Shown here one piece after another: positions 1 through 64,000 of a stretch of DNA of 64,000 bases. The notes below the pieces were generated by a model. It worked only from the letters and a program-made list of their open reading frames with translations, made no database searches and was not told the DNA's origin. Numbering within the stretch: the stretch's first letter is position 1; every line of letters starts with the position of its first letter. The stretch lies in assembly GCF_943169845.1 (NCBI RefSeq), contig NZ_CALPBW010000004.1, positions 1-64,000 of the forward strand, given 5' to 3'. The DNA comes from Peptoniphilus rachelemmaiella (GTDB lineage: Bacteria; Bacillota; Clostridia; Tissierellales; Peptoniphilaceae). Made by a program: the position numbers and the translations under genes.

Positions 1-353
1 AGATCCCACCCAAACTATCTGTATCTTCATTCATGGGCTTTCTAAAAGGTAAGAGCAGTATCATGATCTATGAACGATGGGGAGACATGAAATTTAAATA
101 TAGGGGAAGGCAGTTTTGGTGCCGAGGCTATTACGTCGATACAACGGGAAAAAACGCTAAAAAGATTCAAGAGTATATACAAAACCAGTTGAAAGAGGAT
201 CAAATAAGTGAGCAACTAACCTTTGACACGACGAACCCCTTTAAGGGGTAGCCAAGTAACGATAGCACGGGCAGACCGCCGACGCCCTTCAGGCGCAGCT
301 AGTAATACAGGCCCTTTGGGCCGAAAAAGGAAAACCCCCGGCTACGCCGGGGG
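1..353 (+). mobile_element. Right-end part of an IS200/IS605-like element
   Basis: The transposase 3' end is followed by a chain of short inverted repeats. ACCCCTTTAAGGGGT lies at about 234-249 and overlaps the tnpA stop, GGCCC-TTT-GGGCC lies at 310-322, and a GC-rich stem lies at 335-353. IS200/IS605 elements have no terminal inverted repeats and are recognised through such hairpins, so this is probably the element's right end. The exact boundary, and whether the 335-353 stem belongs to the element or is a host terminator, cannot be decided from one end. Confidence 0.6.
3..251 (+). CDS. tnpA: IS200/IS605-family transposase TnpA, C-terminal part (cut by window edge)
   Basis: The reading frame is open from the window edge and ends at a TAG at 249-251; the 5' half lies outside. 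The residues seen match the C-terminal half of Y1 HUH single-strand transposases: a GFLKGKSS segment, an FWCRGYYVDT strand, and a helix containing EYIQNQ, whose tyrosine is the expected nucleophile. In this family TnpA excises and inserts one DNA strand by recognising subterminal hairpins. Hairpins follow the stop codon, as expected of an element end. The ATG at 33 is internal to the domain and is not taken as the start. Whether the whole element is intact cannot be seen. Confidence 0.85.
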   Translation: MPPKLSVSSFMGFLKGKSSIMIYERWGDMKFKYRGRQFWCRGYYVDTTGKNAKKIQEYIQNQLKEDQISEQLTFDTTNPFKG

Positions 354-358
354 ATGTT
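335..358 (+). terminator. GC-rich hairpin after tnpA, probable terminator
   Basis: CCCCCGGC (335-342) and GCCGGGGG (346-353) form a perfect 8-bp stem around a TAC loop. The downstream tract ATGTTTATTGTG is T-rich but not a pure T run. It could stop transposase transcription or serve as the terminal hairpin of the element. Confidence 0.55.
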
Positions 359-426
359 TATTGTGTTTATTTTTCTTATTGCCTGTACCTGAGCGGGAGA
401 ATCCGCTGTGTCCCCTGATTTATCCA

Positions 427-435
427 TGTTATAAT
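427..435 (+). promoter_or_regulatory. Extended -10 promoter for the ybaK cluster
   Basis: TGTTATAAT is a perfect extended -10 (TGn plus TATAAT). No good -35 is present, which is normal for extended -10 promoters. It lies about 85 bases before ybaK. A second, weaker candidate is TATAGAT at 496-502. The 252-518 stretch otherwise holds the element end and a short AGCGG/CCGCT hairpin near 393-408. Confidence 0.55.
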
Positions 436-518
436 AATCTTCGGAAATAGGGAGAATCGATTTCAAGCTCTTGTCGCTAGATTTTTGAAAACGGGTATAG
501 ATTAAACGAGGTGTTTTT

Positions 519-992
519 ATGAAAAAGACGAATGCACTCAGGCATTTAGATGCTGAAGGTATCCCTTATGAAACCTTCGAATACGATCAAGACGCGGAGG
601 TGGACGGCGTAAAAATTGCCGAGCTAAACCATTTGCCCGTGGAAGCCGTATTTAAGACATTGATTACTGAGGGAAAAGACAAGGAACATTTCGTCTTCGT
701 TATTCCCGTAGCCGAAGAATTGGATTTAAAAAAGGCAGCCAAAGTTTGTGGTGAGAAAAAAATTGAGATGCTTCACGTAAAAGATCTCTTGCCTCTTACC
801 GGCTATGTACGAGGCGGCTGCTCACCTGTAGGGATGAAAAAATTATTTCCTACCTACATCCACGAGACCGCCATTCTATACGATGCGATTTATGTCAGCG
901 CCGGGAAGAAGGGAATGCAAATGCGCGTCAACCCCGAAGAATTGGGCAGATTAATTGATGCGACTTTTGAAGATATCACGAAAGAAGGTTGA
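519..992 (+). CDS. ybaK: Cys-tRNA(Pro)/Cys-tRNA(Cys) deacylase, YbaK/EbsC family
   Basis: A 157-residue single-domain protein of the YbaK/ProX editing fold. These enzymes hydrolyse Cys-tRNA(Pro) made in error by prolyl-tRNA synthetase, acting in the cytoplasm in trans. Family features visible are the lysine in FKTL (residue 46), the glycine-rich GGCSPVGMKK loop (about 99-108) and the C-terminal VSAGKKGMQMRVNPEEL segment. Length is normal. The ATG at 519 follows a GAGG at about 508. The TGA (990-992) is one base from the next start, so the two genes are probably co-transcribed. Confidence 0.92.
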   Translation: MKKTNALRHLDAEGIPYETFEYDQDAEVDGVKIAELNHLPVEAVFKTLITEGKDKEHFVFVIPVAEELDLKKAAKVCGEKKIEMLHVKDLLPLTGYVRGGCSPVGMKKLFPTYIHETAILYDAIYVSAGKKGMQMRVNPEELGRLIDATFEDITKEG

Positions 993-993
993 A

Positions 994-2673
994 ATGACGA
1001 TTCACGATGAATTTATTCAGTGGGGAAAACTGACCACCCTCTGCGACGAAGACCGCCGTGCGCTTTCGGCGATGACCGACGATGAAATAGCGGACAGTTT
1101 TTACCAAGAGCTGGCCTTCGGAACGGCAGGCCTTCGAGGAAAAATCGGTCCGGGCATGAACCGCATGAACGAACAGGTCATCGCCCGCGCCACGCGGGGG
1201 CTGGCCGGCGTCATCGAGAAGCGGGGGCAAAAAGCCATGAACCGCGGCGTCGCCATTGCCTGGGATGTGCGTGAAAGAAGTGAGCGATTCATGAAAGTCG
1301 CCGCTTCGGTGCTGGCTTCCTGCGGCATTCAGGTGCACATTTTCCCGGATATTCGTCCCACGCCCATGTTGTCCTTTGCCGTAAGGGAATTGGGGACACA
1401 AGCGGGCATCGTGGTGACGGCGAGCCACAATCCGAAGGAATACAATGGCTATAAAGTGTATTGGAAGGAAGGCTCCCAAATTCGCGACGACATCGCCGAT
1501 GAAATCTCCCGGGAAATCGCCAAATTCGACTACACCGTGTGGCCGAAAAAAACCTTCGACGAATACAAAGAGGAAGGCTTCATCCACGTGATCGATGAAG
1601 CATTGGAAGAAAAATATTACGCCCTCACCTTGGCCAAGGCCGTGGAAGAGGATATAAAAAAAGATATTTCCATCGTCTACACGCCATTAAACGGCACGGG
1701 GAATTTGCCCGTTCGCCGGGTGTTGAATGCGCGTGGATTTGAGAACATTCATTTGGTTGAAGAACAAATTGCGCCGGACAGCACCTTTAAGTCTGTAGGC
1801 TATCCCAATCCCGAGGATATCAAGGCGTTTGAAAAGGCGTTGGCCCTGGGAAAAGAAGTGGATGCGGACATCCTCATCGCCACCGACCCGGATTGCGACC
1901 GCGTCGCCATGGTGGCAAAAGATGCCTCCGGGGAGTTTATTCCCTTTACGGGCAATCAAACGGGGGCCCTTCTTCTCGAATACATTCTGTCCCGCCGCGC
2001 AGCGAAAGGCGATCTGCCGACAAACGGCGCCGTGGTGAAGAGCATCGTCACCGGCGACATTGGCCGCAGAATTTGCACCCATTACGGCGTGACCATGTTC
2101 GACGCCTTGACCGGATTTAAAAACATTTGTGCCCTGGCCAACGAATGGGACGATACCCGCGAGTATGAATTTTTATTCGGATTTGAAGAAAGCATCGGCT
2201 ATGTTTACGGCGACCACGTACGAGACAAAGATGGTGTCGTCACGTCCATGATGGTGGCTGAAATGGCGGCTTACTACCTGAGCTTCGATAAGCGCCTTCC
2301 GGAAGTGCTGGACGAAATCTTTAAGACCTACGGCTATCAAGGAGAAAGGCTCCTTTCCGTGGTGAAAGAAGGCAGAGAAGGTCAGGCTTTGATTCAAGAC
2401 ATTATGAAGGATCTGCGGGCAAATCCCATGGATTCCATCGAAAGTCTGAAAGTGGAAAAAATCGTGGACTACGCCGAGGGCGTCGAGGGCATCGGCACCA
2501 GCAATGTATTGGAATACCACATGGACGACGGCAGTCGCTTCTATGTGCGTCCTTCCGGTACGGAGCCGAAGATCAAGCTGTATATTTACACCAAGGACAA
2601 AGACGAAGAAAAAGCGAAGGAGAAAATCGAATGGATCGAGTCTGCCGTTATCCGTCGATTTAATCAAGCATGA
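994..2673 (+). CDS. pgcA: Phosphoglucomutase/phosphomannomutase (alpha-D-phosphohexomutase)
   Basis: A 559-residue phosphohexomutase that interconverts hexose 1- and 6-phosphates, feeding UDP-sugar and cell-wall precursor synthesis. All four family sites are present: the phosphoserine loop TASHNP (Ser144), the metal loop DPDCDR (298-303), the sugar-specificity loop GFEESIGY, and the C-terminal phosphate-binding RPSGTEPKIKLY. An in-frame ATG at 955 would overlap ybaK by 38 bases. I chose the ATG at 994 because it follows GAAGG at a good distance and gives the usual N-terminus. Its stop overlaps the next gene's ATG (ATGA). Confidence 0.93.
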   Translation: MTIHDEFIQWGKLTTLCDEDRRALSAMTDDEIADSFYQELAFGTAGLRGKIGPGMNRMNEQVIARATRGLAGVIEKRGQKAMNRGVAIAWDVRERSERFMKVAASVLASCGIQVHIFPDIRPTPMLSFAVRELGTQAGIVVTASHNPKEYNGYKVYWKEGSQIRDDIADEISREIAKFDYTVWPKKTFDEYKEEGFIHVIDEALEEKYYALTLAKAVEEDIKKDISIVYTPLNGTGNLPVRRVLNARGFENIHLVEEQIAPDSTFKSVGYPNPEDIKAFEKALALGKEVDADILIATDPDCDRVAMVAKDASGEFIPFTGNQTGALLLEYILSRRAAKGDLPTNGAVVKSIVTGDIGRRICTHYGVTMFDALTGFKNICALANEWDDTREYEFLFGFEESIGYVYGDHVRDKDGVVTSMMVAEMAAYYLSFDKRLPEVLDEIFKTYGYQGERLLSVVKEGREGQALIQDIMKDLRANPMDSIESLKVEKIVDYAEGVEGIGTSNVLEYHMDDGSRFYVRPSGTEPKIKLYIYTKDKDEEKAKEKIEWIESAVIRRFNQA

Positions 2674-3575
2674 TTCTTCTCGTCGATACCAATCCCATCT
2701 TGGAAGAGCGCCTGAAAGGCGAAAGCTTCCCGAAAGGCGCCCTATCCCGCGCAAGTGAAAAGCAGACCACACCGGCGGGATACGGCACCCATATGGCGCG
2801 GTTTGCAAGAAGCATCAATGAATCGGTGCGGCTCATGACCTTTCTCGGCGGCGACGCCGGGGAGCGCTATAAAAAGCTGATGGAAGCAGAAGGCACCCAG
2901 GTGGTGGCGAAAAATCTTCGCGACGAAACCCGGGAGCACTTTATTCTGGAGGAAAAGAATAAAAAGACCACGCTCGAAACCGCTGAGCCTCGGCGCACGC
3001 GGGAAGATATGGTGGATTTCTACGATCTTTTTTTAAGGGAAGCGGAAAAATCGGATGCCGTGGTCCTCTGCGAATCCACGGGAACGGGAGAAGCCGACGG
3101 GATGAAACTTCCCTTGGTACGCTACGCGCGGAAACTGTCGAAGCCGGTGATTATCCTTGCTTCTGAAGCGGATGATGAGGAAGCTGTGAAAGAAGCGAAG
3201 CCCTTCGGCCTCGTCGTGAACCGCCATGTGTTGGCGGCAAAAATAAACAAGCCCATTCACTTTTTAGGGGAGATTGTCTCGGCCTTAGATACGCTTTATG
3301 GCGGCGAGATTCCCCTGATACTGGTCACGGGAAGCGAGCGGGGATCCATTCTCCGAGCTCGCGGAAGCTATTACTTTGCGAAAAATGAAGACAAAAAAGG
3401 AAGCTTCGATGCCCATTATGCCGCATTGGCACTGGCCGCGGGCATCGTCAGAAAATACGACGCCCCCACGGTGTTGAAGCTGGCTCACGGGGCGGCAACC
3501 ACCGAAGGCGAAGCGGACTTCGCTGATTTAAAAGGACGCATGAATCAAATCGATGTACAACGAATGGAGGTATAA
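2670..3575 (+). CDS. PfkB-fold sugar kinase-like protein (FruK-related) with degenerate motifs
   Basis: 301 residues that resemble 1-phosphofructokinase/tagatose-6-phosphate kinase in overall order: an N-terminal segment with FLGGDAG (59-64), a central alpha/beta region and a C-terminal helix pair. Two family signatures are altered. The substrate loop, normally AGGKGxN, reads AGYGTH (36-41). The anion-hole loop, normally GAGD, reads GSFD (244-247), although the catalytic-base aspartate (Asp247) is kept. It may act on an unusual substrate or be a non-catalytic relative. The ATG overlaps the mutase stop. Family assignment is fairly safe; activity is uncertain. Confidence 0.7.
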   Translation: MILLVDTNPILEERLKGESFPKGALSRASEKQTTPAGYGTHMARFARSINESVRLMTFLGGDAGERYKKLMEAEGTQVVAKNLRDETREHFILEEKNKKTTLETAEPRRTREDMVDFYDLFLREAEKSDAVVLCESTGTGEADGMKLPLVRYARKLSKPVIILASEADDEEAVKEAKPFGLVVNRHVLAAKINKPIHFLGEIVSALDTLYGGEIPLILVTGSERGSILRARGSYYFAKNEDKKGSFDAHYAALALAAGIVRKYDAPTVLKLAHGAATTEGEADFADLKGRMNQIDVQRMEV

Positions 3576-3577
3576 AC

Positions 3578-4126
3578 ATGAATTTTTGCTTAGATAGGGA
3601 GAAGGTACTGTTTTTATTTGTAGATTTTCAGGATTCCCTGGCATCGGCCATTTTCAATATCGACGGCGTGAAGAAATATGCCGGCATTTTGGCTGAAACC
3701 GCTGAAATCATGAACATTCCCACCGTGTTTACCACACAATACAAACGGGGCCTCGGAGAATTCAACGAAGCCATTCGAAGCAAAGTCTCCGGCGGCGCGG
3801 ATTTCGACAAAAAAGCCTTCTCCTGTATGCTGGATGAAGACATAGCCGCCTACATCGACGAAAAGAAACCGGAGCAAGTGGTGGTATGCGGCATTGAAGC
3901 TCATATTTGCGTGCTCATGACCGTGCGCGATTTAATCGCCAAGGGCATCGACGTCTACGTCGCCCACGACGCCGTCAGCTCCAGAGAAAAAGAAAACGTC
4001 CGCTTCGCCCTCGACGAAATGCGTCAAATGGGCGCAACCGTTCGCGCCACGGAAACCATTCTGTTTGATTTAAACAGCGTCTCCGGTACCGATGAATTTA
4101 AAGCGGTACAGAAATTAATCAAATAA
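3578..4126 (+). CDS. Isochorismatase-family cysteine hydrolase
   Basis: A 182-residue cytoplasmic hydrolase of the isochorismatase/nicotinamidase superfamily. The catalytic triad is visible: Asp16 in VDFQD, a lysine in FDKKAFS (about residue 79), and Cys111 in GIEAHICVLMT, with the characteristic cis-peptide region just before it. The nearest described group is the YcaC-like hydrolases of unknown substrate. No nicotinamidase metal-binding DxHxxxxH is visible. The start follows GGAGG at about 3566. The TAA overlaps the next ATG (TAATG), so it belongs to the operon. Confidence 0.85.
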   Translation: MNFCLDREKVLFLFVDFQDSLASAIFNIDGVKKYAGILAETAEIMNIPTVFTTQYKRGLGEFNEAIRSKVSGGADFDKKAFSCMLDEDIAAYIDEKKPEQVVVCGIEAHICVLMTVRDLIAKGIDVYVAHDAVSSREKENVRFALDEMRQMGATVRATETILFDLNSVSGTDEFKAVQKLIK

Positions 4127-5178
4127 TGCGTTTTCTGCACACAGCGGATCTGCATTTAGGACGAAGTTTTCCTTACGAAAGAGAAGACGACCGCATCATC
4201 GGCCGAAAGGATCGCTTTCGCACCTTTGAGCGCGTGTTAAAACTGGGGATTCAGGAGCAGGTAGACTACCTTTTTCTCGTCGGCGACATTTTTGAGCAGG
4301 AGAAGGTGAGCTCTGCCGAGGTGGACTACGTCTTGAACTGTTTGGCCCACGCTCCTTTTACCACCTTGCTTCTCTTAGGCAATCACGACTACAAGCTCTA
4401 CGACGACGTGGCGGCTCGTTTGCCGGAGAACGTGTTTTTATTTTCCAACGAAATCATGGATCGCTACGAAGACAGGGATCGTGGCGTGGTCTTTTACGGC
4501 ACCAGCTGGACGCGGGCAAGTTACAATAAAATCCTACAATTTGAAGGCACAATTGGCGACGAGGGCCTTCACCGCGTGCTCCTGCATCACGGCAATTGGA
4601 GCGGCGGCGACGGGTATTTCCCGGTGGATGCCAATCTGCTTCATGCCTTCGACTATGTGGCTTTGGGCCATGTGCACAAGCCCATTATGTACGAAAACAA
4701 GCTGCAGATGTGCGGCACGCCGGAGCCTTTGGATCGAACGGATCGCGGAAAACTCGGCGTGGTATTAGGGGAGCTGGACGAGGTGCTCACCACCCGCTAC
4801 GTTCCTGTAGCGGCCCGTATGCTGAAACAGAAAAATTACCTGCGAAGAGACGGGGCCGACGACGAGGCCATTGTGGCTGATGCCAAGGCCTTGGGCCATT
4901 CGAAAGACTTTATCTACAGCTTTCACCTGTCCGGCGCCTACAGCGGCATCTTGGACCGGGAGCTCCGAGGGATTTTCGACGAAAAGGGCCTTTTGTATGA
5001 GCTTAATTGGGAAAAGGATCTGCCAAAGATCATCGAGCGCATGGAAAGAGAACACCAAGGCGATCTTCTCGGCGCCTTTCTGGCGCGGGCGAAGGCCTAC
5101 GACGGCGATGAAGAGACGCGCCTCGCCCTCTGTGATTTAGGTTTGCGTGCCCTTTTGGGGGAAGACTATGATTCATAA
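4126..5178 (+). CDS. SbcD/YhaO-like DNA repair metallophosphoesterase
   Basis: 350 residues with a calcineurin-like phosphoesterase core: TADLHLGRS (6-14), VGDIFEQ, LGNHDY, LLHHGNWSG and ALGHVHKP supply the two-metal ligands. A C-terminal capping domain follows. SbcD/Mre11 subunits form nucleases with SbcC/Rad50 ATPases, and the next gene encodes such an ATPase. Order and size fit the Bacillus YhaO-YhaN pair better than classical SbcDC. The start overlaps the previous stop, and the 3' end overlaps the next gene by 11 bases, which suggests coupled translation of a complex. Confidence 0.88.
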   Translation: MRFLHTADLHLGRSFPYEREDDRIIGRKDRFRTFERVLKLGIQEQVDYLFLVGDIFEQEKVSSAEVDYVLNCLAHAPFTTLLLLGNHDYKLYDDVAARLPENVFLFSNEIMDRYEDRDRGVVFYGTSWTRASYNKILQFEGTIGDEGLHRVLLHHGNWSGGDGYFPVDANLLHAFDYVALGHVHKPIMYENKLQMCGTPEPLDRTDRGKLGVVLGELDEVLTTRYVPVAARMLKQKNYLRRDGADDEAIVADAKALGHSKDFIYSFHLSGAYSGILDRELRGIFDEKGLLYELNWEKDLPKIIERMEREHQGDLLGAFLARAKAYDGDEETRLALCDLGLRALLGEDYDS

Positions 5179-6934
5179 ACTCTATATGCGGGATTTCGGC
5201 TGCTTCCACGACACGACGGTTGCCTTTCAAGAAGGCTATCAATGCCTTCCGGGGCCTAATGAATCGGGAAAAACCACGACGGCGGCCTGTATTCAGGCGA
5301 TTTTATACGGCTTTTCCAAAGACAGCCCAGCGCGCAAGCTTTATTCCTCGGCCTACGACGATTACTTTCCCTTGGAGGGGCGGGACTTTTCTGCCGCCAT
5401 GGAATTGGAGGTAGGAGGCAAGCCCTACGTCATCGAGCGAAATTTTATAAAAGAAAAAGAAACGCTTAAAATTTACGATGTGGAGGCTAATCGCTTTCTG
5501 TCCGATGAAGACGCCCTCTACACCTTTTCCGGCATTCCACAGCCCGGGGCACTGTTTTGGCAGCTGTCCCAAGGGGATTTTCTACGCTTCTTCGCCATGG
5601 ACGATTTGCAATCTACGGGAGCGGAGGCGATTTTTAAGCGCGTTCAGGAGATGAAAAATTTTCTGCGCACCAACAGCACCGCCCTGAATGTGGAAGGAGC
5701 CCTGGACTATCTGGCCAAGGAGAAAAAGGCCTTGGGCACGGAGAGGGCGAAGAAATCGCCCATCGGCGACAATCGGGAAAAGCTCAAAGGAATGGAAGCG
5801 AATTTAGCGGATTTTCGCGCCCGGTCCCGGCATTTGAAAGATGAGGAAGAAAAGCGTGAGGCGTTACTCAGAGAACTTCGCGCATTGAAACTCCGTCAAA
5901 AACAGGCGAGAGACAAAGAACTGCTTCTGCCGCAACTGGCCGTGGCCGCGGAAGAAGTGGCACAATGGGATCGGGCTTTGGATGAAAACGAAGCGAAGAT
6001 CGAGCACTACGAAAGAAAGCGGGGCAAAGGCCTCTTTAGAGGCATCTATTACAAACTCGCTTTGCTCTTCGGTTGTGTCGCAGCGGCAATTGCCGTGGTT
6101 TTCATGACGAGAGATCGGGCAGATTTCGCCTCCCTTTCAGCCCTTGCGGCAGGGGGCTTATTTGTCGTCGCCCTGATTCTGTTTGTTTTGCGGCGGCTCA
6201 CCCTTCGTAACATTCAGCGCTACCATCGGGCATTTTACGAACGGGATCAATTGCTGGAAAAAAAGAACGCCCGCTTTCATTGGTTTGACAACTTGGTGGA
6301 AGAAGACATTACCATGGAAGAGCTGCTGGACGCCATGAAACGGCGCATGAAGGCGCTGGAGCATGGGCCCCTTGAAACAGGCTTGGACGATAAAATTGAA
6401 GCCTTGCAACGGCAAGTGGGCCAGGTCGATGCTCGGCGTGAAGAAAAAGATGCCATTGAGAAAAAAATGGAAAAGGCGACGAAAGCCTATAAAGACGAGC
6501 AGGCCCGCGGGGCGCAGCTGAGCAAAAAGCTGGCCCTGGTGGAGGCTTGCGAAAGCATACTCAGAGCATTGGACGAAGGGGGAAGAGAGGATTTTAATCG
6601 GGCCATGTTAGAAGACGGCGCCCGCTATCTGCGCGATCTTTCCCGGGGGCGCTACAAAACTATCGCCCTTTCGGAAGACGCCTTCGTCCTTCAAAAAGAT
6701 GACGGCCATTGGCTGAAGGAAACCCAGCTGAGCAGATCCACGGCGGATCTATTGGTTCTTTCTCTGCGCCTGGCCGCCGTAGAAAAAATGGATCCCTCGA
6801 TTCCCATGATCTTCGACGACGGATTCGTCTATTTAGATGAAGGGAGACGAGGGCGATTGAAAGACGTATTGAAGAAATTGAACCGGCAGGTAATCGAATT
6901 TACCACGCCGAAAAGAGAAAGGAGTGCCGATTGA
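5168..6934 (+). CDS. SbcC/YhaN-like ATPase with a membrane hairpin in the coiled coil
   Basis: 588 residues. The Walker A GPNESGKT (29-36) follows a RecF/SbcC-like N-terminus. A long charged coiled coil (about 190-460) is interrupted by two hydrophobic segments (about 295-313 and 320-343) that look like a membrane hairpin. The C-terminal half has a signature-like LSRST and Walker B IPMIFDDGF. The usual LSxGT is LSRST here, so the signature glycine is a serine. The ATG at 5168 is preferred over one at 5147 because it follows GGGGGAAG. The protein is shorter than Bacillus YhaN and probably partners the preceding nuclease. Confidence 0.83.
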   Translation: MIHKLYMRDFGCFHDTTVAFQEGYQCLPGPNESGKTTTAACIQAILYGFSKDSPARKLYSSAYDDYFPLEGRDFSAAMELEVGGKPYVIERNFIKEKETLKIYDVEANRFLSDEDALYTFSGIPQPGALFWQLSQGDFLRFFAMDDLQSTGAEAIFKRVQEMKNFLRTNSTALNVEGALDYLAKEKKALGTERAKKSPIGDNREKLKGMEANLADFRARSRHLKDEEEKREALLRELRALKLRQKQARDKELLLPQLAVAAEEVAQWDRALDENEAKIEHYERKRGKGLFRGIYYKLALLFGCVAAAIAVVFMTRDRADFASLSALAAGGLFVVALILFVLRRLTLRNIQRYHRAFYERDQLLEKKNARFHWFDNLVEEDITMEELLDAMKRRMKALEHGPLETGLDDKIEALQRQVGQVDARREEKDAIEKKMEKATKAYKDEQARGAQLSKKLALVEACESILRALDEGGREDFNRAMLEDGARYLRDLSRGRYKTIALSEDAFVLQKDDGHWLKETQLSRSTADLLVLSLRLAAVEKMDPSIPMIFDDGFVYLDEGRRGRLKDVLKKLNRQVIEFTTPKRERSAD

Positions 6935-7632
6935 TTTGGGCGATTGGCGATTTACATTTAGATCATAAAAAAGAAAAGCCCATGGATGTATTCGGAAAGA
7001 AATGGGAAAATCACGAGGAGAAAATTTTCTCTTCGTGGGAAAATACCGTCGCCGAGGGCGACCGCGTCTTGGTTGTCGGCGACATTTCATGGGCCCTGAA
7101 ATTGGAAGAAGGAGAGGTGGACCTTCGGCGAATCGACGCGTTGCCCGGGAAAAAATACCTGATTAAGGGCAATCACGATTACTGGTGGTCCTCCATGAAT
7201 AAATTAAACAGCTTGGATTTAAAGACCGTGGAATTCCTACACAATACCGGCGCCGTAGATGATACGGTGGCCTTTTGCGGCAGTCGCGGTTGGACCGATA
7301 TCGACGCCACGGGATTCGACGAGCAGGACGAAAAAATCTACAAACGGGAATTAAATCGCTTGCAGCTGAGCATCGACGATATGGAGAAAAAAGCGAAAGG
7401 GCACGCCATCGAAACCAAAATCGCCCTCTTGCACTACCCGCCCTTTAACGCCAAGGGCGAACCCAACGACTTCGCCGATCTCTTGAGCACTGCAGGCATC
7501 GATATTTGCATCTACGGCCATCTCCACAGCTTCGGCCATAAATTTATCGTGGAGGGAGAAATCAACGGCGTTCGCTACTACTGCGTCTCGTCGGATTATA
7601 TTAATTTCGAACCGAGAAAGATCGAGGTCTAG
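6931..7632 (+). CDS. Calcineurin-like metallophosphoesterase
   Basis: A 233-residue single-domain phosphoesterase. Metal-binding motifs are all present: IGDLHLDH (5-12), VGDISWA, GNHDYWW, LLHYPPF and YGHLHSFG. The start is TTG at 6931, overlapping the ATPase stop (TTGA) and preceded by AAAGGAG. The family includes phosphodiesterases and nucleotidases, and the substrate cannot be read from the sequence. It sits between the SbcCD-like pair and a CYTH protein, which may point to nucleotide or polyphosphate chemistry, but that is inference from position only. Confidence 0.85.
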   Translation: MIWAIGDLHLDHKKEKPMDVFGKKWENHEEKIFSSWENTVAEGDRVLVVGDISWALKLEEGEVDLRRIDALPGKKYLIKGNHDYWWSSMNKLNSLDLKTVEFLHNTGAVDDTVAFCGSRGWTDIDATGFDEQDEKIYKRELNRLQLSIDDMEKKAKGHAIETKIALLHYPPFNAKGEPNDFADLLSTAGIDICIYGHLHSFGHKFIVEGEINGVRYYCVSSDYINFEPRKIEV

Positions 7633-7633
7633 G

Positions 7634-8167
7634 ATGGAGCGAGAGATCGAAGTTAAAATCCTTCACGTGGATTTAGAGGCCATGGAAGAAAAATTAATTT
7701 CCATGGGCGCCGAAAAAATCGGCGAGGAACAACAGGCAAATTACCTCATCGATTCCGCGGCCCATCCCATTGCAGCCGAGCGGGGCTACTTGCGCATTCG
7801 CCGCATCAAACAAGGCGGCAAAGAGGAGATTCAGTGCACCTTTAAGGAAAAAAAGAGCCAAGAGGGCGTTCGTGTCTATGACGAGCACACGGCAATCGTC
7901 GACAGTGCGGAAGAGATGATCGCCATCTTTGGCCTTTTAGGCTACGACAAGGTGGAAGTGGCGAAAAAGCATCGCATCAGTTATGCCTATAAAAACTGCC
8001 GCCTGGACCTGGACCGGTGGGACCCCGAGAGCTTTCCCGAGCCCTATATGGAAATCGAAGGGACGACGAGAGGGGCCATCGAAGCGGTGATCGAAGACCT
8101 GAACATTAGCAGAGAGCAGGTCAGCACGAAATCCATTGCCGAGTTAAAAAAATCTTGGAATAAATAG
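7634..8167 (+). CDS. CYTH-domain protein (triphosphate tunnel enzyme)
   Basis: A 177-residue protein starting with the CYTH signature ExExK (Glu4, Glu6, Lys8), followed by alternating basic and acidic strands such as YLRIRRI and MEIEGTT that line the triphosphate tunnel. CYTH enzymes include class IV adenylate cyclases, thiamine triphosphatases and inorganic triphosphatases. Size and the C-terminal helix fit the small class IV cyclase/ThTPase group. Which activity applies is unknown. It starts two bases after the phosphoesterase stop, behind GAGG, and appears to end the operon. Confidence 0.82.
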   Translation: MEREIEVKILHVDLEAMEEKLISMGAEKIGEEQQANYLIDSAAHPIAAERGYLRIRRIKQGGKEEIQCTFKEKKSQEGVRVYDEHTAIVDSAEEMIAIFGLLGYDKVEVAKKHRISYAYKNCRLDLDRWDPESFPEPYMEIEGTTRGAIEAVIEDLNISREQVSTKSIAELKKSWNK

Positions 8168-8187
8168 TACAACACATATGCCGACTG

Positions 8188-8196
8188 TGCTATAAT
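8188..8196 (+). promoter_or_regulatory. Extended -10 promoter of ppsA
   Basis: TGCTATAAT, a perfect extended -10, lies 20 bases before the ppsA ATG, with GAGGAGG (8204-8210) between. No clear -35 is seen. The promoter makes ppsA transcriptionally separable from the cluster upstream. Confidence 0.7.
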
Positions 8197-8216
8197 AAAT
8201 CCCGAGGAGGAATTCT

Positions 8217-10610
8217 ATGACAGGTTTTAAGTACATTCGTTTTTTTCATGAAATCCGCAAAGATGATGTAGACATCGTCGGCGGCAAGGGCGCCAATCTC
8301 GGTGAGATGACCAATTTCGGTTTAGACGTTCCCCCGGGATTTTGCGTCACATCGAAAGGCTACGACGCCTTTATCGAATACGCCGGATTAGATGAAAAAG
8401 TTCGTTTTTTAATGCAAGATTTAGACGTGGACGACGTGGATATGCTCACAGCGGCATCCAACGACATTCGCAGAAACATTGAACAGGGCGAAATCGACCC
8501 GGCTTTGGAAGAAGAAATTATTTTAGCTTACAAAGAATTCAGTCGTTCCATCGATTTGAGAGACCCCCAAGTGGCCGTACGTTCTTCGGCTACGGCGGAA
8601 GACTTGCCCGATGCATCCTTCGCCGGTCAACAAGACACCTATCTGCACATCGCAGGGGAAGAAGAATTAGTACAACACGTTCGCAAATGCTGGGCATCTC
8701 TTTGGACCCCGCGTGCCATTTATTACAGAGAAAAACAAAAATACGACCACTTCGCCGTTTCTTTGGCCGTCGTCGTACAAAAAATGGTCAATTCGGAAAA
8801 ATCCGGCGTCATGTTTACGGCCAACCCCATTAACAACAGCCGTGACGAAATGATGATTAACGCCAGCTACGGTTTAGGTGAAGCCGTGGTCAGCGGTACC
8901 GTCACCCCCGACGAATACGTCATTAAGAAAAGCGACAAATCGGTTTTGGAAAAAGTCATCGCCGATAAGAAGAAAATTGTCGTACAAAATGATTCCGGCA
9001 TCGGTACCCACGAAGCCGATGTGGAAGACATTTTAGGCGCCGGCGCCGTGAAGGAAGAATGCTTGACGAAAGAAGAGCTGAACACCTTAATCGACGCGGG
9101 CTTAAAGATCGAAAGCCTCTACGGCAGCGTACAAGACATCGAATGGGGCATGGACAGAGATACCAAGGGCCTCTACATTTTGCAATCCAGACCCATTACC
9201 ACACTGGGCGATGCACCGAGTGCATCGGACAATTCGAAAGAGGAAGGCATGAATCAAGCACCTGAAAAATTAAATCCCCTGGTTCGCGGCTTGGCTGCAT
9301 CGCCGGGTATCGGACGCGGCAAAGTTAAAAAGATCAAAGACGTCAGCGAAATCAACTTGGTAAAAGAAGGGGATATCCTCGTCACGGCCATGACCAATCC
9401 GGACATGGTACCTGCCATGCGTACTGCCGCCGCCGTCGTCACTGACGAAGGGGGTAGAACCTGTCACGCCGCCATCGTCAGCCGGGAATTGGGTATTCCC
9501 TGTGTCGTCGGCAGTAACGACGCCACCGAAGTCCTTCAAGAAGGCCAATTCATCACCGTCGATGCCACTCGCGGCGTCGTCTACGAAGGCGATGTCTTGA
9601 AAGACAAGGAAAAGAAAAAAGACGATAGCGCAGCCGGTGCAGGCGCAGGCCTTGGCATTTCCGCCGAAGAACTTCGCCAAATCGTGGCACCTACCACGGC
9701 GACAAAGATCTACATGAACTTAGGCGAACCGGCCCTCATCGAAAAATACAAAAACCTGCCCTTCGACGGCATCGGCCTCATGCGTACGGAATTTATTTTC
9801 ACCAATAAAATCGGCGCGCACCCCATGTACTTGGCAAAAACCGACCAAGGCGACATCCTTATCGACCAATTGGCCGAAGGCATTGCCGAAGTCGCCGGGG
9901 CCATCTATCCGAAGCAAGTCGTCGTTCGCATGAGCGACTTCCGTACCAACGAATTCCGCGGCCTCAAGGGCGGCGACGAAGTGGAACCCCACGAAGAAAA
10001 CCCCATGATCGGATGGCGTGGCGTCAGCCGCTACATTTCGCCGGAATACGAAAAGGGCTTCCGTTTGGAATGTAAGGCCATGCGCAAAGTGCGGGAAGAC
10101 TTCGGTCTGACCAATGTGGTCGCCATGTTGCCCTTCGTCCGCACGCCGGAAGAATTGATTACCGTCAAAGAAATCATGGCGTCGGAAGGCCTGAAGCAAT
10201 CGAAAAACTTCAAGATTTGGATCATGGCGGAAGTTCCCTCCGTTGTTTTCCAAGCGGAAGAATTTGCGAAGTTGGTCGACGGCTTCTCCATCGGTTCCAA
10301 CGACTTGACCCAACTCACCATGGGCGCCGACCGCGACAGCGGCATCTTAAACCGCATGGGCTACTTCGATGAACGAAACGATGCAGTGAAGCGTGCCATT
10401 AAGATCTTGGTGGACGCTGCCAATAAAGAAGGCATCACCTGCTCCATCTGCGGTCAAGGCCCGAGCCAATACCCTGAATTTGCAGAATTCCTCGTAGAAT
10501 GCGGCATTACCTCCATGTCCGTTAACCCGGATACCGTCGACTACACCCGTCGTTTAGTCGCCGGCGTAGAACAAAAAATGATTCTGCGTAAATTAAGAGA
10601 ACAAAAATAA
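8217..10610 (+). CDS. ppsA: Phosphoenolpyruvate synthase
   Basis: 797 residues, the normal length. The enzyme makes PEP, AMP and phosphate from pyruvate and ATP, allowing gluconeogenesis. The order is an N-terminal ATP-grasp domain (GGKGANLGEM near residue 23; RSSATAEDLPDASFAGQQ near 122), a swivelling phosphohistidine domain with GGRTCHAAIVSRELG (His417), and a C-terminal PEP/pyruvate barrel with GSNDLTQLTMGADRDS and CSICGQGPS. A short acidic/alanine linker (about 463-477) separates domains two and three. It has its own promoter and terminator, so it is a single-gene unit. Confidence 0.95.
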   Translation: MTGFKYIRFFHEIRKDDVDIVGGKGANLGEMTNFGLDVPPGFCVTSKGYDAFIEYAGLDEKVRFLMQDLDVDDVDMLTAASNDIRRNIEQGEIDPALEEEIILAYKEFSRSIDLRDPQVAVRSSATAEDLPDASFAGQQDTYLHIAGEEELVQHVRKCWASLWTPRAIYYREKQKYDHFAVSLAVVVQKMVNSEKSGVMFTANPINNSRDEMMINASYGLGEAVVSGTVTPDEYVIKKSDKSVLEKVIADKKKIVVQNDSGIGTHEADVEDILGAGAVKEECLTKEELNTLIDAGLKIESLYGSVQDIEWGMDRDTKGLYILQSRPITTLGDAPSASDNSKEEGMNQAPEKLNPLVRGLAASPGIGRGKVKKIKDVSEINLVKEGDILVTAMTNPDMVPAMRTAAAVVTDEGGRTCHAAIVSRELGIPCVVGSNDATEVLQEGQFITVDATRGVVYEGDVLKDKEKKKDDSAAGAGAGLGISAEELRQIVAPTTATKIYMNLGEPALIEKYKNLPFDGIGLMRTEFIFTNKIGAHPMYLAKTDQGDILIDQLAEGIAEVAGAIYPKQVVVRMSDFRTNEFRGLKGGDEVEPHEENPMIGWRGVSRYISPEYEKGFRLECKAMRKVREDFGLTNVVAMLPFVRTPEELITVKEIMASEGLKQSKNFKIWIMAEVPSVVFQAEEFAKLVDGFSIGSNDLTQLTMGADRDSGILNRMGYFDERNDAVKRAIKILVDAANKEGITCSICGQGPSQYPEFAEFLVECGITSMSVNPDTVDYTRRLVAGVEQKMILRKLREQK

Positions 10611-10620
10611 CAACATTCTG

Positions 10621-10650
10621 AAAAATCCGCCCCTTGCAGGCGGATTTTTT
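10621..10650 (+). terminator. Terminator of ppsA
   Basis: AAAAATCCGCC (10621-10631) pairs perfectly with GGCGGATTTTT (10639-10649) around a seven-base loop, ending in a six-T run. It lies about ten bases past the ppsA stop. The A-rich left arm would also let it work on the reverse strand. Confidence 0.92.
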
Positions 10651-10687
10651 GGTGCAATGAAAGAGGGTACGGCTGAAAAAGGTAAAT

Positions 10688-10714
10688 AAAAAAAGCTCGA
10701 GTGGCGGCTCGAAC
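10688..10714 (-). terminator. Terminator of the reverse tetrapyrrole cluster
   Basis: Read on the reverse strand, GTTCGAG and CTCGAGC (one G-U pair) close a CCGCCA loop and run into seven Ts (complement of 10688-10694). It lies about 40 bases past the last reverse gene and, with the ppsA terminator, separates the convergent units. Confidence 0.8.
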
Positions 10715-10753
10715 TTCTTTTGGTGTAATGAAATTTAGGGATGGAATTTGAAA

Positions 10754-11098
10754 TCAAAGATCCACGTGAAACAGCTTCGCGTAGTCCCTGAGGCCGGTTT
10801 CGATTTCTTTTAGTGTAAAATTTCCCCGCCGCAATTCTTTTTCATCGATTCTGAGCAGGGATTCGTAGAAGAGAATGCCCGTGGCGAGATCCGCCTCGCC
10901 TTGGTCGAAAGCATCGAAGAGGGCGTCTTCCCCTTCGCCGTACTTGCCCTCGGCGGCGAGGGCATAAAGTTTCTGCGACAGCGCGGAAGACGCTGTCTCG
11001 GCTTTTTTCTCGTCGCTGAAGCCCATGGGGTAGGCCAGGCCTAAAAGAAACTGAATCAGCTCTTTGATTTGCTGCATAAGAAAGTCGTTTTTAATCAT
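10754..11098 (-). CDS. Small hypothetical protein, DUF6483-like
   Basis: 114 residues, mostly helical and acidic, starting MIKNDFLMQQIKELIQFLLG. This start and the helix-rich layout resemble DUF6483 proteins of clostridia, whose role is unknown; the link rests on recognition of the N-terminal pattern only. There is no signal peptide or membrane segment. It is the last gene before the reverse terminator, 60 bases after hemD, with AAAGGGGC before its ATG. It may be a passenger in the tetrapyrrole operon or have its own promoter, though none is obvious. Confidence 0.6.
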   Translation of the reverse strand: MIKNDFLMQQIKELIQFLLGLAYPMGFSDEKKAETASSALSQKLYALAAEGKYGEGEDALFDAFDQGEADLATGILFYESLLRIDEKELRRGNFTLKEIETGLRDYAKLFHVDL

Positions 11099-11158
11099 AA
11101 AATGCCCCTTTATCTTTGCCGGTTCTGAAATTTAAAAAGGTGGTACCGGTTATTATCG

Positions 11159-12640
11159 TTATTTTTGCGAATACCCGTCTTGCGAAGACAGCGTATCGAT
11201 TACCGCCTCGCAGAGGGATTCTTGCGTCGCCTTTTCTCCTGAAATTATATTTTCCTCTTTTACGCCCATTTTGACAAGGCATTGTTTTGTCGTATCGCCG
11301 ATGGCGAAGCAGCATGGAGGAAGAGAGGATAGACCGTAGGCGGCAATGAAATTTTTCACCGCCGAAGGGGATAAGAAGATCGCCCCATCAAAAAGGGCGG
11401 GCAGGGGAAGGCATCGCTTCGGCAAAACGGCGCGGTAGACGATTCGATCCGTAGTCGCTGCCATGTTTTTAAGCGCCTCGCCTAAATAGGGATCGCTTCC
11501 CGCACCATGGGGGTAGTAGATGCGATTGGAGGCATTAACAAGGCCTTTCAAATAATCCGCCAAGTGGCGGCCGTCGTAGATCGCCGGATGGCCGTCGGCA
11601 CGAAGGCCGTAGCGGGCCAAGGCGTGGGCGGTTTTTTCGCCGACGACGTAGATGGAAACACCTGTAAGACTTCGAATGTCGCGATCGTTCAAATAAGCGC
11701 GGAAGAAGAGGTCCACGGCGTTTTTCGACGTAAAAATTAAGGTGTCGTAAGAAAAATCCGCCAGGTCTTTTTCAAGCTGCACATGATTCACGGCTTCGAT
11801 TTCGATCATGGGCCGCATAAAAACCTCGGCGCCGTGGGCGCGAAGGGATTCGGCCATGGCTTCCTGATTGGTTCCGGTCAAAATAATTTTTCGGCCGGTC
11901 AGGGGCAGGTGATTCAGCGGCTTCAACATTTGATGAAGAGCCACCACCTCGCCTACGACGATAAGGCCGGGGCTAGTGATGTGTTCGGGAAGGCCCGCAT
12001 CGGCGACAGTTTTCAGGCTGCTGTAAAAAGAGGCCACGTCGCCGTCGTCGGAGGCCTTGAGTACGGCGAGGGGCGTTTCGGGATCCTTTCCCCCGGCCAG
12101 AAGATCCTTGGCGATGGACGACGCATTTTTCAACCCCATATAGAAAACCAGCGTTCCCGGTATTTTTCCGTAGACGGCAAAGTCTTCGTCGCCATCTGCC
12201 CGGTGGCCGGTAATAAAGGATACGGAAGTGGCCGTCTCCCGTTGCGTCACGGGAATGCCTGCCATGGCCGGTACGGCGACGCCGGAGGTGATGCCGGAAA
12301 TCACCTGAAAGGGAATGGCCCGCTCGGAAAGATAAAGGGCCTCTTCACCGCCGCGACCGAAGACGAAGGGATCGCCGCCTTTTAAGCGAAGGACGCGCTT
12401 GCCGGCGCGGTAATATTTTTCCAAGAGGCCGTGAATAGCCTTTTGCTTCATGCTGTGTTTGCCGGCCACCTTTCCTACGTAGATTTTTTCCGCATCGCGG
12501 GCGAAATCTAAAATCGACGGATCCATTAAGCGGTCGTAAAGGATAATGTCTGTGCGGGAGAGGGCCTTATAGAGGGCGAGGGTGATGTTGTCGCCGCCGC
12601 CGATGCCCGCCCCGGCCAAAATCACGGGATAATTAGTCAT
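11159..12640 (-). CDS. cobA-hemD: Fused uroporphyrinogen-III methyltransferase / uroporphyrinogen-III synthase
   Basis: 493 residues in two parts. Residues 1 to about 245 are the SAM-dependent methyltransferase (CobA/SUMT) that makes precorrin-2: GAGIGGGDNITL near the start, RLKGGDPFVFGRGGEE, and GIPVTQRE. Residues from about 250 form the HemD domain (RKIILTGTNQEAM, FTSKNAVDLFF) that closes hydroxymethylbilane to uroporphyrinogen III. The fusion is common in clostridia. One polypeptide thus takes the hemC product to precorrin-2 for siroheme or cobalamin. The start overlaps the hemC stop by 8 bases. Confidence 0.93.
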   Translation of the reverse strand: MTNYPVILAGAGIGGGDNITLALYKALSRTDIILYDRLMDPSILDFARDAEKIYVGKVAGKHSMKQKAIHGLLEKYYRAGKRVLRLKGGDPFVFGRGGEEALYLSERAIPFQVISGITSGVAVPAMAGIPVTQRETATSVSFITGHRADGDEDFAVYGKIPGTLVFYMGLKNASSIAKDLLAGGKDPETPLAVLKASDDGDVASFYSSLKTVADAGLPEHITSPGLIVVGEVVALHQMLKPLNHLPLTGRKIILTGTNQEAMAESLRAHGAEVFMRPMIEIEAVNHVQLEKDLADFSYDTLIFTSKNAVDLFFRAYLNDRDIRSLTGVSIYVVGEKTAHALARYGLRADGHPAIYDGRHLADYLKGLVNASNRIYYPHGAGSDPYLGEALKNMAATTDRIVYRAVLPKRCLPLPALFDGAIFLSPSAVKNFIAAYGLSSLPPCCFAIGDTTKQCLVKMGVKEENIISGEKATQESLCEAVIDTLSSQDGYSQK

Positions 12641-13514
12641 CGCCCTTCACCTTTCGCACCAATTCATAGACATCTTCCATGGTCCTCTCTTTGTTCGTCG
12701 TGACCGTGGCGTAATTTAAAGACTCATCCGCAGTTTTTGCGAAGCAGCCGTGGAGAATAATTTCACTCCCTTTAGCCTCTATGTGAATGCCAATAGGCGA
12801 GGCGCAGGAGGCATTTAACGCCTGTTGAAAAGCACGCTCAACCTTCATGCGAAAGGCGGCGTAAGGATCGGAGGCTTCAGAGAAAATTTTCAAAAGATCC
12901 CGTCGATCTTCGGCGAGCTCGATGCCTAAAAGACCTTGAGAGGGCGAAGGGATAAAGCGCGTAGGATCCAAAACTGCGGTCACTTTTCGGGAAAGCCCCG
13001 CCCGAAAAAGACCGGCGTAGGCGAGAAGGGTGCCGTCGGCCAAGCCGCTTTCCACTTTTTGGATGCGGGTCTCCACATTGCCGCGAATAGGCACGAGGGT
13101 AATCTCAGGATAGAAATGCTTTAGCTGGGCGATGCGTCGATTGCTGCCCGTCGCGATGACCATGTGGGCCAAATCCGTCTCCTCGAAAGAATCGCTCTTT
13201 CCCACGAATACATCCACGTCATCGGGGGCCGCCGGTGGCAGAGCCAAGGTGAAGCCCGGGGCAATTTTCGAAGGCATGTCCTTTAAGGAATGGACAGCCA
13301 CATCCACGCTCCCTTCTTCCAGGGCCCCTTCCAATTCGCCGACAAAGACCCCGTTTTTTCCCACCTTATGGATGGGCAGGTGTTGGACGCGGTCGCCTTT
13401 TGTTGAAATAATGACGAGCTCCGCATCGAGGCCCGCCTCATTCAGAATCTTCACCACCTGCTTCGCTTGAATCTTTGCCAGATGGCTGCCCCTCGTTCCC
13501 ACTTTCAGTTTCAT
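12633..13514 (-). CDS. hemC: Hydroxymethylbilane synthase (porphobilinogen deaminase)
   Basis: 293 residues, normal length. The enzyme polymerises four porphobilinogens on a dipyrromethane cofactor. The N-terminus KVGTRGSHLAKIQAKQV, the KDMPS loop and the cofactor-attachment cysteine in NASCASPIG are clear. The ATG at 13514 has GGGGAG just upstream. It begins inside the 3' end of the preceding dehydrogenase gene, with 77 bases shared in another frame, so its translation is probably coupled to that gene. Confidence 0.94.
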   Translation of the reverse strand: MKLKVGTRGSHLAKIQAKQVVKILNEAGLDAELVIISTKGDRVQHLPIHKVGKNGVFVGELEGALEEGSVDVAVHSLKDMPSKIAPGFTLALPPAAPDDVDVFVGKSDSFEETDLAHMVIATGSNRRIAQLKHFYPEITLVPIRGNVETRIQKVESGLADGTLLAYAGLFRAGLSRKVTAVLDPTRFIPSPSQGLLGIELAEDRRDLLKIFSEASDPYAAFRMKVERAFQQALNASCASPIGIHIEAKGSEIILHGCFAKTADESLNYATVTTNKERTMEDVYELVRKVKGDD

Positions 13515-14100
13515 CTAATGACTCCCCGTAATTTTTACTGATTTTCTCATCATTCCATAATTCTTCCATAATTTGCCCAATATAATCGCTCTTTCGCTCA
13601 ACCAAGAGCTTTCGTATGCGATTCATTTCATAAAGCTTCTCTTCGTCGTATCTCGCAAGAAAACATTCCATATCCGCCTTCACATACTTGCTCACCGTGG
13701 GATTGTCCGCGGAAATGCTTATAGTAAGGGGGCCGCGGCAAACCACCGATGCCATGTTGAAATCGGACGCTTCGGGATCCGACGTCGAAAGCACGGGCAC
13801 AGATGCAAGCTTTGCCCGCCGCGTCAGGGCTGCGTTTAGCGCCTCGTCGTCGGTAGCGACAATAAAAAAGTCGTAGGCGAAAAAGCGGAAATCATCATCG
13901 ACGGCCTTTTCCTTTAAGAAGATTCGATCGGGATGTGCCGCTGCCAACTCCCTGAGCGCTTCGGAGAAGTTGGGAGAGAGGCAGTAGAAGGTAAAGGACG
14001 CAGAAAAAAGCCCTTTGATCTTTGTTGTGGCCGCCTTTCCGCCGCCGACGACGAGCACCTTTTTATCCTTTGTGTCCATCATGAGAGGAAAATATCGCAT
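13438..14100 (-). CDS. sirC: Precorrin-2 dehydrogenase (SirC/Met8 type)
   Basis: 220 residues. An NAD-binding Rossmann motif, KVLVVGGGKAATTKIKGL, lies near the N-terminus, then a dimerisation/substrate region with ADNPTVSKYVKADME. It oxidises precorrin-2 to sirohydrochlorin; no chelatase-methyltransferase fusion (CysG) is present. I chose the ATG at 14100, behind AAGGAGG, over one at 14124. The last 25 or so residues are an acidic Ser/Gly/Glu tail read across the hemC start, a 77-base overlap. The tail looks like a by-product of the overlap rather than a folded part. Confidence 0.87.
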   Translation of the reverse strand: MRYFPLMMDTKDKKVLVVGGGKAATTKIKGLFSASFTFYCLSPNFSEALRELAAAHPDRIFLKEKAVDDDFRFFAYDFFIVATDDEALNAALTRRAKLASVPVLSTSDPEASDFNMASVVCRGPLTISISADNPTVSKYVKADMECFLARYDEEKLYEMNRIRKLLVERKSDYIGQIMEELWNDEKISKNYGESLDETESGNEGQPSGKDSSEAGGEDSE

Positions 14101-14133
14101 AGGCCCTCCTTTTTGTTTATTCATACTTTCTCT

Positions 14134-14142
14134 ATTATAACA
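14134..14142 (-). promoter_or_regulatory. Extended -10 promoter of the sirC-hemC-cobA/hemD unit
   Basis: On the reverse strand TGTTATAAT (complement of 14134-14142) lies about 34 bases before the sirC ATG. It is identical to the -10 at 14205-14213 facing the other way. No convincing -35 is present. Confidence 0.65.
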
Positions 14143-14204
14143 AAGGCGCGGCAGAAAACCCCCAAGACTTGAAACGAAAACGTAACAGCGAAGGGCATTC
14201 GTCG

Positions 14205-14213
14205 TGTTATAAT
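14205..14213 (+). promoter_or_regulatory. Extended -10 promoter of the SLH-protein gene
   Basis: TGTTATAAT lies about 40 bases before the ATG at 14255, followed by AGGAGG (14244-14249). It diverges from the tetrapyrrole promoter roughly 65 bases away. Confidence 0.65.
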
Positions 14214-14254
14214 AAGGATAGGTAGGATTTTACAAAGAATACCAGGAGGAAATC

Positions 14255-16243
14255 ATGAAAAAAAACAGAGCAAAAACAGTGGCTACACTGGCCTTGGCCG
14301 GCGCATTATTGACGGCACCTTTTGCGGCCGAAGCTGCAAGCTACAAAGATGTCAGCGCTAATCACTGGGCATATAGCCATATTTCTAAATTAAGCGATTT
14401 AAGAATCATTAAAGGTTACGAAGACGGCACTTTTCGGCCGGCTCGCTACGTCAGTTATTTGGAAATTCTGGAGCTCCTTAAAGGCATACAAAATCCATCG
14501 AGCACTGAAATGACGCAAGCCATTTCGACGTACGGCTATATCGCCAATACCTACAAGGTACCGGCATGGGCAAAATCCGCCGTGTGTATCGCCCTTCAAA
14601 ACAAGGTCATCACCGAAGGTAATTTAAAAGCGGCGTACAATATGCACTACATTAACAACTTAAAGAACGACAATCAATTCCCCGGACGGGAACTGGCCAT
14701 GGTATATTATGCCAAAGCCCTGGGCGTTCAACCGAAAAAAGACACGTCCAATATTAAAGTCACCGACGTCATTGCCATCGGAAAAACGCCGAAAGAACTT
14801 ATCGGCGATGTAGACGTCAAAGGCCTCTTGGCATCCATGATCGATGTGGGCATTTTTCATGCCTTTGGCTCCGACGGACAATTCCAACCCCTGTCTCCGC
14901 TGAAAAGAGAACAAATGGCGAAGATCACGGACTTAAGCTACGACTATAGAACCGTTAAATCCTTTGAAGGCGAAGTACATGCCATCGTGAAGATCAACGA
15001 CATACCCGTCTTATCCATCAAAAACAAAGACATGAGCACATCCTTCGTTCTTTCCAAGGATACCGCCGTCACCGTAAACGGCAAGAGCGCCAAGATCGAA
15101 GACATTAGTGAAGGCAGCAAGGTAAAAGTAAAAGCCTTCCCCCAAACCGGCGGCAACGCACCCTATCAAGCGGTATCAGTCGACGTAGTTAGCACCGAGT
15201 TAAGCGGCGCCGGGCTGATCGACGAATTAAAATACGATGAAATGAAAATTGCCTATTCCACGAACAAAGATGCCACCGTGGACGGAAACTTTAAGGCGGA
15301 AAAGACCGATGTCTTTAAATTAAATAAGGACACCGCCATTACTGTCTTAGGTAAAAAGGCCGAATTGCGATCCCTCAGCACGAGAGACATGGTCGTATTT
15401 AAGGCACAAGACGGCGTGTTGAAGGAACTGGAAGTCTTCCCGAACAAGGGAACTGTCAGCGGCGAATTCGTCAATTACGAATACAATCGCTTCGGTAATT
15501 CTCGTATTGTCCTGAAATTGGATAACAAAAAAGAACAGGCATTTATCGTCAAGGAAGAAAAAACAGCGAAAGATCTGTTTGAACTCACAAACAAACTGAG
15601 CAAGGGCTATCCCTTAACCTTAACCACCAGATACACGGAAGTAATCAGCGGCAAAGAGACGGAAGGCAAATTGTCCGGATTCTATCAAGAGATTTCTCTC
15701 GATAAAATGGGCGCAGGTATCTTAAAAATTAATCTTTTAAGTGGCGGAACGCAAACTGTATTTTTGGATTCTAAGATGAAATTCACAGGATTTAATGAAT
15801 CAACTAAGGAAGTCACGCCTCTTCAACTTGCCAATGAGTTAGAAAATAAAGAAGATCTTATCGAATTAGACCTAATCGGCGGTAAAATAAAATCTGTTAC
15901 GGTAAAAGCGGTCTTGAAGGAAAGTAAGGACCAAAGTACAGCTGTAAGAAGAGTTGAAAAAGCACCTGCCACAAATAATAACGGGCCCATTAAACGCTCG
16001 GTGAACGATCCGAGAGATAAGTACACCCACTACATTTTCTACTTGGAAGACTCGGAGCGCAGATTTAAATACAGTCAATTTGATGGCGCTGTGGAAAATG
16101 CAATCTTTGATCGAATGGATAAATCAAGATTAAAGCTTTTATACAAAATCTACGACGACAAGACCAAAGGCGGCTTTGTAGCAGATATACGAGTCACTGA
16201 TGGCGTCGATACCATTTCTGTTTTCGATGCGAGTTCTCTCTAA
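14255..16243 (+). CDS. Secreted S-layer-homology (SLH) domain protein
   Basis: 662 residues. A signal peptide (residues 1-28) has a basic start, a hydrophobic core and a likely cut in the AEAAS region. About 29-75 is a clear SLH repeat with WAY and GYEDGTFRP; weaker repeats follow at about 95-160 and 185-225, the last with DGQFQP. SLH domains bind pyruvylated cell-wall polymer. The remainder is beta-rich and holds an internal duplication: FVLSKDTAVTVNGKSAKIED and FKLNKDTAITVLGKKAELRS begin comparable units about 100 residues apart. No catalytic domain is recognised. A surface structural or S-layer role is inferred. It is a monocistronic unit. Confidence 0.85.
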   Translation: MKKNRAKTVATLALAGALLTAPFAAEAASYKDVSANHWAYSHISKLSDLRIIKGYEDGTFRPARYVSYLEILELLKGIQNPSSTEMTQAISTYGYIANTYKVPAWAKSAVCIALQNKVITEGNLKAAYNMHYINNLKNDNQFPGRELAMVYYAKALGVQPKKDTSNIKVTDVIAIGKTPKELIGDVDVKGLLASMIDVGIFHAFGSDGQFQPLSPLKREQMAKITDLSYDYRTVKSFEGEVHAIVKINDIPVLSIKNKDMSTSFVLSKDTAVTVNGKSAKIEDISEGSKVKVKAFPQTGGNAPYQAVSVDVVSTELSGAGLIDELKYDEMKIAYSTNKDATVDGNFKAEKTDVFKLNKDTAITVLGKKAELRSLSTRDMVVFKAQDGVLKELEVFPNKGTVSGEFVNYEYNRFGNSRIVLKLDNKKEQAFIVKEEKTAKDLFELTNKLSKGYPLTLTTRYTEVISGKETEGKLSGFYQEISLDKMGAGILKINLLSGGTQTVFLDSKMKFTGFNESTKEVTPLQLANELENKEDLIELDLIGGKIKSVTVKAVLKESKDQSTAVRRVEKAPATNNNGPIKRSVNDPRDKYTHYIFYLEDSERRFKYSQFDGAVENAIFDRMDKSRLKLLYKIYDDKTKGGFVADIRVTDGVDTISVFDASSL

Positions 16244-16274
16244 AATGGCGAGATTGTAAACTTTCCACTCATAC

Positions 16275-16311
16275 AAAAGACCCTATGGTTTGTCCCCATA
16301 GGGTCTTTTTT
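16275..16311 (+). terminator. Strong terminator after the SLH gene
   Basis: AAAAGACCCTATGG (16275-16288) pairs with CCATAGGGTCTTTT (16296-16309) around a short loop and ends in six Ts. The T run touches the -10 of the next promoter, so termination and initiation signals are merged. Confidence 0.93.
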
Positions 16312-16319
16312 GATATAAT
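16311..16319 (+). promoter_or_regulatory. Extended -10 promoter of tcdA-pcrA-ligA
   Basis: TGATATAAT begins directly on the last T of the terminator stem-loop. The -35 region would fall within the hairpin's right arm. Initiation near 16326 fits the tcdA start at 16349 but not the ATG at 16331. Confidence 0.6.
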
Positions 16320-16348
16320 GAGACGTTAGTATGGGACGGGAGGTAGTT

Positions 16349-17051
16349 ATGGATCCATTTTTGCGAACGCGGTGGCTGATCGGCACAGATGCCGTGGATC
16401 GGCTGCAGAACACGCGGGTGATTGTCTTCGGCGTCGGCGGCGTCGGCGGCTATTGCATCGAGGCTTTGGCGCGCACCGGCGTCGGCCGATTGGACATCGT
16501 GGATTACGACCGAGTGGATGTTACGAACATCAATCGACAAATTATCGCCACCACGGAAACCGTAGGCGCGCTGAAGGTGGATGTCATGAAAGCGCGCATC
16601 GCATCCATCGTGCCCGAGGCAGAGGTGCGCACCTATCCCATGATGTTTAACGAATCGGCGGCAGGGGAAATAAACTTCGGCGATTACGATTACGTGGTGG
16701 ATGCCGTAGACCAGGTGACGGCGAAGCTTTTAATCATCGAAAAGGCACAGGCCGCCGGGGTGCCCGTTTTATCGGCCATGGGCGCCGGAAATAAATTGCA
16801 TCCCGAGGCATTGGAGCTGGCCATGCTTTCGGAAACGCAAGTTTGCCCCTTGGCTCGCGTCATGCGGCGGGAAGTGAAGAAGCGCGGCCTCGGCGATTTT
16901 CCCGTGGTCTATTCCAAAGAAGCGCCGAAAAAAGTCGAGGGCATGGATGCCCGTTCGCCGGCCAGTATTTCCTTCGTGCCATCTGCGGCGGGGCTGATTG
17001 CGGCATCGAAGGTGATTCGAGATTTAGTTCAAAGTGAGAAAGAGGAGCGTC

Positions 17052-17068
<17 letters not shown>
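16349..17068 (+). CDS. tcdA: tRNA threonylcarbamoyladenosine dehydratase (ThiF/MoeB-fold E1-like)
   Basis: 239 residues. It has an E1-like adenylation fold with GVGGVGGYC for ATP, DYDRVDVTNINRQ next to it, and YVVDAVDQVTAK. TcdA cyclises t6A37 of tRNAs to ct6A in an ATP-dependent step. The short size and absence of a rhodanese or ThiS-binding extension favour TcdA over ThiF/MoeB. I chose the ATG at 16349 because GGGAGG (16338-16343) fits it. The 3' end overlaps the pcrA ribosome-binding region. Confidence 0.87.
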
Positions 17069-21431
<4,363 letters not shown>

Positions 21432-21440
21432 GGAGGCCTC

Positions 21441-22871
21441 ATGAATCTGACCCAATTAAGCGGCTTAGAAACCAGACAACTTTTCCTCGACGGGAAAATC
21501 ACCTGTACGGAATTGGTGGAAGCCTATTTAGAAAACATTAAGCGGGATGACGAGGATTTAAACGTCTTTATTACCGTCACCGACGAGATGGCCCTTGAAA
21601 AGGCCAAGGAGCTGGACGAAAAGCGTTCGAAAGGCGAAGAACTCGGCAAAATGGCCGGCATGGTCGTCACCATAAAAGACAATATCGCCGTGAAAGACGT
21701 GCGCATGACCTGTGCATCGAAAATGCTCGCCGATTTCATCTCCCCCTACGACGCCGTGGTTACCACGAAATTAAAGGCGGCAGATGCCATTATTATCGGC
21801 AAGGTCAATTTAGATGAATTTGCCATGGGCTCCTCCACGAAGACATCCTATTTCGGCACCACGAAAAATCCCGTGGACAGGACCCGCGTCTCCGGCGGCT
21901 CTTCCGGCGGAAGTGCGGCAGCTGTAGCGGCCCATTACTGTTCCATCAGTCTCGGCACCGACACCGGCGGCTCCGTGCGTCAACCGGCCTCCTTCTGCGG
22001 CGTCGTGGGCATGAAGCCTTCCCACGGGAGCATTTCCCGCTACGGCGTGACCTCCATGGCCAATACCTTCGATCAAGTGGGCGTTTTGGCCCACACCGTC
22101 GACGATGTGGCCTATGTTTTGGAAATCCTGGAAGGATCCGATCTCCGAGATGCCACCTGCATCGGCAACGATTCGCTGAAGGCCGAAGCCATAAAAGCGG
22201 CGAAGCCTTTGAGCCAATTAAAGGTCGCCATTCCCGACACCTTTAAGTCTTTCGAAGTGGAAGATTCCGTGCGAGATGCCTTCCAACGCACCGTAGACTA
22301 TATGCGGGATGCGGGGGCACAAATTGAATACGTCCACATCGCCAGCTTGGATTTGGCCATCGCCGTGTACCATATTTTGGTTAACGGGGAAATCGCGCCG
22401 AATATGAGCCGCTTCGACGGCATTTTATACGGATTTATCGCCGAGGATTACGACAACATCGACGAGCTCTACATCAGGACACGCAGCGAAGGCTTCGGCG
22501 ACGAAGTGAAGCGGCGGATCATGATCGGCTCTTATATTATGAGCATGGATCACTCCAAGGAATATTTCGAACATTCTCTGGAAATGCGTCATACCATGAT
22601 GAGCGAATTTAACGAAGTATTCGAAACACACGACGTGATCTTCTGTCCCACCTCGCCGACGGTGGCATTGCCTATCGACAAAAACATGACGCCGGTACAA
22701 ATCTACATGCTGGATTTGTTTACCGTCCCCGTCAACCTTATCGGTACCGGCGGCATCAGCGTGCCCGCATCGACGAAAGACGGTCTTCCCGTAGGGATTC
22801 AAATTATTCCGAAGAAGAGCCACGACAATCAAGCCATTGCCACGGCGAAAGAATTGGAGGGAAATATCTAA
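21441..22871 (+). CDS. gatA: Asp-tRNA(Asn)/Glu-tRNA(Gln) amidotransferase subunit A
   Basis: 476 residues. It is an amidase-signature enzyme that releases ammonia from glutamine for GatB. The Lys-Ser-Ser triad falls at Lys79 (TIKDNI), Ser154 (GGSSGGSAAA) and Ser178 (TDTGGSVRQPA), the same numbers as I recall for the staphylococcal enzyme. AAGGAGG precedes the ATG. It ends in a TAATG overlap with gatB. Confidence 0.96.
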   Translation: MNLTQLSGLETRQLFLDGKITCTELVEAYLENIKRDDEDLNVFITVTDEMALEKAKELDEKRSKGEELGKMAGMVVTIKDNIAVKDVRMTCASKMLADFISPYDAVVTTKLKAADAIIIGKVNLDEFAMGSSTKTSYFGTTKNPVDRTRVSGGSSGGSAAAVAAHYCSISLGTDTGGSVRQPASFCGVVGMKPSHGSISRYGVTSMANTFDQVGVLAHTVDDVAYVLEILEGSDLRDATCIGNDSLKAEAIKAAKPLSQLKVAIPDTFKSFEVEDSVRDAFQRTVDYMRDAGAQIEYVHIASLDLAIAVYHILVNGEIAPNMSRFDGILYGFIAEDYDNIDELYIRTRSEGFGDEVKRRIMIGSYIMSMDHSKEYFEHSLEMRHTMMSEFNEVFETHDVIFCPTSPTVALPIDKNMTPVQIYMLDLFTVPVNLIGTGGISVPASTKDGLPVGIQIIPKKSHDNQAIATAKELEGNI

Positions 22872-24298
22872 TGGGTTACAAGACAATTGTGGGATTGGAA
22901 ATCCACGTCGAATTATCCACGAAGACCAAGGCCTTCTGCGGTTGCGAAAATGCCTATGGCAGAGAGCCCAACACCTGCACCTGCCCGGTGTGCTTGGGTC
23001 TTCCCGGCGCCACCCCCGTGTTAAACAAAGGTGCCGTAGAGCGGGCCATTGAAACCGCCACGGCATTTCATATGCGCATCAATCATAAATCCACTTTCTC
23101 CAGAAAAAATTACTTCTATCCCGACCTAACCAAAGGCTATCAAATCACGCAAACAGACGAAGCGGTGGCCAACGACGGTTATATTGAAATTGAAACGGAA
23201 GAGGGTCCGAAGAAAATCGGCATCCATCAAATTCAATTGGAAGAAGACACGGGCAAGAGCCTGCACACGGAAAAAGGCACCACCCTCATGGACTACAATC
23301 GCTGCGGCGTGCCCTTGGTGGAAATCGTCTCCGAGCCGGACATGGCATCGGGTTTAGAAGCACGGCTCTTTTTGGAAAAACTGAGAAACACCCTGCGCTA
23401 TTTGGAAGTCAGCGACGTGAAGATGGAAGAAGGCTCCTTGCGCTGCGACGTCAATGTCAATATTAAGAACACGGAAACCGGAGAGCGAAGCGCCATTTCC
23501 GAAGTGAAGAATCTGAACTCCTTCCGTGCCGTGGAAAAGGCCATCGACTACGAAGTGGCCCGCCAAATCGAGCTCATGGAAAAGGGCGAGACGGAACTTC
23601 GCGCTACCCGCCGCTGGGACGATGCGGAAAATAAAACCGTGATTATGCGTGTGAAATACACGGCAAGCGACTATCGCTTCGCCCCGGAAGGCGACTTGGG
23701 CCCGCTGTTTATCGACGACGAATGGATCGAAAAAGTGCGCGCGGGCATGGCGGAACTTCCCGATGTAAAGATCGCCCGCTTTATGGACACCTACGGCCTG
23801 AAGGCATACGATGCGAAAGTTATCTGCGGTTCGAAAAAAGTGGCCAACTATTTTGAAGAAGTGGCCAAACACTTTACGGACTACGACATGCTTTCCAATT
23901 GGTTTATGACGGAATTTTTGCGCCGCATTGAAGTCTCCGACGACGGTGAAATGAACGTCCCCTTCGAAGGCAAAGACTTCGCTTACCTTCTGGAGCAAAT
24001 CAAGTCCGGAAAGATCAACAACAATGCCGGAAAGAAAGTCTTCCGCAAAATGTGCGAAGAAGGCAAAAAGCCTGAAGCCATTATCGAAGAAGAAGGCCTG
24101 GTGCAAATCGGCGACGCCTCCGAAATCGAAGCCATGGTGAAGGAAGTCTTGGCGGATAATCCCGAGTCCGTTGAACAATACAAGGCGGGCAAAGACCGCG
24201 TCGTGGGCTTCCTCGTAGGCCAAGTCATGAAGAAAAGTCGCGGCAAGGCCAATCCTCAAATGGCCAACGAAATGCTCGTGAAGTTTCTTAATCAATAA
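22871..24298 (+). CDS. gatB: Asp-tRNA(Asn)/Glu-tRNA(Gln) amidotransferase subunit B
   Basis: 475 residues. It activates the tRNA-bound carboxylate with ATP and accepts ammonia from GatA. Visible are the signature GLEIHVELSTKTKAFC at the N-terminus, a zinc-type cysteine set (C-x-C...C-x-C in the first 45 residues), DYNRCGVPLVEIVSEPD, the helical domain, and the C-terminal YqeY-like tail (KSRGKANPQMANEML) that contacts tRNA. A long reverse-strand open frame covers much of it but has no ribosome site or family features. Confidence 0.96.
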   Translation: MGYKTIVGLEIHVELSTKTKAFCGCENAYGREPNTCTCPVCLGLPGATPVLNKGAVERAIETATAFHMRINHKSTFSRKNYFYPDLTKGYQITQTDEAVANDGYIEIETEEGPKKIGIHQIQLEEDTGKSLHTEKGTTLMDYNRCGVPLVEIVSEPDMASGLEARLFLEKLRNTLRYLEVSDVKMEEGSLRCDVNVNIKNTETGERSAISEVKNLNSFRAVEKAIDYEVARQIELMEKGETELRATRRWDDAENKTVIMRVKYTASDYRFAPEGDLGPLFIDDEWIEKVRAGMAELPDVKIARFMDTYGLKAYDAKVICGSKKVANYFEEVAKHFTDYDMLSNWFMTEFLRRIEVSDDGEMNVPFEGKDFAYLLEQIKSGKINNNAGKKVFRKMCEEGKKPEAIIEEEGLVQIGDASEIEAMVKEVLADNPESVEQYKAGKDRVVGFLVGQVMKKSRGKANPQMANEMLVKFLNQ

Positions 24299-24313
24299 GA
24301 GAGGGCATGTGCA

Positions 24314-24925
24314 GTGGAAAGTGTGATTACTTCGGCCATTACCCAATACGGTTACTTGGCCGTCTTCGCATTGATTTTTATTGAAAATGTGTTTCCGCCC
24401 ATTCCCTCGGAAGTGATTTTGCTTCTCGGCGGCTTCTTTGTCGGGCGGGGCAATCTGTCCTTTCTTCCCACCACCTTGTCGGCTACGGCGGGCTCTCTTT
24501 TAGGGGCCTATATCCTTTACGGCATCGGCCGTTTGGTGCCCACGGTAAAAATATACGACTCTGCCGAGCACGGTTGGATGGGAAAGCTGGGCTTTAAGAA
24601 AAAAGAAATCATGGGCGTGGTGAATACGTTCGAGGACAAGGGAAAGATCCTCGTCCTCGTCGGCCGCTGCGTGCCCGTGGTTCGCAGCTTGATTTCCATT
24701 CCCGCCGGCATGGTATCCATGCGGCTTTCCGTGTTTTCTTTACTCACGGCGGCGGGTTCTTTCGTATGGAATTGCGTGCTTACCTTTCTCGGCTACAAGA
24801 CCGGCGAAAATTGGCACGTGATCCTTACCTATTTGGATTACTACAAATATGCCATCGTAGCCATATTGGCGGTTATCGCCGTCTGCTACTTGATTTGGCA
24901 TTTTAAGCAAAAGGGTGCAGAATGA
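24314..24925 (+). CDS. DedA/SNARE-associated family membrane protein
   Basis: 203 residues from a GTG at 24314, with GAGAGGG upstream. It has the DedA pattern: an N-terminal helix, the re-entrant ENVFPPIPSEVIL segment with conserved Glu and Pro residues, a charged loop, GRCVPVVRSLISIPAGM, and two to three C-terminal membrane helices. Members act as flippases for undecaprenyl phosphate or phospholipids and help maintain proton motive force. Which lipid is moved here is unknown. The stop overlaps the next start (ATGA). Confidence 0.9.
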   Translation: MESVITSAITQYGYLAVFALIFIENVFPPIPSEVILLLGGFFVGRGNLSFLPTTLSATAGSLLGAYILYGIGRLVPTVKIYDSAEHGWMGKLGFKKKEIMGVVNTFEDKGKILVLVGRCVPVVRSLISIPAGMVSMRLSVFSLLTAAGSFVWNCVLTFLGYKTGENWHVILTYLDYYKYAIVAILAVIAVCYLIWHFKQKGAE

Positions 24926-26121
24926 AATATAAACGCATGGAAGAAGCGGTTTTTCTTAACAGGGAAAATCGCTTTATTGCTATGGTAGAAAAAAACAATC
25001 AACCGATTCGGGTCCACGTACCCAATACCGGCCGATGCCGGGAGCTTTTCGTCCCCGGCGTAAAGGTGCTTTTAGAAGGGGCGGACCCCGCGAAAAAACG
25101 AAAGACCCCTTATAGCTTGGTCACGGTTTACAAGGGGGAAAATCCCATAAACATCGACTCCCAGGCCCCCAATCAATTGGCGGCGGAATATTTTGACGGT
25201 GGGCCCTATTTAAAGGGCTTCGGAAAAATTCTCTCCTACAAACGGGAGGTCACCGAGGGGGACAGTCGCTTCGACTTTTACCTCAAGGGCACAGAGGGCG
25301 AGGGCTTTTTGGAAGTGAAGGGCGTCACCTTGGAAGAAGACGGGCTGGCGAAATTTCCCGACGCTCCCACCGTGCGGGGCGCGAAGCATCTCCGCGAATT
25401 AGGCGACATGGCTGCTGAAGGAAAATGCTGCGGCGTGTTATTTGTGGTGCAGATGAAAGGCGTGTGGGGCTTTACGCCCAATGAAGCGATGGATCCGGAC
25501 TTCGCCTCGGCACTGAGAGAGGCGGAAGTGAAGGGGATGAATGTATTCGTCGTGGACACTTCCGTGGACGGTCAGATCATGGCCGTGGACAAGCCCGTGG
25601 TCTATTTCAGCAAAGCACCATTGGATCTCGTGCAGGCGAAAGAAGGGGATTTACCTCGCGTCGTAAACTTTATCGATTCAGCCCGGGCGGCACTAAAGGC
25701 CGACGGCGTGGATCAATGGCAGGGAAAGGACCCCACGCCGGAGGATCTCTTGGAAAATATCAAGGCCGGCTGTTGCTACTTTTTTAAAGACGATGCCGTC
25801 GCGGGTATGGCCGTATTAAAAGAAGGGGCGGATGCGACGTACGATGTTATCGACGGAAAGTGGCTTACCGATGGGGACTACCTCACGATTCATCAATTCG
25901 TTGTCGATAGTGAAAGAAAAGGCGAGGGCATGAGCCGGCGCATGATGGAGCGGATCTTCGCCTATGCAAGGTTTAAGGGCATTCCCGCCATTCGCATCGA
26001 CACCCACGCCGACAATTTCCGTATGCGAGGATTAATCGAGTCGTCGGGCTTTACCTACTGCGGTATCATTACCGTGGCCGACGGCACCGAGCGGGTGGCT
26101 TATGAGCAGGTGATTTTATGA
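24922..26121 (+). CDS. sfsA: SfsA nuclease fused to a GNAT acetyltransferase
   Basis: 399 residues in two domains. Residues 1 to about 225 are SfsA: RVHVPNTGRCRELFVPG, DSRFDFYL, FLEVKGVTLEE, FPDAPTVRGAKHLREL. SfsA proteins are DNA-binding, PD-(D/E)xK-like nucleases of about 230 residues. Residues from about 235 to the end form a GNAT domain: DLPRVVNFIDSARAAL, then the acetyl-CoA-binding VDSERKGEGMSRRMM (R/Q-x-x-G-x-G/A-type loop) and IDTHADNFRMRGLIESSGF. The frame is continuous, and the GNAT part has no ribosome site of its own. The fusion is unusual in my knowledge of the family. It overlaps both neighbours by ATGA. Confidence 0.87.
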   Translation: MKYKRMEEAVFLNRENRFIAMVEKNNQPIRVHVPNTGRCRELFVPGVKVLLEGADPAKKRKTPYSLVTVYKGENPINIDSQAPNQLAAEYFDGGPYLKGFGKILSYKREVTEGDSRFDFYLKGTEGEGFLEVKGVTLEEDGLAKFPDAPTVRGAKHLRELGDMAAEGKCCGVLFVVQMKGVWGFTPNEAMDPDFASALREAEVKGMNVFVVDTSVDGQIMAVDKPVVYFSKAPLDLVQAKEGDLPRVVNFIDSARAALKADGVDQWQGKDPTPEDLLENIKAGCCYFFKDDAVAGMAVLKEGADATYDVIDGKWLTDGDYLTIHQFVVDSERKGEGMSRRMMERIFAYARFKGIPAIRIDTHADNFRMRGLIESSGFTYCGIITVADGTERVAYEQVIL

Positions 26122-27440
26122 AGCGACTACTTTTATCTGCCGGCCATTCCGGCGCGGGCAAGACATCCATTACCATGGGAATCATCGGTGCCCTCATTCG
26201 CCGGAACATGACGGTGGCATCGGCGAAGATCGGGCCCGATTACATCGATCCCATGTATCACCGCGCCCTCGGGGCGTACGGTGTGAATCTGGATCGCCAT
26301 TTGATGGATGACGAGTACATTCTCCACCTCATGGCCCGATTGGAGAAAAAGGACGTCATCGTCATGGAAGGGGCCATGGGTTATTACGACGGCATGGCCA
26401 CCACGACGACGTGTTCGGCGGCGGAGATGGCGAATTTCACGAAGACGCCGACGATCTTCATTGCATCGGGGCGGGGAAAAGGCGCGAGCCTTGGCGCAGA
26501 GCTGCAGGGCTTTTTAAATTACGGGAAAAATACCATTTCAGGCGTGATCTTAAACCACACGAAGCCCGCCATGGCGTCCTACTACGAAAAAATCATCAAA
26601 GAAGCCACGGACCTTCCTCTTTTCGGCTGCATTCCCGATTTGGATCAGGATTTGCCCGAGCGGTATTTGGGTCTAGAGCGGCCGGAGGAGATCAAAAATT
26701 TTCGTGCCTTCGCCGATCAATGGGCGGATGTCGTGGAAAACTACGTGGACTTAGACAAGCTTCTCGCCGCCTGCGAAACGAAATCCGTAGGCCGCGAAAT
26801 GGCGAGGACTCCTCAGCGGGAAAAAATCCCCGTGGCCATTGCGAAGGACGAAGCCTTTTTCTTCTATTACCAAGACGTCCTCGACGATCTTTCCGGGCGC
26901 GGCGTGGAATGGATTCCCTTCTCGCCCCTCACGGATTCTCTGCCGAAGGGGATCTGCGGCGCATACCTTGGCGGCGGCTATCCGGAGCTGTACGAAGAAA
27001 TCCTCGTGAAAAATAAAGCCCTCGGGCGGGATTTAAAGTCCTTTGCGGAAAAGGGCGGCGTCCTTATCGCTGAAGGTGGCGGATTTATGAGCCTTTTGGA
27101 AAAAATCGACGGAAGCACGGCCTTCGGGCTTTTTCCCGGCGAGGCGATAATGACCGACCGACTGCAACACTTCGGCTATCAGGTAATAGCGGCGGAAGAA
27201 GACGGGCTCCTTTTAAAGGCAGGCGAATCGTCGCCCGTTCACGAATTTCACTACAGCGCTGCCGATAATGAGGGTGGGGACCTTCTCATCCAAAAGCCGG
27301 GCGGCAGAGCGAAAAGGCGTACGGCACATCACGAAAAAAATGTTTATGCCGGCTATCCCGAGCTTCACATAAGCGGCAATGAGAAACTGAGAGAAAATAT
27401 TCTGAAGGCATTAAAGGAGGCGACACCGTGGCAGGGTTAA
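26118..27440 (+). CDS. cbiA: Cobyrinate a,c-diamide synthase-like protein lacking the glutaminase cysteine
   Basis: 440 residues. The N-terminal ATP-binding domain has SAGHSGAGKTSITMG and KIGPDYIDPMYH, and the C-terminal class I amidotransferase domain has GAYLGGGYPELY and VHEFHYS. CbiA amidates the a and c carboxylates of cobyrinate using glutamine. The nucleophile, normally in AECGGFMYL, is Gly320 (codon GGT at 27075-27077) in the context AEGGGFMSL. The motif histidine is kept. A one-base change from TGT explains it. The enzyme could use free ammonia or be inactive. The gene is otherwise intact and is followed by cobQ. Confidence 0.9.
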   Translation: MKRLLLSAGHSGAGKTSITMGIIGALIRRNMTVASAKIGPDYIDPMYHRALGAYGVNLDRHLMDDEYILHLMARLEKKDVIVMEGAMGYYDGMATTTTCSAAEMANFTKTPTIFIASGRGKGASLGAELQGFLNYGKNTISGVILNHTKPAMASYYEKIIKEATDLPLFGCIPDLDQDLPERYLGLERPEEIKNFRAFADQWADVVENYVDLDKLLAACETKSVGREMARTPQREKIPVAIAKDEAFFFYYQDVLDDLSGRGVEWIPFSPLTDSLPKGICGAYLGGGYPELYEEILVKNKALGRDLKSFAEKGGVLIAEGGGFMSLLEKIDGSTAFGLFPGEAIMTDRLQHFGYQVIAAEEDGLLLKAGESSPVHEFHYSAADNEGGDLLIQKPGGRAKRRTAHHEKNVYAGYPELHISGNEKLRENILKALKEATPWQG

Positions 27441-28900
27441 TGGTATTGGGCACGGCATCCAACGCTGGGAAGAGCGCCATGGTGGCGGCGCTCCTTCGCA
27501 TTTACGCCAACAGAGGCTACCGGGTGGCGCCCTTTAAGGCCCAGAACATGGCGCTGAACAGCGGCATCACCGACGACGGCTCGGAAATCGGGCGGGCGCA
27601 AATCGTTCAGGCGGAGGCGGCGCGGATTCCAGCCGACGTGTGCATGAACCCCATTCTCTTAAAGCCCACGGCGCCGGGGGTGAGCCAGGTCATCGTAAAT
27701 GGCCGCGTTTACAAAAATCTCGAGACCCGCGCCTATTACGCCGAAAAGAAAAAACTCTTTCCGAAAGCCCTGGCGGCCTACGAATCCTTGGCCCACGAGT
27801 TCGACTTCGTCTTGTGCGAAGGGGCGGGGAGCGCATCGGAGATCAATTTAAAAAGCGTGGACATGGTGAACATGGGCTTTGCCAAGGCGGCGGACATTCC
27901 CGCCATCTTGATCGCCGACATCGATCGCGGCGGCATGTTCGCCTCTGTGGTAGGCACATGGGAGCTCTTCGACGAGGATGAGCGAAGAAGGCTCAAGGGC
28001 ATCGTCGTGAATCGCTTCCGCGGCGACGTGTCGATTTTAGAGCCGGGGCTCAAAATTTTAGAAGAACGCACCGGCGTCCCCGTTCTCGGCGTCGTGCCCT
28101 ACGCCGACGTGCGGTTGGAGGCGGAAGATTCCCTGGCCATGGAATTCCGCGAAACGGATCGTGCATCCGTGGACATCGCCGTGGTTCGCCTGCCACACAT
28201 CTCCAATGTTACCGACGTGGCGCCCTTTCAGATGATGGCCGATGTGTCCGTCCGTGCCATTACGCGAGTGGAAGAATTCGGCAAGCCGGATCTCTTGATT
28301 ATCCCCGGGACGAAAAACACCATGGCCGACTTAAAATGGCTGAAAGAAACCGGGATCTATGCCCGCATCCTGCAACACGCCGAGAGGGGCGGAAACATCT
28401 TTTCCATTTGCGGCGGCTTTCAAATGATGGGAGACACCCTTTCCGATCCGGATGCCGTGGAAAGCGGCGGCATTATGGAAGGGCTCAAGCTCTTTCCCAT
28501 GGACACCGTCTTTTCGAGAGAGAAGAAACAGTGCCGCGTAGAAACGACGATTACCGCATCTGAAGGGCTGCTTAAAAATCTGGAAGGAGAAAAAGTGTCA
28601 GGCTATGAAATCCACATGGGTGAGAGCAAAATAAAAGAGGCGGACGAAATAGGAAGCCTGACGGAATCCGGCGGCATCGCAAAGAACGGCCACCTCTACG
28701 GCACCTACATCCACGGCTTTTTCGACGCACCTCACATGGCCGAGAGGATCGTCGCGGCACTAAAGAAAGAAAAAAATCTGCCGCAGCAAGAGACCATGAA
28801 CTACGCCGCCTTTAAAGACAGCCAGATAGAAAAACTGGCAGCTGTGGTGGAAGAAGCCTTGGATATGAAGAAACTGGATGAAATCTTGGGCTTGTTGTAA
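27428..28900 (+). CDS. cobQ: Cobyric acid synthase (adenosylcobyrinate amide synthase)
   Basis: 490 residues from a GTG at 27428, behind AAAGGAGG and overlapping cbiA by 13 bases. The N-terminal ATPase domain has LGTASNAGKSAMVAALLR and FKAQNMALNS. The C-terminal amidotransferase keeps its cysteine (Cys328, FSICGGFQMMG) and a histidine in TYIHGFFD. It amidates the b, d, e and g side chains of cobyrinate diamide. With cbiA and the hem/cob cluster at 11-14 kb it implies corrin synthesis or late salvage; no other cob/cbi genes are in view. Confidence 0.94.
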   Translation: MAGLMVLGTASNAGKSAMVAALLRIYANRGYRVAPFKAQNMALNSGITDDGSEIGRAQIVQAEAARIPADVCMNPILLKPTAPGVSQVIVNGRVYKNLETRAYYAEKKKLFPKALAAYESLAHEFDFVLCEGAGSASEINLKSVDMVNMGFAKAADIPAILIADIDRGGMFASVVGTWELFDEDERRRLKGIVVNRFRGDVSILEPGLKILEERTGVPVLGVVPYADVRLEAEDSLAMEFRETDRASVDIAVVRLPHISNVTDVAPFQMMADVSVRAITRVEEFGKPDLLIIPGTKNTMADLKWLKETGIYARILQHAERGGNIFSICGGFQMMGDTLSDPDAVESGGIMEGLKLFPMDTVFSREKKQCRVETTITASEGLLKNLEGEKVSGYEIHMGESKIKEADEIGSLTESGGIAKNGHLYGTYIHGFFDAPHMAERIVAALKKEKNLPQQETMNYAAFKDSQIEKLAAVVEEALDMKKLDEILGLL

Positions 28901-28913
28901 AGGGAGGCGACCA

Positions 28914-29576
28914 TTGAAGATACTGATGATCGAAGATGACGAGACCATCGTCTACGGCGTGAAAACTTATCTGGCTCGTTACGACATGGATGTGGTGGCG
29001 GCGAGTCGATTGGGTGATGTGGGCGAAGAGCAAATACGCTCCGCCGATCTGCTCATTCTGGATGTAAATCTTCCCGACGGATCGGGTTTCGATTTTTTAA
29101 TTTGGGTCCGTTCCTTTTCCAAACTGCCCATTCTCATGCTTACGGTAAAAGGCGACGAAGACTATGTCGTGAAGGGCTTGTCTCAAGGAGCAGATGAATA
29201 CGTGGCGAAGCCATTTTCCCTTCCCGTACTGAAGGCGCGAATTGACAATCTTTTCAAGCGACGCGGACCGGAAGAAGAATTGCTGGAATTTAAAGAGCTG
29301 ATCTTGGACAGGCAATCGAAGATGGCAATCTTGCGGGACGATGCAGTGGACTTAAATAGACAGGAATTTGATCTGCTGGCCATGCTATTGGCACATCGGG
29401 GCAGACAATTGTTGCGAAGCCAATTAATCGACGAGGTGTGGGGCTTTGGCGGCGAAGTTAACGATAATACACTCACCGTCGCCGTGAAGCGCCTTCGCAA
29501 GAAGCTGGGACCTTACGGCCATTTTATAAAAACTGTGCGGGGCATGGGCTATTTTTGGGAGGATGGCGATGACTAA
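28914..29576 (+). CDS. OmpR-family response regulator (BceR-like)
   Basis: 220 residues from a TTG at 28914, behind AGGGAGG (28901-28907). The receiver domain has the acidic pair in IEDDET, the phosphoacceptor Asp50 (LLILDVNLPDG), Thr in LMLTVKGD and Lys in AKPF. The C-terminal winged helix has the GGEVNDNTLTVAVKRLRKKL recognition region. The gene is followed by an intramembrane-type sensor kinase and an FtsX-type ABC transporter, the layout of peptide-antibiotic sensing and resistance modules. It probably binds the 30551-30568 repeats. It is only 13 bases past cobQ but functionally unrelated. Confidence 0.9.
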   Translation: MKILMIEDDETIVYGVKTYLARYDMDVVAASRLGDVGEEQIRSADLLILDVNLPDGSGFDFLIWVRSFSKLPILMLTVKGDEDYVVKGLSQGADEYVAKPFSLPVLKARIDNLFKRRGPEEELLEFKELILDRQSKMAILRDDAVDLNRQEFDLLAMLLAHRGRQLLRSQLIDEVWGFGGEVNDNTLTVAVKRLRKKLGPYGHFIKTVRGMGYFWEDGDD

Positions 29577-30534
29577 AAGACAGACTCTGTTGATCCTTTC
29601 GCTGAATCTCGTCCTTTCCATGGTTGTAGTTGCTTTCTTTCCGCGCTTCGATTGGTTGACCGTCGCGCTATTTTTCATGATTAACGCAGGGCTTTACTTT
29701 GCCATCGATCGCTTTGAAGGGAATGCTTCCATGGAAGTTGAAGAGAAGATCGACGACATGATCCGCCTCCTACATAGTTCAGATCCGGAGTCTCGAGTCG
29801 ATGAGGCCGAAGAAGACGATTTTTCTAAGCTGAGAGATGAAATCGTGAAGATGACATCAGAAAATAAGCGCATCGCTCAAGAGGCTGAGAACCGTCGCGT
29901 TCAACTGACGGAGTATACGGAAGATATCGCCCATCAAATCAAGACACCAATTACAGGCACCTTGCTTATGCTGGATCTCATCGACGATGCATCGGACAAA
30001 GAGGCCCTTGAACGTATGGGCCGATCCATGGAGCGCCTCTTGGGCCTTTCCGATGCGCTACTCAAATTGGCGGCAGTGGATAGTGACGTGGTGGCGATGA
30101 AAAAAGAAACGGTAGACGGTATGGAGCTGGCGACATCCGTGGCGGAAGGATTGGAAAGTGCCTTCGGGAGAGAAAAGACCCCTTGCACTATTTATGGCGA
30201 ATCAGTGGCTCTTTATTGTGATAAGAAATGGACCTACGAAGCCCTGTTTAATCTGGCGAAGAACGGCATGGAAGCGTCCAAAGAAAGAGGCATCGCCATG
30301 ACTTTCCTAGAAACCAATGTCTACAAATCCATTGTCGTCGAAGATTTCGGCGAAGGCATGGATCGGGACACCTTGGAACAAGCATTTCGGCGCTTTTATA
30401 AAAAAGATCCCAACACACCCGGCTTTGGAATCGGCCTCCCCATGGCAAGGGCGATTATGAAAAGACAAGGCGGCGATCTCCTCTATACAAAAGGCAAGGA
30501 ATCAAATCGATTTGAGCTGCGCTTTTACGAATAA
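29569..30534 (+). CDS. Intramembrane-sensing histidine kinase (BceS-like)
   Basis: 321 residues from the ATG at 29569, six bases after GGGAGG; the ATG at 29563 abuts the ribosome site. Two N-terminal membrane helices (about 7-25 and 32-48) are joined by a loop of only a few residues, so no extracellular sensor exists. The kinase core has the H-box DIAHQIKTPITG (His122), the N-box NLAKNGMEAS, DFGEGMD and GFGIGLPMARAI. Kinases of this type sense peptides through the partner transporter encoded downstream. Confidence 0.9.
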   Translation: MTKRQTLLILSLNLVLSMVVVAFFPRFDWLTVALFFMINAGLYFAIDRFEGNASMEVEEKIDDMIRLLHSSDPESRVDEAEEDDFSKLRDEIVKMTSENKRIAQEAENRRVQLTEYTEDIAHQIKTPITGTLLMLDLIDDASDKEALERMGRSMERLLGLSDALLKLAAVDSDVVAMKKETVDGMELATSVAEGLESAFGREKTPCTIYGESVALYCDKKWTYEALFNLAKNGMEASKERGIAMTFLETNVYKSIVVEDFGEGMDRDTLEQAFRRFYKKDPNTPGFGIGLPMARAIMKRQGGDLLYTKGKESNRFELRFYE

Positions 30535-30550
30535 ACGAGGCATCGGTACT

Positions 30551-30568
30551 CGGTCACCGACCGGTCAC
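30551..30568 (+). promoter_or_regulatory. Candidate response-regulator operator: two CGGTCAC direct repeats
   Basis: CGGTCAC occurs at 30551-30557 and 30562-30568, starts 11 bp apart (one helical turn), the spacing usual for OmpR-family dimers. The repeats sit in the 73-base gap between the kinase and ABC genes. A TGATATCGT (30576-30584) just downstream may be a weak extended -10, placing the repeats over the -35 zone as for activators. Binding is inferred. Confidence 0.55.
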
Positions 30569-30607
30569 TTTCACTTGATATCGTAGGCTCAGAAAAGGAG
30601 GAACCCT

Positions 30608-31279
30608 ATGCCTATTGTAAAAACAGTGAATCTAACGAAAACCTACGGTCGGTCGGTGGAAGTACACGCACTGGACGGCGTGAATTTCCAGTTGGAAAAA
30701 GGAGACTTGGTGGCAATCATCGGCGACAGCGGATCGGGAAAATCCACCTTACTCCACCTTTTGGCGGGCATCGACAGGCCCACCGGCGGCGAAATTTATA
30801 TTCAAGATAAAAACATTACCACCCTTAGTAACGAGGAAATGACCATTTTCCGCCGACGAAACATCGGGGTCATTTACCAATTTTTTAATCTGATCCCGAA
30901 TATTACGGCGCGGAAAAATATCTTGCTCCCCTTGCTTCTCGACGGAAGAAAGGAAGATGAAGCTTATTTTAAAGAGATTATTTCGATTCTCGGGATCGAA
31001 GATAAATTGGACCGCTATCCGAAACAACTTTCCGGCGGCGAGCAGCAGCGGGTGGCCATTGCCCGAAGCTTAATCACGAGACCCGCCCTGATTTTAGCGG
31101 ATGAGCCCACGGGAAACTTGGATCGGCGAAATTCCGAAGAAATCACTGCCCTTTTCCGATTGGTCAACGAGCGCACCGGCTCCACCATGGCCATCGTGAC
31201 CCACGATGAAAAGGTGGCCAACAGCTGCCAAAAAGTTTTTCGCATGATCGATGGAAAACTCTTCCCTTCGGAGGTGTAG
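30608..31279 (+). CDS. ABC transporter ATP-binding protein (BceA/MacB type)
   Basis: 223 residues. Walker A GDSGSGKST, Q-loop YQFFNLIPN, signature LSGGEQQRVAIARSL, Walker B LILADEPTGNLD and the H-loop THDEK are all intact, so it should be an active ATPase. Sequence and size are those of the subfamily paired with FtsX-like permeases (LolD, MacB, BceA). AAAAGGAGG precedes the ATG. It drives the next gene's permease, probably to remove or release antimicrobial peptides and to signal to the kinase. Confidence 0.93.
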   Translation: MPIVKTVNLTKTYGRSVEVHALDGVNFQLEKGDLVAIIGDSGSGKSTLLHLLAGIDRPTGGEIYIQDKNITTLSNEEMTIFRRRNIGVIYQFFNLIPNITARKNILLPLLLDGRKEDEAYFKEIISILGIEDKLDRYPKQLSGGEQQRVAIARSLITRPALILADEPTGNLDRRNSEEITALFRLVNERTGSTMAIVTHDEKVANSCQKVFRMIDGKLFPSEV

Positions 31280-31282
31280 ACG

Positions 31283-33763
31283 ATGAAAATCATTGGTGAA
31301 TTAGCTGCCTCCGTGGTCAACGCCGGAAAAAAAGACGCCTTGGCGGTAAAAACAAGCATACTGCTTGCCGTGATCCTGCTGGGAACCATTCTCTTCATCA
31401 CTACCTCTTTAAGAAAAGCGGAAGTTGATTTTGCCATCGCCGATTCAGGCGATTACCACGCGTCCATTGCCGAGGTCGACGCCTCTTTTTACGATGAGCT
31501 AAAAAAGAATCCGGCCATCGAAAAAATTGCCTTCGATCGCATTGTAAAAACGGACCGTAACGCCGTGATTTACGAACGAGAGGATTATTTCAATCAATTA
31601 AAAAGCTTCAAACCCGTCGAGGGTAGGCGGCCGGAAAGAGACGATGAATTGTTGGTGCCCGATTCGTTTTTGAAGCGCAACCGGGATCTGCATTTAAACA
31701 GCGCATTGGAGGCGGAGGGGAAGACGTATCGGATCGTAGGCGTTTATGAAAATAACGAAATATCATTTGAAGAGTCTTATCTAATCGGACGCTTGGGAGA
31801 TGTGTCGAAAGACGAGCTGTTCGAAGGATCAAGCGGAATCGAAGCCTATATTTGGTACAAAAATCCACGAGATACCTACACCCTGACTCGAGAAATATTA
31901 CAGAAGCAAGGCATCGATCCAAAAGTGGCGGAAAGTCAGGGGCGATTGGGCTACAATACTCCGTTATTGAATTATAAAATGATCTATCCCAATGGAATTA
32001 TTCCGCCGAGAACTGTATTATCTGAGGCATTGGACTCTTATATTCCCATAAGCATGTTGGCGCTCTTGTTTGCCTTTATTATTTACGGCGCTTTTAATGT
32101 GTGGAACAGTCGAGATCAGCGGGAGATCGCCCTGTTAAAAAGCGTGGGCATGACGGAGAAACAAGTAAAGAAAATGATACGCAGGCGTGCTTTTCTTTTG
32201 GCGAGGGGACCGATTCTGCTGGGCACGGCTCTGTCCTATGGTGTGGCCAACGGACTCTTGTATTTAATATGGCGCAACAATGCAAAGAGTATTCATGCCG
32301 TGGGTGATATATTAGGCGAGCGAATTAAGGCACCGGATTTTCAATCTGTGAGCCTTTCGCCCTATGTGGTTTTGGCCATTTTAATTTTATCTGCGGCGAC
32401 GGTCTATCTATCCGCCATGGTGCCGGCGAAGCGCTGCGGGAAATTAAATATTATCGAGGGATTAAACGGCCTGTCGGAAAAAGACGGGCGGCTGGGTCCT
32501 TCGAAAGTAAGGGGAAAAATTGAAAAGACGTTGGCCAAGGATTATTACCTTTCTTACAAGAGAACTTACCGAACGATCCTTTTATCCACGGCCCTTTCGG
32601 CCGTGATTCTCACCGTGGTGATGGTCTCCGGCGCCTATGGCGAGCTCACTGAAGCCTACGACAAATTTCGCAGTCCCTATACTTTTTCATCAACTATCTT
32701 TACGCCGGGATCGATGGATCCCCAAATGACCGAAGACCTAAAGGCACTAAAAGGTGCGGATGAATGGCATTTATATCGCAAACAAGACTTTAAGTGCTTT
32801 GTCGCAGACAATGGAGCGTTCTTTTCGGCACCTATGAAAAAGGCGTTAAAAGATGGAAAGAAGTCCAAGGAATTGTATGCCAGGCTGTATGGACTTACCG
32901 ACGAGGATTACGAGAAGCTTTTGGCAGCGAATGGATACGATAGCGATACGGCGTATTTGCTCTTAAATAAAACCGCCGCCGACGACGGAAGTCCCTATGC
33001 CTTTCGGAAATACATTCCCGTCACCGACGGAAGCGGCGCTGTGAATCTACGCTACAGTGCGGAGGGCAAGGTGATGGCCATCGGCATCGGTGGCGTGATC
33101 GACGAGATGCCCTTCGCCATCGAGCCCATGACGGCCCGCGAAGTCTCTCTATTTACGCGACAATCCACCATGGAGGCCTTTTTCCAAAAGGAAGGACACG
33201 ATCCGGCAGATCCGGTCAATTACTACAATATAAAAATGCGTGCGGACAAAAACGTGGACAAAATATCTGAAGATTTTGAGAAAGTCATCGCATCTTATAT
33301 TCCGAAAACCGACCACTCCACCATGACTCAAGCCATGAATCGGGCCTTGGATAATGAGGCGGAGAGGAATGTACGCGTACTGAACGGAGGCATTCAAGGA
33401 ATTCTCATCCTCATAGCCTTGACCAATGCCTACAATAGCTTTAACGGCAACTTGCGGGCGAGGAAGAGAGAGTTTGAACTGCTTATGACGGCGGGCATGA
33501 CGGAAAGGCAAATGAAATCCATGGTTTACAGAGAAGGCGGCATGCTCTTTTTGCGCTTACTTGTCCTTTACGGTATCTTGCTTCCCGTGGTCATCTTGGG
33601 GCGATCGGCGAGGAGCAAATTCGCCATTGCTTTCGCCGCGAAAAATCTTTTTCTCACGACGAACTATTTGCCTATTGTTTTGGTCTTCGTCGTCATGGGC
33701 ATCGGGATCAGCTTTTCCATAAGAAAGGGTTTAGAGCAAGTATTCGTTGATGACTTAAATTGA
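31283..33763 (+). CDS. FtsX-like ABC permease (BceB-related, large)
   Basis: 826 residues. One membrane helix near residues 25-43 is followed by an extracellular stretch of about 200 residues. A three-helix FtsX unit lies at about 255-380, a further helix near 435-455, then a second large extracellular region (about 460-700) and three more helices at the C-terminus. Two FtsX units with an external domain before the last helices fit peptide-sensing BceB permeases. At 826 residues it is longer than the 620-670 I expect for BceB, through its external domains. GGAGGTG precedes the ATG. Confidence 0.85.
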   Translation: MKIIGELAASVVNAGKKDALAVKTSILLAVILLGTILFITTSLRKAEVDFAIADSGDYHASIAEVDASFYDELKKNPAIEKIAFDRIVKTDRNAVIYEREDYFNQLKSFKPVEGRRPERDDELLVPDSFLKRNRDLHLNSALEAEGKTYRIVGVYENNEISFEESYLIGRLGDVSKDELFEGSSGIEAYIWYKNPRDTYTLTREILQKQGIDPKVAESQGRLGYNTPLLNYKMIYPNGIIPPRTVLSEALDSYIPISMLALLFAFIIYGAFNVWNSRDQREIALLKSVGMTEKQVKKMIRRRAFLLARGPILLGTALSYGVANGLLYLIWRNNAKSIHAVGDILGERIKAPDFQSVSLSPYVVLAILILSAATVYLSAMVPAKRCGKLNIIEGLNGLSEKDGRLGPSKVRGKIEKTLAKDYYLSYKRTYRTILLSTALSAVILTVVMVSGAYGELTEAYDKFRSPYTFSSTIFTPGSMDPQMTEDLKALKGADEWHLYRKQDFKCFVADNGAFFSAPMKKALKDGKKSKELYARLYGLTDEDYEKLLAANGYDSDTAYLLLNKTAADDGSPYAFRKYIPVTDGSGAVNLRYSAEGKVMAIGIGGVIDEMPFAIEPMTAREVSLFTRQSTMEAFFQKEGHDPADPVNYYNIKMRADKNVDKISEDFEKVIASYIPKTDHSTMTQAMNRALDNEAERNVRVLNGGIQGILILIALTNAYNSFNGNLRARKREFELLMTAGMTERQMKSMVYREGGMLFLRLLVLYGILLPVVILGRSARSKFAIAFAAKNLFLTTNYLPIVLVFVVMGIGISFSIRKGLEQVFVDDLN

Positions 33764-33773
33764 ATTGCACTCA

Positions 33774-33803
33774 AAAAGGACTTCCCAAGGCGGAAGTCCT
33801 TTT
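33774..33803 (+). terminator. Bidirectional terminator between the ABC operon and glmS
   Basis: AAAAGGACTTCC (33774-33785) and GGAAGTCCTTTT (33792-33803) form a perfect stem with A and T tracts on both flanks. It can therefore end both the forward permease transcript and the reverse glmS transcript. Confidence 0.92.
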
Positions 33804-33848
33804 TCCATGAAAAAATCGGCACAAGAAGCCTTATGCCGATTCGTATTA

Positions 33849-35669
33849 TTATTCGACGGTGACGGATTTCGCCAGGTTTCTCGGTTTGTCCACGTCGTTG
33901 CCCAAAAGGACGCTCACTTTGTAGGCGAGAATTTGTTGGGGCAAGACGGCGAGAATGGGGGCATAGAGATCGGAAATGGCGGGGATGCGAATAAGATCGT
34001 CGGCCACTTCGTCGATGTGGGCGCTGACGTCGTCGGTGATGACGATGTTGTAGGCGCCTCTGGCCTTCACTTCTTTAATATTGGAAATGCTTTTTTCCAC
34101 GAGAAGGGATTGAGTGATAATGGTGACGATGGGAATTCCTTCTTCCACCAAAGCGATACTGCCGTGCTTTAATTCGCCGGCGGGCATGGATTGGGCGTGA
34201 ATGTAGGAAATTTCCTTGAGCTTCAAGGCGCCTTCCTTGGCGCTTAAATAGTCGATGCCGCGGCCCAGGTAGAAGATGGCCCGGTGCGAGGCGAGGCGCT
34301 TGGCGATGGGATCCAAATCGTCCACATGGTCTAAAATGGATTCGATTTTTTCCGGAACGCCGGAGAGCTCTTCGATGGCAACTTTCACTGCTTCTTCGTC
34401 GTAGGTGCCCAGTTTGTAGCCGAAGTCCAGGGCCAAAAGATAGAGGCTCAAAAGCTGAGTGGAGTAGGCCTTGGTGCTGGCTACGGAAATTTCCGGGCCG
34501 GCGTCGCAGTAAATGACCTTGTCGCTTTCGCGGTCGATGGAAGAACCCAGCACATTGGTAATGGCGAGGACCTTCGCGCCCCGTTGTTTCGCTTCACGAA
34601 GCACGGCCAAGGTGTCGCCGGTTTCGCCGGATTGGCTCACGACGATGAGCAAACTGTTTTCGTTTAAGAAAGGCATATTGTAGCGGAATTCCGATGCGAT
34701 TTCTGCGGTAATTTCTTTTTGCATGGCATCTTCCAAGGCGCGTTTGCCCACTTCGGAGGCGTGGAAGGCCGTGCCGCAGGCGGTCATAAAGACGTGGTCG
34801 AAGGCTTCGATTTCATCTTTCGTAAAGGATTGGTCGCCGAAGCTTACGAAGCCGTCTTTTACTTTGCGGCGCAAACAGTCGCGAATGGCCTTGGGCTGTT
34901 CGAAGATTTCTTTCATCATGTAGTGGTCGAAACCTTCTTTGCCGGCGCTTTCCATGCTCCATTCCACGGTTTTGATTTCCTTGTCGATGACCTTGCCGTT
35001 GTTGTAGATGGTGTAGTTTCCCCCTTCAATGACCACAAGGTCGTCGTTATCTAAATAGATGACGTCCCGCGTATAGGCCAAGAGGGCGGGGATGTCCGAT
35101 GCGGCGAAAATGCCGTCGTCGGCGATACCCAAAATCAAGGGCGATTCTCTGCGGGTAACGATTAACGTTTCAGGATCGTCGGGGGAGAGGACGGCCAGGC
35201 TGAACGTGCCGCGAAGTTCTTTCGTGGCTTCTTCCACAGCGGCTTTTAAATCGCCGTGAAGCTTCGATGCGATTAAATTGGCCACCACTTCCGTATCCGT
35301 TTCGGAATAGAAGGTAAAGCCTTCTTCCATGAGGCGGTTTTTAATGGCCTGGAAGTTTTCGATGATGCCGTTGTGTACCACGGCCACTTTGTGGTCGCAG
35401 GACACGTGGGGGTGGGCATTGGTTTCGCTGGGCACGCCGTGGGTGGCCCAACGGGTATGGCCGATGCCGTTGTGCCCCTCCAGGGGATGGACGCGAAGCT
35501 TTTCTTCCAGCGCTTCCAAACGGCCGGCGGCCTTTGTTACTTTTAATAAACCGTGGTCGATCATGGCGATGCCGGCGCTGTCGTAGCCGCGGTATTCTAA
35601 TTTTTCAAGTCCCTGAAGAATGCGCTCTTCAGCATTTTCCTTGCCGTTAAAGGCAACAATTCCACACAT
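33849..35669 (-). CDS. glmS: Glutamine-fructose-6-phosphate aminotransferase (isomerising)
   Basis: 606 residues, normal length. The N-terminal glutaminase begins MCGIVAF, exposing the Cys1 nucleophile after Met removal, with LEYRGYDSAGIA and HTRWATHG. Two SIS domains carry the fructose-6-phosphate site (SQSGETGDTL; STKAYSTQLL), and the C-terminus PRNLAKSVTVE is canonical. It makes glucosamine-6-phosphate, the first step to peptidoglycan amino sugars. AGGAGG lies in front of the ATG, and a glmS ribozyme occupies the leader, giving product feedback on the mRNA. Confidence 0.97.
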   Translation of the reverse strand: MCGIVAFNGKENAEERILQGLEKLEYRGYDSAGIAMIDHGLLKVTKAAGRLEALEEKLRVHPLEGHNGIGHTRWATHGVPSETNAHPHVSCDHKVAVVHNGIIENFQAIKNRLMEEGFTFYSETDTEVVANLIASKLHGDLKAAVEEATKELRGTFSLAVLSPDDPETLIVTRRESPLILGIADDGIFAASDIPALLAYTRDVIYLDNDDLVVIEGGNYTIYNNGKVIDKEIKTVEWSMESAGKEGFDHYMMKEIFEQPKAIRDCLRRKVKDGFVSFGDQSFTKDEIEAFDHVFMTACGTAFHASEVGKRALEDAMQKEITAEIASEFRYNMPFLNENSLLIVVSQSGETGDTLAVLREAKQRGAKVLAITNVLGSSIDRESDKVIYCDAGPEISVASTKAYSTQLLSLYLLALDFGYKLGTYDEEAVKVAIEELSGVPEKIESILDHVDDLDPIAKRLASHRAIFYLGRGIDYLSAKEGALKLKEISYIHAQSMPAGELKHGSIALVEEGIPIVTIITQSLLVEKSISNIKEVKARGAYNIVITDDVSAHIDEVADDLIRIPAISDLYAPILAVLPQQILAYKVSVLLGNDVDKPRNLAKSVTVE

Positions 35670-35689
35670 AATATCCTCCTAATCTCGGG

Positions 35690-35830
35690 AGCTGCCGTAT
35701 TGATTTTGTGCCGAGATTGCTCCGGGTTTTGTACAATACTCAGGTTGCAGACCTATGAAGCATCCGCCGAAAATTCGATCACTTCATCCCTCGTCCACCT
35801 AAAAGGTGCTGGCGCTTAAATTCTTCTCCC
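35690..35830 (-). ncRNA. glmS ribozyme: glmS ribozyme/riboswitch in the glmS leader
   Basis: The reverse-strand leader contains the conserved core: GCGCCAGCACC, then GGTGGACGAGG closing the first hairpin, then ATCGAATTTTCGGCGGATGC, matching the GlcN6P-activated self-cleaving glmS RNA in the same order as Bacillus. Cleavage is expected just 5' of the first G of GCGCC, between 35816 and 35815. An ATCTCGG/CCGAGAT pairing near 35684-35716 may form the peripheral 3' helices. Glucosamine-6-phosphate would trigger cleavage and loss of the mRNA. Outer boundaries are approximate. Confidence 0.93.
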
Positions 35831-35856
35831 GTTTAAATAAATTGCGTACGTATTTC

Positions 35857-35865
35857 ATTATACCA
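35857..35865 (-). promoter_or_regulatory. Extended -10 promoter of glmS
   Basis: On the reverse strand TGGTATAAT (complement of 35857-35865) lies about 40 bases before the predicted ribozyme cleavage site, so the transcript would begin near 35850 and include the whole ribozyme. Confidence 0.7.
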
Positions 35866-35897
35866 TAGCTTTCGCATTTAAGAGAACCGCGACAATC

Positions 35898-35926
35898 TTG
35901 ACGGAAACACAGGGGATTGTTATGAT
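35898..35926 (+). promoter_or_regulatory. Promoter of the parvulin gene
   Basis: TTGACG (35898-35903), a 17-base spacer and TATGAT (35921-35926) preceded by TGT form the best consensus promoter in the window. It diverges from the glmS promoter about 35 bases away. Confidence 0.8.
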
Positions 35927-35973
35927 AAAGAGCAGTAAAAGGCAAACAGCCACGATCATTAGGAGGTAATTTA

Positions 35974-36723
35974 ATGACAGAAGCAAATAAAGTATTGGCG
36001 TCCATCGGCAATGTAGATATTCACGAATCCGATGTCGATGCCTATTTAAAGAGCATGAATCCCCAAATGGCCATCCAATTCCAAGGGGACGAAGGCAAAA
36101 AACACATTTTAGACGAATTGGTGCGTCAAGAGCTTTTGCTGTTGGATGCATTGGACAAGAAGATGGACGAAGACGAAGAATTTAAAAAGGTCTTTGCGGA
36201 CACGAAGAAGTCCCTCTTAAAATCCTATAACTTCAGCAAGACCATTGAAGGTGTGGAAGCCACGGAAGAAGACATGAAGAAATTCTACGAAGAAAACAAG
36301 CAATTCTTCAAGAAGCCTGAATCCGTTCACGCCGCACACATTTTAGTCGACGAGGAAGCTAAGGCCGCCGATCTCGCCAAGCAAGCCCGCGAAGGCGCCG
36401 ACTTCGGTGAACTGGCGAAAGAACATTCCACTTGCCCCTCCAATCAAAACGGCGGGGACTTAGGCTCCTTCGCCCGCGGCCAAATGGTGCCGGAATTCGA
36501 CGAAAAAGTCTTCGGCATGAAAGACGGCGAAATTTCCGATCCCGTGAAGACCCAATTCGGCTACCACATCATTAAGCGCATCGAAGGCAATCCGGAAGAA
36601 GAAAAGAGCTTCGACGAAGTGCGCGGCGAAATTCAAATGGAACTGACCCGCCAAAAACAACAAGAACGCTACTTGGAAAAAGTGGCAGAACTGGAAAAGA
36701 AATACAAAGTTGAATACAAATAA
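35974..36723 (+). CDS. Cytoplasmic PpiC/parvulin-type peptidyl-prolyl isomerase
   Basis: 249 residues. An N-terminal SurA/trigger-like helical region (about 1-110) is followed by a parvulin domain (about 113-205) with HAAHILVDEEAKA, FGELAKEHSTCPS, GGDLGSFARGQMVPEF and FGYHIIKRIEG, and a charged C-terminal helix. There is no signal peptide or lipobox, unlike PrsA, so it should work in the cytoplasm as a foldase or chaperone. TAGGAGG precedes the ATG. It is a single-gene unit with its own promoter and terminator. Confidence 0.9.
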   Translation: MTEANKVLASIGNVDIHESDVDAYLKSMNPQMAIQFQGDEGKKHILDELVRQELLLLDALDKKMDEDEEFKKVFADTKKSLLKSYNFSKTIEGVEATEEDMKKFYEENKQFFKKPESVHAAHILVDEEAKAADLAKQAREGADFGELAKEHSTCPSNQNGGDLGSFARGQMVPEFDEKVFGMKDGEISDPVKTQFGYHIIKRIEGNPEEEKSFDEVRGEIQMELTRQKQQERYLEKVAELEKKYKVEYK

Positions 36724-36727
36724 AATG

Positions 36728-36748
36728 AGCGGCTTCGGCCGCTTTTTT
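36728..36748 (+). terminator. Terminator of the parvulin gene
   Basis: AGCGGC (36728-36733) pairs with GCCGCT (36738-36743) around a stable TTCG tetraloop, followed by a T run to 36748. It begins four bases after the stop codon. Confidence 0.92.
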
Positions 36749-36802
36749 GTTTACGAAGGCTGATTTTATGCGTTTTTTGCTTTTCAGATGACTTTTTCGA
36801 TC

Positions 36803-36843
36803 CGTGAGAAGGACCGTTTTCCTTCACGATTCTGTGATATACT
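36803..36843 (+). promoter_or_regulatory. Promoter with an overlapping inverted repeat before the RelA/SpoT-domain gene
   Basis: TGATATACT (36835-36843) is a good extended -10. Directly upstream, CGTGAGAAGGA (36803-36813) and TCCTTCACG (36820-36828) form an imperfect inverted repeat covering the -35 zone. No T run follows, so it is more likely an operator than a terminator. Confidence 0.5.
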
Positions 36844-36865
36844 GGTTCTATGTCAGGGGGTAGAT

Positions 36866-38200
36866 ATGGAACTGGATTTATTCAACTTTATTGACCGCTC
36901 CATCGCGTTGTTAAACAACAAATACGACGCCATTGCTGAGCTGGAGCGAGAGCTTGAAAATTTTTTTGAAATGGAATTTAAAGACAACGACAGCTTTCTG
37001 GCGGTCAATTCACGAATCAAATCGGCAAACTCACTAAGAGAAAAAATCATTCGTAACAGCCTCTATATGCGCTACGACGACGCCGGTGAAATGCTTCGAA
37101 ATATGCAGGATATTATCGGGCTCAGAATCGAATGTCGCTTTACCGACGACGAGTTGTCCATTTACCGAGCCATTAAAGATCTGTTTTACATTCCCGTGGA
37201 AAATGGCTACTATCGTTCGCCGAGCCACAAGCATATTTTGCTGGATATGGAAACGGCTCAGCCCATGATTCAAAAAAACGGCTTCGGAATTTATAAAATC
37301 GACGGCATTATAAAAAACGGCGACGAGCAGATCAATTTCGAGCTGCAGATCAAGTCCCTGGTCAATGTCTTCTGGGGCGAAATCGACCACAAGGTTCTGT
37401 ACAAAAACTACAATTACATGCTCACGGAAGAATTTTTCCGAGACATTATGCATTCCATTAAGGACAATTTATCCATGATCGACCGCCAACTGCGGATCCT
37501 TTACGAGCACGTCAACGACATGGATTCTTCTGCCGTGAAAAGCAATCACAAGCAGGTGAAAAGCCTGTTGTCGAAAATCATTCACGATATTTTCGTCGGC
37601 ACCATTCGCAAAGAACTGGGCTTTGTCGTGGATTTCAACGAAACGTCGGACATTATTGTGGATTACCTCGACTACAAATGCCAAGCCCTCCTGGATTACG
37701 ACGAAGGGGAAAACTTTATTCGCCTCTTGAATCGAATCAATCACATCGACCAACAGGAATTTAAAGTGGCCGAAGGCGTCGAATTCGACCGGAAGCCGAC
37801 CTTTACCACGGCCTTTACCGATCGCGTGGGTCGGGCGGTGTACGCCATTATGCCCAGGGAATTCGGCTGGAATTTATTTTTTAAGATCATCGCCGAAATC
37901 GAGCAATCGGAGCCGAGGATCGACTTCGAAGAATTTTTCCGCTACTTGGAAAGTCTGCTCATCGGAACGATTAAACGAGAGGTGGACAGCAAGGGCTTTA
38001 CCGAAGAGGAGTACGATGCGCTCATCGACTTTATCCTCAATTGCTACGCTTCCATGGTGGAAAAAGATCCTTCCATGAACCACATGATCAGCAGTTATTA
38101 CGGCATGAGCACCCATTCCATTTCACAGGTATTCAGAAACATTCGATCCTACGAGGATTTTGAGAAAAACAAGACGCGCATCCAGCGCATGTTAAACTGA
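36866..38200 (+). CDS. RelA/SpoT-domain (p)ppGpp synthetase-like protein
   Basis: 444 residues from the ATG at 36866; an ATG at 36788 lies upstream of the promoter and is rejected. Residues about 55-190 match the alarmone synthetase fold: MQDIIGLRIECRF (Asp82), NGYYRSPSHKHI (113-124) and ELQIKSLVNVFWGEIDHKV (Glu159, Gln161, His175). No HD hydrolase, TGS or ACT domain is present, so it is not the long bifunctional Rel. The remaining 250 residues are helical with no recognised domain, making it longer than classical small alarmone synthetases. It may make (p)ppGpp or a related nucleotide. Confidence 0.83.
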   Translation: MELDLFNFIDRSIALLNNKYDAIAELERELENFFEMEFKDNDSFLAVNSRIKSANSLREKIIRNSLYMRYDDAGEMLRNMQDIIGLRIECRFTDDELSIYRAIKDLFYIPVENGYYRSPSHKHILLDMETAQPMIQKNGFGIYKIDGIIKNGDEQINFELQIKSLVNVFWGEIDHKVLYKNYNYMLTEEFFRDIMHSIKDNLSMIDRQLRILYEHVNDMDSSAVKSNHKQVKSLLSKIIHDIFVGTIRKELGFVVDFNETSDIIVDYLDYKCQALLDYDEGENFIRLLNRINHIDQQEFKVAEGVEFDRKPTFTTAFTDRVGRAVYAIMPREFGWNLFFKIIAEIEQSEPRIDFEEFFRYLESLLIGTIKREVDSKGFTEEEYDALIDFILNCYASMVEKDPSMNHMISSYYGMSTHSISQVFRNIRSYEDFEKNKTRIQRMLN

Positions 38201-38211
38201 CAGGAGGCAGC

Positions 38212-38706
38212 ATGGCAGAAATTATTTTGGCCGGCGGTTGCTTTTGGGGTGTGGAAGAATATTTCAGACGCACCGAGGGAATCACCGACACCGTGGTGGG
38301 CTATATTAATTCCGACATTGCCGATCCCACGTATGAAGACCTTTGCTACGGCAAGAGCAAGGCGGCGGAAGGTGTGATCATCGAATTCGATCCCGAGGTG
38401 ATTTCCCGGGAAAGGATCGTGGATTTATTTTATAAAATCATCGATCCCTACAGCTATTTCCGCCAAGGCAACGACATCGGTCGCCAGTACCGCACCGGCC
38501 TCTATTATCGTCCCGGCGAGGATGCCTTAAAGGCCTTTTATGAAGAGGATAAACAGAAGCGACAAAGCGTATCGACGCGCAAGATTTGGGTGGAAGTGGC
38601 GCCTCTTGAAAACTTTACGAAGGCCGAGGAATACCACCAACACTATTTGGTAAAAAATCCCGGCGGTTATTGCCATATTCCTTTACCGAATAAAAGCGAA
38701 AAGTAA
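38212..38706 (+). CDS. msrA: Peptide methionine-S-sulfoxide reductase A
   Basis: 164 residues. The active-site GGCFWGVEEYF is at residues 8-18 (Cys10), with the MsrA substrate motif around GNDIGRQYRTGLYY. The C-terminal end is short and carries one late cysteine in GGYCHIP, a possible resolving residue. It repairs (S)-methionine sulfoxide in proteins. GGAGG precedes the ATG, 11 bases after the RelA/SpoT-domain gene. A linked MsrB is not seen. Confidence 0.94.
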   Translation: MAEIILAGGCFWGVEEYFRRTEGITDTVVGYINSDIADPTYEDLCYGKSKAAEGVIIEFDPEVISRERIVDLFYKIIDPYSYFRQGNDIGRQYRTGLYYRPGEDALKAFYEEDKQKRQSVSTRKIWVEVAPLENFTKAEEYHQHYLVKNPGGYCHIPLPNKSEK

Positions 38707-38758
38707 TGACGAAGCGGCTTGTTTCGTGTAATATGTACTATAAAGAAGAGGTGATAGA

Positions 38759-40198
38759 GTGATAAAAGGTTTAACCGGCGATTCACCGGTTTTAAACTTT
38801 TTTGCTGAGATTACGGACATACCCCGTTGCAGCAAAGAAGAAGAAAAAATCAGCAATTACCTGGTCCAATGGGCAAAAGCGCGCGAGCTTGAAGTCATTC
38901 AGGACGAATGGAAAAATATCGTTATTAAAAAGCCTGCATCGAAAGGCTACGAAAATGAGCCCACCGTGATTTTGCAGGGCCATATGGATATGGTTTGCGA
39001 GGCGGTGAAAGGCTACGAACACGACTTTTCAAAGGATCCCATCGAAGCCGTCGTGGAAGGCGATCGCATCATCGCGAAAAACACCACCCTCGGCGCCGAC
39101 GACGGCATCGCCGTGGCCATGATGCTTGCCATTTTAGACGGCGACTACGAGCACCCGGCGTTGGAATGCTTGGTCACCGTCGAGGAAGAAACCTCCATGG
39201 CGGGCGCCCATACCATCGACGGCAAGTATTTCGAAGGCCGCACATTAATTAATATCGACTCGGAAGATGAAGGCATTATTACCGTGGGCTGTGCCGGCGG
39301 CATGGTGTCCAACATTATCTTCAAAAAAGAATTTAAGTCCCCCGAAAAGGATGCATTCCTCGCCATTGATCTCGGCGGTTTCCGCGGCGGTCACTCCGGC
39401 TCCGACATCGACGACGAAAGAGGCAACCCCATTCTCTTGTTGGCGCGGATCTTAAGAGAAGTCTCCTATCAATATGATTTCGAGTTGGCGGATTTCTCCG
39501 GCGGTTCGAAACCCAATGCCATTCCCAGAGATGCGGAAGCCATTATCGGTGTCGACGCCAAAGATGTTGAAGGCATCAAGGCGGCATTGAATGCATCAGC
39601 CGACACGATCTTCAAAGAATTTGTCGCCACGGATCCCAATGGCGTACTCAAGATTGAAGGCGCATCCGCCGACAAAGTCCTGGCACCGAAGGTGGCCGAC
39701 GGCATCATTAATTACCTGCTTGTCGCGCCCAACGGCGTCAACACCTTCAGCAAAAAAATTGAAGGTTTGGTGGAATCCTCCACCAACATCGGCGTAGCGG
39801 CCAGTGACGATGAAAAATTCGTCTTTACCATGCAAATCCGAAGCGATGTGGAAAGCAAGATTCATGAAATCGCCTTGAAAAACCGCATTGCCGGCGAATT
39901 GGGCGGCGGCACATTCGAAGAACTTTCCGCCTACGCGCCTTGGGAATACGCGGAAGAATCCCCCTTGCGGGATAAGGCCGTGAAATTATGGAAAGACATG
40001 ACAGGCAACGACGCCACGGTGGAAATGATCCACGCCGGTTTGGAATGCGGCATTTTGCAAGATTCCATCGGTAAAATGGACATGATTTCCATTGGTCCCG
40101 ACATGGAGGGCGTTCACGCCCCCGGCGAAAATCTATCCATCGCCTCCACCAATCGGGTCTTCGATTACCTTCTTGAACTGTTAAAGATGAAAGGATAA
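38759..40198 (+). CDS. pepD: Aminoacyl-histidine dipeptidase (M20 family, PepD-like)
   Basis: 479 residues from a GTG at 38759 with GAGGTGAT upstream. It is a two-metal M20C peptidase: LQGHMDMVCE and NTTLGADDGIAVAM carry the first ligands, VEEETSMAGA the catalytic glutamate, NIDSEDEG a further ligand, and GPDMEGVHAPGE the last histidine. The lid/dimerisation domain occupies about 200-390. It cleaves Xaa-His and other dipeptides in the cytosol. Length is normal. A weak -10-like TATAAA at 38739-38744 may give it a promoter of its own. Confidence 0.93.
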   Translation: MIKGLTGDSPVLNFFAEITDIPRCSKEEEKISNYLVQWAKARELEVIQDEWKNIVIKKPASKGYENEPTVILQGHMDMVCEAVKGYEHDFSKDPIEAVVEGDRIIAKNTTLGADDGIAVAMMLAILDGDYEHPALECLVTVEEETSMAGAHTIDGKYFEGRTLINIDSEDEGIITVGCAGGMVSNIIFKKEFKSPEKDAFLAIDLGGFRGGHSGSDIDDERGNPILLLARILREVSYQYDFELADFSGGSKPNAIPRDAEAIIGVDAKDVEGIKAALNASADTIFKEFVATDPNGVLKIEGASADKVLAPKVADGIINYLLVAPNGVNTFSKKIEGLVESSTNIGVAASDDEKFVFTMQIRSDVESKIHEIALKNRIAGELGGGTFEELSAYAPWEYAEESPLRDKAVKLWKDMTGNDATVEMIHAGLECGILQDSIGKMDMISIGPDMEGVHAPGENLSIASTNRVFDYLLELLKMKG

Positions 40199-40200
40199 AT

Positions 40201-40509
40201 ATGAGCCACGAACACGATCACGATCACGAACATGAACACGAGGAAATGGACGTCATTACGTTGACCCTCGATGACGACAGCGAATTGGACTGTGCCGTTA
40301 TCGGCATTTTCCCCTACGAGGAAAAAGACTACATCGCTTTATTGCCCCTGAAGGGCGATGAAGTGGACGAAGACGCCTCCGTTCTGATTTATGAATACGC
40401 CGAATTGGAAGACGGTGAATTGGAACTGATCTTCATCGAAGATGAAGACTATTTCAACCACGTCGCCGATGAATTCGAACGTCTTTACGCAGAAGACGAG
40501 GAAGACTAA
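40201..40509 (+). CDS. DUF1292 family protein with a His-rich N-terminus
   Basis: 102 residues, very acidic. The DUF1292 core spans about 16-95, with DDDSELDCAVIGIF and YIALLPL. The first 16 residues alternate His with Glu/Asp (HEHDHDHEHEHEE) and carry seven histidines, a likely divalent-metal-binding tail. The function of the family (B. subtilis YrzB) is unknown. It starts two bases after pepD, and its stop overlaps the Shine-Dalgarno of the next gene. Confidence 0.88.
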   Translation: MSHEHDHDHEHEHEEMDVITLTLDDDSELDCAVIGIFPYEEKDYIALLPLKGDEVDEDASVLIYEYAELEDGELELIFIEDEDYFNHVADEFERLYAEDEED

Positions 40510-40519
40510 GGAGTTTACC

Positions 40520-41431
40520 ATTACGGAAACACGACCCTATCGAAGTTTCAGCGATTACGCAAAAGACACCTTCGGCATGAAAGTGTACAAGGTGCCCATC
40601 CATCTTAAAGGCAGCTGTCCAAATCGAGACGGCACCGCCGGGGTGGGCGGCTGCATTTTTTGCGGCGAAGAAGGGGGAAGCTTCGAATGGATACAAGGTA
40701 GCGTACGGGAACAATTTCAAAAAAACAAAGCGCGCATGAAAGCCCGCTACAAGGCCCAAGGCTTTATCCCGTATTTTCAAAATTTTACAGGCACCTACCT
40801 TCCCCTGGCGCAATTTAAAGAAAATTTAGAGGCGGTGGCGGAAGAAGACATCGTCGGCGTCTCCATCTCTACGCGGCCCGACTGTGTGGACGATGCGTAT
40901 TTGTCGGCGGCGAAGGAAATTTTTCCGGGCAAGGCGATCACTTTTGAATTGGGCCTGCAATCGGCCAACGAAAAGACATTGAAAGTGATTAATCGCGGCC
41001 ACGGCACCCGCGAATTTATTGATGCAGCGCATCGAATCAAGGGCAAGGGCCTGAGGCTTACGGTTCACATGATTTTGGATCTGCCTTGGGACAGCCGAGA
41101 GGATGTGCTTCGAGGTGCCGAACTTTTGGCCCGCGTTGGCGCCGATGAAGTGAAGATTCACAATCTTTACGTGGCGAAGCACACCAAGCTCGCCGATATG
41201 TATGAGGCCGGCACCTTCGTGCCCCTTCCCATGGAAGAATTTATGGAGCGGGTCATCTTATTTCTGGAACATCTGCCGCCTGAGACGGTGATTGGCCGCC
41301 TCTTGGGACGTGCCCCGGAAGAGGATGTCTTGTTCGCTAATTGGAACAGAAGCTGGTACTACATTCGCGACGAAATCGTGCGGCGAATGATTGAGGAAAA
41401 CCGACCGCAAGGTCATTTATATAGGAAATAG
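40520..41431 (+). CDS. TIGR01212-type radical SAM protein (YtqA-like), probable ATT start
   Basis: About 303 residues. The N-terminal motif CPNRDGTAGVGGCIFC supplies the three cluster cysteines, and a SAM-binding VGVSISTRPDC and a TIM-barrel core follow. The exact reaction of the family is unsettled. Homologues begin a few residues before the YRSFSDYAKDTFG segment. The only codon at the right place is ATT at 40520, six bases after AAGGAG. In-frame ATGs at 40442 and 40469 lie inside DUF1292 with no ribosome site. I therefore favour ATT as initiator. Confidence 0.85.
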   Translation: MTETRPYRSFSDYAKDTFGMKVYKVPIHLKGSCPNRDGTAGVGGCIFCGEEGGSFEWIQGSVREQFQKNKARMKARYKAQGFIPYFQNFTGTYLPLAQFKENLEAVAEEDIVGVSISTRPDCVDDAYLSAAKEIFPGKAITFELGLQSANEKTLKVINRGHGTREFIDAAHRIKGKGLRLTVHMILDLPWDSREDVLRGAELLARVGADEVKIHNLYVAKHTKLADMYEAGTFVPLPMEEFMERVILFLEHLPPETVIGRLLGRAPEEDVLFANWNRSWYYIRDEIVRRMIEENRPQGHLYRK

Positions 41432-41447
41432 AGAAAGGATGATGACA

Positions 41448-41873
41448 ATGATTCGTTATATCTTAGGAGCAAAAGGCGCAGGCAAAACGAAATGGTTAAT
41501 CGATCATGCCAATGAAGACCACGAAGGCGGCAACGGCAATATCGCATTTGTCGAAGTTGACGACGATCACATTTTCAGCTTGGACTACAATGTACGTTTA
41601 ATCAATGCCACGGAATACAATCTCACCAATTTAGATGAATTCTACGGCTTCTTAAGCGGCATGTTCGCCATGGACTACGACTTGGAAAAAGTGTATGTCG
41701 ACGGCATGTACAAGGTCATGGATCTTTCCATTGACGACTTAAAAGATTTGGCCGATCGCCTGGAATCTTTAGGCATGGAAAATCGTCAAATTTACATTAA
41801 TGTAAACTACGTGGAAGCAGACTTCCCGGAAGAATTAAAACAATACGCACAAGAAGTTTCTTTGGAAGGCTAA
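41448..41873 (+). CDS. Small P-loop protein of unknown function
   Basis: 141 residues from the ATG at 41448, eight bases after AAAGGA; ATGs at 41439 and 41442 are too close to the site. A Walker A GAKGAGKT is at residues 7-14 and a hydrophobic strand ending in an acidic residue (KVYVDGM) could be Walker B. The rest is acidic and helical. Similar short clostridial P-loop proteins are often labelled PilT-like, without evidence for motility. Function is not known. Confidence 0.75.
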   Translation: MIRYILGAKGAGKTKWLIDHANEDHEGGNGNIAFVEVDDDHIFSLDYNVRLINATEYNLTNLDEFYGFLSGMFAMDYDLEKVYVDGMYKVMDLSIDDLKDLADRLESLGMENRQIYINVNYVEADFPEELKQYAQEVSLEG

Positions 41874-41892
41874 TAACTGACAGGGGATTGGA

Positions 41893-41982
41893 ATGAAATC
41901 GAACAAGACATTTATTCGAATCGTGGCCGTGATCTTATGCTTAGCAATGGTGTTGCCGGTACTGATCAATGCATTCTTATGA
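41893..41982 (+). CDS. 29-residue single-span membrane miniprotein
   Basis: ATG at 41893 to TGA at 41980-41982, encoding 29 residues. Residues 1-9 are basic (MKSNKTFIR) and 10-29 form one hydrophobic helix ([20 protein letters not shown]). AGGGGA (41882-41887) is correctly placed. The shape, a short basic head and one helix, recalls Listeria Prli42-type and DUF4044-like miniproteins, but identity cannot be shown from so short a sequence. It overlaps the next gene's start by 14 bases, which suggests coupling. Confidence 0.6.
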   Translation: MKSNKTFIRIVAVILCLAMVLPVLINAFL

Positions 41983-42547
41983 TGACGACCCGATAACCAT
42001 GGAGCCGATTTGCGACAAATGGTTTGAGCACTTCATGGAAAGGCGAAGCGCCTTGATTCGCGCCTATGAGCGGGGCGACTTAAACAAAAAGGAATTTTTG
42101 CAGACGAATTTAAAGGATATGCACAACAGCAATGTGCGCCCCTTTTTTCTCATCGATCGATTGGAAAAAGGGATCTTTAATTACCAATACTACAACGCTC
42201 TGGCCAAAAGCTATCGCATGGAAGCCAGGCGTGTGAAGCGGATGCAAAAAGGCAATCGAGCCTATTGCCGCTCCCTTTCTATGGCTGAAAAGTATTACGG
42301 AAAAAAAGACGACACGATCTTGGAGATCCTTGATTTTGTCGATTATAAAAATATCTACGGTTACTTCGTCCATTGCAACGGCAAGAAATTGCAAGGCCGT
42401 CTCTTTGAGATTGTCTTTATCGAGTATCCGGAGTATATTTTGCATTCCACCTCTGAACGGGTATATCAAGCCTTGGTCGATCACGGTGTCTTTATGGAAG
42501 AAAAAAAGCGTTCCAAAATCGACACCTACATTAACGACAGGTATTAA
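41969..42547 (+). CDS. Hypothetical protein, DUF6648-like
   Basis: 192 residues from the ATG at 41969; an alternative ATG lies at 41999. It is basic, helical and soluble. It has [35 protein letters not shown] and a C-terminal [14 protein letters not shown], a pattern I associate with the clostridial DUF6648 family, whose role is unknown. No ribosome site stands before either ATG, so translation is probably coupled to the miniprotein gene that overlaps it. It lies directly before glyA. Confidence 0.7.
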
Positions 42548-42567
42548 AACTGAGAAAGGGGCAAAGA

Positions 42568-43800
42568 TTGGATTACAAGCATTTAAAACAGACGGATCCC
42601 GCGATTTATGCGCTGGTACAAAAAGAAACCGAGCGACAACGGAGCCACATCGAGCTTATCGCTTCGGAAAACTTTGTCTCTCGCGCCGTTATGGAAGCCA
42701 TGGGATCGCCCCTCACCAATAAATACGCAGAAGGTCTGCCCGGCGCCCGCTATTACGGCGGCTGCGAAGTGGTAGACGAAGTGGAACAATTGGCCATCGA
42801 TCGCTTTAAAGCCCTTTACGGCGCCGATCACGCCAATGTTCAGCCCCACAGCGGTGCCAATGCCAATATGGCCGTGTACTTGGGCTTGTTAAAGCCGGGC
42901 GATCGGATTCTGGGCATGAATTTAAGTCAGGGCGGCCACTTGTCTCACGGCAGCCCGGTGAATATTTCGGGAAAATACTTCGACATCGTGGACTACGGCG
43001 TCGATGAAAAGACGGGTCGAATCGATTACGAAGCCTTCGAAGCGGCGGTTAAGAAATACAAACCGAAGCTGGTCATCGGCGGCGCATCGGCCTATCCGAG
43101 AAAAATCGATTTTAAGCGCATGAGTGATGTGGTGAAGGCGAGCGGTGCCTACTTTATGGTAGACATGGCCCACATCGCCGGCCTTGTGGCCACGGGCTAT
43201 CACGAAAACCCCGTGCCCTATGCCGATGTGGTGACTACCACCACCCATAAGACCCTGCGGGGGCCCAGAGGCGGCGCCATTCTCTGCACGGAAGCATTGC
43301 ACAAAACCATTGACAAGGCCGTGTTCCCCGGACTGCAAGGCGGCCCCTTGGAACACGTCATTGCGGCAAAGGCCGTGTCCTTCTACGAAGCGGCCCAACC
43401 GGATTTCAAAGTGTACTGCAAACAAATCATCGACAATGCCAAGGCCATGGAAAGAGTGTTCTTGGATCAAGGCGTGGATTTGGTCTCCGGCGGTACGGAC
43501 AATCACCTACTGCTCTTAGATCTTCGTTCCCTGAAGATGACGGGTAAAGAGGCGGAAAAACTGTTAAACGACAGCGGCCTCGCCGTCAACAAAAACATGA
43601 TCCCCTACGATCCCGAAACGCCCATGGTGACCAGCGGCATTCGCATCGGCACCCCGGCCATGACCACCTTAGGTGCGAAAGAAGAAGACGCAGCCTATGT
43701 GGCACAAATCATGGTGGATCTTTTGAAAAAAGACATTGCGGAAGACGAAGCAAAAGACCGCGTGCGGATTTTTTGCGAAAAATTTCCTCTGTACAAATAA
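42568..43800 (+). CDS. glyA: Serine hydroxymethyltransferase
   Basis: 410 residues from a TTG at 42568, behind GAAAGGGG. It is a PLP fold-type I enzyme that converts serine to glycine and charges tetrahydrofolate with a one-carbon unit. Visible features are [37 protein letters not shown], the PLP lysine in [14 protein letters not shown], and FPGLQGGP. Length is normal. A terminator follows, so this gene closes the pepD-to-glyA cluster. Confidence 0.95.
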
Positions 43801-43806
43801 AGCGGG

Positions 43807-43830
43807 AAGGACTCGAAAGAGTCCTTTTCT
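43807..43830 (+). terminator. Terminator of glyA
   Basis: AAGGACTC (43807-43814) and GAGTCCTT (43819-43826) pair around a GAAA tetraloop, followed by TTCT. The short T tract makes it of moderate strength. Confidence 0.8.
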
Positions 43831-43851
43831 ATTACGGCAACAGGAGGCGCC

Positions 43852-45195
43852 ATGAACCCTTATGAAATCGACATCGTTCATAAAGCATTAAATACCATTC
43901 GCTCTGTCGATCCCGGGTCCATCGGCGAAGAGCTGGAAATCGAAGCCGGCGACCGCCTCATCGCCATTAACGATAACGAGGTGCGGGATGTGATCGACTA
44001 CCGCTACGAATCGGCCAACGAATACATTACCCTCACCATCGAAAAGAAAGACGGCGAGCTGATCCTCTACGACATTGAAAAAGATGTGGAGGAGCCCATC
44101 GGCCTGAATTTCGTCACCCCGCTTTTGGACACCCAAAAGACCTGTTCCAATCGTTGCCTCTTTTGCTTTATCGATCAAATGCCGCCGAATATGCGCGACA
44201 GCTTATACATTAAAGACGACGATTCACGCCTTTCTTTTCTTCAGGGCAATTACATTACCCTGACCAATATAAAAAAAGAAGATTTCGACCGCATGATCGC
44301 CTACGGCCTAAGCCCCATTAATGTGTCGGTGCACACCACCAATCCCGCCCTAAGGGTGGAGTTGTTAAAAAATCCCTCGGCGGGCAAGATCATGGAGGAC
44401 ATGAAACGTTTGGCCCATGCGGGCATCGTCATGAACGCGCAGATCGTGTTGCTTCCCGGCGTAAACGACGGGGAGGAGTTGAAGCGCACCCTTCGGGACT
44501 TGGCCTCGCTCATGCCCCAAGTGGCCTCCGTGGCCATGGTGCCTGTGGGACTGTCAAAGTATCGCGACCATTTGCCGAAGCTTTCTCCTTACACGAAAGA
44601 AGAGGCGAAAGATGTCATCGCCATCGCCGAGGCCTTCGGAAAAGATATGCGTAAAAAATGCGGCCGCCACTGGGTCTACGCATCCGATGAATTTTACCTT
44701 ATCGCGGAAAAAGATCTTCCCGAGGCGGATTTTTACGACGGCTACCCGCAGTACGAAAACGGCGTGGGCCTTATGCGCTCCTTCTACGAAGAATTTAAGG
44801 AGGCGCTGGATCGGGCGGAAGGGCAATACCGCTCGAAAATCACCTTAGCTACGGGAGAATATGCGGCGCCTCTCTTTGAGGCCTTGGCCGCCATGATTCA
44901 CGAAAAATTCCCCGGCATTCAATGCGACGTGGTTACGATCAAAAACGACTTTTTCGGCGAGACGGTGAAAGTGGCGGGGCTCTTGACGGCGGAGGATGTG
45001 GTCCGTCAATTGAAAGGTAAAATCCACGATGCTATAATGTTACCAATGTCAATGTTTCGAAGCGATCACGCCATTACATTGGACGATGTCACGGTGGATG
45101 CTTTGGAAGAGATATTAGGCGCGAAGATTATTACCGTAAGCAACAATGGTGCGGAATTTTTAGAAAAATGTTTGGAGGTGCGTCCTGTTGAATAG
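43852..45195 (+). CDS. DUF512 radical SAM protein with N-terminal PDZ-like domain
   Basis: 447 residues. About 1-75 is PDZ-like (EIEAGDRLIAINDNEVRD). A radical-SAM-type cluster motif, CSNRCLFCFIDQMPPN, follows at about 101-116, then a barrel with LQGNYITLTN. The DUF512 region begins near residue 240 and continues to the end (DEFYLIAEKDLPEADFY; LATGEYAAPLFEAL). The role is unknown; it is often encoded beside der, as here, and that suggests a link to ribosome or RNA metabolism by position only. AGGAGG precedes the ATG, and the stop overlaps the der start. Confidence 0.88.
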   Translation: MNPYEIDIVHKALNTIRSVDPGSIGEELEIEAGDRLIAINDNEVRDVIDYRYESANEYITLTIEKKDGELILYDIEKDVEEPIGLNFVTPLLDTQKTCSNRCLFCFIDQMPPNMRDSLYIKDDDSRLSFLQGNYITLTNIKKEDFDRMIAYGLSPINVSVHTTNPALRVELLKNPSAGKIMEDMKRLAHAGIVMNAQIVLLPGVNDGEELKRTLRDLASLMPQVASVAMVPVGLSKYRDHLPKLSPYTKEEAKDVIAIAEAFGKDMRKKCGRHWVYASDEFYLIAEKDLPEADFYDGYPQYENGVGLMRSFYEEFKEALDRAEGQYRSKITLATGEYAAPLFEALAAMIHEKFPGIQCDVVTIKNDFFGETVKVAGLLTAEDVVRQLKGKIHDAIMLPMSMFRSDHAITLDDVTVDALEEILGAKIITVSNNGAEFLEKCLEVRPVE

Positions 45196-46495
45196 ACCGG
45201 TCGTCTGTATATTAGGTCGCCCCAATGTGGGGAAGAGTACCTTATTTAATGTGCTGACGCGCTCGAAAATATCCATTACCGAGGATACACCGGGCGTGAC
45301 GCGAGACAGAATCTATGCCAAGGCCACTTGGCTCGATCATGAATTTACTTTAATCGATACGGGCGGGTTGGATCCCTCCAGCAACGAAGCCTTTATGCCT
45401 GAAATCATGGCCCAGGCGGAAGTGGCCGTTGAAAATGCAGAGATCATTTTATTTGTCGTCGACGGCAAAGAAGGCCTGACCACCGTGGACCGCGAGGTGG
45501 CATCTTATATTCGAAGAAGCGGCAAGGAAGCCCTTCTCGTCGTCAATAAAATGGATGCCAAGGAATCGGAAGACCATCGCTACGATTTCTACGAATTGGG
45601 CTTAGGCGAGCCCTATTCCATTAGCGCCGAGCAATCCCGCGGCATCGGCGATTTGCTGGATGCCACGGTGGCGTCCTTTCCCAAAGTGGAGGAGGATGAC
45701 TTCCGCGACGAAATCAAAGTGGCCTTTATCGGAAAACCCAATGCGGGGAAATCCTCTTTGGTCAACCGAATTTTAGGGGAAGAGCGCTCCATCGTCACCA
45801 ATATTCCCGGCACGACGCGGGATTCCATCCACTCCTTCTTCGAATACGAAGATACGGACTATGTGCTTATTGACACGGCGGGCCTTCGAAAGCGGAAAAA
45901 AATCAACGAAAAAGTGGAACGCTACTCCGTGGTGCGTACTTTAAGAAGCATCGAGTTGGCCGATGTGTGCGTGCTTTTAATCGACGCCACGGAAGGGATC
46001 AGCGAACAGGATTCGAAGATCGCAGGCTATGCCCACGACAACAACAAGGCCATGATTATCGCCGTAAACAAGTGGGATGCCATCGAAAAAGAAACCCGCA
46101 CCATGAAGCAATACGAAGAAGCCATTCGCATGGAGCTGCCCTTTTTAAACTACGCACCCATGATTTTCATCTCGGCACTTACAGGTTCTCGCGTGGAAAA
46201 ATTATTGAACATGATCCACGTGGTCAACAACAATTACTCCCTCAGGATTCAAACCGGGGTCTTAAACGACATTATGAACCGAGCGGTCTTAATGAATCAG
46301 CCGCCTTCGGACAAGGGCAAGCGCGGGAAGCTTTACTATGCGAGCCAAGTCTCGGCCAGACCGCCGAAAATCGTCCTCTCCGTCAATGACAAGGAGCTTT
46401 TCCACTTCACCTATTTGCGTTATTTGGAAAATCAAATTCGCGCGGCCTATCGCTTCGACGGCGTGCCCATTATTTTGGAGCTGAGGAATCGATGA
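45188..46495 (+). CDS. der: Ribosome-assembly GTPase Der (EngA)
   Basis: 435 residues from a TTG at 45188, with GGAGGTG about eight bases upstream. Two GTPase domains in tandem: GRPNVGKST with DTGG and NKMD, and GKPNAGKSS with DTAG and NKWD, then a C-terminal KH-like domain (HFTYLRYLENQIRAAYRF). Der is essential for 50S subunit maturation. The stop overlaps plsY (ATGA). Confidence 0.96.
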   Translation: MNRPVVCILGRPNVGKSTLFNVLTRSKISITEDTPGVTRDRIYAKATWLDHEFTLIDTGGLDPSSNEAFMPEIMAQAEVAVENAEIILFVVDGKEGLTTVDREVASYIRRSGKEALLVVNKMDAKESEDHRYDFYELGLGEPYSISAEQSRGIGDLLDATVASFPKVEEDDFRDEIKVAFIGKPNAGKSSLVNRILGEERSIVTNIPGTTRDSIHSFFEYEDTDYVLIDTAGLRKRKKINEKVERYSVVRTLRSIELADVCVLLIDATEGISEQDSKIAGYAHDNNKAMIIAVNKWDAIEKETRTMKQYEEAIRMELPFLNYAPMIFISALTGSRVEKLLNMIHVVNNNYSLRIQTGVLNDIMNRAVLMNQPPSDKGKRGKLYYASQVSARPPKIVLSVNDKELFHFTYLRYLENQIRAAYRFDGVPIILELRNR

Positions 46496-47076
46496 ATACA
46501 TTTCTCGTGCTGATGGCCTGTTATATCGTAGGCTCCGTCTCCGGCGCCTATTTCCTGAGCCGCCTCTTTTTCCACAAAGACATTCGCGACGAGGGCAGCG
46601 GCAACGCCGGCACCACCAATGCCGTGCGCGTCATGGGAAAGAAACTGGGCTATACTACCTTTGCCATCGACGTATTAAAAGGCGTGGTGGCCATGGCCTT
46701 TCTCGCGCCCATGTTGGACGAATCCATTCGGCTCTTCGCCGCCCTCTTCGTCGTTTTGGGCCACGACTTTCCCTTTTACTTAGGTTTTCGCGGCGGCAAA
46801 GGCATCGCCACATCCTTCGGTTCGTGGACGACCCTTGAGCCCCTATCGGGAGGCGTAGCGGCCATAGCCGGCGTCATCGCAGCGAAGATCACGAAATACG
46901 TCAGCGTCGGATCATTGACCTTTCTTACCATTAGTTGCGGGGCCATGCTCGTCAAATACGGAGGCGTCGGCTACAATCGCTGGGCGATCCTCGCCGTGTG
47001 GCTCTTGGGGTTTATTCGTCATAAAGACAATTTGATTCGCTTGAAAGAAGGCAGAGAAAACAGAATCGGAGGTTGA
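46492..47076 (+). CDS. plsY: Glycerol-3-phosphate acyltransferase PlsY
   Basis: 194 residues with about five membrane helices. PlsY transfers the acyl group of acyl-phosphate to glycerol-3-phosphate, making lysophosphatidate at the membrane. The three family motifs are visible: GSVSGAY, RDEGSGNAGTTNAVRV (with the catalytic Ser/Asn region) and FRGGKGIATSFG. It is followed four bases later by gpsA, which makes its substrate. The der-plsY-gpsA order is widespread in Bacillota. Confidence 0.95.
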   Translation: MNTFLVLMACYIVGSVSGAYFLSRLFFHKDIRDEGSGNAGTTNAVRVMGKKLGYTTFAIDVLKGVVAMAFLAPMLDESIRLFAALFVVLGHDFPFYLGFRGGKGIATSFGSWTTLEPLSGGVAAIAGVIAAKITKYVSVGSLTFLTISCGAMLVKYGGVGYNRWAILAVWLLGFIRHKDNLIRLKEGRENRIGG

Positions 47077-47080
47077 TTCG

Positions 47081-48085
47081 GTGAAGATCGGAATATTAGG
47101 TTGTGGCAGTTGGGGAAGTGCCATTGCCAATCTCTTGGCCCGCATCGGCCACGAGGTGCACATGTACACCCGCAATGAAAAGCAGTATGCGCGGATTCAA
47201 TCGGTGGGAGACAATCCCGGTTACTTGGAGGACTTTGCCTTTGATCCGACGATTCAGGTGCACCTGTCTGTAAAGGAGGCCATTGAAGGGGCAGACGGCA
47301 TCGTCTTGGCCGTGCCCACCGGTGCTGTGCGCACCACCATGGAAGCCGTGGCCCGCGAGGGATCGAAGGCCCCCGTCATCAATCTCGCCAAAGGGCTGGA
47401 GCAAGGAAGCCATTTGCGCCTTTCTCAAGTGGCCAAAGAGATCCTGCCCGATTCGCCCTACATCGTCTTATCCGGCCCCTCCCATGCGGAAGAAGTGGCG
47501 AAGCTTATGCCGACTACGGTGCTGGTGTGTGCCGAAGACGAAAAAGATGCCCTTTGGGCGCAAGATTTATTTACTTACGACAGCTTCCGAGTCTACGTAC
47601 AAGATGATATGATCGGCGTGGAAATCGGCGGCGCGTTAAAAAATATTATCGCCCTCGGCGCCGGTCTATCCGACGGCCTGGGCTATGGCGACAATGCCAA
47701 AGCCGCCTTAATGACCCGAGGCTTAACTGAAATTCAGCGCCTGGGCATCGCCCTCGGCGCAAAGCCAATTACCTTCCAAGGCCTTTCCGGCATCGGCGAT
47801 TTAATCGTCACCTGCACCAGTGTGCACAGCCGCAACTGGCGCTTCGGCAACCTCATCGGCAAGGGCAAGGCGGCGGATGCTGCCATCGAGGAAGTAGGCA
47901 TGGTGGTGGAAGGGTATAAGACCACCAAGGCCTGCTACGAGCTGTCTCGGGAGCTTGGCATCGAAATGCCCATTACAGAAAAGCTCTACGATGTCTTGTA
48001 CCGCGAGGCCGATCCGAGACAGGCCGTGTTGGATCTGATGCAGCGGCCCAATAAACACGAAAACGAGAAAATATTTTTATTATGA
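47081..48085 (+). CDS. gpsA: NAD(P)-dependent glycerol-3-phosphate dehydrogenase
   Basis: 334 residues from a GTG at 47081, with CGGAGG upstream. The nucleotide motif GILGCGSWGSAIANLLA is at the N-terminus. The catalytic lysine lies in GVEIGGALKNIIALGAG, and GLSGIGDLIVTCTS and the SRNWRFG loop are typical. It reduces dihydroxyacetone phosphate to sn-glycerol-3-phosphate for phospholipid synthesis and supplies plsY. The stop overlaps the next start (ATGA). Confidence 0.96.
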   Translation: MKIGILGCGSWGSAIANLLARIGHEVHMYTRNEKQYARIQSVGDNPGYLEDFAFDPTIQVHLSVKEAIEGADGIVLAVPTGAVRTTMEAVAREGSKAPVINLAKGLEQGSHLRLSQVAKEILPDSPYIVLSGPSHAEEVAKLMPTTVLVCAEDEKDALWAQDLFTYDSFRVYVQDDMIGVEIGGALKNIIALGAGLSDGLGYGDNAKAALMTRGLTEIQRLGIALGAKPITFQGLSGIGDLIVTCTSVHSRNWRFGNLIGKGKAADAAIEEVGMVVEGYKTTKACYELSRELGIEMPITEKLYDVLYREADPRQAVLDLMQRPNKHENEKIFLL

Positions 48086-49374
48086 GACAAAGTTCGACTG
48101 TTCGAAAAAAAATTCGACGACGGCAAAATCACAGAAAAAAACGCAGGCGACTGCTTCTCGTACTACTTTTGCTGTTGATTATTTCAGGCGGCGTCTACTC
48201 CCTGTACGACCGCCTGGTTTCTGCGCCTAAAACGAAGCAGCCCGTGCAGGTATGCTTTCGCGACGTGGTGCGGGGCGAGGGCTACTTGCTTCTCAATGAA
48301 GAGACGATTTTTACCAAGGCAGGCGGCACCGCCGTTTATAATGTGCGAGAGGGGAAAAAAGTGCCCAAGGGCTTTCGCGTGGCGGACATTAATGTCATGA
48401 ACGACAATTCAAAGGTGAAGGACCAGCTCATTCGAATTCAGGCGGCCATCGACTTTAAAAATGATCGAACATCGGAAAAATCCAAGGACAGAATGAATGA
48501 AGAAGATGAAAATGTCATTCGAAACATCCAGCGCTTTATTCGCGACGAGGATTACGAAAAGCTTATTTCATCCATTAACACCTTGGATTTAAGCACGAAA
48601 CACACGGTGAATGTGTCGGAGCTCAACGAACTTTTAAAGCTTTCCATTCCGGAGCTGGAGGAGAAAAAAGACCGTCTCACCAAGCGCATCGCCTCCACCA
48701 GTGCCGATTACGTGGCACCGGAATCCGGCATCGTAAGCTACACCTTTGACGACTTTAAAAAAGCCCTTTCATTGGAAAAGGACGAGGATACATTTACCCG
48801 CGCCTACCTAAAAGGCGTGAGCACCGAGTCCCTGACCCGGGGGAAGAATCGAGTAAAAGAAGGCCAGGCCTTTTTCCGCACCATTTGCGACACGGCCTAT
48901 AAAATCGCTCTGCCCATTGCCGATGCCCGTTTGGTGAAAGATGAAATGGGAAAAACAGTGACGGTGCGAATCGGAAAGGTGATGACCGAAGCTCGGGTGG
49001 AATCCATTGTCGGCGACGAGAGCGAGCCGGTGGTGATCTTGAGTCTGCAAGATAAACTACAGGAGGTTTATCGGCCGCGGAAGCAAAAGACCACCATAAT
49101 TAAAAACGAATCTCGGGCGCTGAAGATTCCAAAGACAGCCATTGTTACGGGAAAACACGGCGAAAGCGGCGTCTACGTCGATGCCGTGCGCCGATTTGTC
49201 ACCTTTGTGCCCGTGGATGTGTTGTCCGTTCGTGAAAAAGACGCCTACATCAGCATGGGCGACGACAAGGCCATGATCAAAAATAAGAAAGGCAAGGACG
49301 TGTCCACCTTGCGGCCGACGGATCAGGTGGTTGTTGAGCCGAAGAAAGTGCGGCGGGATAAGATTGTGTATTAA
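48082..49374 (+). CDS. HlyD-like membrane-anchored protein
   Basis: 430 residues. A very basic N-terminus (about 1-23, many Arg/Lys) precedes one membrane helix (about 24-42), then an extracellular region. The layout resembles HlyD/RND adaptors: a beta segment (YLLLNEETIFTKAGGTAVYNV), a helical hairpin (about 110-210) and a return strand (YVAPESGIVSYTFDD). No ABC or RND transporter is encoded nearby. It lies between gpsA and the ylmE-sepF-ylmH genes, so an envelope or division role is possible, but this is inference. Confidence 0.7.
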   Translation: MRQSSTVRKKIRRRQNHRKKRRRLLLVLLLLLIISGGVYSLYDRLVSAPKTKQPVQVCFRDVVRGEGYLLLNEETIFTKAGGTAVYNVREGKKVPKGFRVADINVMNDNSKVKDQLIRIQAAIDFKNDRTSEKSKDRMNEEDENVIRNIQRFIRDEDYEKLISSINTLDLSTKHTVNVSELNELLKLSIPELEEKKDRLTKRIASTSADYVAPESGIVSYTFDDFKKALSLEKDEDTFTRAYLKGVSTESLTRGKNRVKEGQAFFRTICDTAYKIALPIADARLVKDEMGKTVTVRIGKVMTEARVESIVGDESEPVVILSLQDKLQEVYRPRKQKTTIIKNESRALKIPKTAIVTGKHGESGVYVDAVRRFVTFVPVDVLSVREKDAYISMGDDKAMIKNKKGKDVSTLRPTDQVVVEPKKVRRDKIVY

Positions 49375-49389
49375 TCACAGGAGGTGTTT

Positions 49390-50079
49390 ATGTCAAGCAT
49401 AGGCGACGAACTCAAGCGGGTGCGCGAAGAAATTGAAGAGGCAAGACGCCACAGCTTAACCGGGGAACCGGTGCAATTAATCGCCGTGACGAAAACCCAC
49501 GGCGTGGATAAAATCGAAGAAGCCTTGAAATACGGCGTCACGGATATCGGCGAAAACAAGGTGCAGGAGCTGACAAAAAAAATTGAGGCCCTGGGACCGA
49601 AGGTTCGTTATCATATGATTGGAAACTTGCAGTCAAATAAGGTAAAATATATCTACAATGATGTGGTTTTGATCCATTCACTGGACAGACCGTCCTTGGC
49701 GAAAGAAATTCAAAAGCGGGGATGCGAAACGGATCATATCGTCCATTGTCTATTGGAAGTAAATATCGGCGACGAAGCGTCAAAAGGCGGCTTGGCCTAC
49801 GATCAGGTGCTGCCCTTTTTGGAATCCATCGTCGATTACTCCCACTTGAAAGTTGACGGCTTAATGACCGTGGCGCCCAATGTAGATGACGAGGCTTATT
49901 TGAGGCAGCTGTTTCGGAAAATGGTGGCCTTGAAAGAGGACATCGCCGGACGCCATTACGAGGGCGTGGACATGACGCACTTGTCCATGGGCATGAGTCA
50001 AGACTTTCATATCGCCATTGAAGAAGGCGCAAATATGGTACGCGTAGGCAGTCGCATTTTCGGTGCAAGGCACTATTAA
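49390..50079 (+). CDS. ylmE: PLP homeostasis protein (YggS/YlmE family)
   Basis: 229 residues from the ATG at 49390; AGGAGGTG (49379-49386) sets this start. It is a single TIM-barrel PLP-binding protein without known enzymatic activity that keeps B6 and amino-acid pools balanced. The PLP lysine lies in LIAVTKTHGVDKI, and HMIGNLQSNKVKYI, LSMGMSQDFHIAIEEG and VRVGSRIFG are family signatures. Its place before sepF is typical of Bacillota. Confidence 0.95.
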   Translation: MSSIGDELKRVREEIEEARRHSLTGEPVQLIAVTKTHGVDKIEEALKYGVTDIGENKVQELTKKIEALGPKVRYHMIGNLQSNKVKYIYNDVVLIHSLDRPSLAKEIQKRGCETDHIVHCLLEVNIGDEASKGGLAYDQVLPFLESIVDYSHLKVDGLMTVAPNVDDEAYLRQLFRKMVALKEDIAGRHYEGVDMTHLSMGMSQDFHIAIEEGANMVRVGSRIFGARHY

Positions 50080-50089
50080 GGAGGAAATT

Positions 50090-50560
50090 ATGGCAGATTT
50101 TGGTAATAAGTTAAAAAGGGCGTTCGGTTTCGGTGACGATTACGAATACGACGACGAATACGATTTTCAAGAAGACGAAAAATTTCAAACCACGGAAGTT
50201 GAACCCATCACAACGACCCATTCGCAAAAACCCGTGGCCCCTCGCAGAAAAGACAGCGGCAATGTATTAAGCATTCAAACGAAAGCCGCTATGGTCATTA
50301 CGGTTCACGAACCCTTAAGCTACGACGAATCGCCGAAGATTGTCGATGACTTAAAGGAAAACAAAGCCGTCGTCTTAAACTTCGAACAATTGGATTTAGA
50401 CGTGAAGCGTGAAATTTTCGACTTCGTCAACGGCGCCCTTTATGCCATCGAAGGCAAGATCCAAAAGGTGAACAAAGACATCTTTATTCTTGCGCCGGCG
50501 AATATTGCCATCGACGGGCTTAAAGAAGAATTACAAAACTCGGGCATCTTTCCTTGGTAA
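50090..50560 (+). CDS. sepF: Cell division protein SepF
   Basis: 156 residues from the ATG at 50090, behind AAGGAGG. The N-terminal amphipathic helix (ADFGNKLKRAFGFG) anchors to the membrane. An acidic linker rich in Asp/Glu/Tyr (about 16-45) follows, then the SepF core (about 65-150) with AAMVITVHEPLSYDE, AVVLNFEQLD and DFVNGALYAIEGKIQKVNKD. SepF polymerises and tethers FtsZ to the membrane. The linker is unusually acidic. The 3' end overlaps ylmH. Confidence 0.95.
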   Translation: MADFGNKLKRAFGFGDDYEYDDEYDFQEDEKFQTTEVEPITTTHSQKPVAPRRKDSGNVLSIQTKAAMVITVHEPLSYDESPKIVDDLKENKAVVLNFEQLDLDVKREIFDFVNGALYAIEGKIQKVNKDIFILAPANIAIDGLKEELQNSGIFPW

Positions 50561-51330
50561 AGAGCCTTCGGAAGGATGAACTCCTTCGCCACATAAGAGA
50601 GCCTGAAAAAATCACTCGGTTGCGCCATGTACTCGATCTGCCTGAAATCAGTTCGAGAAATTACAGGGCCACAGCCGGTGATTTTTTAGATCCCTACGAA
50701 CAGCAATTGGTGGCTTCCTGGACGCCCCACTTTCCGGAAGTGGAATTGTCTTTCGAACCGGCGGGCAATTGGGAGCGAAAAATTCCGGTCTATAAACCCT
50801 TCGACACGGAAGATAGCTTTCTCTCGGCCTTTTATTTAGAAGGCGGCCCCTTCGATCACCGGCAAATTTTAGGCTCCCTCTTGGGCATGGGCATCGAGCG
50901 GGATAAAATCGGCGACATCGCCGCCACCGACGACGGCGCCTATGTTTTCGTGAAAAAAGAGATCGCGAATTTCATCGCCGTGAACTTCAGAAAAGTGGGT
51001 GCGACACCCATTCGCCTCAAAGAAATTCCCGCCCTCTCCGTGCCGGAAATTGAAGAGGATTGGAACGAGGCCGCGGCGGTGGTGTCCTCCATGCGCCTGG
51101 ACGCCGTGGTGCGGGCGGTGACCCACAAGCCCCGCGACGAAGTGAAGGGGCTCGTGGCCAAGGGCTTGGTGAAAGTAAACTTTAAGCGGGCTGAGAAGAC
51201 CCACGACATGATTGTCCCCGGGGATATGATTTCCGTGCGGGGATTTGGCCGCATCAAAATTTTCGAGCCCCTTTACCGAACGAAGAAGGACAAAGTGCGC
51301 TTTCAGTACGGTACCTTAAACAGCAGATAG
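50554..51330 (+). CDS. ylmH: S4-domain RNA-binding protein YlmH
   Basis: 258 residues, probably from the TTG at 50554 that overlaps the sepF stop; no strong ribosome site is visible, so coupling is likely. It has an N-terminal helical part with YRATAGDFLDPYEQQ, a central domain with LGSLLGMGIERDKIGDI, and a C-terminal S4 domain (about 185-250) with MRLDAVVRAVTHKPRDEVKG and VNFKRAEKTHDMIVPGD. YlmH binds ribosomal complexes and is linked to quality control of stalled large subunits. Confidence 0.9.
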   Translation: MVKSLRKDELLRHIREPEKITRLRHVLDLPEISSRNYRATAGDFLDPYEQQLVASWTPHFPEVELSFEPAGNWERKIPVYKPFDTEDSFLSAFYLEGGPFDHRQILGSLLGMGIERDKIGDIAATDDGAYVFVKKEIANFIAVNFRKVGATPIRLKEIPALSVPEIEEDWNEAAAVVSSMRLDAVVRAVTHKPRDEVKGLVAKGLVKVNFKRAEKTHDMIVPGDMISVRGFGRIKIFEPLYRTKKDKVRFQYGTLNSR

Positions 51331-51337
51331 GAGCGCT

Positions 51338-51802
51338 ATGGTAACATTAATTATTCTTATACTCATCGCTTTGGATCAGTTGTCCAAATTCGCAGTCGTC
51401 CGCCATTTGGCAGGCGGCGGCGAAGTGGCGATCATCCCGGGCTTTTTTCGCCTGCTCTATGTTGAAAATCGCGGCGCAGCCTTCGGTATTTTACAGGAAG
51501 GCCGGCCCCTTTTTATCGTGATTACCGTTGCGGTCATCGGCTTTTTGCTTTACGGCATTTACAGAAAGCGCGACGAGGTGAGGGGGCTTTTGCGCGTGGC
51601 ACTGGTCTTAATTCTGGCGGGGGCCGTCGGCAATTTCATCGACCGATTGCGCCTCCACTTCGTCGTGGACTTTTTGTCCTTCCGCTTCTTCGGCCACGAC
51701 TTTGCCGTCTTTAATCTCGCCGATTCCTTTATCGTCGTGGGCACGATTTTGCTTATGATCCACGTCTTTTTAGGAGACGAAAAGGACAGCCATGATTCAT
51801 AA
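51338..51802 (+). CDS. lspA: Lipoprotein signal peptidase (signal peptidase II)
   Basis: 154 residues with four membrane helices. The two catalytic aspartates are in GNFIDRL and FNLADSFIVVG, with the N-terminal LDQLSKFAV and VENRGAAFGI motifs. It cleaves prolipoproteins at the lipobox; the lipoprotein encoded at 57790 is a possible client. TAGGAGC precedes the ATG. The 3' end overlaps rluD by 11 bases. Confidence 0.95.
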   Translation: MVTLIILILIALDQLSKFAVVRHLAGGGEVAIIPGFFRLLYVENRGAAFGILQEGRPLFIVITVAVIGFLLYGIYRKRDEVRGLLRVALVLILAGAVGNFIDRLRLHFVVDFLSFRFFGHDFAVFNLADSFIVVGTILLMIHVFLGDEKDSHDS

Positions 51803-52694
51803 ATTCACAGGGGTAGATGACGGCGGTCGCCTGGATCAATTTCTCGCCGAAAAACTCGAAATGAGCCGCTCCCAAGTGAAGCGGGCCGTAGACGAGGGCC
51901 GCGTCACGGTAAACGGGCAGAAGGTGAAGGCGGGCTATAAGCTTCAAGGGAGCGATGAAATCGCCTACGAAGAGGAAGCCCCCTATGTGCTGGAGGCGAA
52001 GGATGTGGCATTTAAGGTGCTTTACGAAGACGAGCATCTGGCCTGCATCGACAAGCCCTACGGCCTCGTGGTCCATCCCGGGGCGGGCAGAGAAGAAGCG
52101 ACCCTGGTCCACGGGCTGATGCATCGCTTCGATCACCTGGCAAAGGGAAGCGATCCCCTTCGCCCGGGCATCGTTCATCGATTGGACAAGGATACTTCCG
52201 GCGTCATGGTGGTGGCAAAAACCGACGCCGCCTACGACGGATTGGTGGATGCCTTTCAGAACCGTCGGGTCGAGAAAATTTACTACGCCATTTGCCGCGG
52301 CGACATTCGGGAAGCGGGCATCATCGATTCGCCCATCGGGCGGGATCCGAAAAATCGCATCCGCATGGCGGCGGGGGTGTATCCCTCCAAAGAAGCCTTG
52401 ACGGAATACGCGCCTGTTCTCGCTTTTCGGGATTCCACCTTGCTTCGCGTGGCCCTTCACACAGGTCGCACCCATCAAATTCGCGTACACATGGCATCAA
52501 TTGGCCACGCGCTTTTAGGCGATCCCCTTTACGGGGCGAAGAACGACAAGGAGAAACAGCTCCTGCTTCACAGCTACCATCTGGCCTTCACCCACCCCAT
52601 TACGGGTGATGTTGTGGCCGTGACGTCGAAACTTCCCGAGCGCATGCTCGCCTACATTCGAAAGGAGAAAGGGGACCGATGCACAAGATTTTAG
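51792..52694 (+). CDS. rluD: Large-subunit rRNA pseudouridine synthase, RluD family
   Basis: 300 residues. An N-terminal S4 domain (RLDQFLAEKLEMSRSQVKRA) is followed by the catalytic domain with HRLDKDTSGVMVVAKT (catalytic Asp) and RTHQIRVHMASIGHALLGDP. RluD isomerises uridines in helix 69 of 23S rRNA; which positions this paralogue modifies cannot be told from sequence. It follows lspA as in many Bacillota and overlaps pyrR by 16 bases. Confidence 0.93.
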   Translation: MIHKFTGVDDGGRLDQFLAEKLEMSRSQVKRAVDEGRVTVNGQKVKAGYKLQGSDEIAYEEEAPYVLEAKDVAFKVLYEDEHLACIDKPYGLVVHPGAGREEATLVHGLMHRFDHLAKGSDPLRPGIVHRLDKDTSGVMVVAKTDAAYDGLVDAFQNRRVEKIYYAICRGDIREAGIIDSPIGRDPKNRIRMAAGVYPSKEALTEYAPVLAFRDSTLLRVALHTGRTHQIRVHMASIGHALLGDPLYGAKNDKEKQLLLHSYHLAFTHPITGDVVAVTSKLPERMLAYIRKEKGDRCTRF

Positions 52695-53191
52695 ATGAAT
52701 TGGCCATGAAGCGGGCCACGGCGCGTATCGCCAATGAAATTATCGAGCGAAACAAAGGGCTGGACGACGTGGTTCTCATCGGCATCGTGACGCGAGGCGA
52801 ATTTTTCGCCCGTCGCCTTCAAGAAAAGATGAAAGAAATCGAAGGCGTTCATGTGCCGGTGTACACCCTGGATCCCGGCTTTTTCAGAGACGATCGACGG
52901 GACGAAGCCTTTATGCCCATGGAATTTATGGGGAAAATCGACGGCAAGCGGGTGGTCTTGGTAGACGATGTGCTCTACACCGGCCGCACGGTGCGCGCCG
53001 CAATGGATGCATTGATGGTAAAAGACCGACCGAAGCTCGTGGAGCTGGTGGGCCTCGTGGATCGGGGGCACAGAGAACTGCCTATTCGCGGCGATTTTAT
53101 CGGCAAGAATGTGCCCACGGCTCAGTCGGAAAAAATCATCGTACACTTTAAAGAATACGACGGCGAAGATGCCGTCTACGTGGCGGGATAA
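52679..53191 (+). CDS. pyrR: PyrR bifunctional regulator / uracil phosphoribosyltransferase
   Basis: 170 residues. The PRPP-binding loop VVLVDDVLYTGRTVRAAMDA is canonical, and the N-terminus with AMKRATARIANEIIERNKG and the basic GIVTRGEFFARRL segment match PyrR. It binds pyr mRNA in response to UMP to attenuate transcription and has weak UPRTase activity. No pyr biosynthetic gene or PyrR binding loop is visible here, so its targets lie elsewhere. It ends the long der-to-pyrR cluster. Confidence 0.93.
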   Translation: MHKILDELAMKRATARIANEIIERNKGLDDVVLIGIVTRGEFFARRLQEKMKEIEGVHVPVYTLDPGFFRDDRRDEAFMPMEFMGKIDGKRVVLVDDVLYTGRTVRAAMDALMVKDRPKLVELVGLVDRGHRELPIRGDFIGKNVPTAQSEKIIVHFKEYDGEDAVYVAG

Positions 53192-53195
53192 AAAT

Positions 53196-53236
53196 AACCG
53201 GCGGCGTGATCGAAGGGATCGGCCGTCGGTTTTTTC
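53196..53236 (+). terminator. Terminator of the der-to-pyrR cluster
   Basis: AACCGGCGGC (53196-53205) pairs with GCCGTCGGTT (53222-53231; one G-U). The inner GATC/GATC pair extends it, and a T run to 53236 follows. It starts just after the pyrR stop. Confidence 0.88.
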
Positions 53237-53258
53237 GTGTACCATTATTCGTGTAGCA

Positions 53259-53984
53259 TTATAAGAGATCGATGCGCGCCTCTCGCGGCCTGCGCTCGGA
53301 AGTAAAGACGGTGTCCACGGCGTGGAGGATGTTGTTCCGCACCGCTTCGGATTTTGAAATCACCATGGTGTCTTCCACGCCGGTGCAGTAGTTGATAACG
53401 TGGCAAATATTGGCGTAGTGCAGGCCCAGTTCTCTCGCGAGAACCACTTCCGGCACATTGGTCATGCCCACCACATCGCCGCCGATGGAGGCGTAGAATT
53501 TTATTTCCGCACGGGATTCAAAGCGGGGGCCTTCCGTGGCCACGTAGATGCCGCGGGGAAGCTTTTCGCCGTAGGCCGCCTCAAAGGCGTCGTTTAATTC
53601 CGAGTCGTAGGGCGCGTCCATGGCGATGTGCTTGGCTACATGGTGGTCGCCGTCGTAAAAGGTGTGGGGCCGTGTCTTCGTAAAATCTAAAAAGTCGTCG
53701 CACAAGACGATGGAATCGGGGCCGTATTCTTTTTTTAAACTGCCCACGGCGCTGATGCCGTACACTTCCGTAACGCCGATTTCTTTCAGGGCCCAGATGT
53801 TTGCCCGATAAGGCACTTTGTGCGGGGGGATGGTGTGATCCGTGCCGTGGCGCGAGACGAAAACATAGGGCTTGTTTTCGGGATAAATCAGTTTGGCATC
53901 GCCGTAGGGTGTGGAAAAAATTTCTTCTTTGGCGGCAGCGAAGGGCGCTTCGAAGCCGGTGCCGCCGATGATTCCGTAATGCAT
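53259..53984 (-). CDS. mtnP: S-methyl-5'-thioadenosine phosphorylase (MTAP/PNP family)
   Basis: 241 residues from the ATG at 53984, behind CGAGG; longer upstream readings have no support. Family motifs are IIGGTGFE (phosphate loop), VFVSRHGTDH, YRANIWALKEIG, VATEGPRFESRAE and GMTNVPEVVLARELG. It splits methylthioadenosine (and possibly adenosine or inosine) with phosphate. The divergent neighbour is an MtnA-like isomerase that would use methylthioribose-1-phosphate, which favours MTAP over a general purine phosphorylase. Confidence 0.88.
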   Translation of the reverse strand: MHYGIIGGTGFEAPFAAAKEEIFSTPYGDAKLIYPENKPYVFVSRHGTDHTIPPHKVPYRANIWALKEIGVTEVYGISAVGSLKKEYGPDSIVLCDDFLDFTKTRPHTFYDGDHHVAKHIAMDAPYDSELNDAFEAAYGEKLPRGIYVATEGPRFESRAEIKFYASIGGDVVGMTNVPEVVLARELGLHYANICHVINYCTGVEDTMVISKSEAVRNNILHAVDTVFTSERRPREARIDLL

Positions 53985-54011
53985 GATAACCTCGTTTCTC
54001 TTTCCTGAATA

Positions 54012-54024
54012 TGGTACTATTATA
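54012..54024. promoter_or_regulatory. Overlapping divergent -10 elements (mtnP / mtnA)
   Basis: Forward TGGTACTAT (54012-54020) and reverse TATAAT (complement of 54019-54024) share two base pairs. Both lie at workable distances from their genes (24 bases to 54044 and 35 bases to 53984). Only one polymerase could occupy the site at a time. No clear -35 on either side. Confidence 0.5.
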
Positions 54025-54043
54025 CATGGAAAGTGAGGTCTGT

Positions 54044-55102
54044 ATGGAATTTGACGGAGATTTAGCTTACATGCTTCAGGCGGAGCACGTGGCTTATTAT
54101 AAAGACGGCGTCGTATCGATTTTAGACCGACGTATTTACCCGGTGCGAGTGGAATACGTGCGTTGCAAGACCCACGTCGAGGTGCGCGACGCCTTGAAAA
54201 ACATGGTGACGCAATCGGCGGGCCCTTACACGGCGGCGGCCATGGGCATGGCCCTTGCGGCACACGAATCCCGCCACTTAAAGGGAGCGGCGCGGCTTCG
54301 CTATTTGGAAGAGGCGGCGGTTGTACTGGCCAGCGGCCGCCCCACCACGGCCATGCGCATGGCCCAGGTAACGAAGGGCGCCCTTTCTGTGGCGAAGGAT
54401 CATTTAGACGACGAGGATTTGGATTTAATTCTGCGGGATCACGCCCTTCATTCCATGGAAAAGCGCTACGCCACCATCCATCGGGTGGCGAAGCATTTTA
54501 TGGACCTTCTGCCCGATGAGGGCACGGTCATGACCCAGTGTTTCGGCGAAACCATTATCGGCATGCTGGCGCGGGAAATTATAGCGAGCGGAAAAGATAT
54601 TTCCTTTGTTTGCCCGGAGACCCGCCCTTTTTTACAGGGCGCCCGTTTTACCGCTTCGGTCTTGTCTCAAATGGGCATGGACACCACGGTGATTACAGAC
54701 AACATGGTGGCGGCATACATTGAAAATCACGGCATCAGCTTATTTACCTCGGCGGCGGATTCCATTTGCATGGATGGCAGCATCGTAAACAAAGTGGGCA
54801 CCCACCAAATCGCCATCGTCTCGGCGTACTTCGGCGTTCCCTATTACGCCACGGGAATTCCCGACATGGACATTCAAAGTGCAAAGGATTTGACCATCGA
54901 AATGCGGGATCCCGAGGAGAGCTTAAGCGCCCACGGCATCAAGCACACGGTGGAAGGGGTAAAGGGCTATTACCCGGCCTTCGACGTGACGCCGCCGAAT
55001 TTAGTCTTCGGCGTGGTGACGGATTTAGGCATTTTTAAAGCGGATCAATTAAAGAAATACGAAAAGAAAAAAGGAGCGGGCGATTTCTATTTCGCTGTAT
55101 GA
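54044..55102 (+). CDS. mtnA: MtnA-like S-methyl-5-thioribose-1-phosphate isomerase (eIF2B-fold)
   Basis: 352 residues from the ATG at 54044, behind GTGAGG. It has the eIF2B/MtnA fold, with the expected catalytic cysteine at Cys166 (MTQCFGE) and aspartate at Asp239 (SAADSICMDGS), followed by the signature NKVGTHQIAI. The family isomerises methylthioribose-1-phosphate to the ribulose form; relatives act on ribose-1,5-bisphosphate. The divergent phosphorylase supports the thio-sugar substrate. Later salvage enzymes (MtnB, MtnD, MtnK) are not in the window. The end overlaps the HD gene (ATGA). Confidence 0.82.
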   Translation: MEFDGDLAYMLQAEHVAYYKDGVVSILDRRIYPVRVEYVRCKTHVEVRDALKNMVTQSAGPYTAAAMGMALAAHESRHLKGAARLRYLEEAAVVLASGRPTTAMRMAQVTKGALSVAKDHLDDEDLDLILRDHALHSMEKRYATIHRVAKHFMDLLPDEGTVMTQCFGETIIGMLAREIIASGKDISFVCPETRPFLQGARFTASVLSQMGMDTTVITDNMVAAYIENHGISLFTSAADSICMDGSIVNKVGTHQIAIVSAYFGVPYYATGIPDMDIQSAKDLTIEMRDPEESLSAHGIKHTVEGVKGYYPAFDVTPPNLVFGVVTDLGIFKADQLKKYEKKKGAGDFYFAV

Positions 55103-55686
55103 TTATGAGCCAACGATTAGACAAACAAATCGATTTTATTTACGCCCTGGAAAAGATGAAAAGCGTCTATCGCAGAACCCATCTTCTCCACGCCGATCGC
55201 TTTGAAAACGACGCGGAGCATAGCTTCCACATCGCCGCCATGGCCTTTATTTTAAAGGAATATGCGCCGGATGAGGTGGACATGGAGCGAGTGGTGTTTA
55301 TGCTTTTGTTCCACGACGTGGTGGAAATCGAAGCGGGAGACACCTTCGCCTACGATACGGAAAACAACAAGACCAAGCGGGAAAGGGAAGTGCGTGCGGC
55401 GGAGCATTTGTACGGCATGCTTCCCGAAGAGCAGGGCAAAGAAATGCGGGCGTTGTGGGAAGAATTTGAAGCCCAAGAGACGCCGGAATCCCATTTCGCT
55501 TTGGCCATGGACCGAATCGAGCCCATTCTTCTCAATGCGGCCGGAGGCGGCGGCACCTGGACAAGCCATGGGATCAAGCAAAAAGATGTCTATGAACGCA
55601 TCGAGCCGGTGCGGAAATTTCCGCCACTCTATGCCATGATAAAGGAAAAAGTAGACGCACATTTTGAAGGGAGAAGGAGCCGATGA
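55099..55686 (+). CDS. HD-domain hydrolase (YfbR/HDDC2-like nucleotidase)
   Basis: 195 residues; the start is ATG 55099 or 55105. Metal ligands of the HD fold are visible: the histidine in DAEHSFHIAAM (His41), the HD pair in LLFHDVVEIEAGD (His72, Asp73) and the aspartate in ALAMDRIEPIL. This pattern belongs to the HD_3 group, which includes 5'-deoxynucleotidases. The substrate is not known. Its overlap with mtnA (ATGA) could suggest a nucleotide-salvage role. It also overlaps the next response-regulator gene. Confidence 0.83.
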   Translation: MIMSQRLDKQIDFIYALEKMKSVYRRTHLLHADRFENDAEHSFHIAAMAFILKEYAPDEVDMERVVFMLLFHDVVEIEAGDTFAYDTENNKTKREREVRAAEHLYGMLPEEQGKEMRALWEEFEAQETPESHFALAMDRIEPILLNAAGGGGTWTSHGIKQKDVYERIEPVRKFPPLYAMIKEKVDAHFEGRRSR

Positions 55687-56390
55687 CGAAAATTCTACTG
55701 GTGGAAGATGAAGTATCCATTCGCAAGTTTATAAAAATTAATTTAGAGCGAGAAGGCTTTGAAGTCTACGAAGCGGGCAGCGGCGAAGAGGGCCTTGAAA
55801 TTGCCGAAAGGGAAAAGCCCACCATCGTGCTTTTGGACATTATGCTCCCCGGCATCGACGGATTCGAAGTCTGCGATCGCCTGAGAAAGTCTTTCCCGCA
55901 CCTGGGCATTATTATGCTTACGGCGAAGGCCGAGGATTACGACAAGATCATGGGCCTGCAAAGCGGCACCGACGACTACCTTACCAAGCCCTTTAACCCC
56001 ACGGAGCTTACCCTGCGCATTAAATCCTTGGAGCGGCGCATCGGCAGCGAAAGCAAAGGGGAGAAAAAAGGCGAGCGTTTTTTGGAATCGGGCATATTTA
56101 AAGTGGATGTTTTCGGCCATAAATTTTACAAAAACGGCAATGAAATCGAGCTCACGCCGACGGAACACGAAATCGTGAAGTTCTTCATTACCCACGCCAA
56201 TCGCGCTTTAAGTCGCGACGAGATTCTAAACGCCGTGTGGGGCGAAGAATTTTTAGGGGACAGTAAAATCGTGGACGTCAACATTCGTCGTCTGCGTTCG
56301 AAAGTGGAAGAAGACGCCGCCCACCCCGTTACCATCGAAACCGTATGGGGCGTGGGCTACCGCTGGAAAAACACGGCCGTCGACGCATGA
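55683..56390 (+). CDS. OmpR/PhoB-family response regulator
   Basis: 235 residues. The receiver domain has LLVEDEVSI, the phosphoacceptor Asp52 (VLLDIMLPGIDG), Thr in IMLTAKAED and Lys in TKPF. The C-terminal winged helix has ELTPTEHEIVKFF and VDVNIRRLRSKVE. AAGGAGC precedes the ATG, which overlaps the HD gene's stop. It is followed directly by its kinase. The regulon is unknown; the two genes after the kinase, a lipoprotein and a membrane protein, suggest envelope sensing. Confidence 0.92.
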   Translation: MTKILLVEDEVSIRKFIKINLEREGFEVYEAGSGEEGLEIAEREKPTIVLLDIMLPGIDGFEVCDRLRKSFPHLGIIMLTAKAEDYDKIMGLQSGTDDYLTKPFNPTELTLRIKSLERRIGSESKGEKKGERFLESGIFKVDVFGHKFYKNGNEIELTPTEHEIVKFFITHANRALSRDEILNAVWGEEFLGDSKIVDVNIRRLRSKVEEDAAHPVTIETVWGVGYRWKNTAVDA

Positions 56391-57793
56391 AACATTCCAT
56401 TCGAAAAACGGTGACGCGAAATTTCGTCGCCCTGATTCTTTTAACTGTGAGCCTCCTGGACCTGGCTTTGATTTTCGGCTTTCGCGAATACACCTACGGC
56501 GGGGTGAAATTTTACTTAAATCAACAATTAAACAGCGCCGTCTACACCTACGATCGTTACTTTAAAAGCCGCAGCATCGACGAACTTCTGGACAGCGACT
56601 ACGATATGATCTTTAATCAATTTGGCGGCCAGGTGCAGATGATGGATAACGACGCCCAACTGGTCTACGATTCCATCGGCGCAATTAACGACCCTGTAAA
56701 AGATTATCCTGACGTCGCTCAGGCCCTTGCGGGAAAGGCCGGCTTTCGCATCGGCCCTGTGCCCTATTCCGACACGAAGGTACTGTCCGTCTCCCGCCCG
56801 ATTTACTCCAACGACAACGACGTCATCGGCGTTTTGCGCTACTCCTCGTCATTGGCGCCGGCCATTCATTCGGTGTGGACGCTGATCCGGTATCTGATGA
56901 TTTTAACGGCCTTTGTTATCGCCATCGCCGTGGTGGCGAGCCGCATGTTGGCGAAAAGCATTACAAGACCCATCGAAGAGATTCAGTCCACCGCCATTCA
57001 ATTGGCCGACGGCCAGTACAAAAAGCATATCGTCATGAAGCGAGACGACGAATTGGGGCAATTGGCCCAATCCATTAACACGCTGGCCGCGGAAATCGTG
57101 CGAAAAGAACAGGTGAAAAACGACTTTATCTCCTCCATCTCCCACGAATTGCGCACGCCCCTTACCTCCATTAAAGGCTGGGCGGCGGTGCTCAAAGACA
57201 CGGATCCGACGGAAACCGAGGTCATGAACGAAGGCTTCGATATTATCGAAAAAGAAACGGATCGACTGTCGAAAATGGTGGAAGAGCTCTTGGATTTTTC
57301 CAGATACATCTCCGGCAGAATCACATTGAAAAAAGACCGCTTCGACATTACCTCCACCTGCCAAGATGTGTGGAAGCAAATGAAGCCCAGGGCATCAAAA
57401 GAAGACATTCACTTAATTAACGAAATCAACGAAGAAGTGGTGCTTCTTACAGCCGATGAAGACCGGCTGCGGCAGGTGCTCATCAATCTCATCGACAACG
57501 CCATCAAATTCACCGATCCCGGCGGATGGGTGCTTTTTGAGGCGCGGAAAAACTACCCAAATTACGAAATGATCATCTCCGACAACGGCGTAGGCATGGA
57601 CGAAAACGAATTGGCCTTGGCCAAGGAAAAATTTTACAAGGGCAAACACTCCAATTCCCACTCGGGGCTCGGCCTGTCCATTGCCGATGAAATCGTGAAA
57701 CTCCACAACGGCGTCATTCAAATCGTATCGGAAAAAAGCGTGGGCACCACCATACGAATCATTATTCCCTTGGGAAGCGAGGCGGAGGCATGA
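56387..57793 (+). CDS. Sensor histidine kinase with extracellular domain and HAMP
   Basis: 468 residues from the ATG at 56387, which overlaps the regulator stop. The membrane helix at about 15-35 precedes an extracellular sensor (about 36-165, Cache/PAS-like size), and a second helix lies at about 168-190. A HAMP domain follows, then the H-box SSISHELRTPLTSIKGW (His253), N-box INLIDNAIKFT, DNGVGMDENE and SHSGLGLSIADEIV. This is a WalK/PhoR-like architecture but without the cytoplasmic PAS of WalK. The ligand is unknown. Confidence 0.92.
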   Translation: MKHSIRKTVTRNFVALILLTVSLLDLALIFGFREYTYGGVKFYLNQQLNSAVYTYDRYFKSRSIDELLDSDYDMIFNQFGGQVQMMDNDAQLVYDSIGAINDPVKDYPDVAQALAGKAGFRIGPVPYSDTKVLSVSRPIYSNDNDVIGVLRYSSSLAPAIHSVWTLIRYLMILTAFVIAIAVVASRMLAKSITRPIEEIQSTAIQLADGQYKKHIVMKRDDELGQLAQSINTLAAEIVRKEQVKNDFISSISHELRTPLTSIKGWAAVLKDTDPTETEVMNEGFDIIEKETDRLSKMVEELLDFSRYISGRITLKKDRFDITSTCQDVWKQMKPRASKEDIHLINEINEEVVLLTADEDRLRQVLINLIDNAIKFTDPGGWVLFEARKNYPNYEMIISDNGVGMDENELALAKEKFYKGKHSNSHSGLGLSIADEIVKLHNGVIQIVSEKSVGTTIRIIIPLGSEAEA

Positions 57794-58320
57794 AAAAATT
57801 AGTTCTCATCTTACTTCTGTTTTTAACGGCCTGCGGGCCCATGAAAGGCGATTACCGCATCATCGAAAAACCCGCCATCAATCGATCGCCCCTTCAGGGG
57901 CGCTGGGTGGTGACGAAGATTCAGGCCCTTACCGATGAGAGCGTCGATTTACGGCCCGTTATCGGATCCGATGCCATCTTCGCTCCCGACGGCGCCATCT
58001 TTAACGATCAACGCATCGATCATCCCACCTATGTCATTCGCAAAGGCAAGACTGACTATTTAATGAAAGTAGGGTATAATAAGACAAAAGACGACGTGGG
58101 TATCGCCGGGGACAATCTGTTTATCATCGATATATATCAAGATGAAGAAAAACTGTTTACCGTCTACCGCGAAAAAGACGATGTGGCCTACATTGACATT
58201 TACGGCAATCTCTTGCAACTGGTCAAGACCAAAGGCACCCTGGACGAGCGTCAATTACAAAATCTCATGGAACAGGCCGACCCGAAAAGGACGTATTATT
58301 CCCGGGTGCCCGGCAAGTAG
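57790..58320 (+). CDS. Predicted lipoprotein in a two-component operon
   Basis: 176 residues. The N-terminus MKKLVLILLLFLTACG has a lipobox (LTAC) with the lipidated cysteine at residue 15, so it is exported and anchored on the outer face of the membrane after LspA cleavage. The mature part is a small beta-rich domain (WVVTKIQAL, AYIDIYGNLL) with no family I recognise. The ATG overlaps the kinase stop, which ties it to the signalling operon, perhaps as an accessory sensor or target. Confidence 0.78.
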   Translation: MKKLVLILLLFLTACGPMKGDYRIIEKPAINRSPLQGRWVVTKIQALTDESVDLRPVIGSDAIFAPDGAIFNDQRIDHPTYVIRKGKTDYLMKVGYNKTKDDVGIAGDNLFIIDIYQDEEKLFTVYREKDDVAYIDIYGNLLQLVKTKGTLDERQLQNLMEQADPKRTYYSRVPGK

Positions 58321-58329
58321 GAGGATCAT

Positions 58330-58683
58330 ATGTTATCGAAAATCTCTGAAAGTTTAAACGGAAACTTACAGTATATAGGCATCTTGGTATTGGCGGTGAT
58401 TATCGCTTTGATTCTTACCTTCGTCATTAACATGATGGGCAAGCAAATGAAATTTATGCGCTACTTACCCGGCTTGGCCCTGGTGTTTATCGGTATGTTT
58501 TCACTGATTATGGTACTGAACCGCCTCTTCGAGCGATCCAGCTTGATCAATATATTTATCTCCGTCGTATGCATTACGGCGGGCATTTGCTCTCTGCTTT
58601 TCGCCCTCTGCATCGGCATTTACAACAAAGACCGCTACGGGGACAATCAAAAAGATACCGAGTGGCGCCGGAGAGAAAACTAA
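58330..58683 (+). CDS. Small three-helix membrane protein of unknown function
   Basis: 117 residues. Three hydrophobic helices lie at about 15-35, 45-62 and 72-97, separated by short charged turns (GKQMKFMR, NRLFERSS), with a hydrophilic charged tail (YNKDRYGDNQKDTEWRR). No family is recognised. It follows the lipoprotein gene with GTAGGAGG before its ATG and is the last gene before the terminator, so it belongs to the two-component operon. Confidence 0.75.
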   Translation: MLSKISESLNGNLQYIGILVLAVIIALILTFVINMMGKQMKFMRYLPGLALVFIGMFSLIMVLNRLFERSSLINIFISVVCITAGICSLLFALCIGIYNKDRYGDNQKDTEWRRREN

Positions 58684-58696
58684 AGAGAAGAAAATG

Positions 58697-58725
58697 AATT
58701 TGTCGCCACGGCGGCAAATTTTTTT
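58697..58725 (+). terminator. Terminator of the second two-component operon
   Basis: AATTTGTCGC (58697-58706) pairs with GCGGCAAATT (58711-58720; one G-U) around a CACG loop, followed by TTTTT. It lies just past the membrane-protein gene. Confidence 0.87.
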
Positions 58726-58747
58726 ATGCTAAACGCTCTAAGATTTT

Positions 58748-58756
58748 TGCTATAAT
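58748..58756 (+). promoter_or_regulatory. Extended -10 element upstream of yraN
   Basis: TGCTATAAT is a perfect extended -10 about 125 bases before yraN. The transcript would have a long leader without an obvious gene; a 19-codon frame at 58764 has no proper ribosome site. Confidence 0.55.
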
Positions 58757-58828
58757 AAGGCAAATGGACAAAAGCATGGTGCCCATCGTAAAAATTCCTT
58801 TTGGCTTTAAAATTACGGTATAAAACAA

Positions 58829-58857
58829 TTGTGCTAAAGGGGGATTTAGTATATATT
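58829..58857 (+). promoter_or_regulatory. Second promoter candidate for yraN-comM-dprA-topA
   Basis: TTGTGC (58829-58834), a 17-base spacer and TATATT (58852-58857) give a reasonable sigma-A-type promoter 23 bases before the yraN ATG. Confidence 0.55.
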
Positions 58858-58880
58858 ATTGAGTATAGTGGGGTGGATGT

Positions 58881-59240
58881 ATGAACGTCGGCGGAACGGG
58901 CGAGGCGATTGCGGAGAAGTTTTTAGAAAAACAGGGCCACGAAATTTTGGAGCGAAATTTTCGTTTTAAGTATGGTGAAATCGATATCATCAGCTTTATT
59001 AAAGGCGTCGTGGTTTTTACCGAAGTGAAGACCCGGACCAATGTCTCCTACGGCGACCCGAAGGATGCCGTGGATATGTTTAAGCGCCGCCAGATCTATA
59101 TGACCGCGGAGCACTACCTGGCGCACAGATCGCCTTTTTATCGGGCGGCTCGATTCGATGTCATCGAAGTGTTCTTGACGGAAAAACCGATGATTCATTA
59201 CATAAAAAATGCCTTCGACGGAAATGACTTGGGGGAATAA
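58881..59240 (+). CDS. yraN: YraN/UPF0102 family nuclease-like protein
   Basis: 119 residues with a Holliday-junction-resolvase-like fold. GTGEAIAEKFLEKQGHEILERN is the usual N-terminal helix region (family signature G-x-x-x-E-x-x-A). KYGEIDIIS and VVFTEVKTR carry the acidic PD-(D/E)xK residues. Activity is not established for the family. The next gene is comM and then dprA, the common genomic partners, which suggests a role in DNA uptake or processing. Confidence 0.9.
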   Translation: MNVGGTGEAIAEKFLEKQGHEILERNFRFKYGEIDIISFIKGVVVFTEVKTRTNVSYGDPKDAVDMFKRRQIYMTAEHYLAHRSPFYRAARFDVIEVFLTEKPMIHYIKNAFDGNDLGE

Positions 59241-59241
59241 C

Positions 59242-60768
59242 ATGTATGCGAGAGTGAAAACCTGCAGCTTAGAAGGATTAGACGGATTTGTCGTGGAAGT
59301 CGAATGCGATTTAAGTCGCGGGCTTCCGCGCTTTCTTATGGTGGGACTACCCGACGCACAAATTCGTGAATCCGGGGAAAGGGTTCATGCGGCCATTAAA
59401 AATATCGGCATGCCCTACCCACAACAGCGCATCACGGTGAATTTATCCCCCGCCAATCGACGTAAAGACGGCTCGCAAATGGATTTGGCCGTGGCCGTAT
59501 CCATTTTGGCCGCCGAAGGGTTTGGCGATCCAAAGGTGATCGACGATTACATATTTTTAGGGGAGCTTCAGTTAAACGGCGAAATCTCCGCCATTCGCGG
59601 CGCCCTTCCCATGGTGATTTCGCTGAGAGAATTGGGCTACAAAAAGTTCATCGTCCCCAAGGCCAATGAAAACGAAACGGCCATTGTTCGCGATGTAAGC
59701 ATTTATCCCGCTTCCAATTTAAAAGAAGTGGTTTCCCTTCTCACCGGCGAATCCACCATCGAAGAAGCCATTGTGGAAAACCCGATGGATCACATGAAGT
59801 CATTTGATGTGGACTTTGCCGATATTAAGGGCCAAAGTCAATTAAAGCGGGCCCTGGAAGTGGCGGCGGCAGGGGCCCATAATCTTTTAATGATCGGCCC
59901 GCCGGGCAGCGGAAAGAGCATGAGCGCCAAGCGGTTGCCCACGATTTTGCCCCGCATGGCCTTTGAAGAGGCCATCGAAGTGACAAAGATCTATTCCGTC
60001 TCCGGTCTTTTGACGGAAAATAGGCTGATGACGGAACGGCCTTTTCGCTCGCCCCACCATACGGCATCCGGCGTATCCTTAATCGGCGGCGGCCGCATCC
60101 CGAAGCCGGGCGAAATTTCCTTGGCCCATCGTGGCGTCTTGTTCCTCGATGAAATTCCGGAATTTCAATCCAGCGTATTGGAAGTGCTGCGCCAACCCAT
60201 GGAAGACGGGAAGATCCACGTGGCGCGGGCTACGGCAAGCTTGGAATTTCCGGCGGATTTTCAGCTTATCGCCTCCATGAACCCGTGTCCCTGCGGCTAC
60301 TATCAAGATCCCAATCACGAATGTAGTTGCAGCATGCAGCAGATTCAAAAGTATTTGGGGAAGATTTCCCATCCCCTTTTGGATCGCATCGATTTGCAGG
60401 TGGAAGTGAAGCCCATTAGTTACGAAGATATGAAGGAAACAGTAAAGGGCGAAGATTCGAAAACGGTGCGGGAGCGGGTGGAACGGGCCCGCGGCTATCA
60501 AAAAGCCCGCTTCGAAGGCACGGGGATTATGACCAATGCGGATATTCCCGATCGCGATGTGGAAAAATACTGTCAATTGTCTCCGAGCTCGCAAAAGCTT
60601 TTGGACATGGCGTACAAAAAATATAAATTCAGCGGACGGTCCCTACATAAAGTGCTGAAGGTGGCCCGTACCATTGCCGATTTACGAGACGGCGGGCCCA
60701 TTACGGATCAGGACGTTTTGGAAGCTGTGCGCTATAAATCTGTGGAGGGAAAATATTGGTCGGAATAA
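59242..60768 (+). CDS. comM: ComM/YifB family AAA+ ATPase (Mg-chelatase-like)
   Basis: 508 residues from the ATG at 59242, behind GGGGGA. A Lon-like N-terminal domain (CDLSRGLPRFLMVGLPDAQI; RRKDGSQMDLAVAV) precedes the AAA+ module with Walker A GPPGSGKSM and Walker B VLFLDEIPEF, and a zinc-type cysteine cluster CPCGYY...CSC. A C-terminal helical domain ends the protein. In Gram-negative bacteria ComM is a branch-migration helicase in transformation. The neighbours yraN and dprA agree with that role. Confidence 0.93.
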   Translation: MYARVKTCSLEGLDGFVVEVECDLSRGLPRFLMVGLPDAQIRESGERVHAAIKNIGMPYPQQRITVNLSPANRRKDGSQMDLAVAVSILAAEGFGDPKVIDDYIFLGELQLNGEISAIRGALPMVISLRELGYKKFIVPKANENETAIVRDVSIYPASNLKEVVSLLTGESTIEEAIVENPMDHMKSFDVDFADIKGQSQLKRALEVAAAGAHNLLMIGPPGSGKSMSAKRLPTILPRMAFEEAIEVTKIYSVSGLLTENRLMTERPFRSPHHTASGVSLIGGGRIPKPGEISLAHRGVLFLDEIPEFQSSVLEVLRQPMEDGKIHVARATASLEFPADFQLIASMNPCPCGYYQDPNHECSCSMQQIQKYLGKISHPLLDRIDLQVEVKPISYEDMKETVKGEDSKTVRERVERARGYQKARFEGTGIMTNADIPDRDVEKYCQLSPSSQKLLDMAYKKYKFSGRSLHKVLKVARTIADLRDGGPITDQDVLEAVRYKSVEGKYWSE

Positions 60769-61829
60769 GAGAAGATTTACGCGCCCTGTTCGTCCAATTG
60801 TCCCTCGCCGGCATGCCCAACGCTGAAATGATGGAACTTTACGGCTACATGACGGAAGAGGAAGGGCAATTGTCCCTTTTTGAAGACGATCGGATTCCCG
60901 AAAAGTTAAAGACCCGCACGGAGATGTTTTTGAAGCGGGATTTGAGCAAGCGGAAAAAGGTGTTGGAAACCCAGTGCATTCAGACATTGGTGGTAGGCGA
61001 CGATTTTTATCCGGAAAAGCTGGCCCTGACGCCGGATCCGCCCATGGTCATCTACGCTTTAGGCAATGTGGAATTAATGGCGAAACCGGCTCTTTCAGTC
61101 GTTGGCGCGAGAAAACACACGGATTACGGCCAACGGGTCTGCAAAAAATTCGTCTCACAACTGGCATCTTCGGGTCTCGTCATCATTAGCGGCTTGGCTC
61201 TCGGCATCGACAAGCTCGCCCATCAGGCCACGTTGGACGTCGGTGGTGAAACCATTGCCGTCTTAGGAAACGGCATCGGCGACTGTTATCCGAGGAGCAA
61301 CCGCGCTTGTTACGAAGCCATTCAATCGACCGGGCTGATTTTAAGCGAGTACCCGCCCTACACATCGCCGCAGCCATTTCGCTTCCCCGAGCGAAATCGC
61401 ATCATCGCGGCATTAGGCGACGGGGTCTTGGTGGTGGAAGCCAAGGAAAAAAGCGGCTCATTGATTACCGCCCGTTTGGCGGCGGAATACGGCCGAGAGG
61501 TTTTTGCCGTGTGCGGCAATGTGGATTCCATTTACAGTCAAGGCACCAATCGGCTGATTTTCGACGGGGCCTCCATCGCCCTTTCGCCGGAAGACATATT
61601 GAATCATCCCGTGTATCAGATAAAAAAGAAGGAAACTTCGGCGGATCTTTCTCAACTCTCTTTGGAAGAAAAAACATTGTATGATAGTATAAAGGACGGC
61701 CATCAAAATACAGAGGCCCTCATGGAGCATATCGGTTGGGATATTACCGACGTGTTAAGCGTATTGACTATGCTGGAACTAAAAAATCTTATTACAGGTG
61801 TGGACAGCAACTGTATTGAAATACTATAA
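60756..61829 (+). CDS. dprA: DNA-processing protein DprA
   Basis: 357 residues from a TTG at 60756, six bases after GGAGGG, overlapping comM by 13 bases. An N-terminal helical (SAM-like) part (about 1-65) is followed by the Rossmann-like DprA fold with VVGARKHTDYGQRV, SGLALGIDKLAHQATL, GNGIGDCYPRSN, FPERNRIIAALGD and KEKSGSLITA. A C-terminal winged helix (about 300-355) ends the protein. DprA loads RecA on incoming single-stranded DNA. Confidence 0.94.
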   Translation: MVGIREDLRALFVQLSLAGMPNAEMMELYGYMTEEEGQLSLFEDDRIPEKLKTRTEMFLKRDLSKRKKVLETQCIQTLVVGDDFYPEKLALTPDPPMVIYALGNVELMAKPALSVVGARKHTDYGQRVCKKFVSQLASSGLVIISGLALGIDKLAHQATLDVGGETIAVLGNGIGDCYPRSNRACYEAIQSTGLILSEYPPYTSPQPFRFPERNRIIAALGDGVLVVEAKEKSGSLITARLAAEYGREVFAVCGNVDSIYSQGTNRLIFDGASIALSPEDILNHPVYQIKKKETSADLSQLSLEEKTLYDSIKDGHQNTEALMEHIGWDITDVLSVLTMLELKNLITGVDSNCIEIL

Positions 61830-61852
61830 CGCTGGAAAGGATATGGGATAAA

Positions 61853-63946
61853 TTGGCAAGGAATCTGATTATCGTGGAGTCGCCCACAAAGGCTAAGACC
61901 ATCCGCAAAATGGCGGGCAGCCATTATAAAGTCGTGGCCACAGTGGGGCATATTCGCGATTTGCCTAAGTCGAAGCTAGGCATCGATATAGAAGACAATT
62001 ATCAACCGAAGTACATTAATATTCGGGGCAAGGGCCCGGTCATTAAAGAGCTGAAGGCGGAAGCGAAAAAAGCAAATAAAGTCCTTCTCGCAACCGACCC
62101 GGATAGGGAAGGGGAAGCCATTAGTTGGCACTTGACCCATATTTTGGACATGGACCCCAAGGACAATGTACGGATATCGTTTAACGAAATTACGAAAAAT
62201 GCCGTAAAAAACGGGATTAAGAATCCCAGGCCCATTAATATGGAGCTGGTGGATGCCCAACAGGCGCGGCGGATTTTGGACCGCCTTGTGGGATATAAAA
62301 TCAGCCCCCTTTTGTGGAAGAAGGTCAAGTCCGGACTCAGCGCCGGGCGGGTGCAATCGGTGGTTTTAAAGATTATTTGCGATCGTGAAGAAGAGATCAA
62401 CGAATTTGAACCTTCGGAATACTGGACCATCGTTGCCAAAGCCCTGAAAAACCGAAAAACCTTCGAGGCGAAGTATTTCGGCACCCTCGTCGACGGGGAA
62501 GTTCAATCGGTGACATTAAATACCAAAGCCGATGTGGATGCCGTGATGAAGCGCATGGACGAGAAGGAATTGGTGGTCTCAGACATTCAAAAGGGATCGA
62601 GAAAGCGCCGCACCTCGGCGCCCTTTACCACCTCCACCATGCAACAGGAGGCAAATAAGCGCCTGAATTTCACCACAAGAAAGACCATGCAGGTGGCGCA
62701 AAAGCTTTATGAAGGGATCACCATCCCGGGGGAAGGCTCCGTGGGTTTGATTACTTACATGCGTACCGACTCCACGCGGATTTCCGAACAGGCCGTGGAT
62801 CAAACGAAGGCCCACATTTTACAGGCCTATGGTGAAAAGTACAGCGCGCCCTCGACTTGGTCGAAGAAAAAAGAAAACACACAGGATGCCCACGAGTGTA
62901 TTCGCCCGGCGGATGTGAACCGAACGCCCTTGAGCTTAAAAGACAGCCTGGGCCGCGACGAGTTTCGCCTCTATCAATTGATCTGGTCTCGTTTTGTGGC
63001 CTCGCAAATGACGGCGGCTCTTTACGATACGCAAAAAGTTAAGCTTGCGAGTCGCACGGAAATGTTCCAAGTCAACGGCAATACCCTGGTCTTCGACGGT
63101 TTCTTAAGGGTCTTTCCCTCGAAGGAGCAAAAAGACAAGGAAATTTCCGCCTTTGAAGTGGGGGAACATTTAAAAGTTAAGGAGATTTTGCCGGAACAAC
63201 ACTTTACCCAGCCGCCGGCCCGTTACAATGAAGCGTCTCTGATTAAACTTTTGGAAGAGCTGGGCATCGGTCGCCCCAGTACCTATGCGCCGATTATTAA
63301 CACCTTGCTTTCCCGCTACTATGTGGTCAGCGAGGAGCGGCGCTTCGTGCCCACGGAGCTCGGTGAAACGGTAAATGATCTCTTGACGGATTACTTCCCC
63401 TCCTTCGTCGACGAAGATTTCACGGCGAAAATGGAACACAGTTTGGATGCCGTGGCCGACGGGGAGCTTGCCTGGCAAAAGGCCGTGGATCCCGTCTATA
63501 AGCAATTGGCCCAATACCTGGAGCGGGCAGAAAAAGAAATCGAGAAAGTTGAAATTCGCGACGAGCCCACCGATGTTATCTGCGAAAAATGCGGACGCAA
63601 CATGGTGATCAAAATGGGGCGCTACGGCAAATTTCTCGCCTGTCCCGGTTTTCCCGAATGCCGCAACACCAAAGCCTTGGTTGAAAAAATCGGCGTCAAG
63701 TGTCCGAAATGCGGCGAAGGTGAAATCGTCATTAAAAGAAGCAAACGGGGACGGAAATTTTTCGGTTGCGACAAGTATCCCGATTGCGATTTCGTTTCGT
63801 GGGATGAGCCCATCGACGAGCGTTGCCCGAAATGCGGCGACATTTTGACGAAAAAGGCGACAAAGCGGGGCACGCGCATCCAGTGCCATAATCCGGATTG
63901 CGATTACACGCGCACGGATGTGGACAAATCGAAAGAATCCCAGTAA
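61853..63946 (+). CDS. topA: DNA topoisomerase I
   Basis: 697 residues from a TTG at 61853. The TOPRIM domain has NLIIVESPTKAKTIRKM and LLATDPDREGEAISWH. The active-site tyrosine is in GLITYMRTDSTRIS, and GRPSTYAPIINTL is also conserved. Three C-terminal zinc ribbons follow, with CEKCG...CPGFPEC, CPKCG...CDKYPDC and CPKCG...CHNPDC, each a four-cysteine topoisomerase finger. It relaxes negative supercoils. The dprA-topA order is standard in Bacillota. Confidence 0.96.
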   Translation: MARNLIIVESPTKAKTIRKMAGSHYKVVATVGHIRDLPKSKLGIDIEDNYQPKYINIRGKGPVIKELKAEAKKANKVLLATDPDREGEAISWHLTHILDMDPKDNVRISFNEITKNAVKNGIKNPRPINMELVDAQQARRILDRLVGYKISPLLWKKVKSGLSAGRVQSVVLKIICDREEEINEFEPSEYWTIVAKALKNRKTFEAKYFGTLVDGEVQSVTLNTKADVDAVMKRMDEKELVVSDIQKGSRKRRTSAPFTTSTMQQEANKRLNFTTRKTMQVAQKLYEGITIPGEGSVGLITYMRTDSTRISEQAVDQTKAHILQAYGEKYSAPSTWSKKKENTQDAHECIRPADVNRTPLSLKDSLGRDEFRLYQLIWSRFVASQMTAALYDTQKVKLASRTEMFQVNGNTLVFDGFLRVFPSKEQKDKEISAFEVGEHLKVKEILPEQHFTQPPARYNEASLIKLLEELGIGRPSTYAPIINTLLSRYYVVSEERRFVPTELGETVNDLLTDYFPSFVDEDFTAKMEHSLDAVADGELAWQKAVDPVYKQLAQYLERAEKEIEKVEIRDEPTDVICEKCGRNMVIKMGRYGKFLACPGFPECRNTKALVEKIGVKCPKCGEGEIVIKRSKRGRKFFGCDKYPDCDFVSWDEPIDERCPKCGDILTKKATKRGTRIQCHNPDCDYTRTDVDKSKESQ

Positions 63947-63985
63947 AGACGGGCAGCTCATGGCCCGCAGTATTTGGAGGCAGTG

Positions 63986-64000
63986 ATGGATAAGAAATTT
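63986..64000 (+). CDS. First codons of a following gene (cut by window edge)
   Basis: TTTGGAGG (63973-63980) followed five bases later by ATG at 63986 and open codons (MDKKF) to the window end suggests a gene start. In many Bacillota trmFO or codY follows topA, but five residues cannot identify it. Confidence 0.45.

Follow-up and report, generated by a model that had tools for sequence, protein, structure and literature searches.

The window, a 64,000-nucleotide stretch of DNA from Peptoniphilus rachelemmaiella (positions 1 to 64,000 of contig NZ_CALPBW010000004.1), carries the adjoining forward-strand genes cbiA and cobQ. The cbiA gene (26118..27440) is an intact open reading frame with no frame breaks and encodes a 440-residue homologue of cobyrinate a,c-diamide synthase. 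The neighbouring cobQ (27428..28900), which shares its first 13 bases with the 3' end of cbiA, encodes a cobyric acid synthase (NF001989, 611 bits; cut-off 273). CbiA is described as making two of the corrin amides (a and c) and CobQ four (b, d, e and f) (PMC7242693). Directly 5' of cbiA lies an SfsA protein fused with a GNAT acetyltransferase domain (24922-26121; Pfam SfsA_N, SfsA and Acetyltransf_1).

Membership of the CbiA/CobB family is indicated by homology, as both NF002204 (355.9 bits; cut-off 254) and TIGR00379 (281.2; cut-off 261.4) match it above their curated cut-offs and the Pfam domains CbiA, AAA_26 and GATase_3 are present. Its synthetase motifs are intact, including the P-loop GHSGAGKTS (26142..26168, + strand), in which S11, G14, K15 and T16 are invariant among 22 aligned CbiA sequences; the columns of K37, D41, D44, E84 and D91 are likewise invariant in that alignment. 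An AF2 model built from a 43-row alignment reached a pLDDT of 95.0 and a pTM of 0.92, and its fold matches, which include CTP synthase, GatD- and HisH-type glutaminases and dethiobiotin synthetase, fit the two halves of the protein. A sequence search of solved structures returned no solved CbiA, only chance-like matches.

The glutaminase half departs from its family at the catalytic residue. Class I glutaminases are characterized by a G-X-C-X-G nucleophile elbow, and only the Cys and His of the triad are described as conserved in CobB and CobQ (PMC5871853). In the window protein the elbow reads AEGGG (A318-E319-G320-G321-G322; 27069..27083, + strand), with codon 320 (27075-27077) being GGT, so that Gly stands where the family has its nucleophile Cys. 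Residue 320 is modeled on the turn between strand 315–319 and helix 321–326. The catalytic His is retained: His378 of the HEFH motif (residues 375–378; 27240..27251, + strand) aligns with it, and His375 and the GGGYPE motif (residues 285–290; 26970..26987, + strand) are kept as well. Two further positions have changed, with Tyr183 (26664..26666, + strand) and Glu415 (27360..27362, + strand) each replacing a His that, wherever the position is filled, occurs in all 52 Cys-bearing CbiA proteins of the order. Glutamine hydrolysis is not expected of a protein altered at the Cys, His183 and His415. The earlier note had described the Gly codon within an otherwise preserved motif, together with the later His; both hold, and the pattern extends well beyond this genome.

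That note had also left room for a base error, and the window genome is indeed a draft in 41 contigs. The alignment of relatives that it had proposed settles the matter. Six of the eight genomes of the genus encode Gly at position 320, the window genome through GGT and five congeners (G002, G004, G005, G006 and G007) through GGC; the remaining two (G001 and G003) encode Cys through TGC. Of these five, G007 corresponds to Aedoeadaptatus ivorii NCTC13079, whose genome is a single contig; NCBI taxonomy assigns the genus to Peptoniphilaceae, Tissierellales. A one-base sequencing or assembly error is thereby refuted, and read support at the codon becomes unnecessary for that purpose.

To place the substitution more broadly, a first alignment of 30 CbiA sequences, the window's own included, was extended by a search of 249 genomes of the order. 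By our count 99 gave a strong CbiA match, and 98 were aligned; G192, whose CbiA is cut by a contig end, was left out, and G067, G175 and G231 were included as partial pieces. Position 320 is Cys in 52 of these proteins, Gly in 30, Ala in 12 and Ser in four, so 46 of 98 have lost the nucleophile. Among 80 named CbiA loci, the aligned position is Cys in 78, the two exceptions being A. ivorii (Gly) and Tissierella pigra (Ala). With 46 of 98 in the order against two of 80 named loci, the absence of the Cys is beyond chance.

On the best CbiA tree, inferred with the diagnostic columns left out, the Cys label needs seven changes, five of which are forced by well-supported branches. Shuffled labels gave 32.7 changes on average, indicating that the losses cluster on the tree yet recur. 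The two Cys-bearing congeners keep His183 and His415, which the Gly-type congeners have lost in differing combinations, a pattern that we take to favour separate Cys losses over regain. Residues that are invariant or nearly so alongside the Cys are also eroded in Cys-less proteins across the order, retention falling to 24% for His183, 35% for His375, 44% for Tyr42, 65% for Tyr250 and 69% for Arg182. Such erosion is expected of a glutaminase domain that is dead but retained.

The same alignments bear on whether another residue could act as the nucleophile, with glutamine still being split. The window protein has four other Cys residues (99, 171, 219 and 280), and His occupies position 378 in all but one of the 98 proteins. 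However, two Gly-type congeners, G004 and G007, have Ser in place of Cys280, position 320 is variously Gly, Ala or Ser in relatives, and the CobQ of relatives drops the whole glutaminase domain. A substitute nucleophile is thus hardly credible.

CobQ shows a parallel loss. The window's own CobQ has intact glutaminase residues, as the earlier note had stated for Cys328 (TGC at 28409-28411, + strand), and His396 is also present. In the order search, CobQ fell into a full class (53 genomes) and a short class in which the match covers only about the first half (59 genomes). Short CobQ proteins are open frames of 279–325 residues with no GATase domain. In all 59 that were read (22 + 37 sequences), the family's C-terminal tail comes straight after the synthetase half, which indicates that the glutaminase domain is cleanly missing. 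The frames of 37 are closed inside the examined stretch, so these cannot be products of contig ends; in G117 and G236 the short frame begins inside the match, with a stop or frame change upstream. Apparent short CobQ proteins in the named loci were dropped, as they end near the locus edge. In four genomes of family f16 (G051, G069, G070 and G071), a short CobQ occurs while the CbiA profile gives no more than weak matches; CbiC was found in G051.

Short CobQ is not confined to the order. A class-wide sample of 391 genomes contained it in eight genomes outside the order, from four families, against about 105 genomes with a full CobQ by our count; all eight keep the C-terminal tail, and with them the frames span 272–325 residues. 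Among the 46 genomes with a Cys-less CbiA, 39 have a short CobQ and seven a full one; among the 52 with a Cys-bearing CbiA, eight are short, 39 full and five without a class. G189 and G241, in which CobQ is cut by contigs, fell into neither class. The order in which the two glutaminases are lost varies: family f9 combines short CobQ with Cys-bearing CbiA, and Aedoeadaptatus shows the reverse. Counterexamples to a coupled loss, with short CobQ beside a Cys-bearing CbiA, comprise eight genomes of the order and two outside it (G366 and G520, in which the CbiA adjoins the short CobQ), from which it follows that shortening of CobQ does not require the loss in CbiA.

These classes also test whether CbiA could use ammonia released in trans by an intact neighbouring CobQ or by another glutaminase. 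The 13-base gene overlap and the retained Cys328 and His396 would suit such a transfer, as would the CobQ that has stayed intact in all but one of the genus's six Gly-type genomes. Cys and His are kept in 33 of 35 full-length CobQ proteins examined. Yet the overlap is also present in the Cys-bearing congener G001 (cobQ 54306-55763, cbiA 55757-57076) and so did not arise with the Cys loss. In addition, of the seven Cys-less genomes with full CobQ, five, including the window's, have an intact CobQ glutaminase, while in A. ivorii and G008 it is degraded and both glutaminases are lost; 39 further Cys-less genomes pair CbiA with a domain-less CobQ. The CobQ stretches examined contained no open reading frame matching the CobQ GATase part alone; the order search gave one weak 211-residue match of this type, in G069. 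By sequence, A. ivorii, G008 and those 39 genomes lack a working CobQ glutaminase, so transfer from CobQ fails as a general explanation. The borrowed ammonia proposed in the earlier note could still apply to the window genome, where CobQ is intact; overall we regard this account as unlikely.

Evidence from selection and pathway context argues that the CbiA protein still functions. Pairwise dN/dS of cbiA among four close Gly-type genomes (six pairs) was 0.13–0.16, which indicates purifying selection. Another contig of the window genome carries a cluster (L273) whose genes match a further 16 steps in the anaerobic assembly of the corrin and its lower loop. Best matches in the cluster are a cobC-like phosphatase, cobS, cobU, cobT, cbiJ, cbiH, cbiG, cbiF, cbiT, cbiE, cbiD, cbiC, cobD, cbiL, cbiK and cbiB, among which cbiK, cbiL, cbiG, cbiC, cobD and the cobC-like gene score under the NCBIfam cut-offs and CbiC scores above that of Pfam. 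Genes for further steps in making cobalamin de novo are thus present in this genome.

An inactive CbiA, its gene decaying or serving another role, would fit the changes at His183 and His415 and the higher dN/dS of the GATase half (0.14–0.26) than of the synthetase half (0.09–0.12) in the Gly-type clade; in the Cys-bearing pair G001/G003 both halves gave 0.08, but with dS above 1.1 and near saturation. Against it stand the full-length reading frame, the low dN/dS of the whole gene, the retained synthetase motifs, and the presence of both the B12 cluster and CobQ, which acts on the CbiA product. An intact gene under purifying selection alongside a B12 cluster makes loss of function, another of the options raised in the earlier note, very unlikely. 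CbiA instead presents a dead glutaminase domain within a conserved, selected protein.

We then asked whether loss of the glutaminases goes along with glutamine supply. Glutamine synthetase (PF00120) was matched in 46 of the 52 Cys-bearing genomes versus 10 of the 46 Cys-less ones, the profile searches leaving six and 36, respectively, unmatched in a set that includes some drafts. A second search with a type III N-terminal model did not change these calls; the glutamine synthetase of G032, scored as present, has an internal stop. In 35 of the 98 genomes, a CbiA without the Cys occurs together with a short CobQ and with no match to glutamine synthetase. Fisher tests gave p = 2.6e-11 for CobQ and 1.0e-11 for glutamine synthetase, both of which ignore relatedness and were not used as proof; independent-pair tests (5, 5 and 3 pairs) pointed in the expected direction and were not significant. 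Both associations, of Cys loss with short CobQ and with the lack of a glutamine synthetase match, derive for the most part from a single big clade. In the window's genus, all eight genomes have a type III glutamine synthetase, which means that glutamine shortage was not the cause of the Cys loss there.

Other amidotransferases of the window genome reveal one further loss. In its carbamoyl phosphate synthase, the glutaminase subunit CarA (contig C10, 25025-26062, − strand; L072) reads GMGLG in place of GICLG, with Cys replaced by Gly, and the His of HPE is lost. Across 26 full-length CarA proteins (23 aligned and three read by eye; six weak partial matches were unused), the Cys is absent from all 14 of the window's family and kept in 11 of 12 outside it, the exception being Ala in G051. 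Carbamoyl phosphate synthase of the window's family is thus probably ammonia-dependent too. GuaA, PyrG and PurL of the window genome keep their Cys, GlmS starts with MCGI, GatA keeps its Ser-rich motif and CobQ is intact; with these catalytic motifs and a glutamine synthetase kept, glutamine is available and the loss of glutaminases is selective, which weighs against the ammonia reading. Upstream of glmS (33849-35669) the window also contains a glmS ribozyme/riboswitch (RF00234, 71.3 bits; 35686-35827, − strand).

Taken together, the window CbiA likely still works as a cobyrinate a,c-diamide synthase but no longer hydrolyses glutamine, drawing instead on ammonia or ammonium in the cytoplasm. 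Its synthetase half would still use ATP to activate the a and c carboxylates, NH3 would enter CbiA directly, and the former glutaminase domain may be retained for structure or substrate binding. The Cys loss probably represents one stage of a wider glutaminase decay in the B12 amidotransferases of Tissierellales, in which the CbiA Cys gives way to Gly, Ala or Ser and CobQ loses its Cys or the whole glutaminase domain. Short CobQ in 59 genomes and the loss of the CarA Cys are parallels that support the use of ammonia. Free ammonia, one of the four interpretations in the earlier note, is accordingly the one best supported by this lineage-wide pattern.

That CbiA remains active with ammonia as its donor is something we infer from the pattern of decay and from precedent: CobB is said to accept either glutamine or ammonia (PMC8123684), and in human CPS1 the glutaminase Cys is replaced by Ser294 and ammonia is reported to be taken from outside (PMC4655335). 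A literature search that drew on a library with few subscription journals and judged reports by titles and abstract openings found none of an ammonia-dependent or glutaminase-less CbiA, CobQ or carbamoyl phosphate synthase in bacteria. Amino-acid fermentation, by which these bacteria release ammonia, may supply the donor. The ammonia Km of Salmonella CbiA is reportedly high, at about 26 mM, which leads to the prediction that here either the Km is lower or ammonium is high; a search of literature listings found no intracellular ammonium value for these bacteria.

On balance, we lean towards a broader scenario in which a branch of Tissierellales makes all six corrin amides from free ammonia. The amides would be added by a CbiA whose glutaminase domain is dead and by a CobQ of about 285 residues reduced to the synthetase alone, in genomes that for the most part show no detectable glutamine synthetase. 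The window's genus would represent the first steps of this route, and its family shares the same loss in CarA. These findings suggest that B12 synthesis has, naturally and more than once, exchanged glutamine for ammonia as its amide donor. Since living relatives display the stages (both Cys present, CbiA dead, both dead, and the CobQ domain gone), the order of steps and any change in ammonia affinity become testable. A short, ammonia-using CobQ might also aid engineered B12 production, in which glutamine must be supplied or regenerated. The results further serve as a warning that family scores above cut-off name a glutamine-using enzyme even when the catalytic residue is absent.

Compared with known systems, the window CbiA resembles CbiA/CobB (EC 6.3.5.11 / 6.3.5.9) in domain order, NCBIfam scores, P-loop, GGGYPE motif, the His of EFH and the adjoining cobQ, and differs in its missing nucleophile Cys and its changed His183 and His415. 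CobQ/CbiP belongs to the same two-domain family and has lost its glutaminase in parallel in relatives; unlike their short CobQ, that of the window is intact. GatD of MurT-GatD, described as having a Cys/His dyad (PMC5871853), is among the best fold matches of the CbiA GATase half, but it is an active glutaminase subunit of peptidoglycan amidation, unlike the window CbiA. Mammalian CPS1 likewise keeps a glutaminase-type domain in which the catalytic Cys is replaced and is described as using free ammonia (PMC4655335), although it is another synthetase in another pathway.
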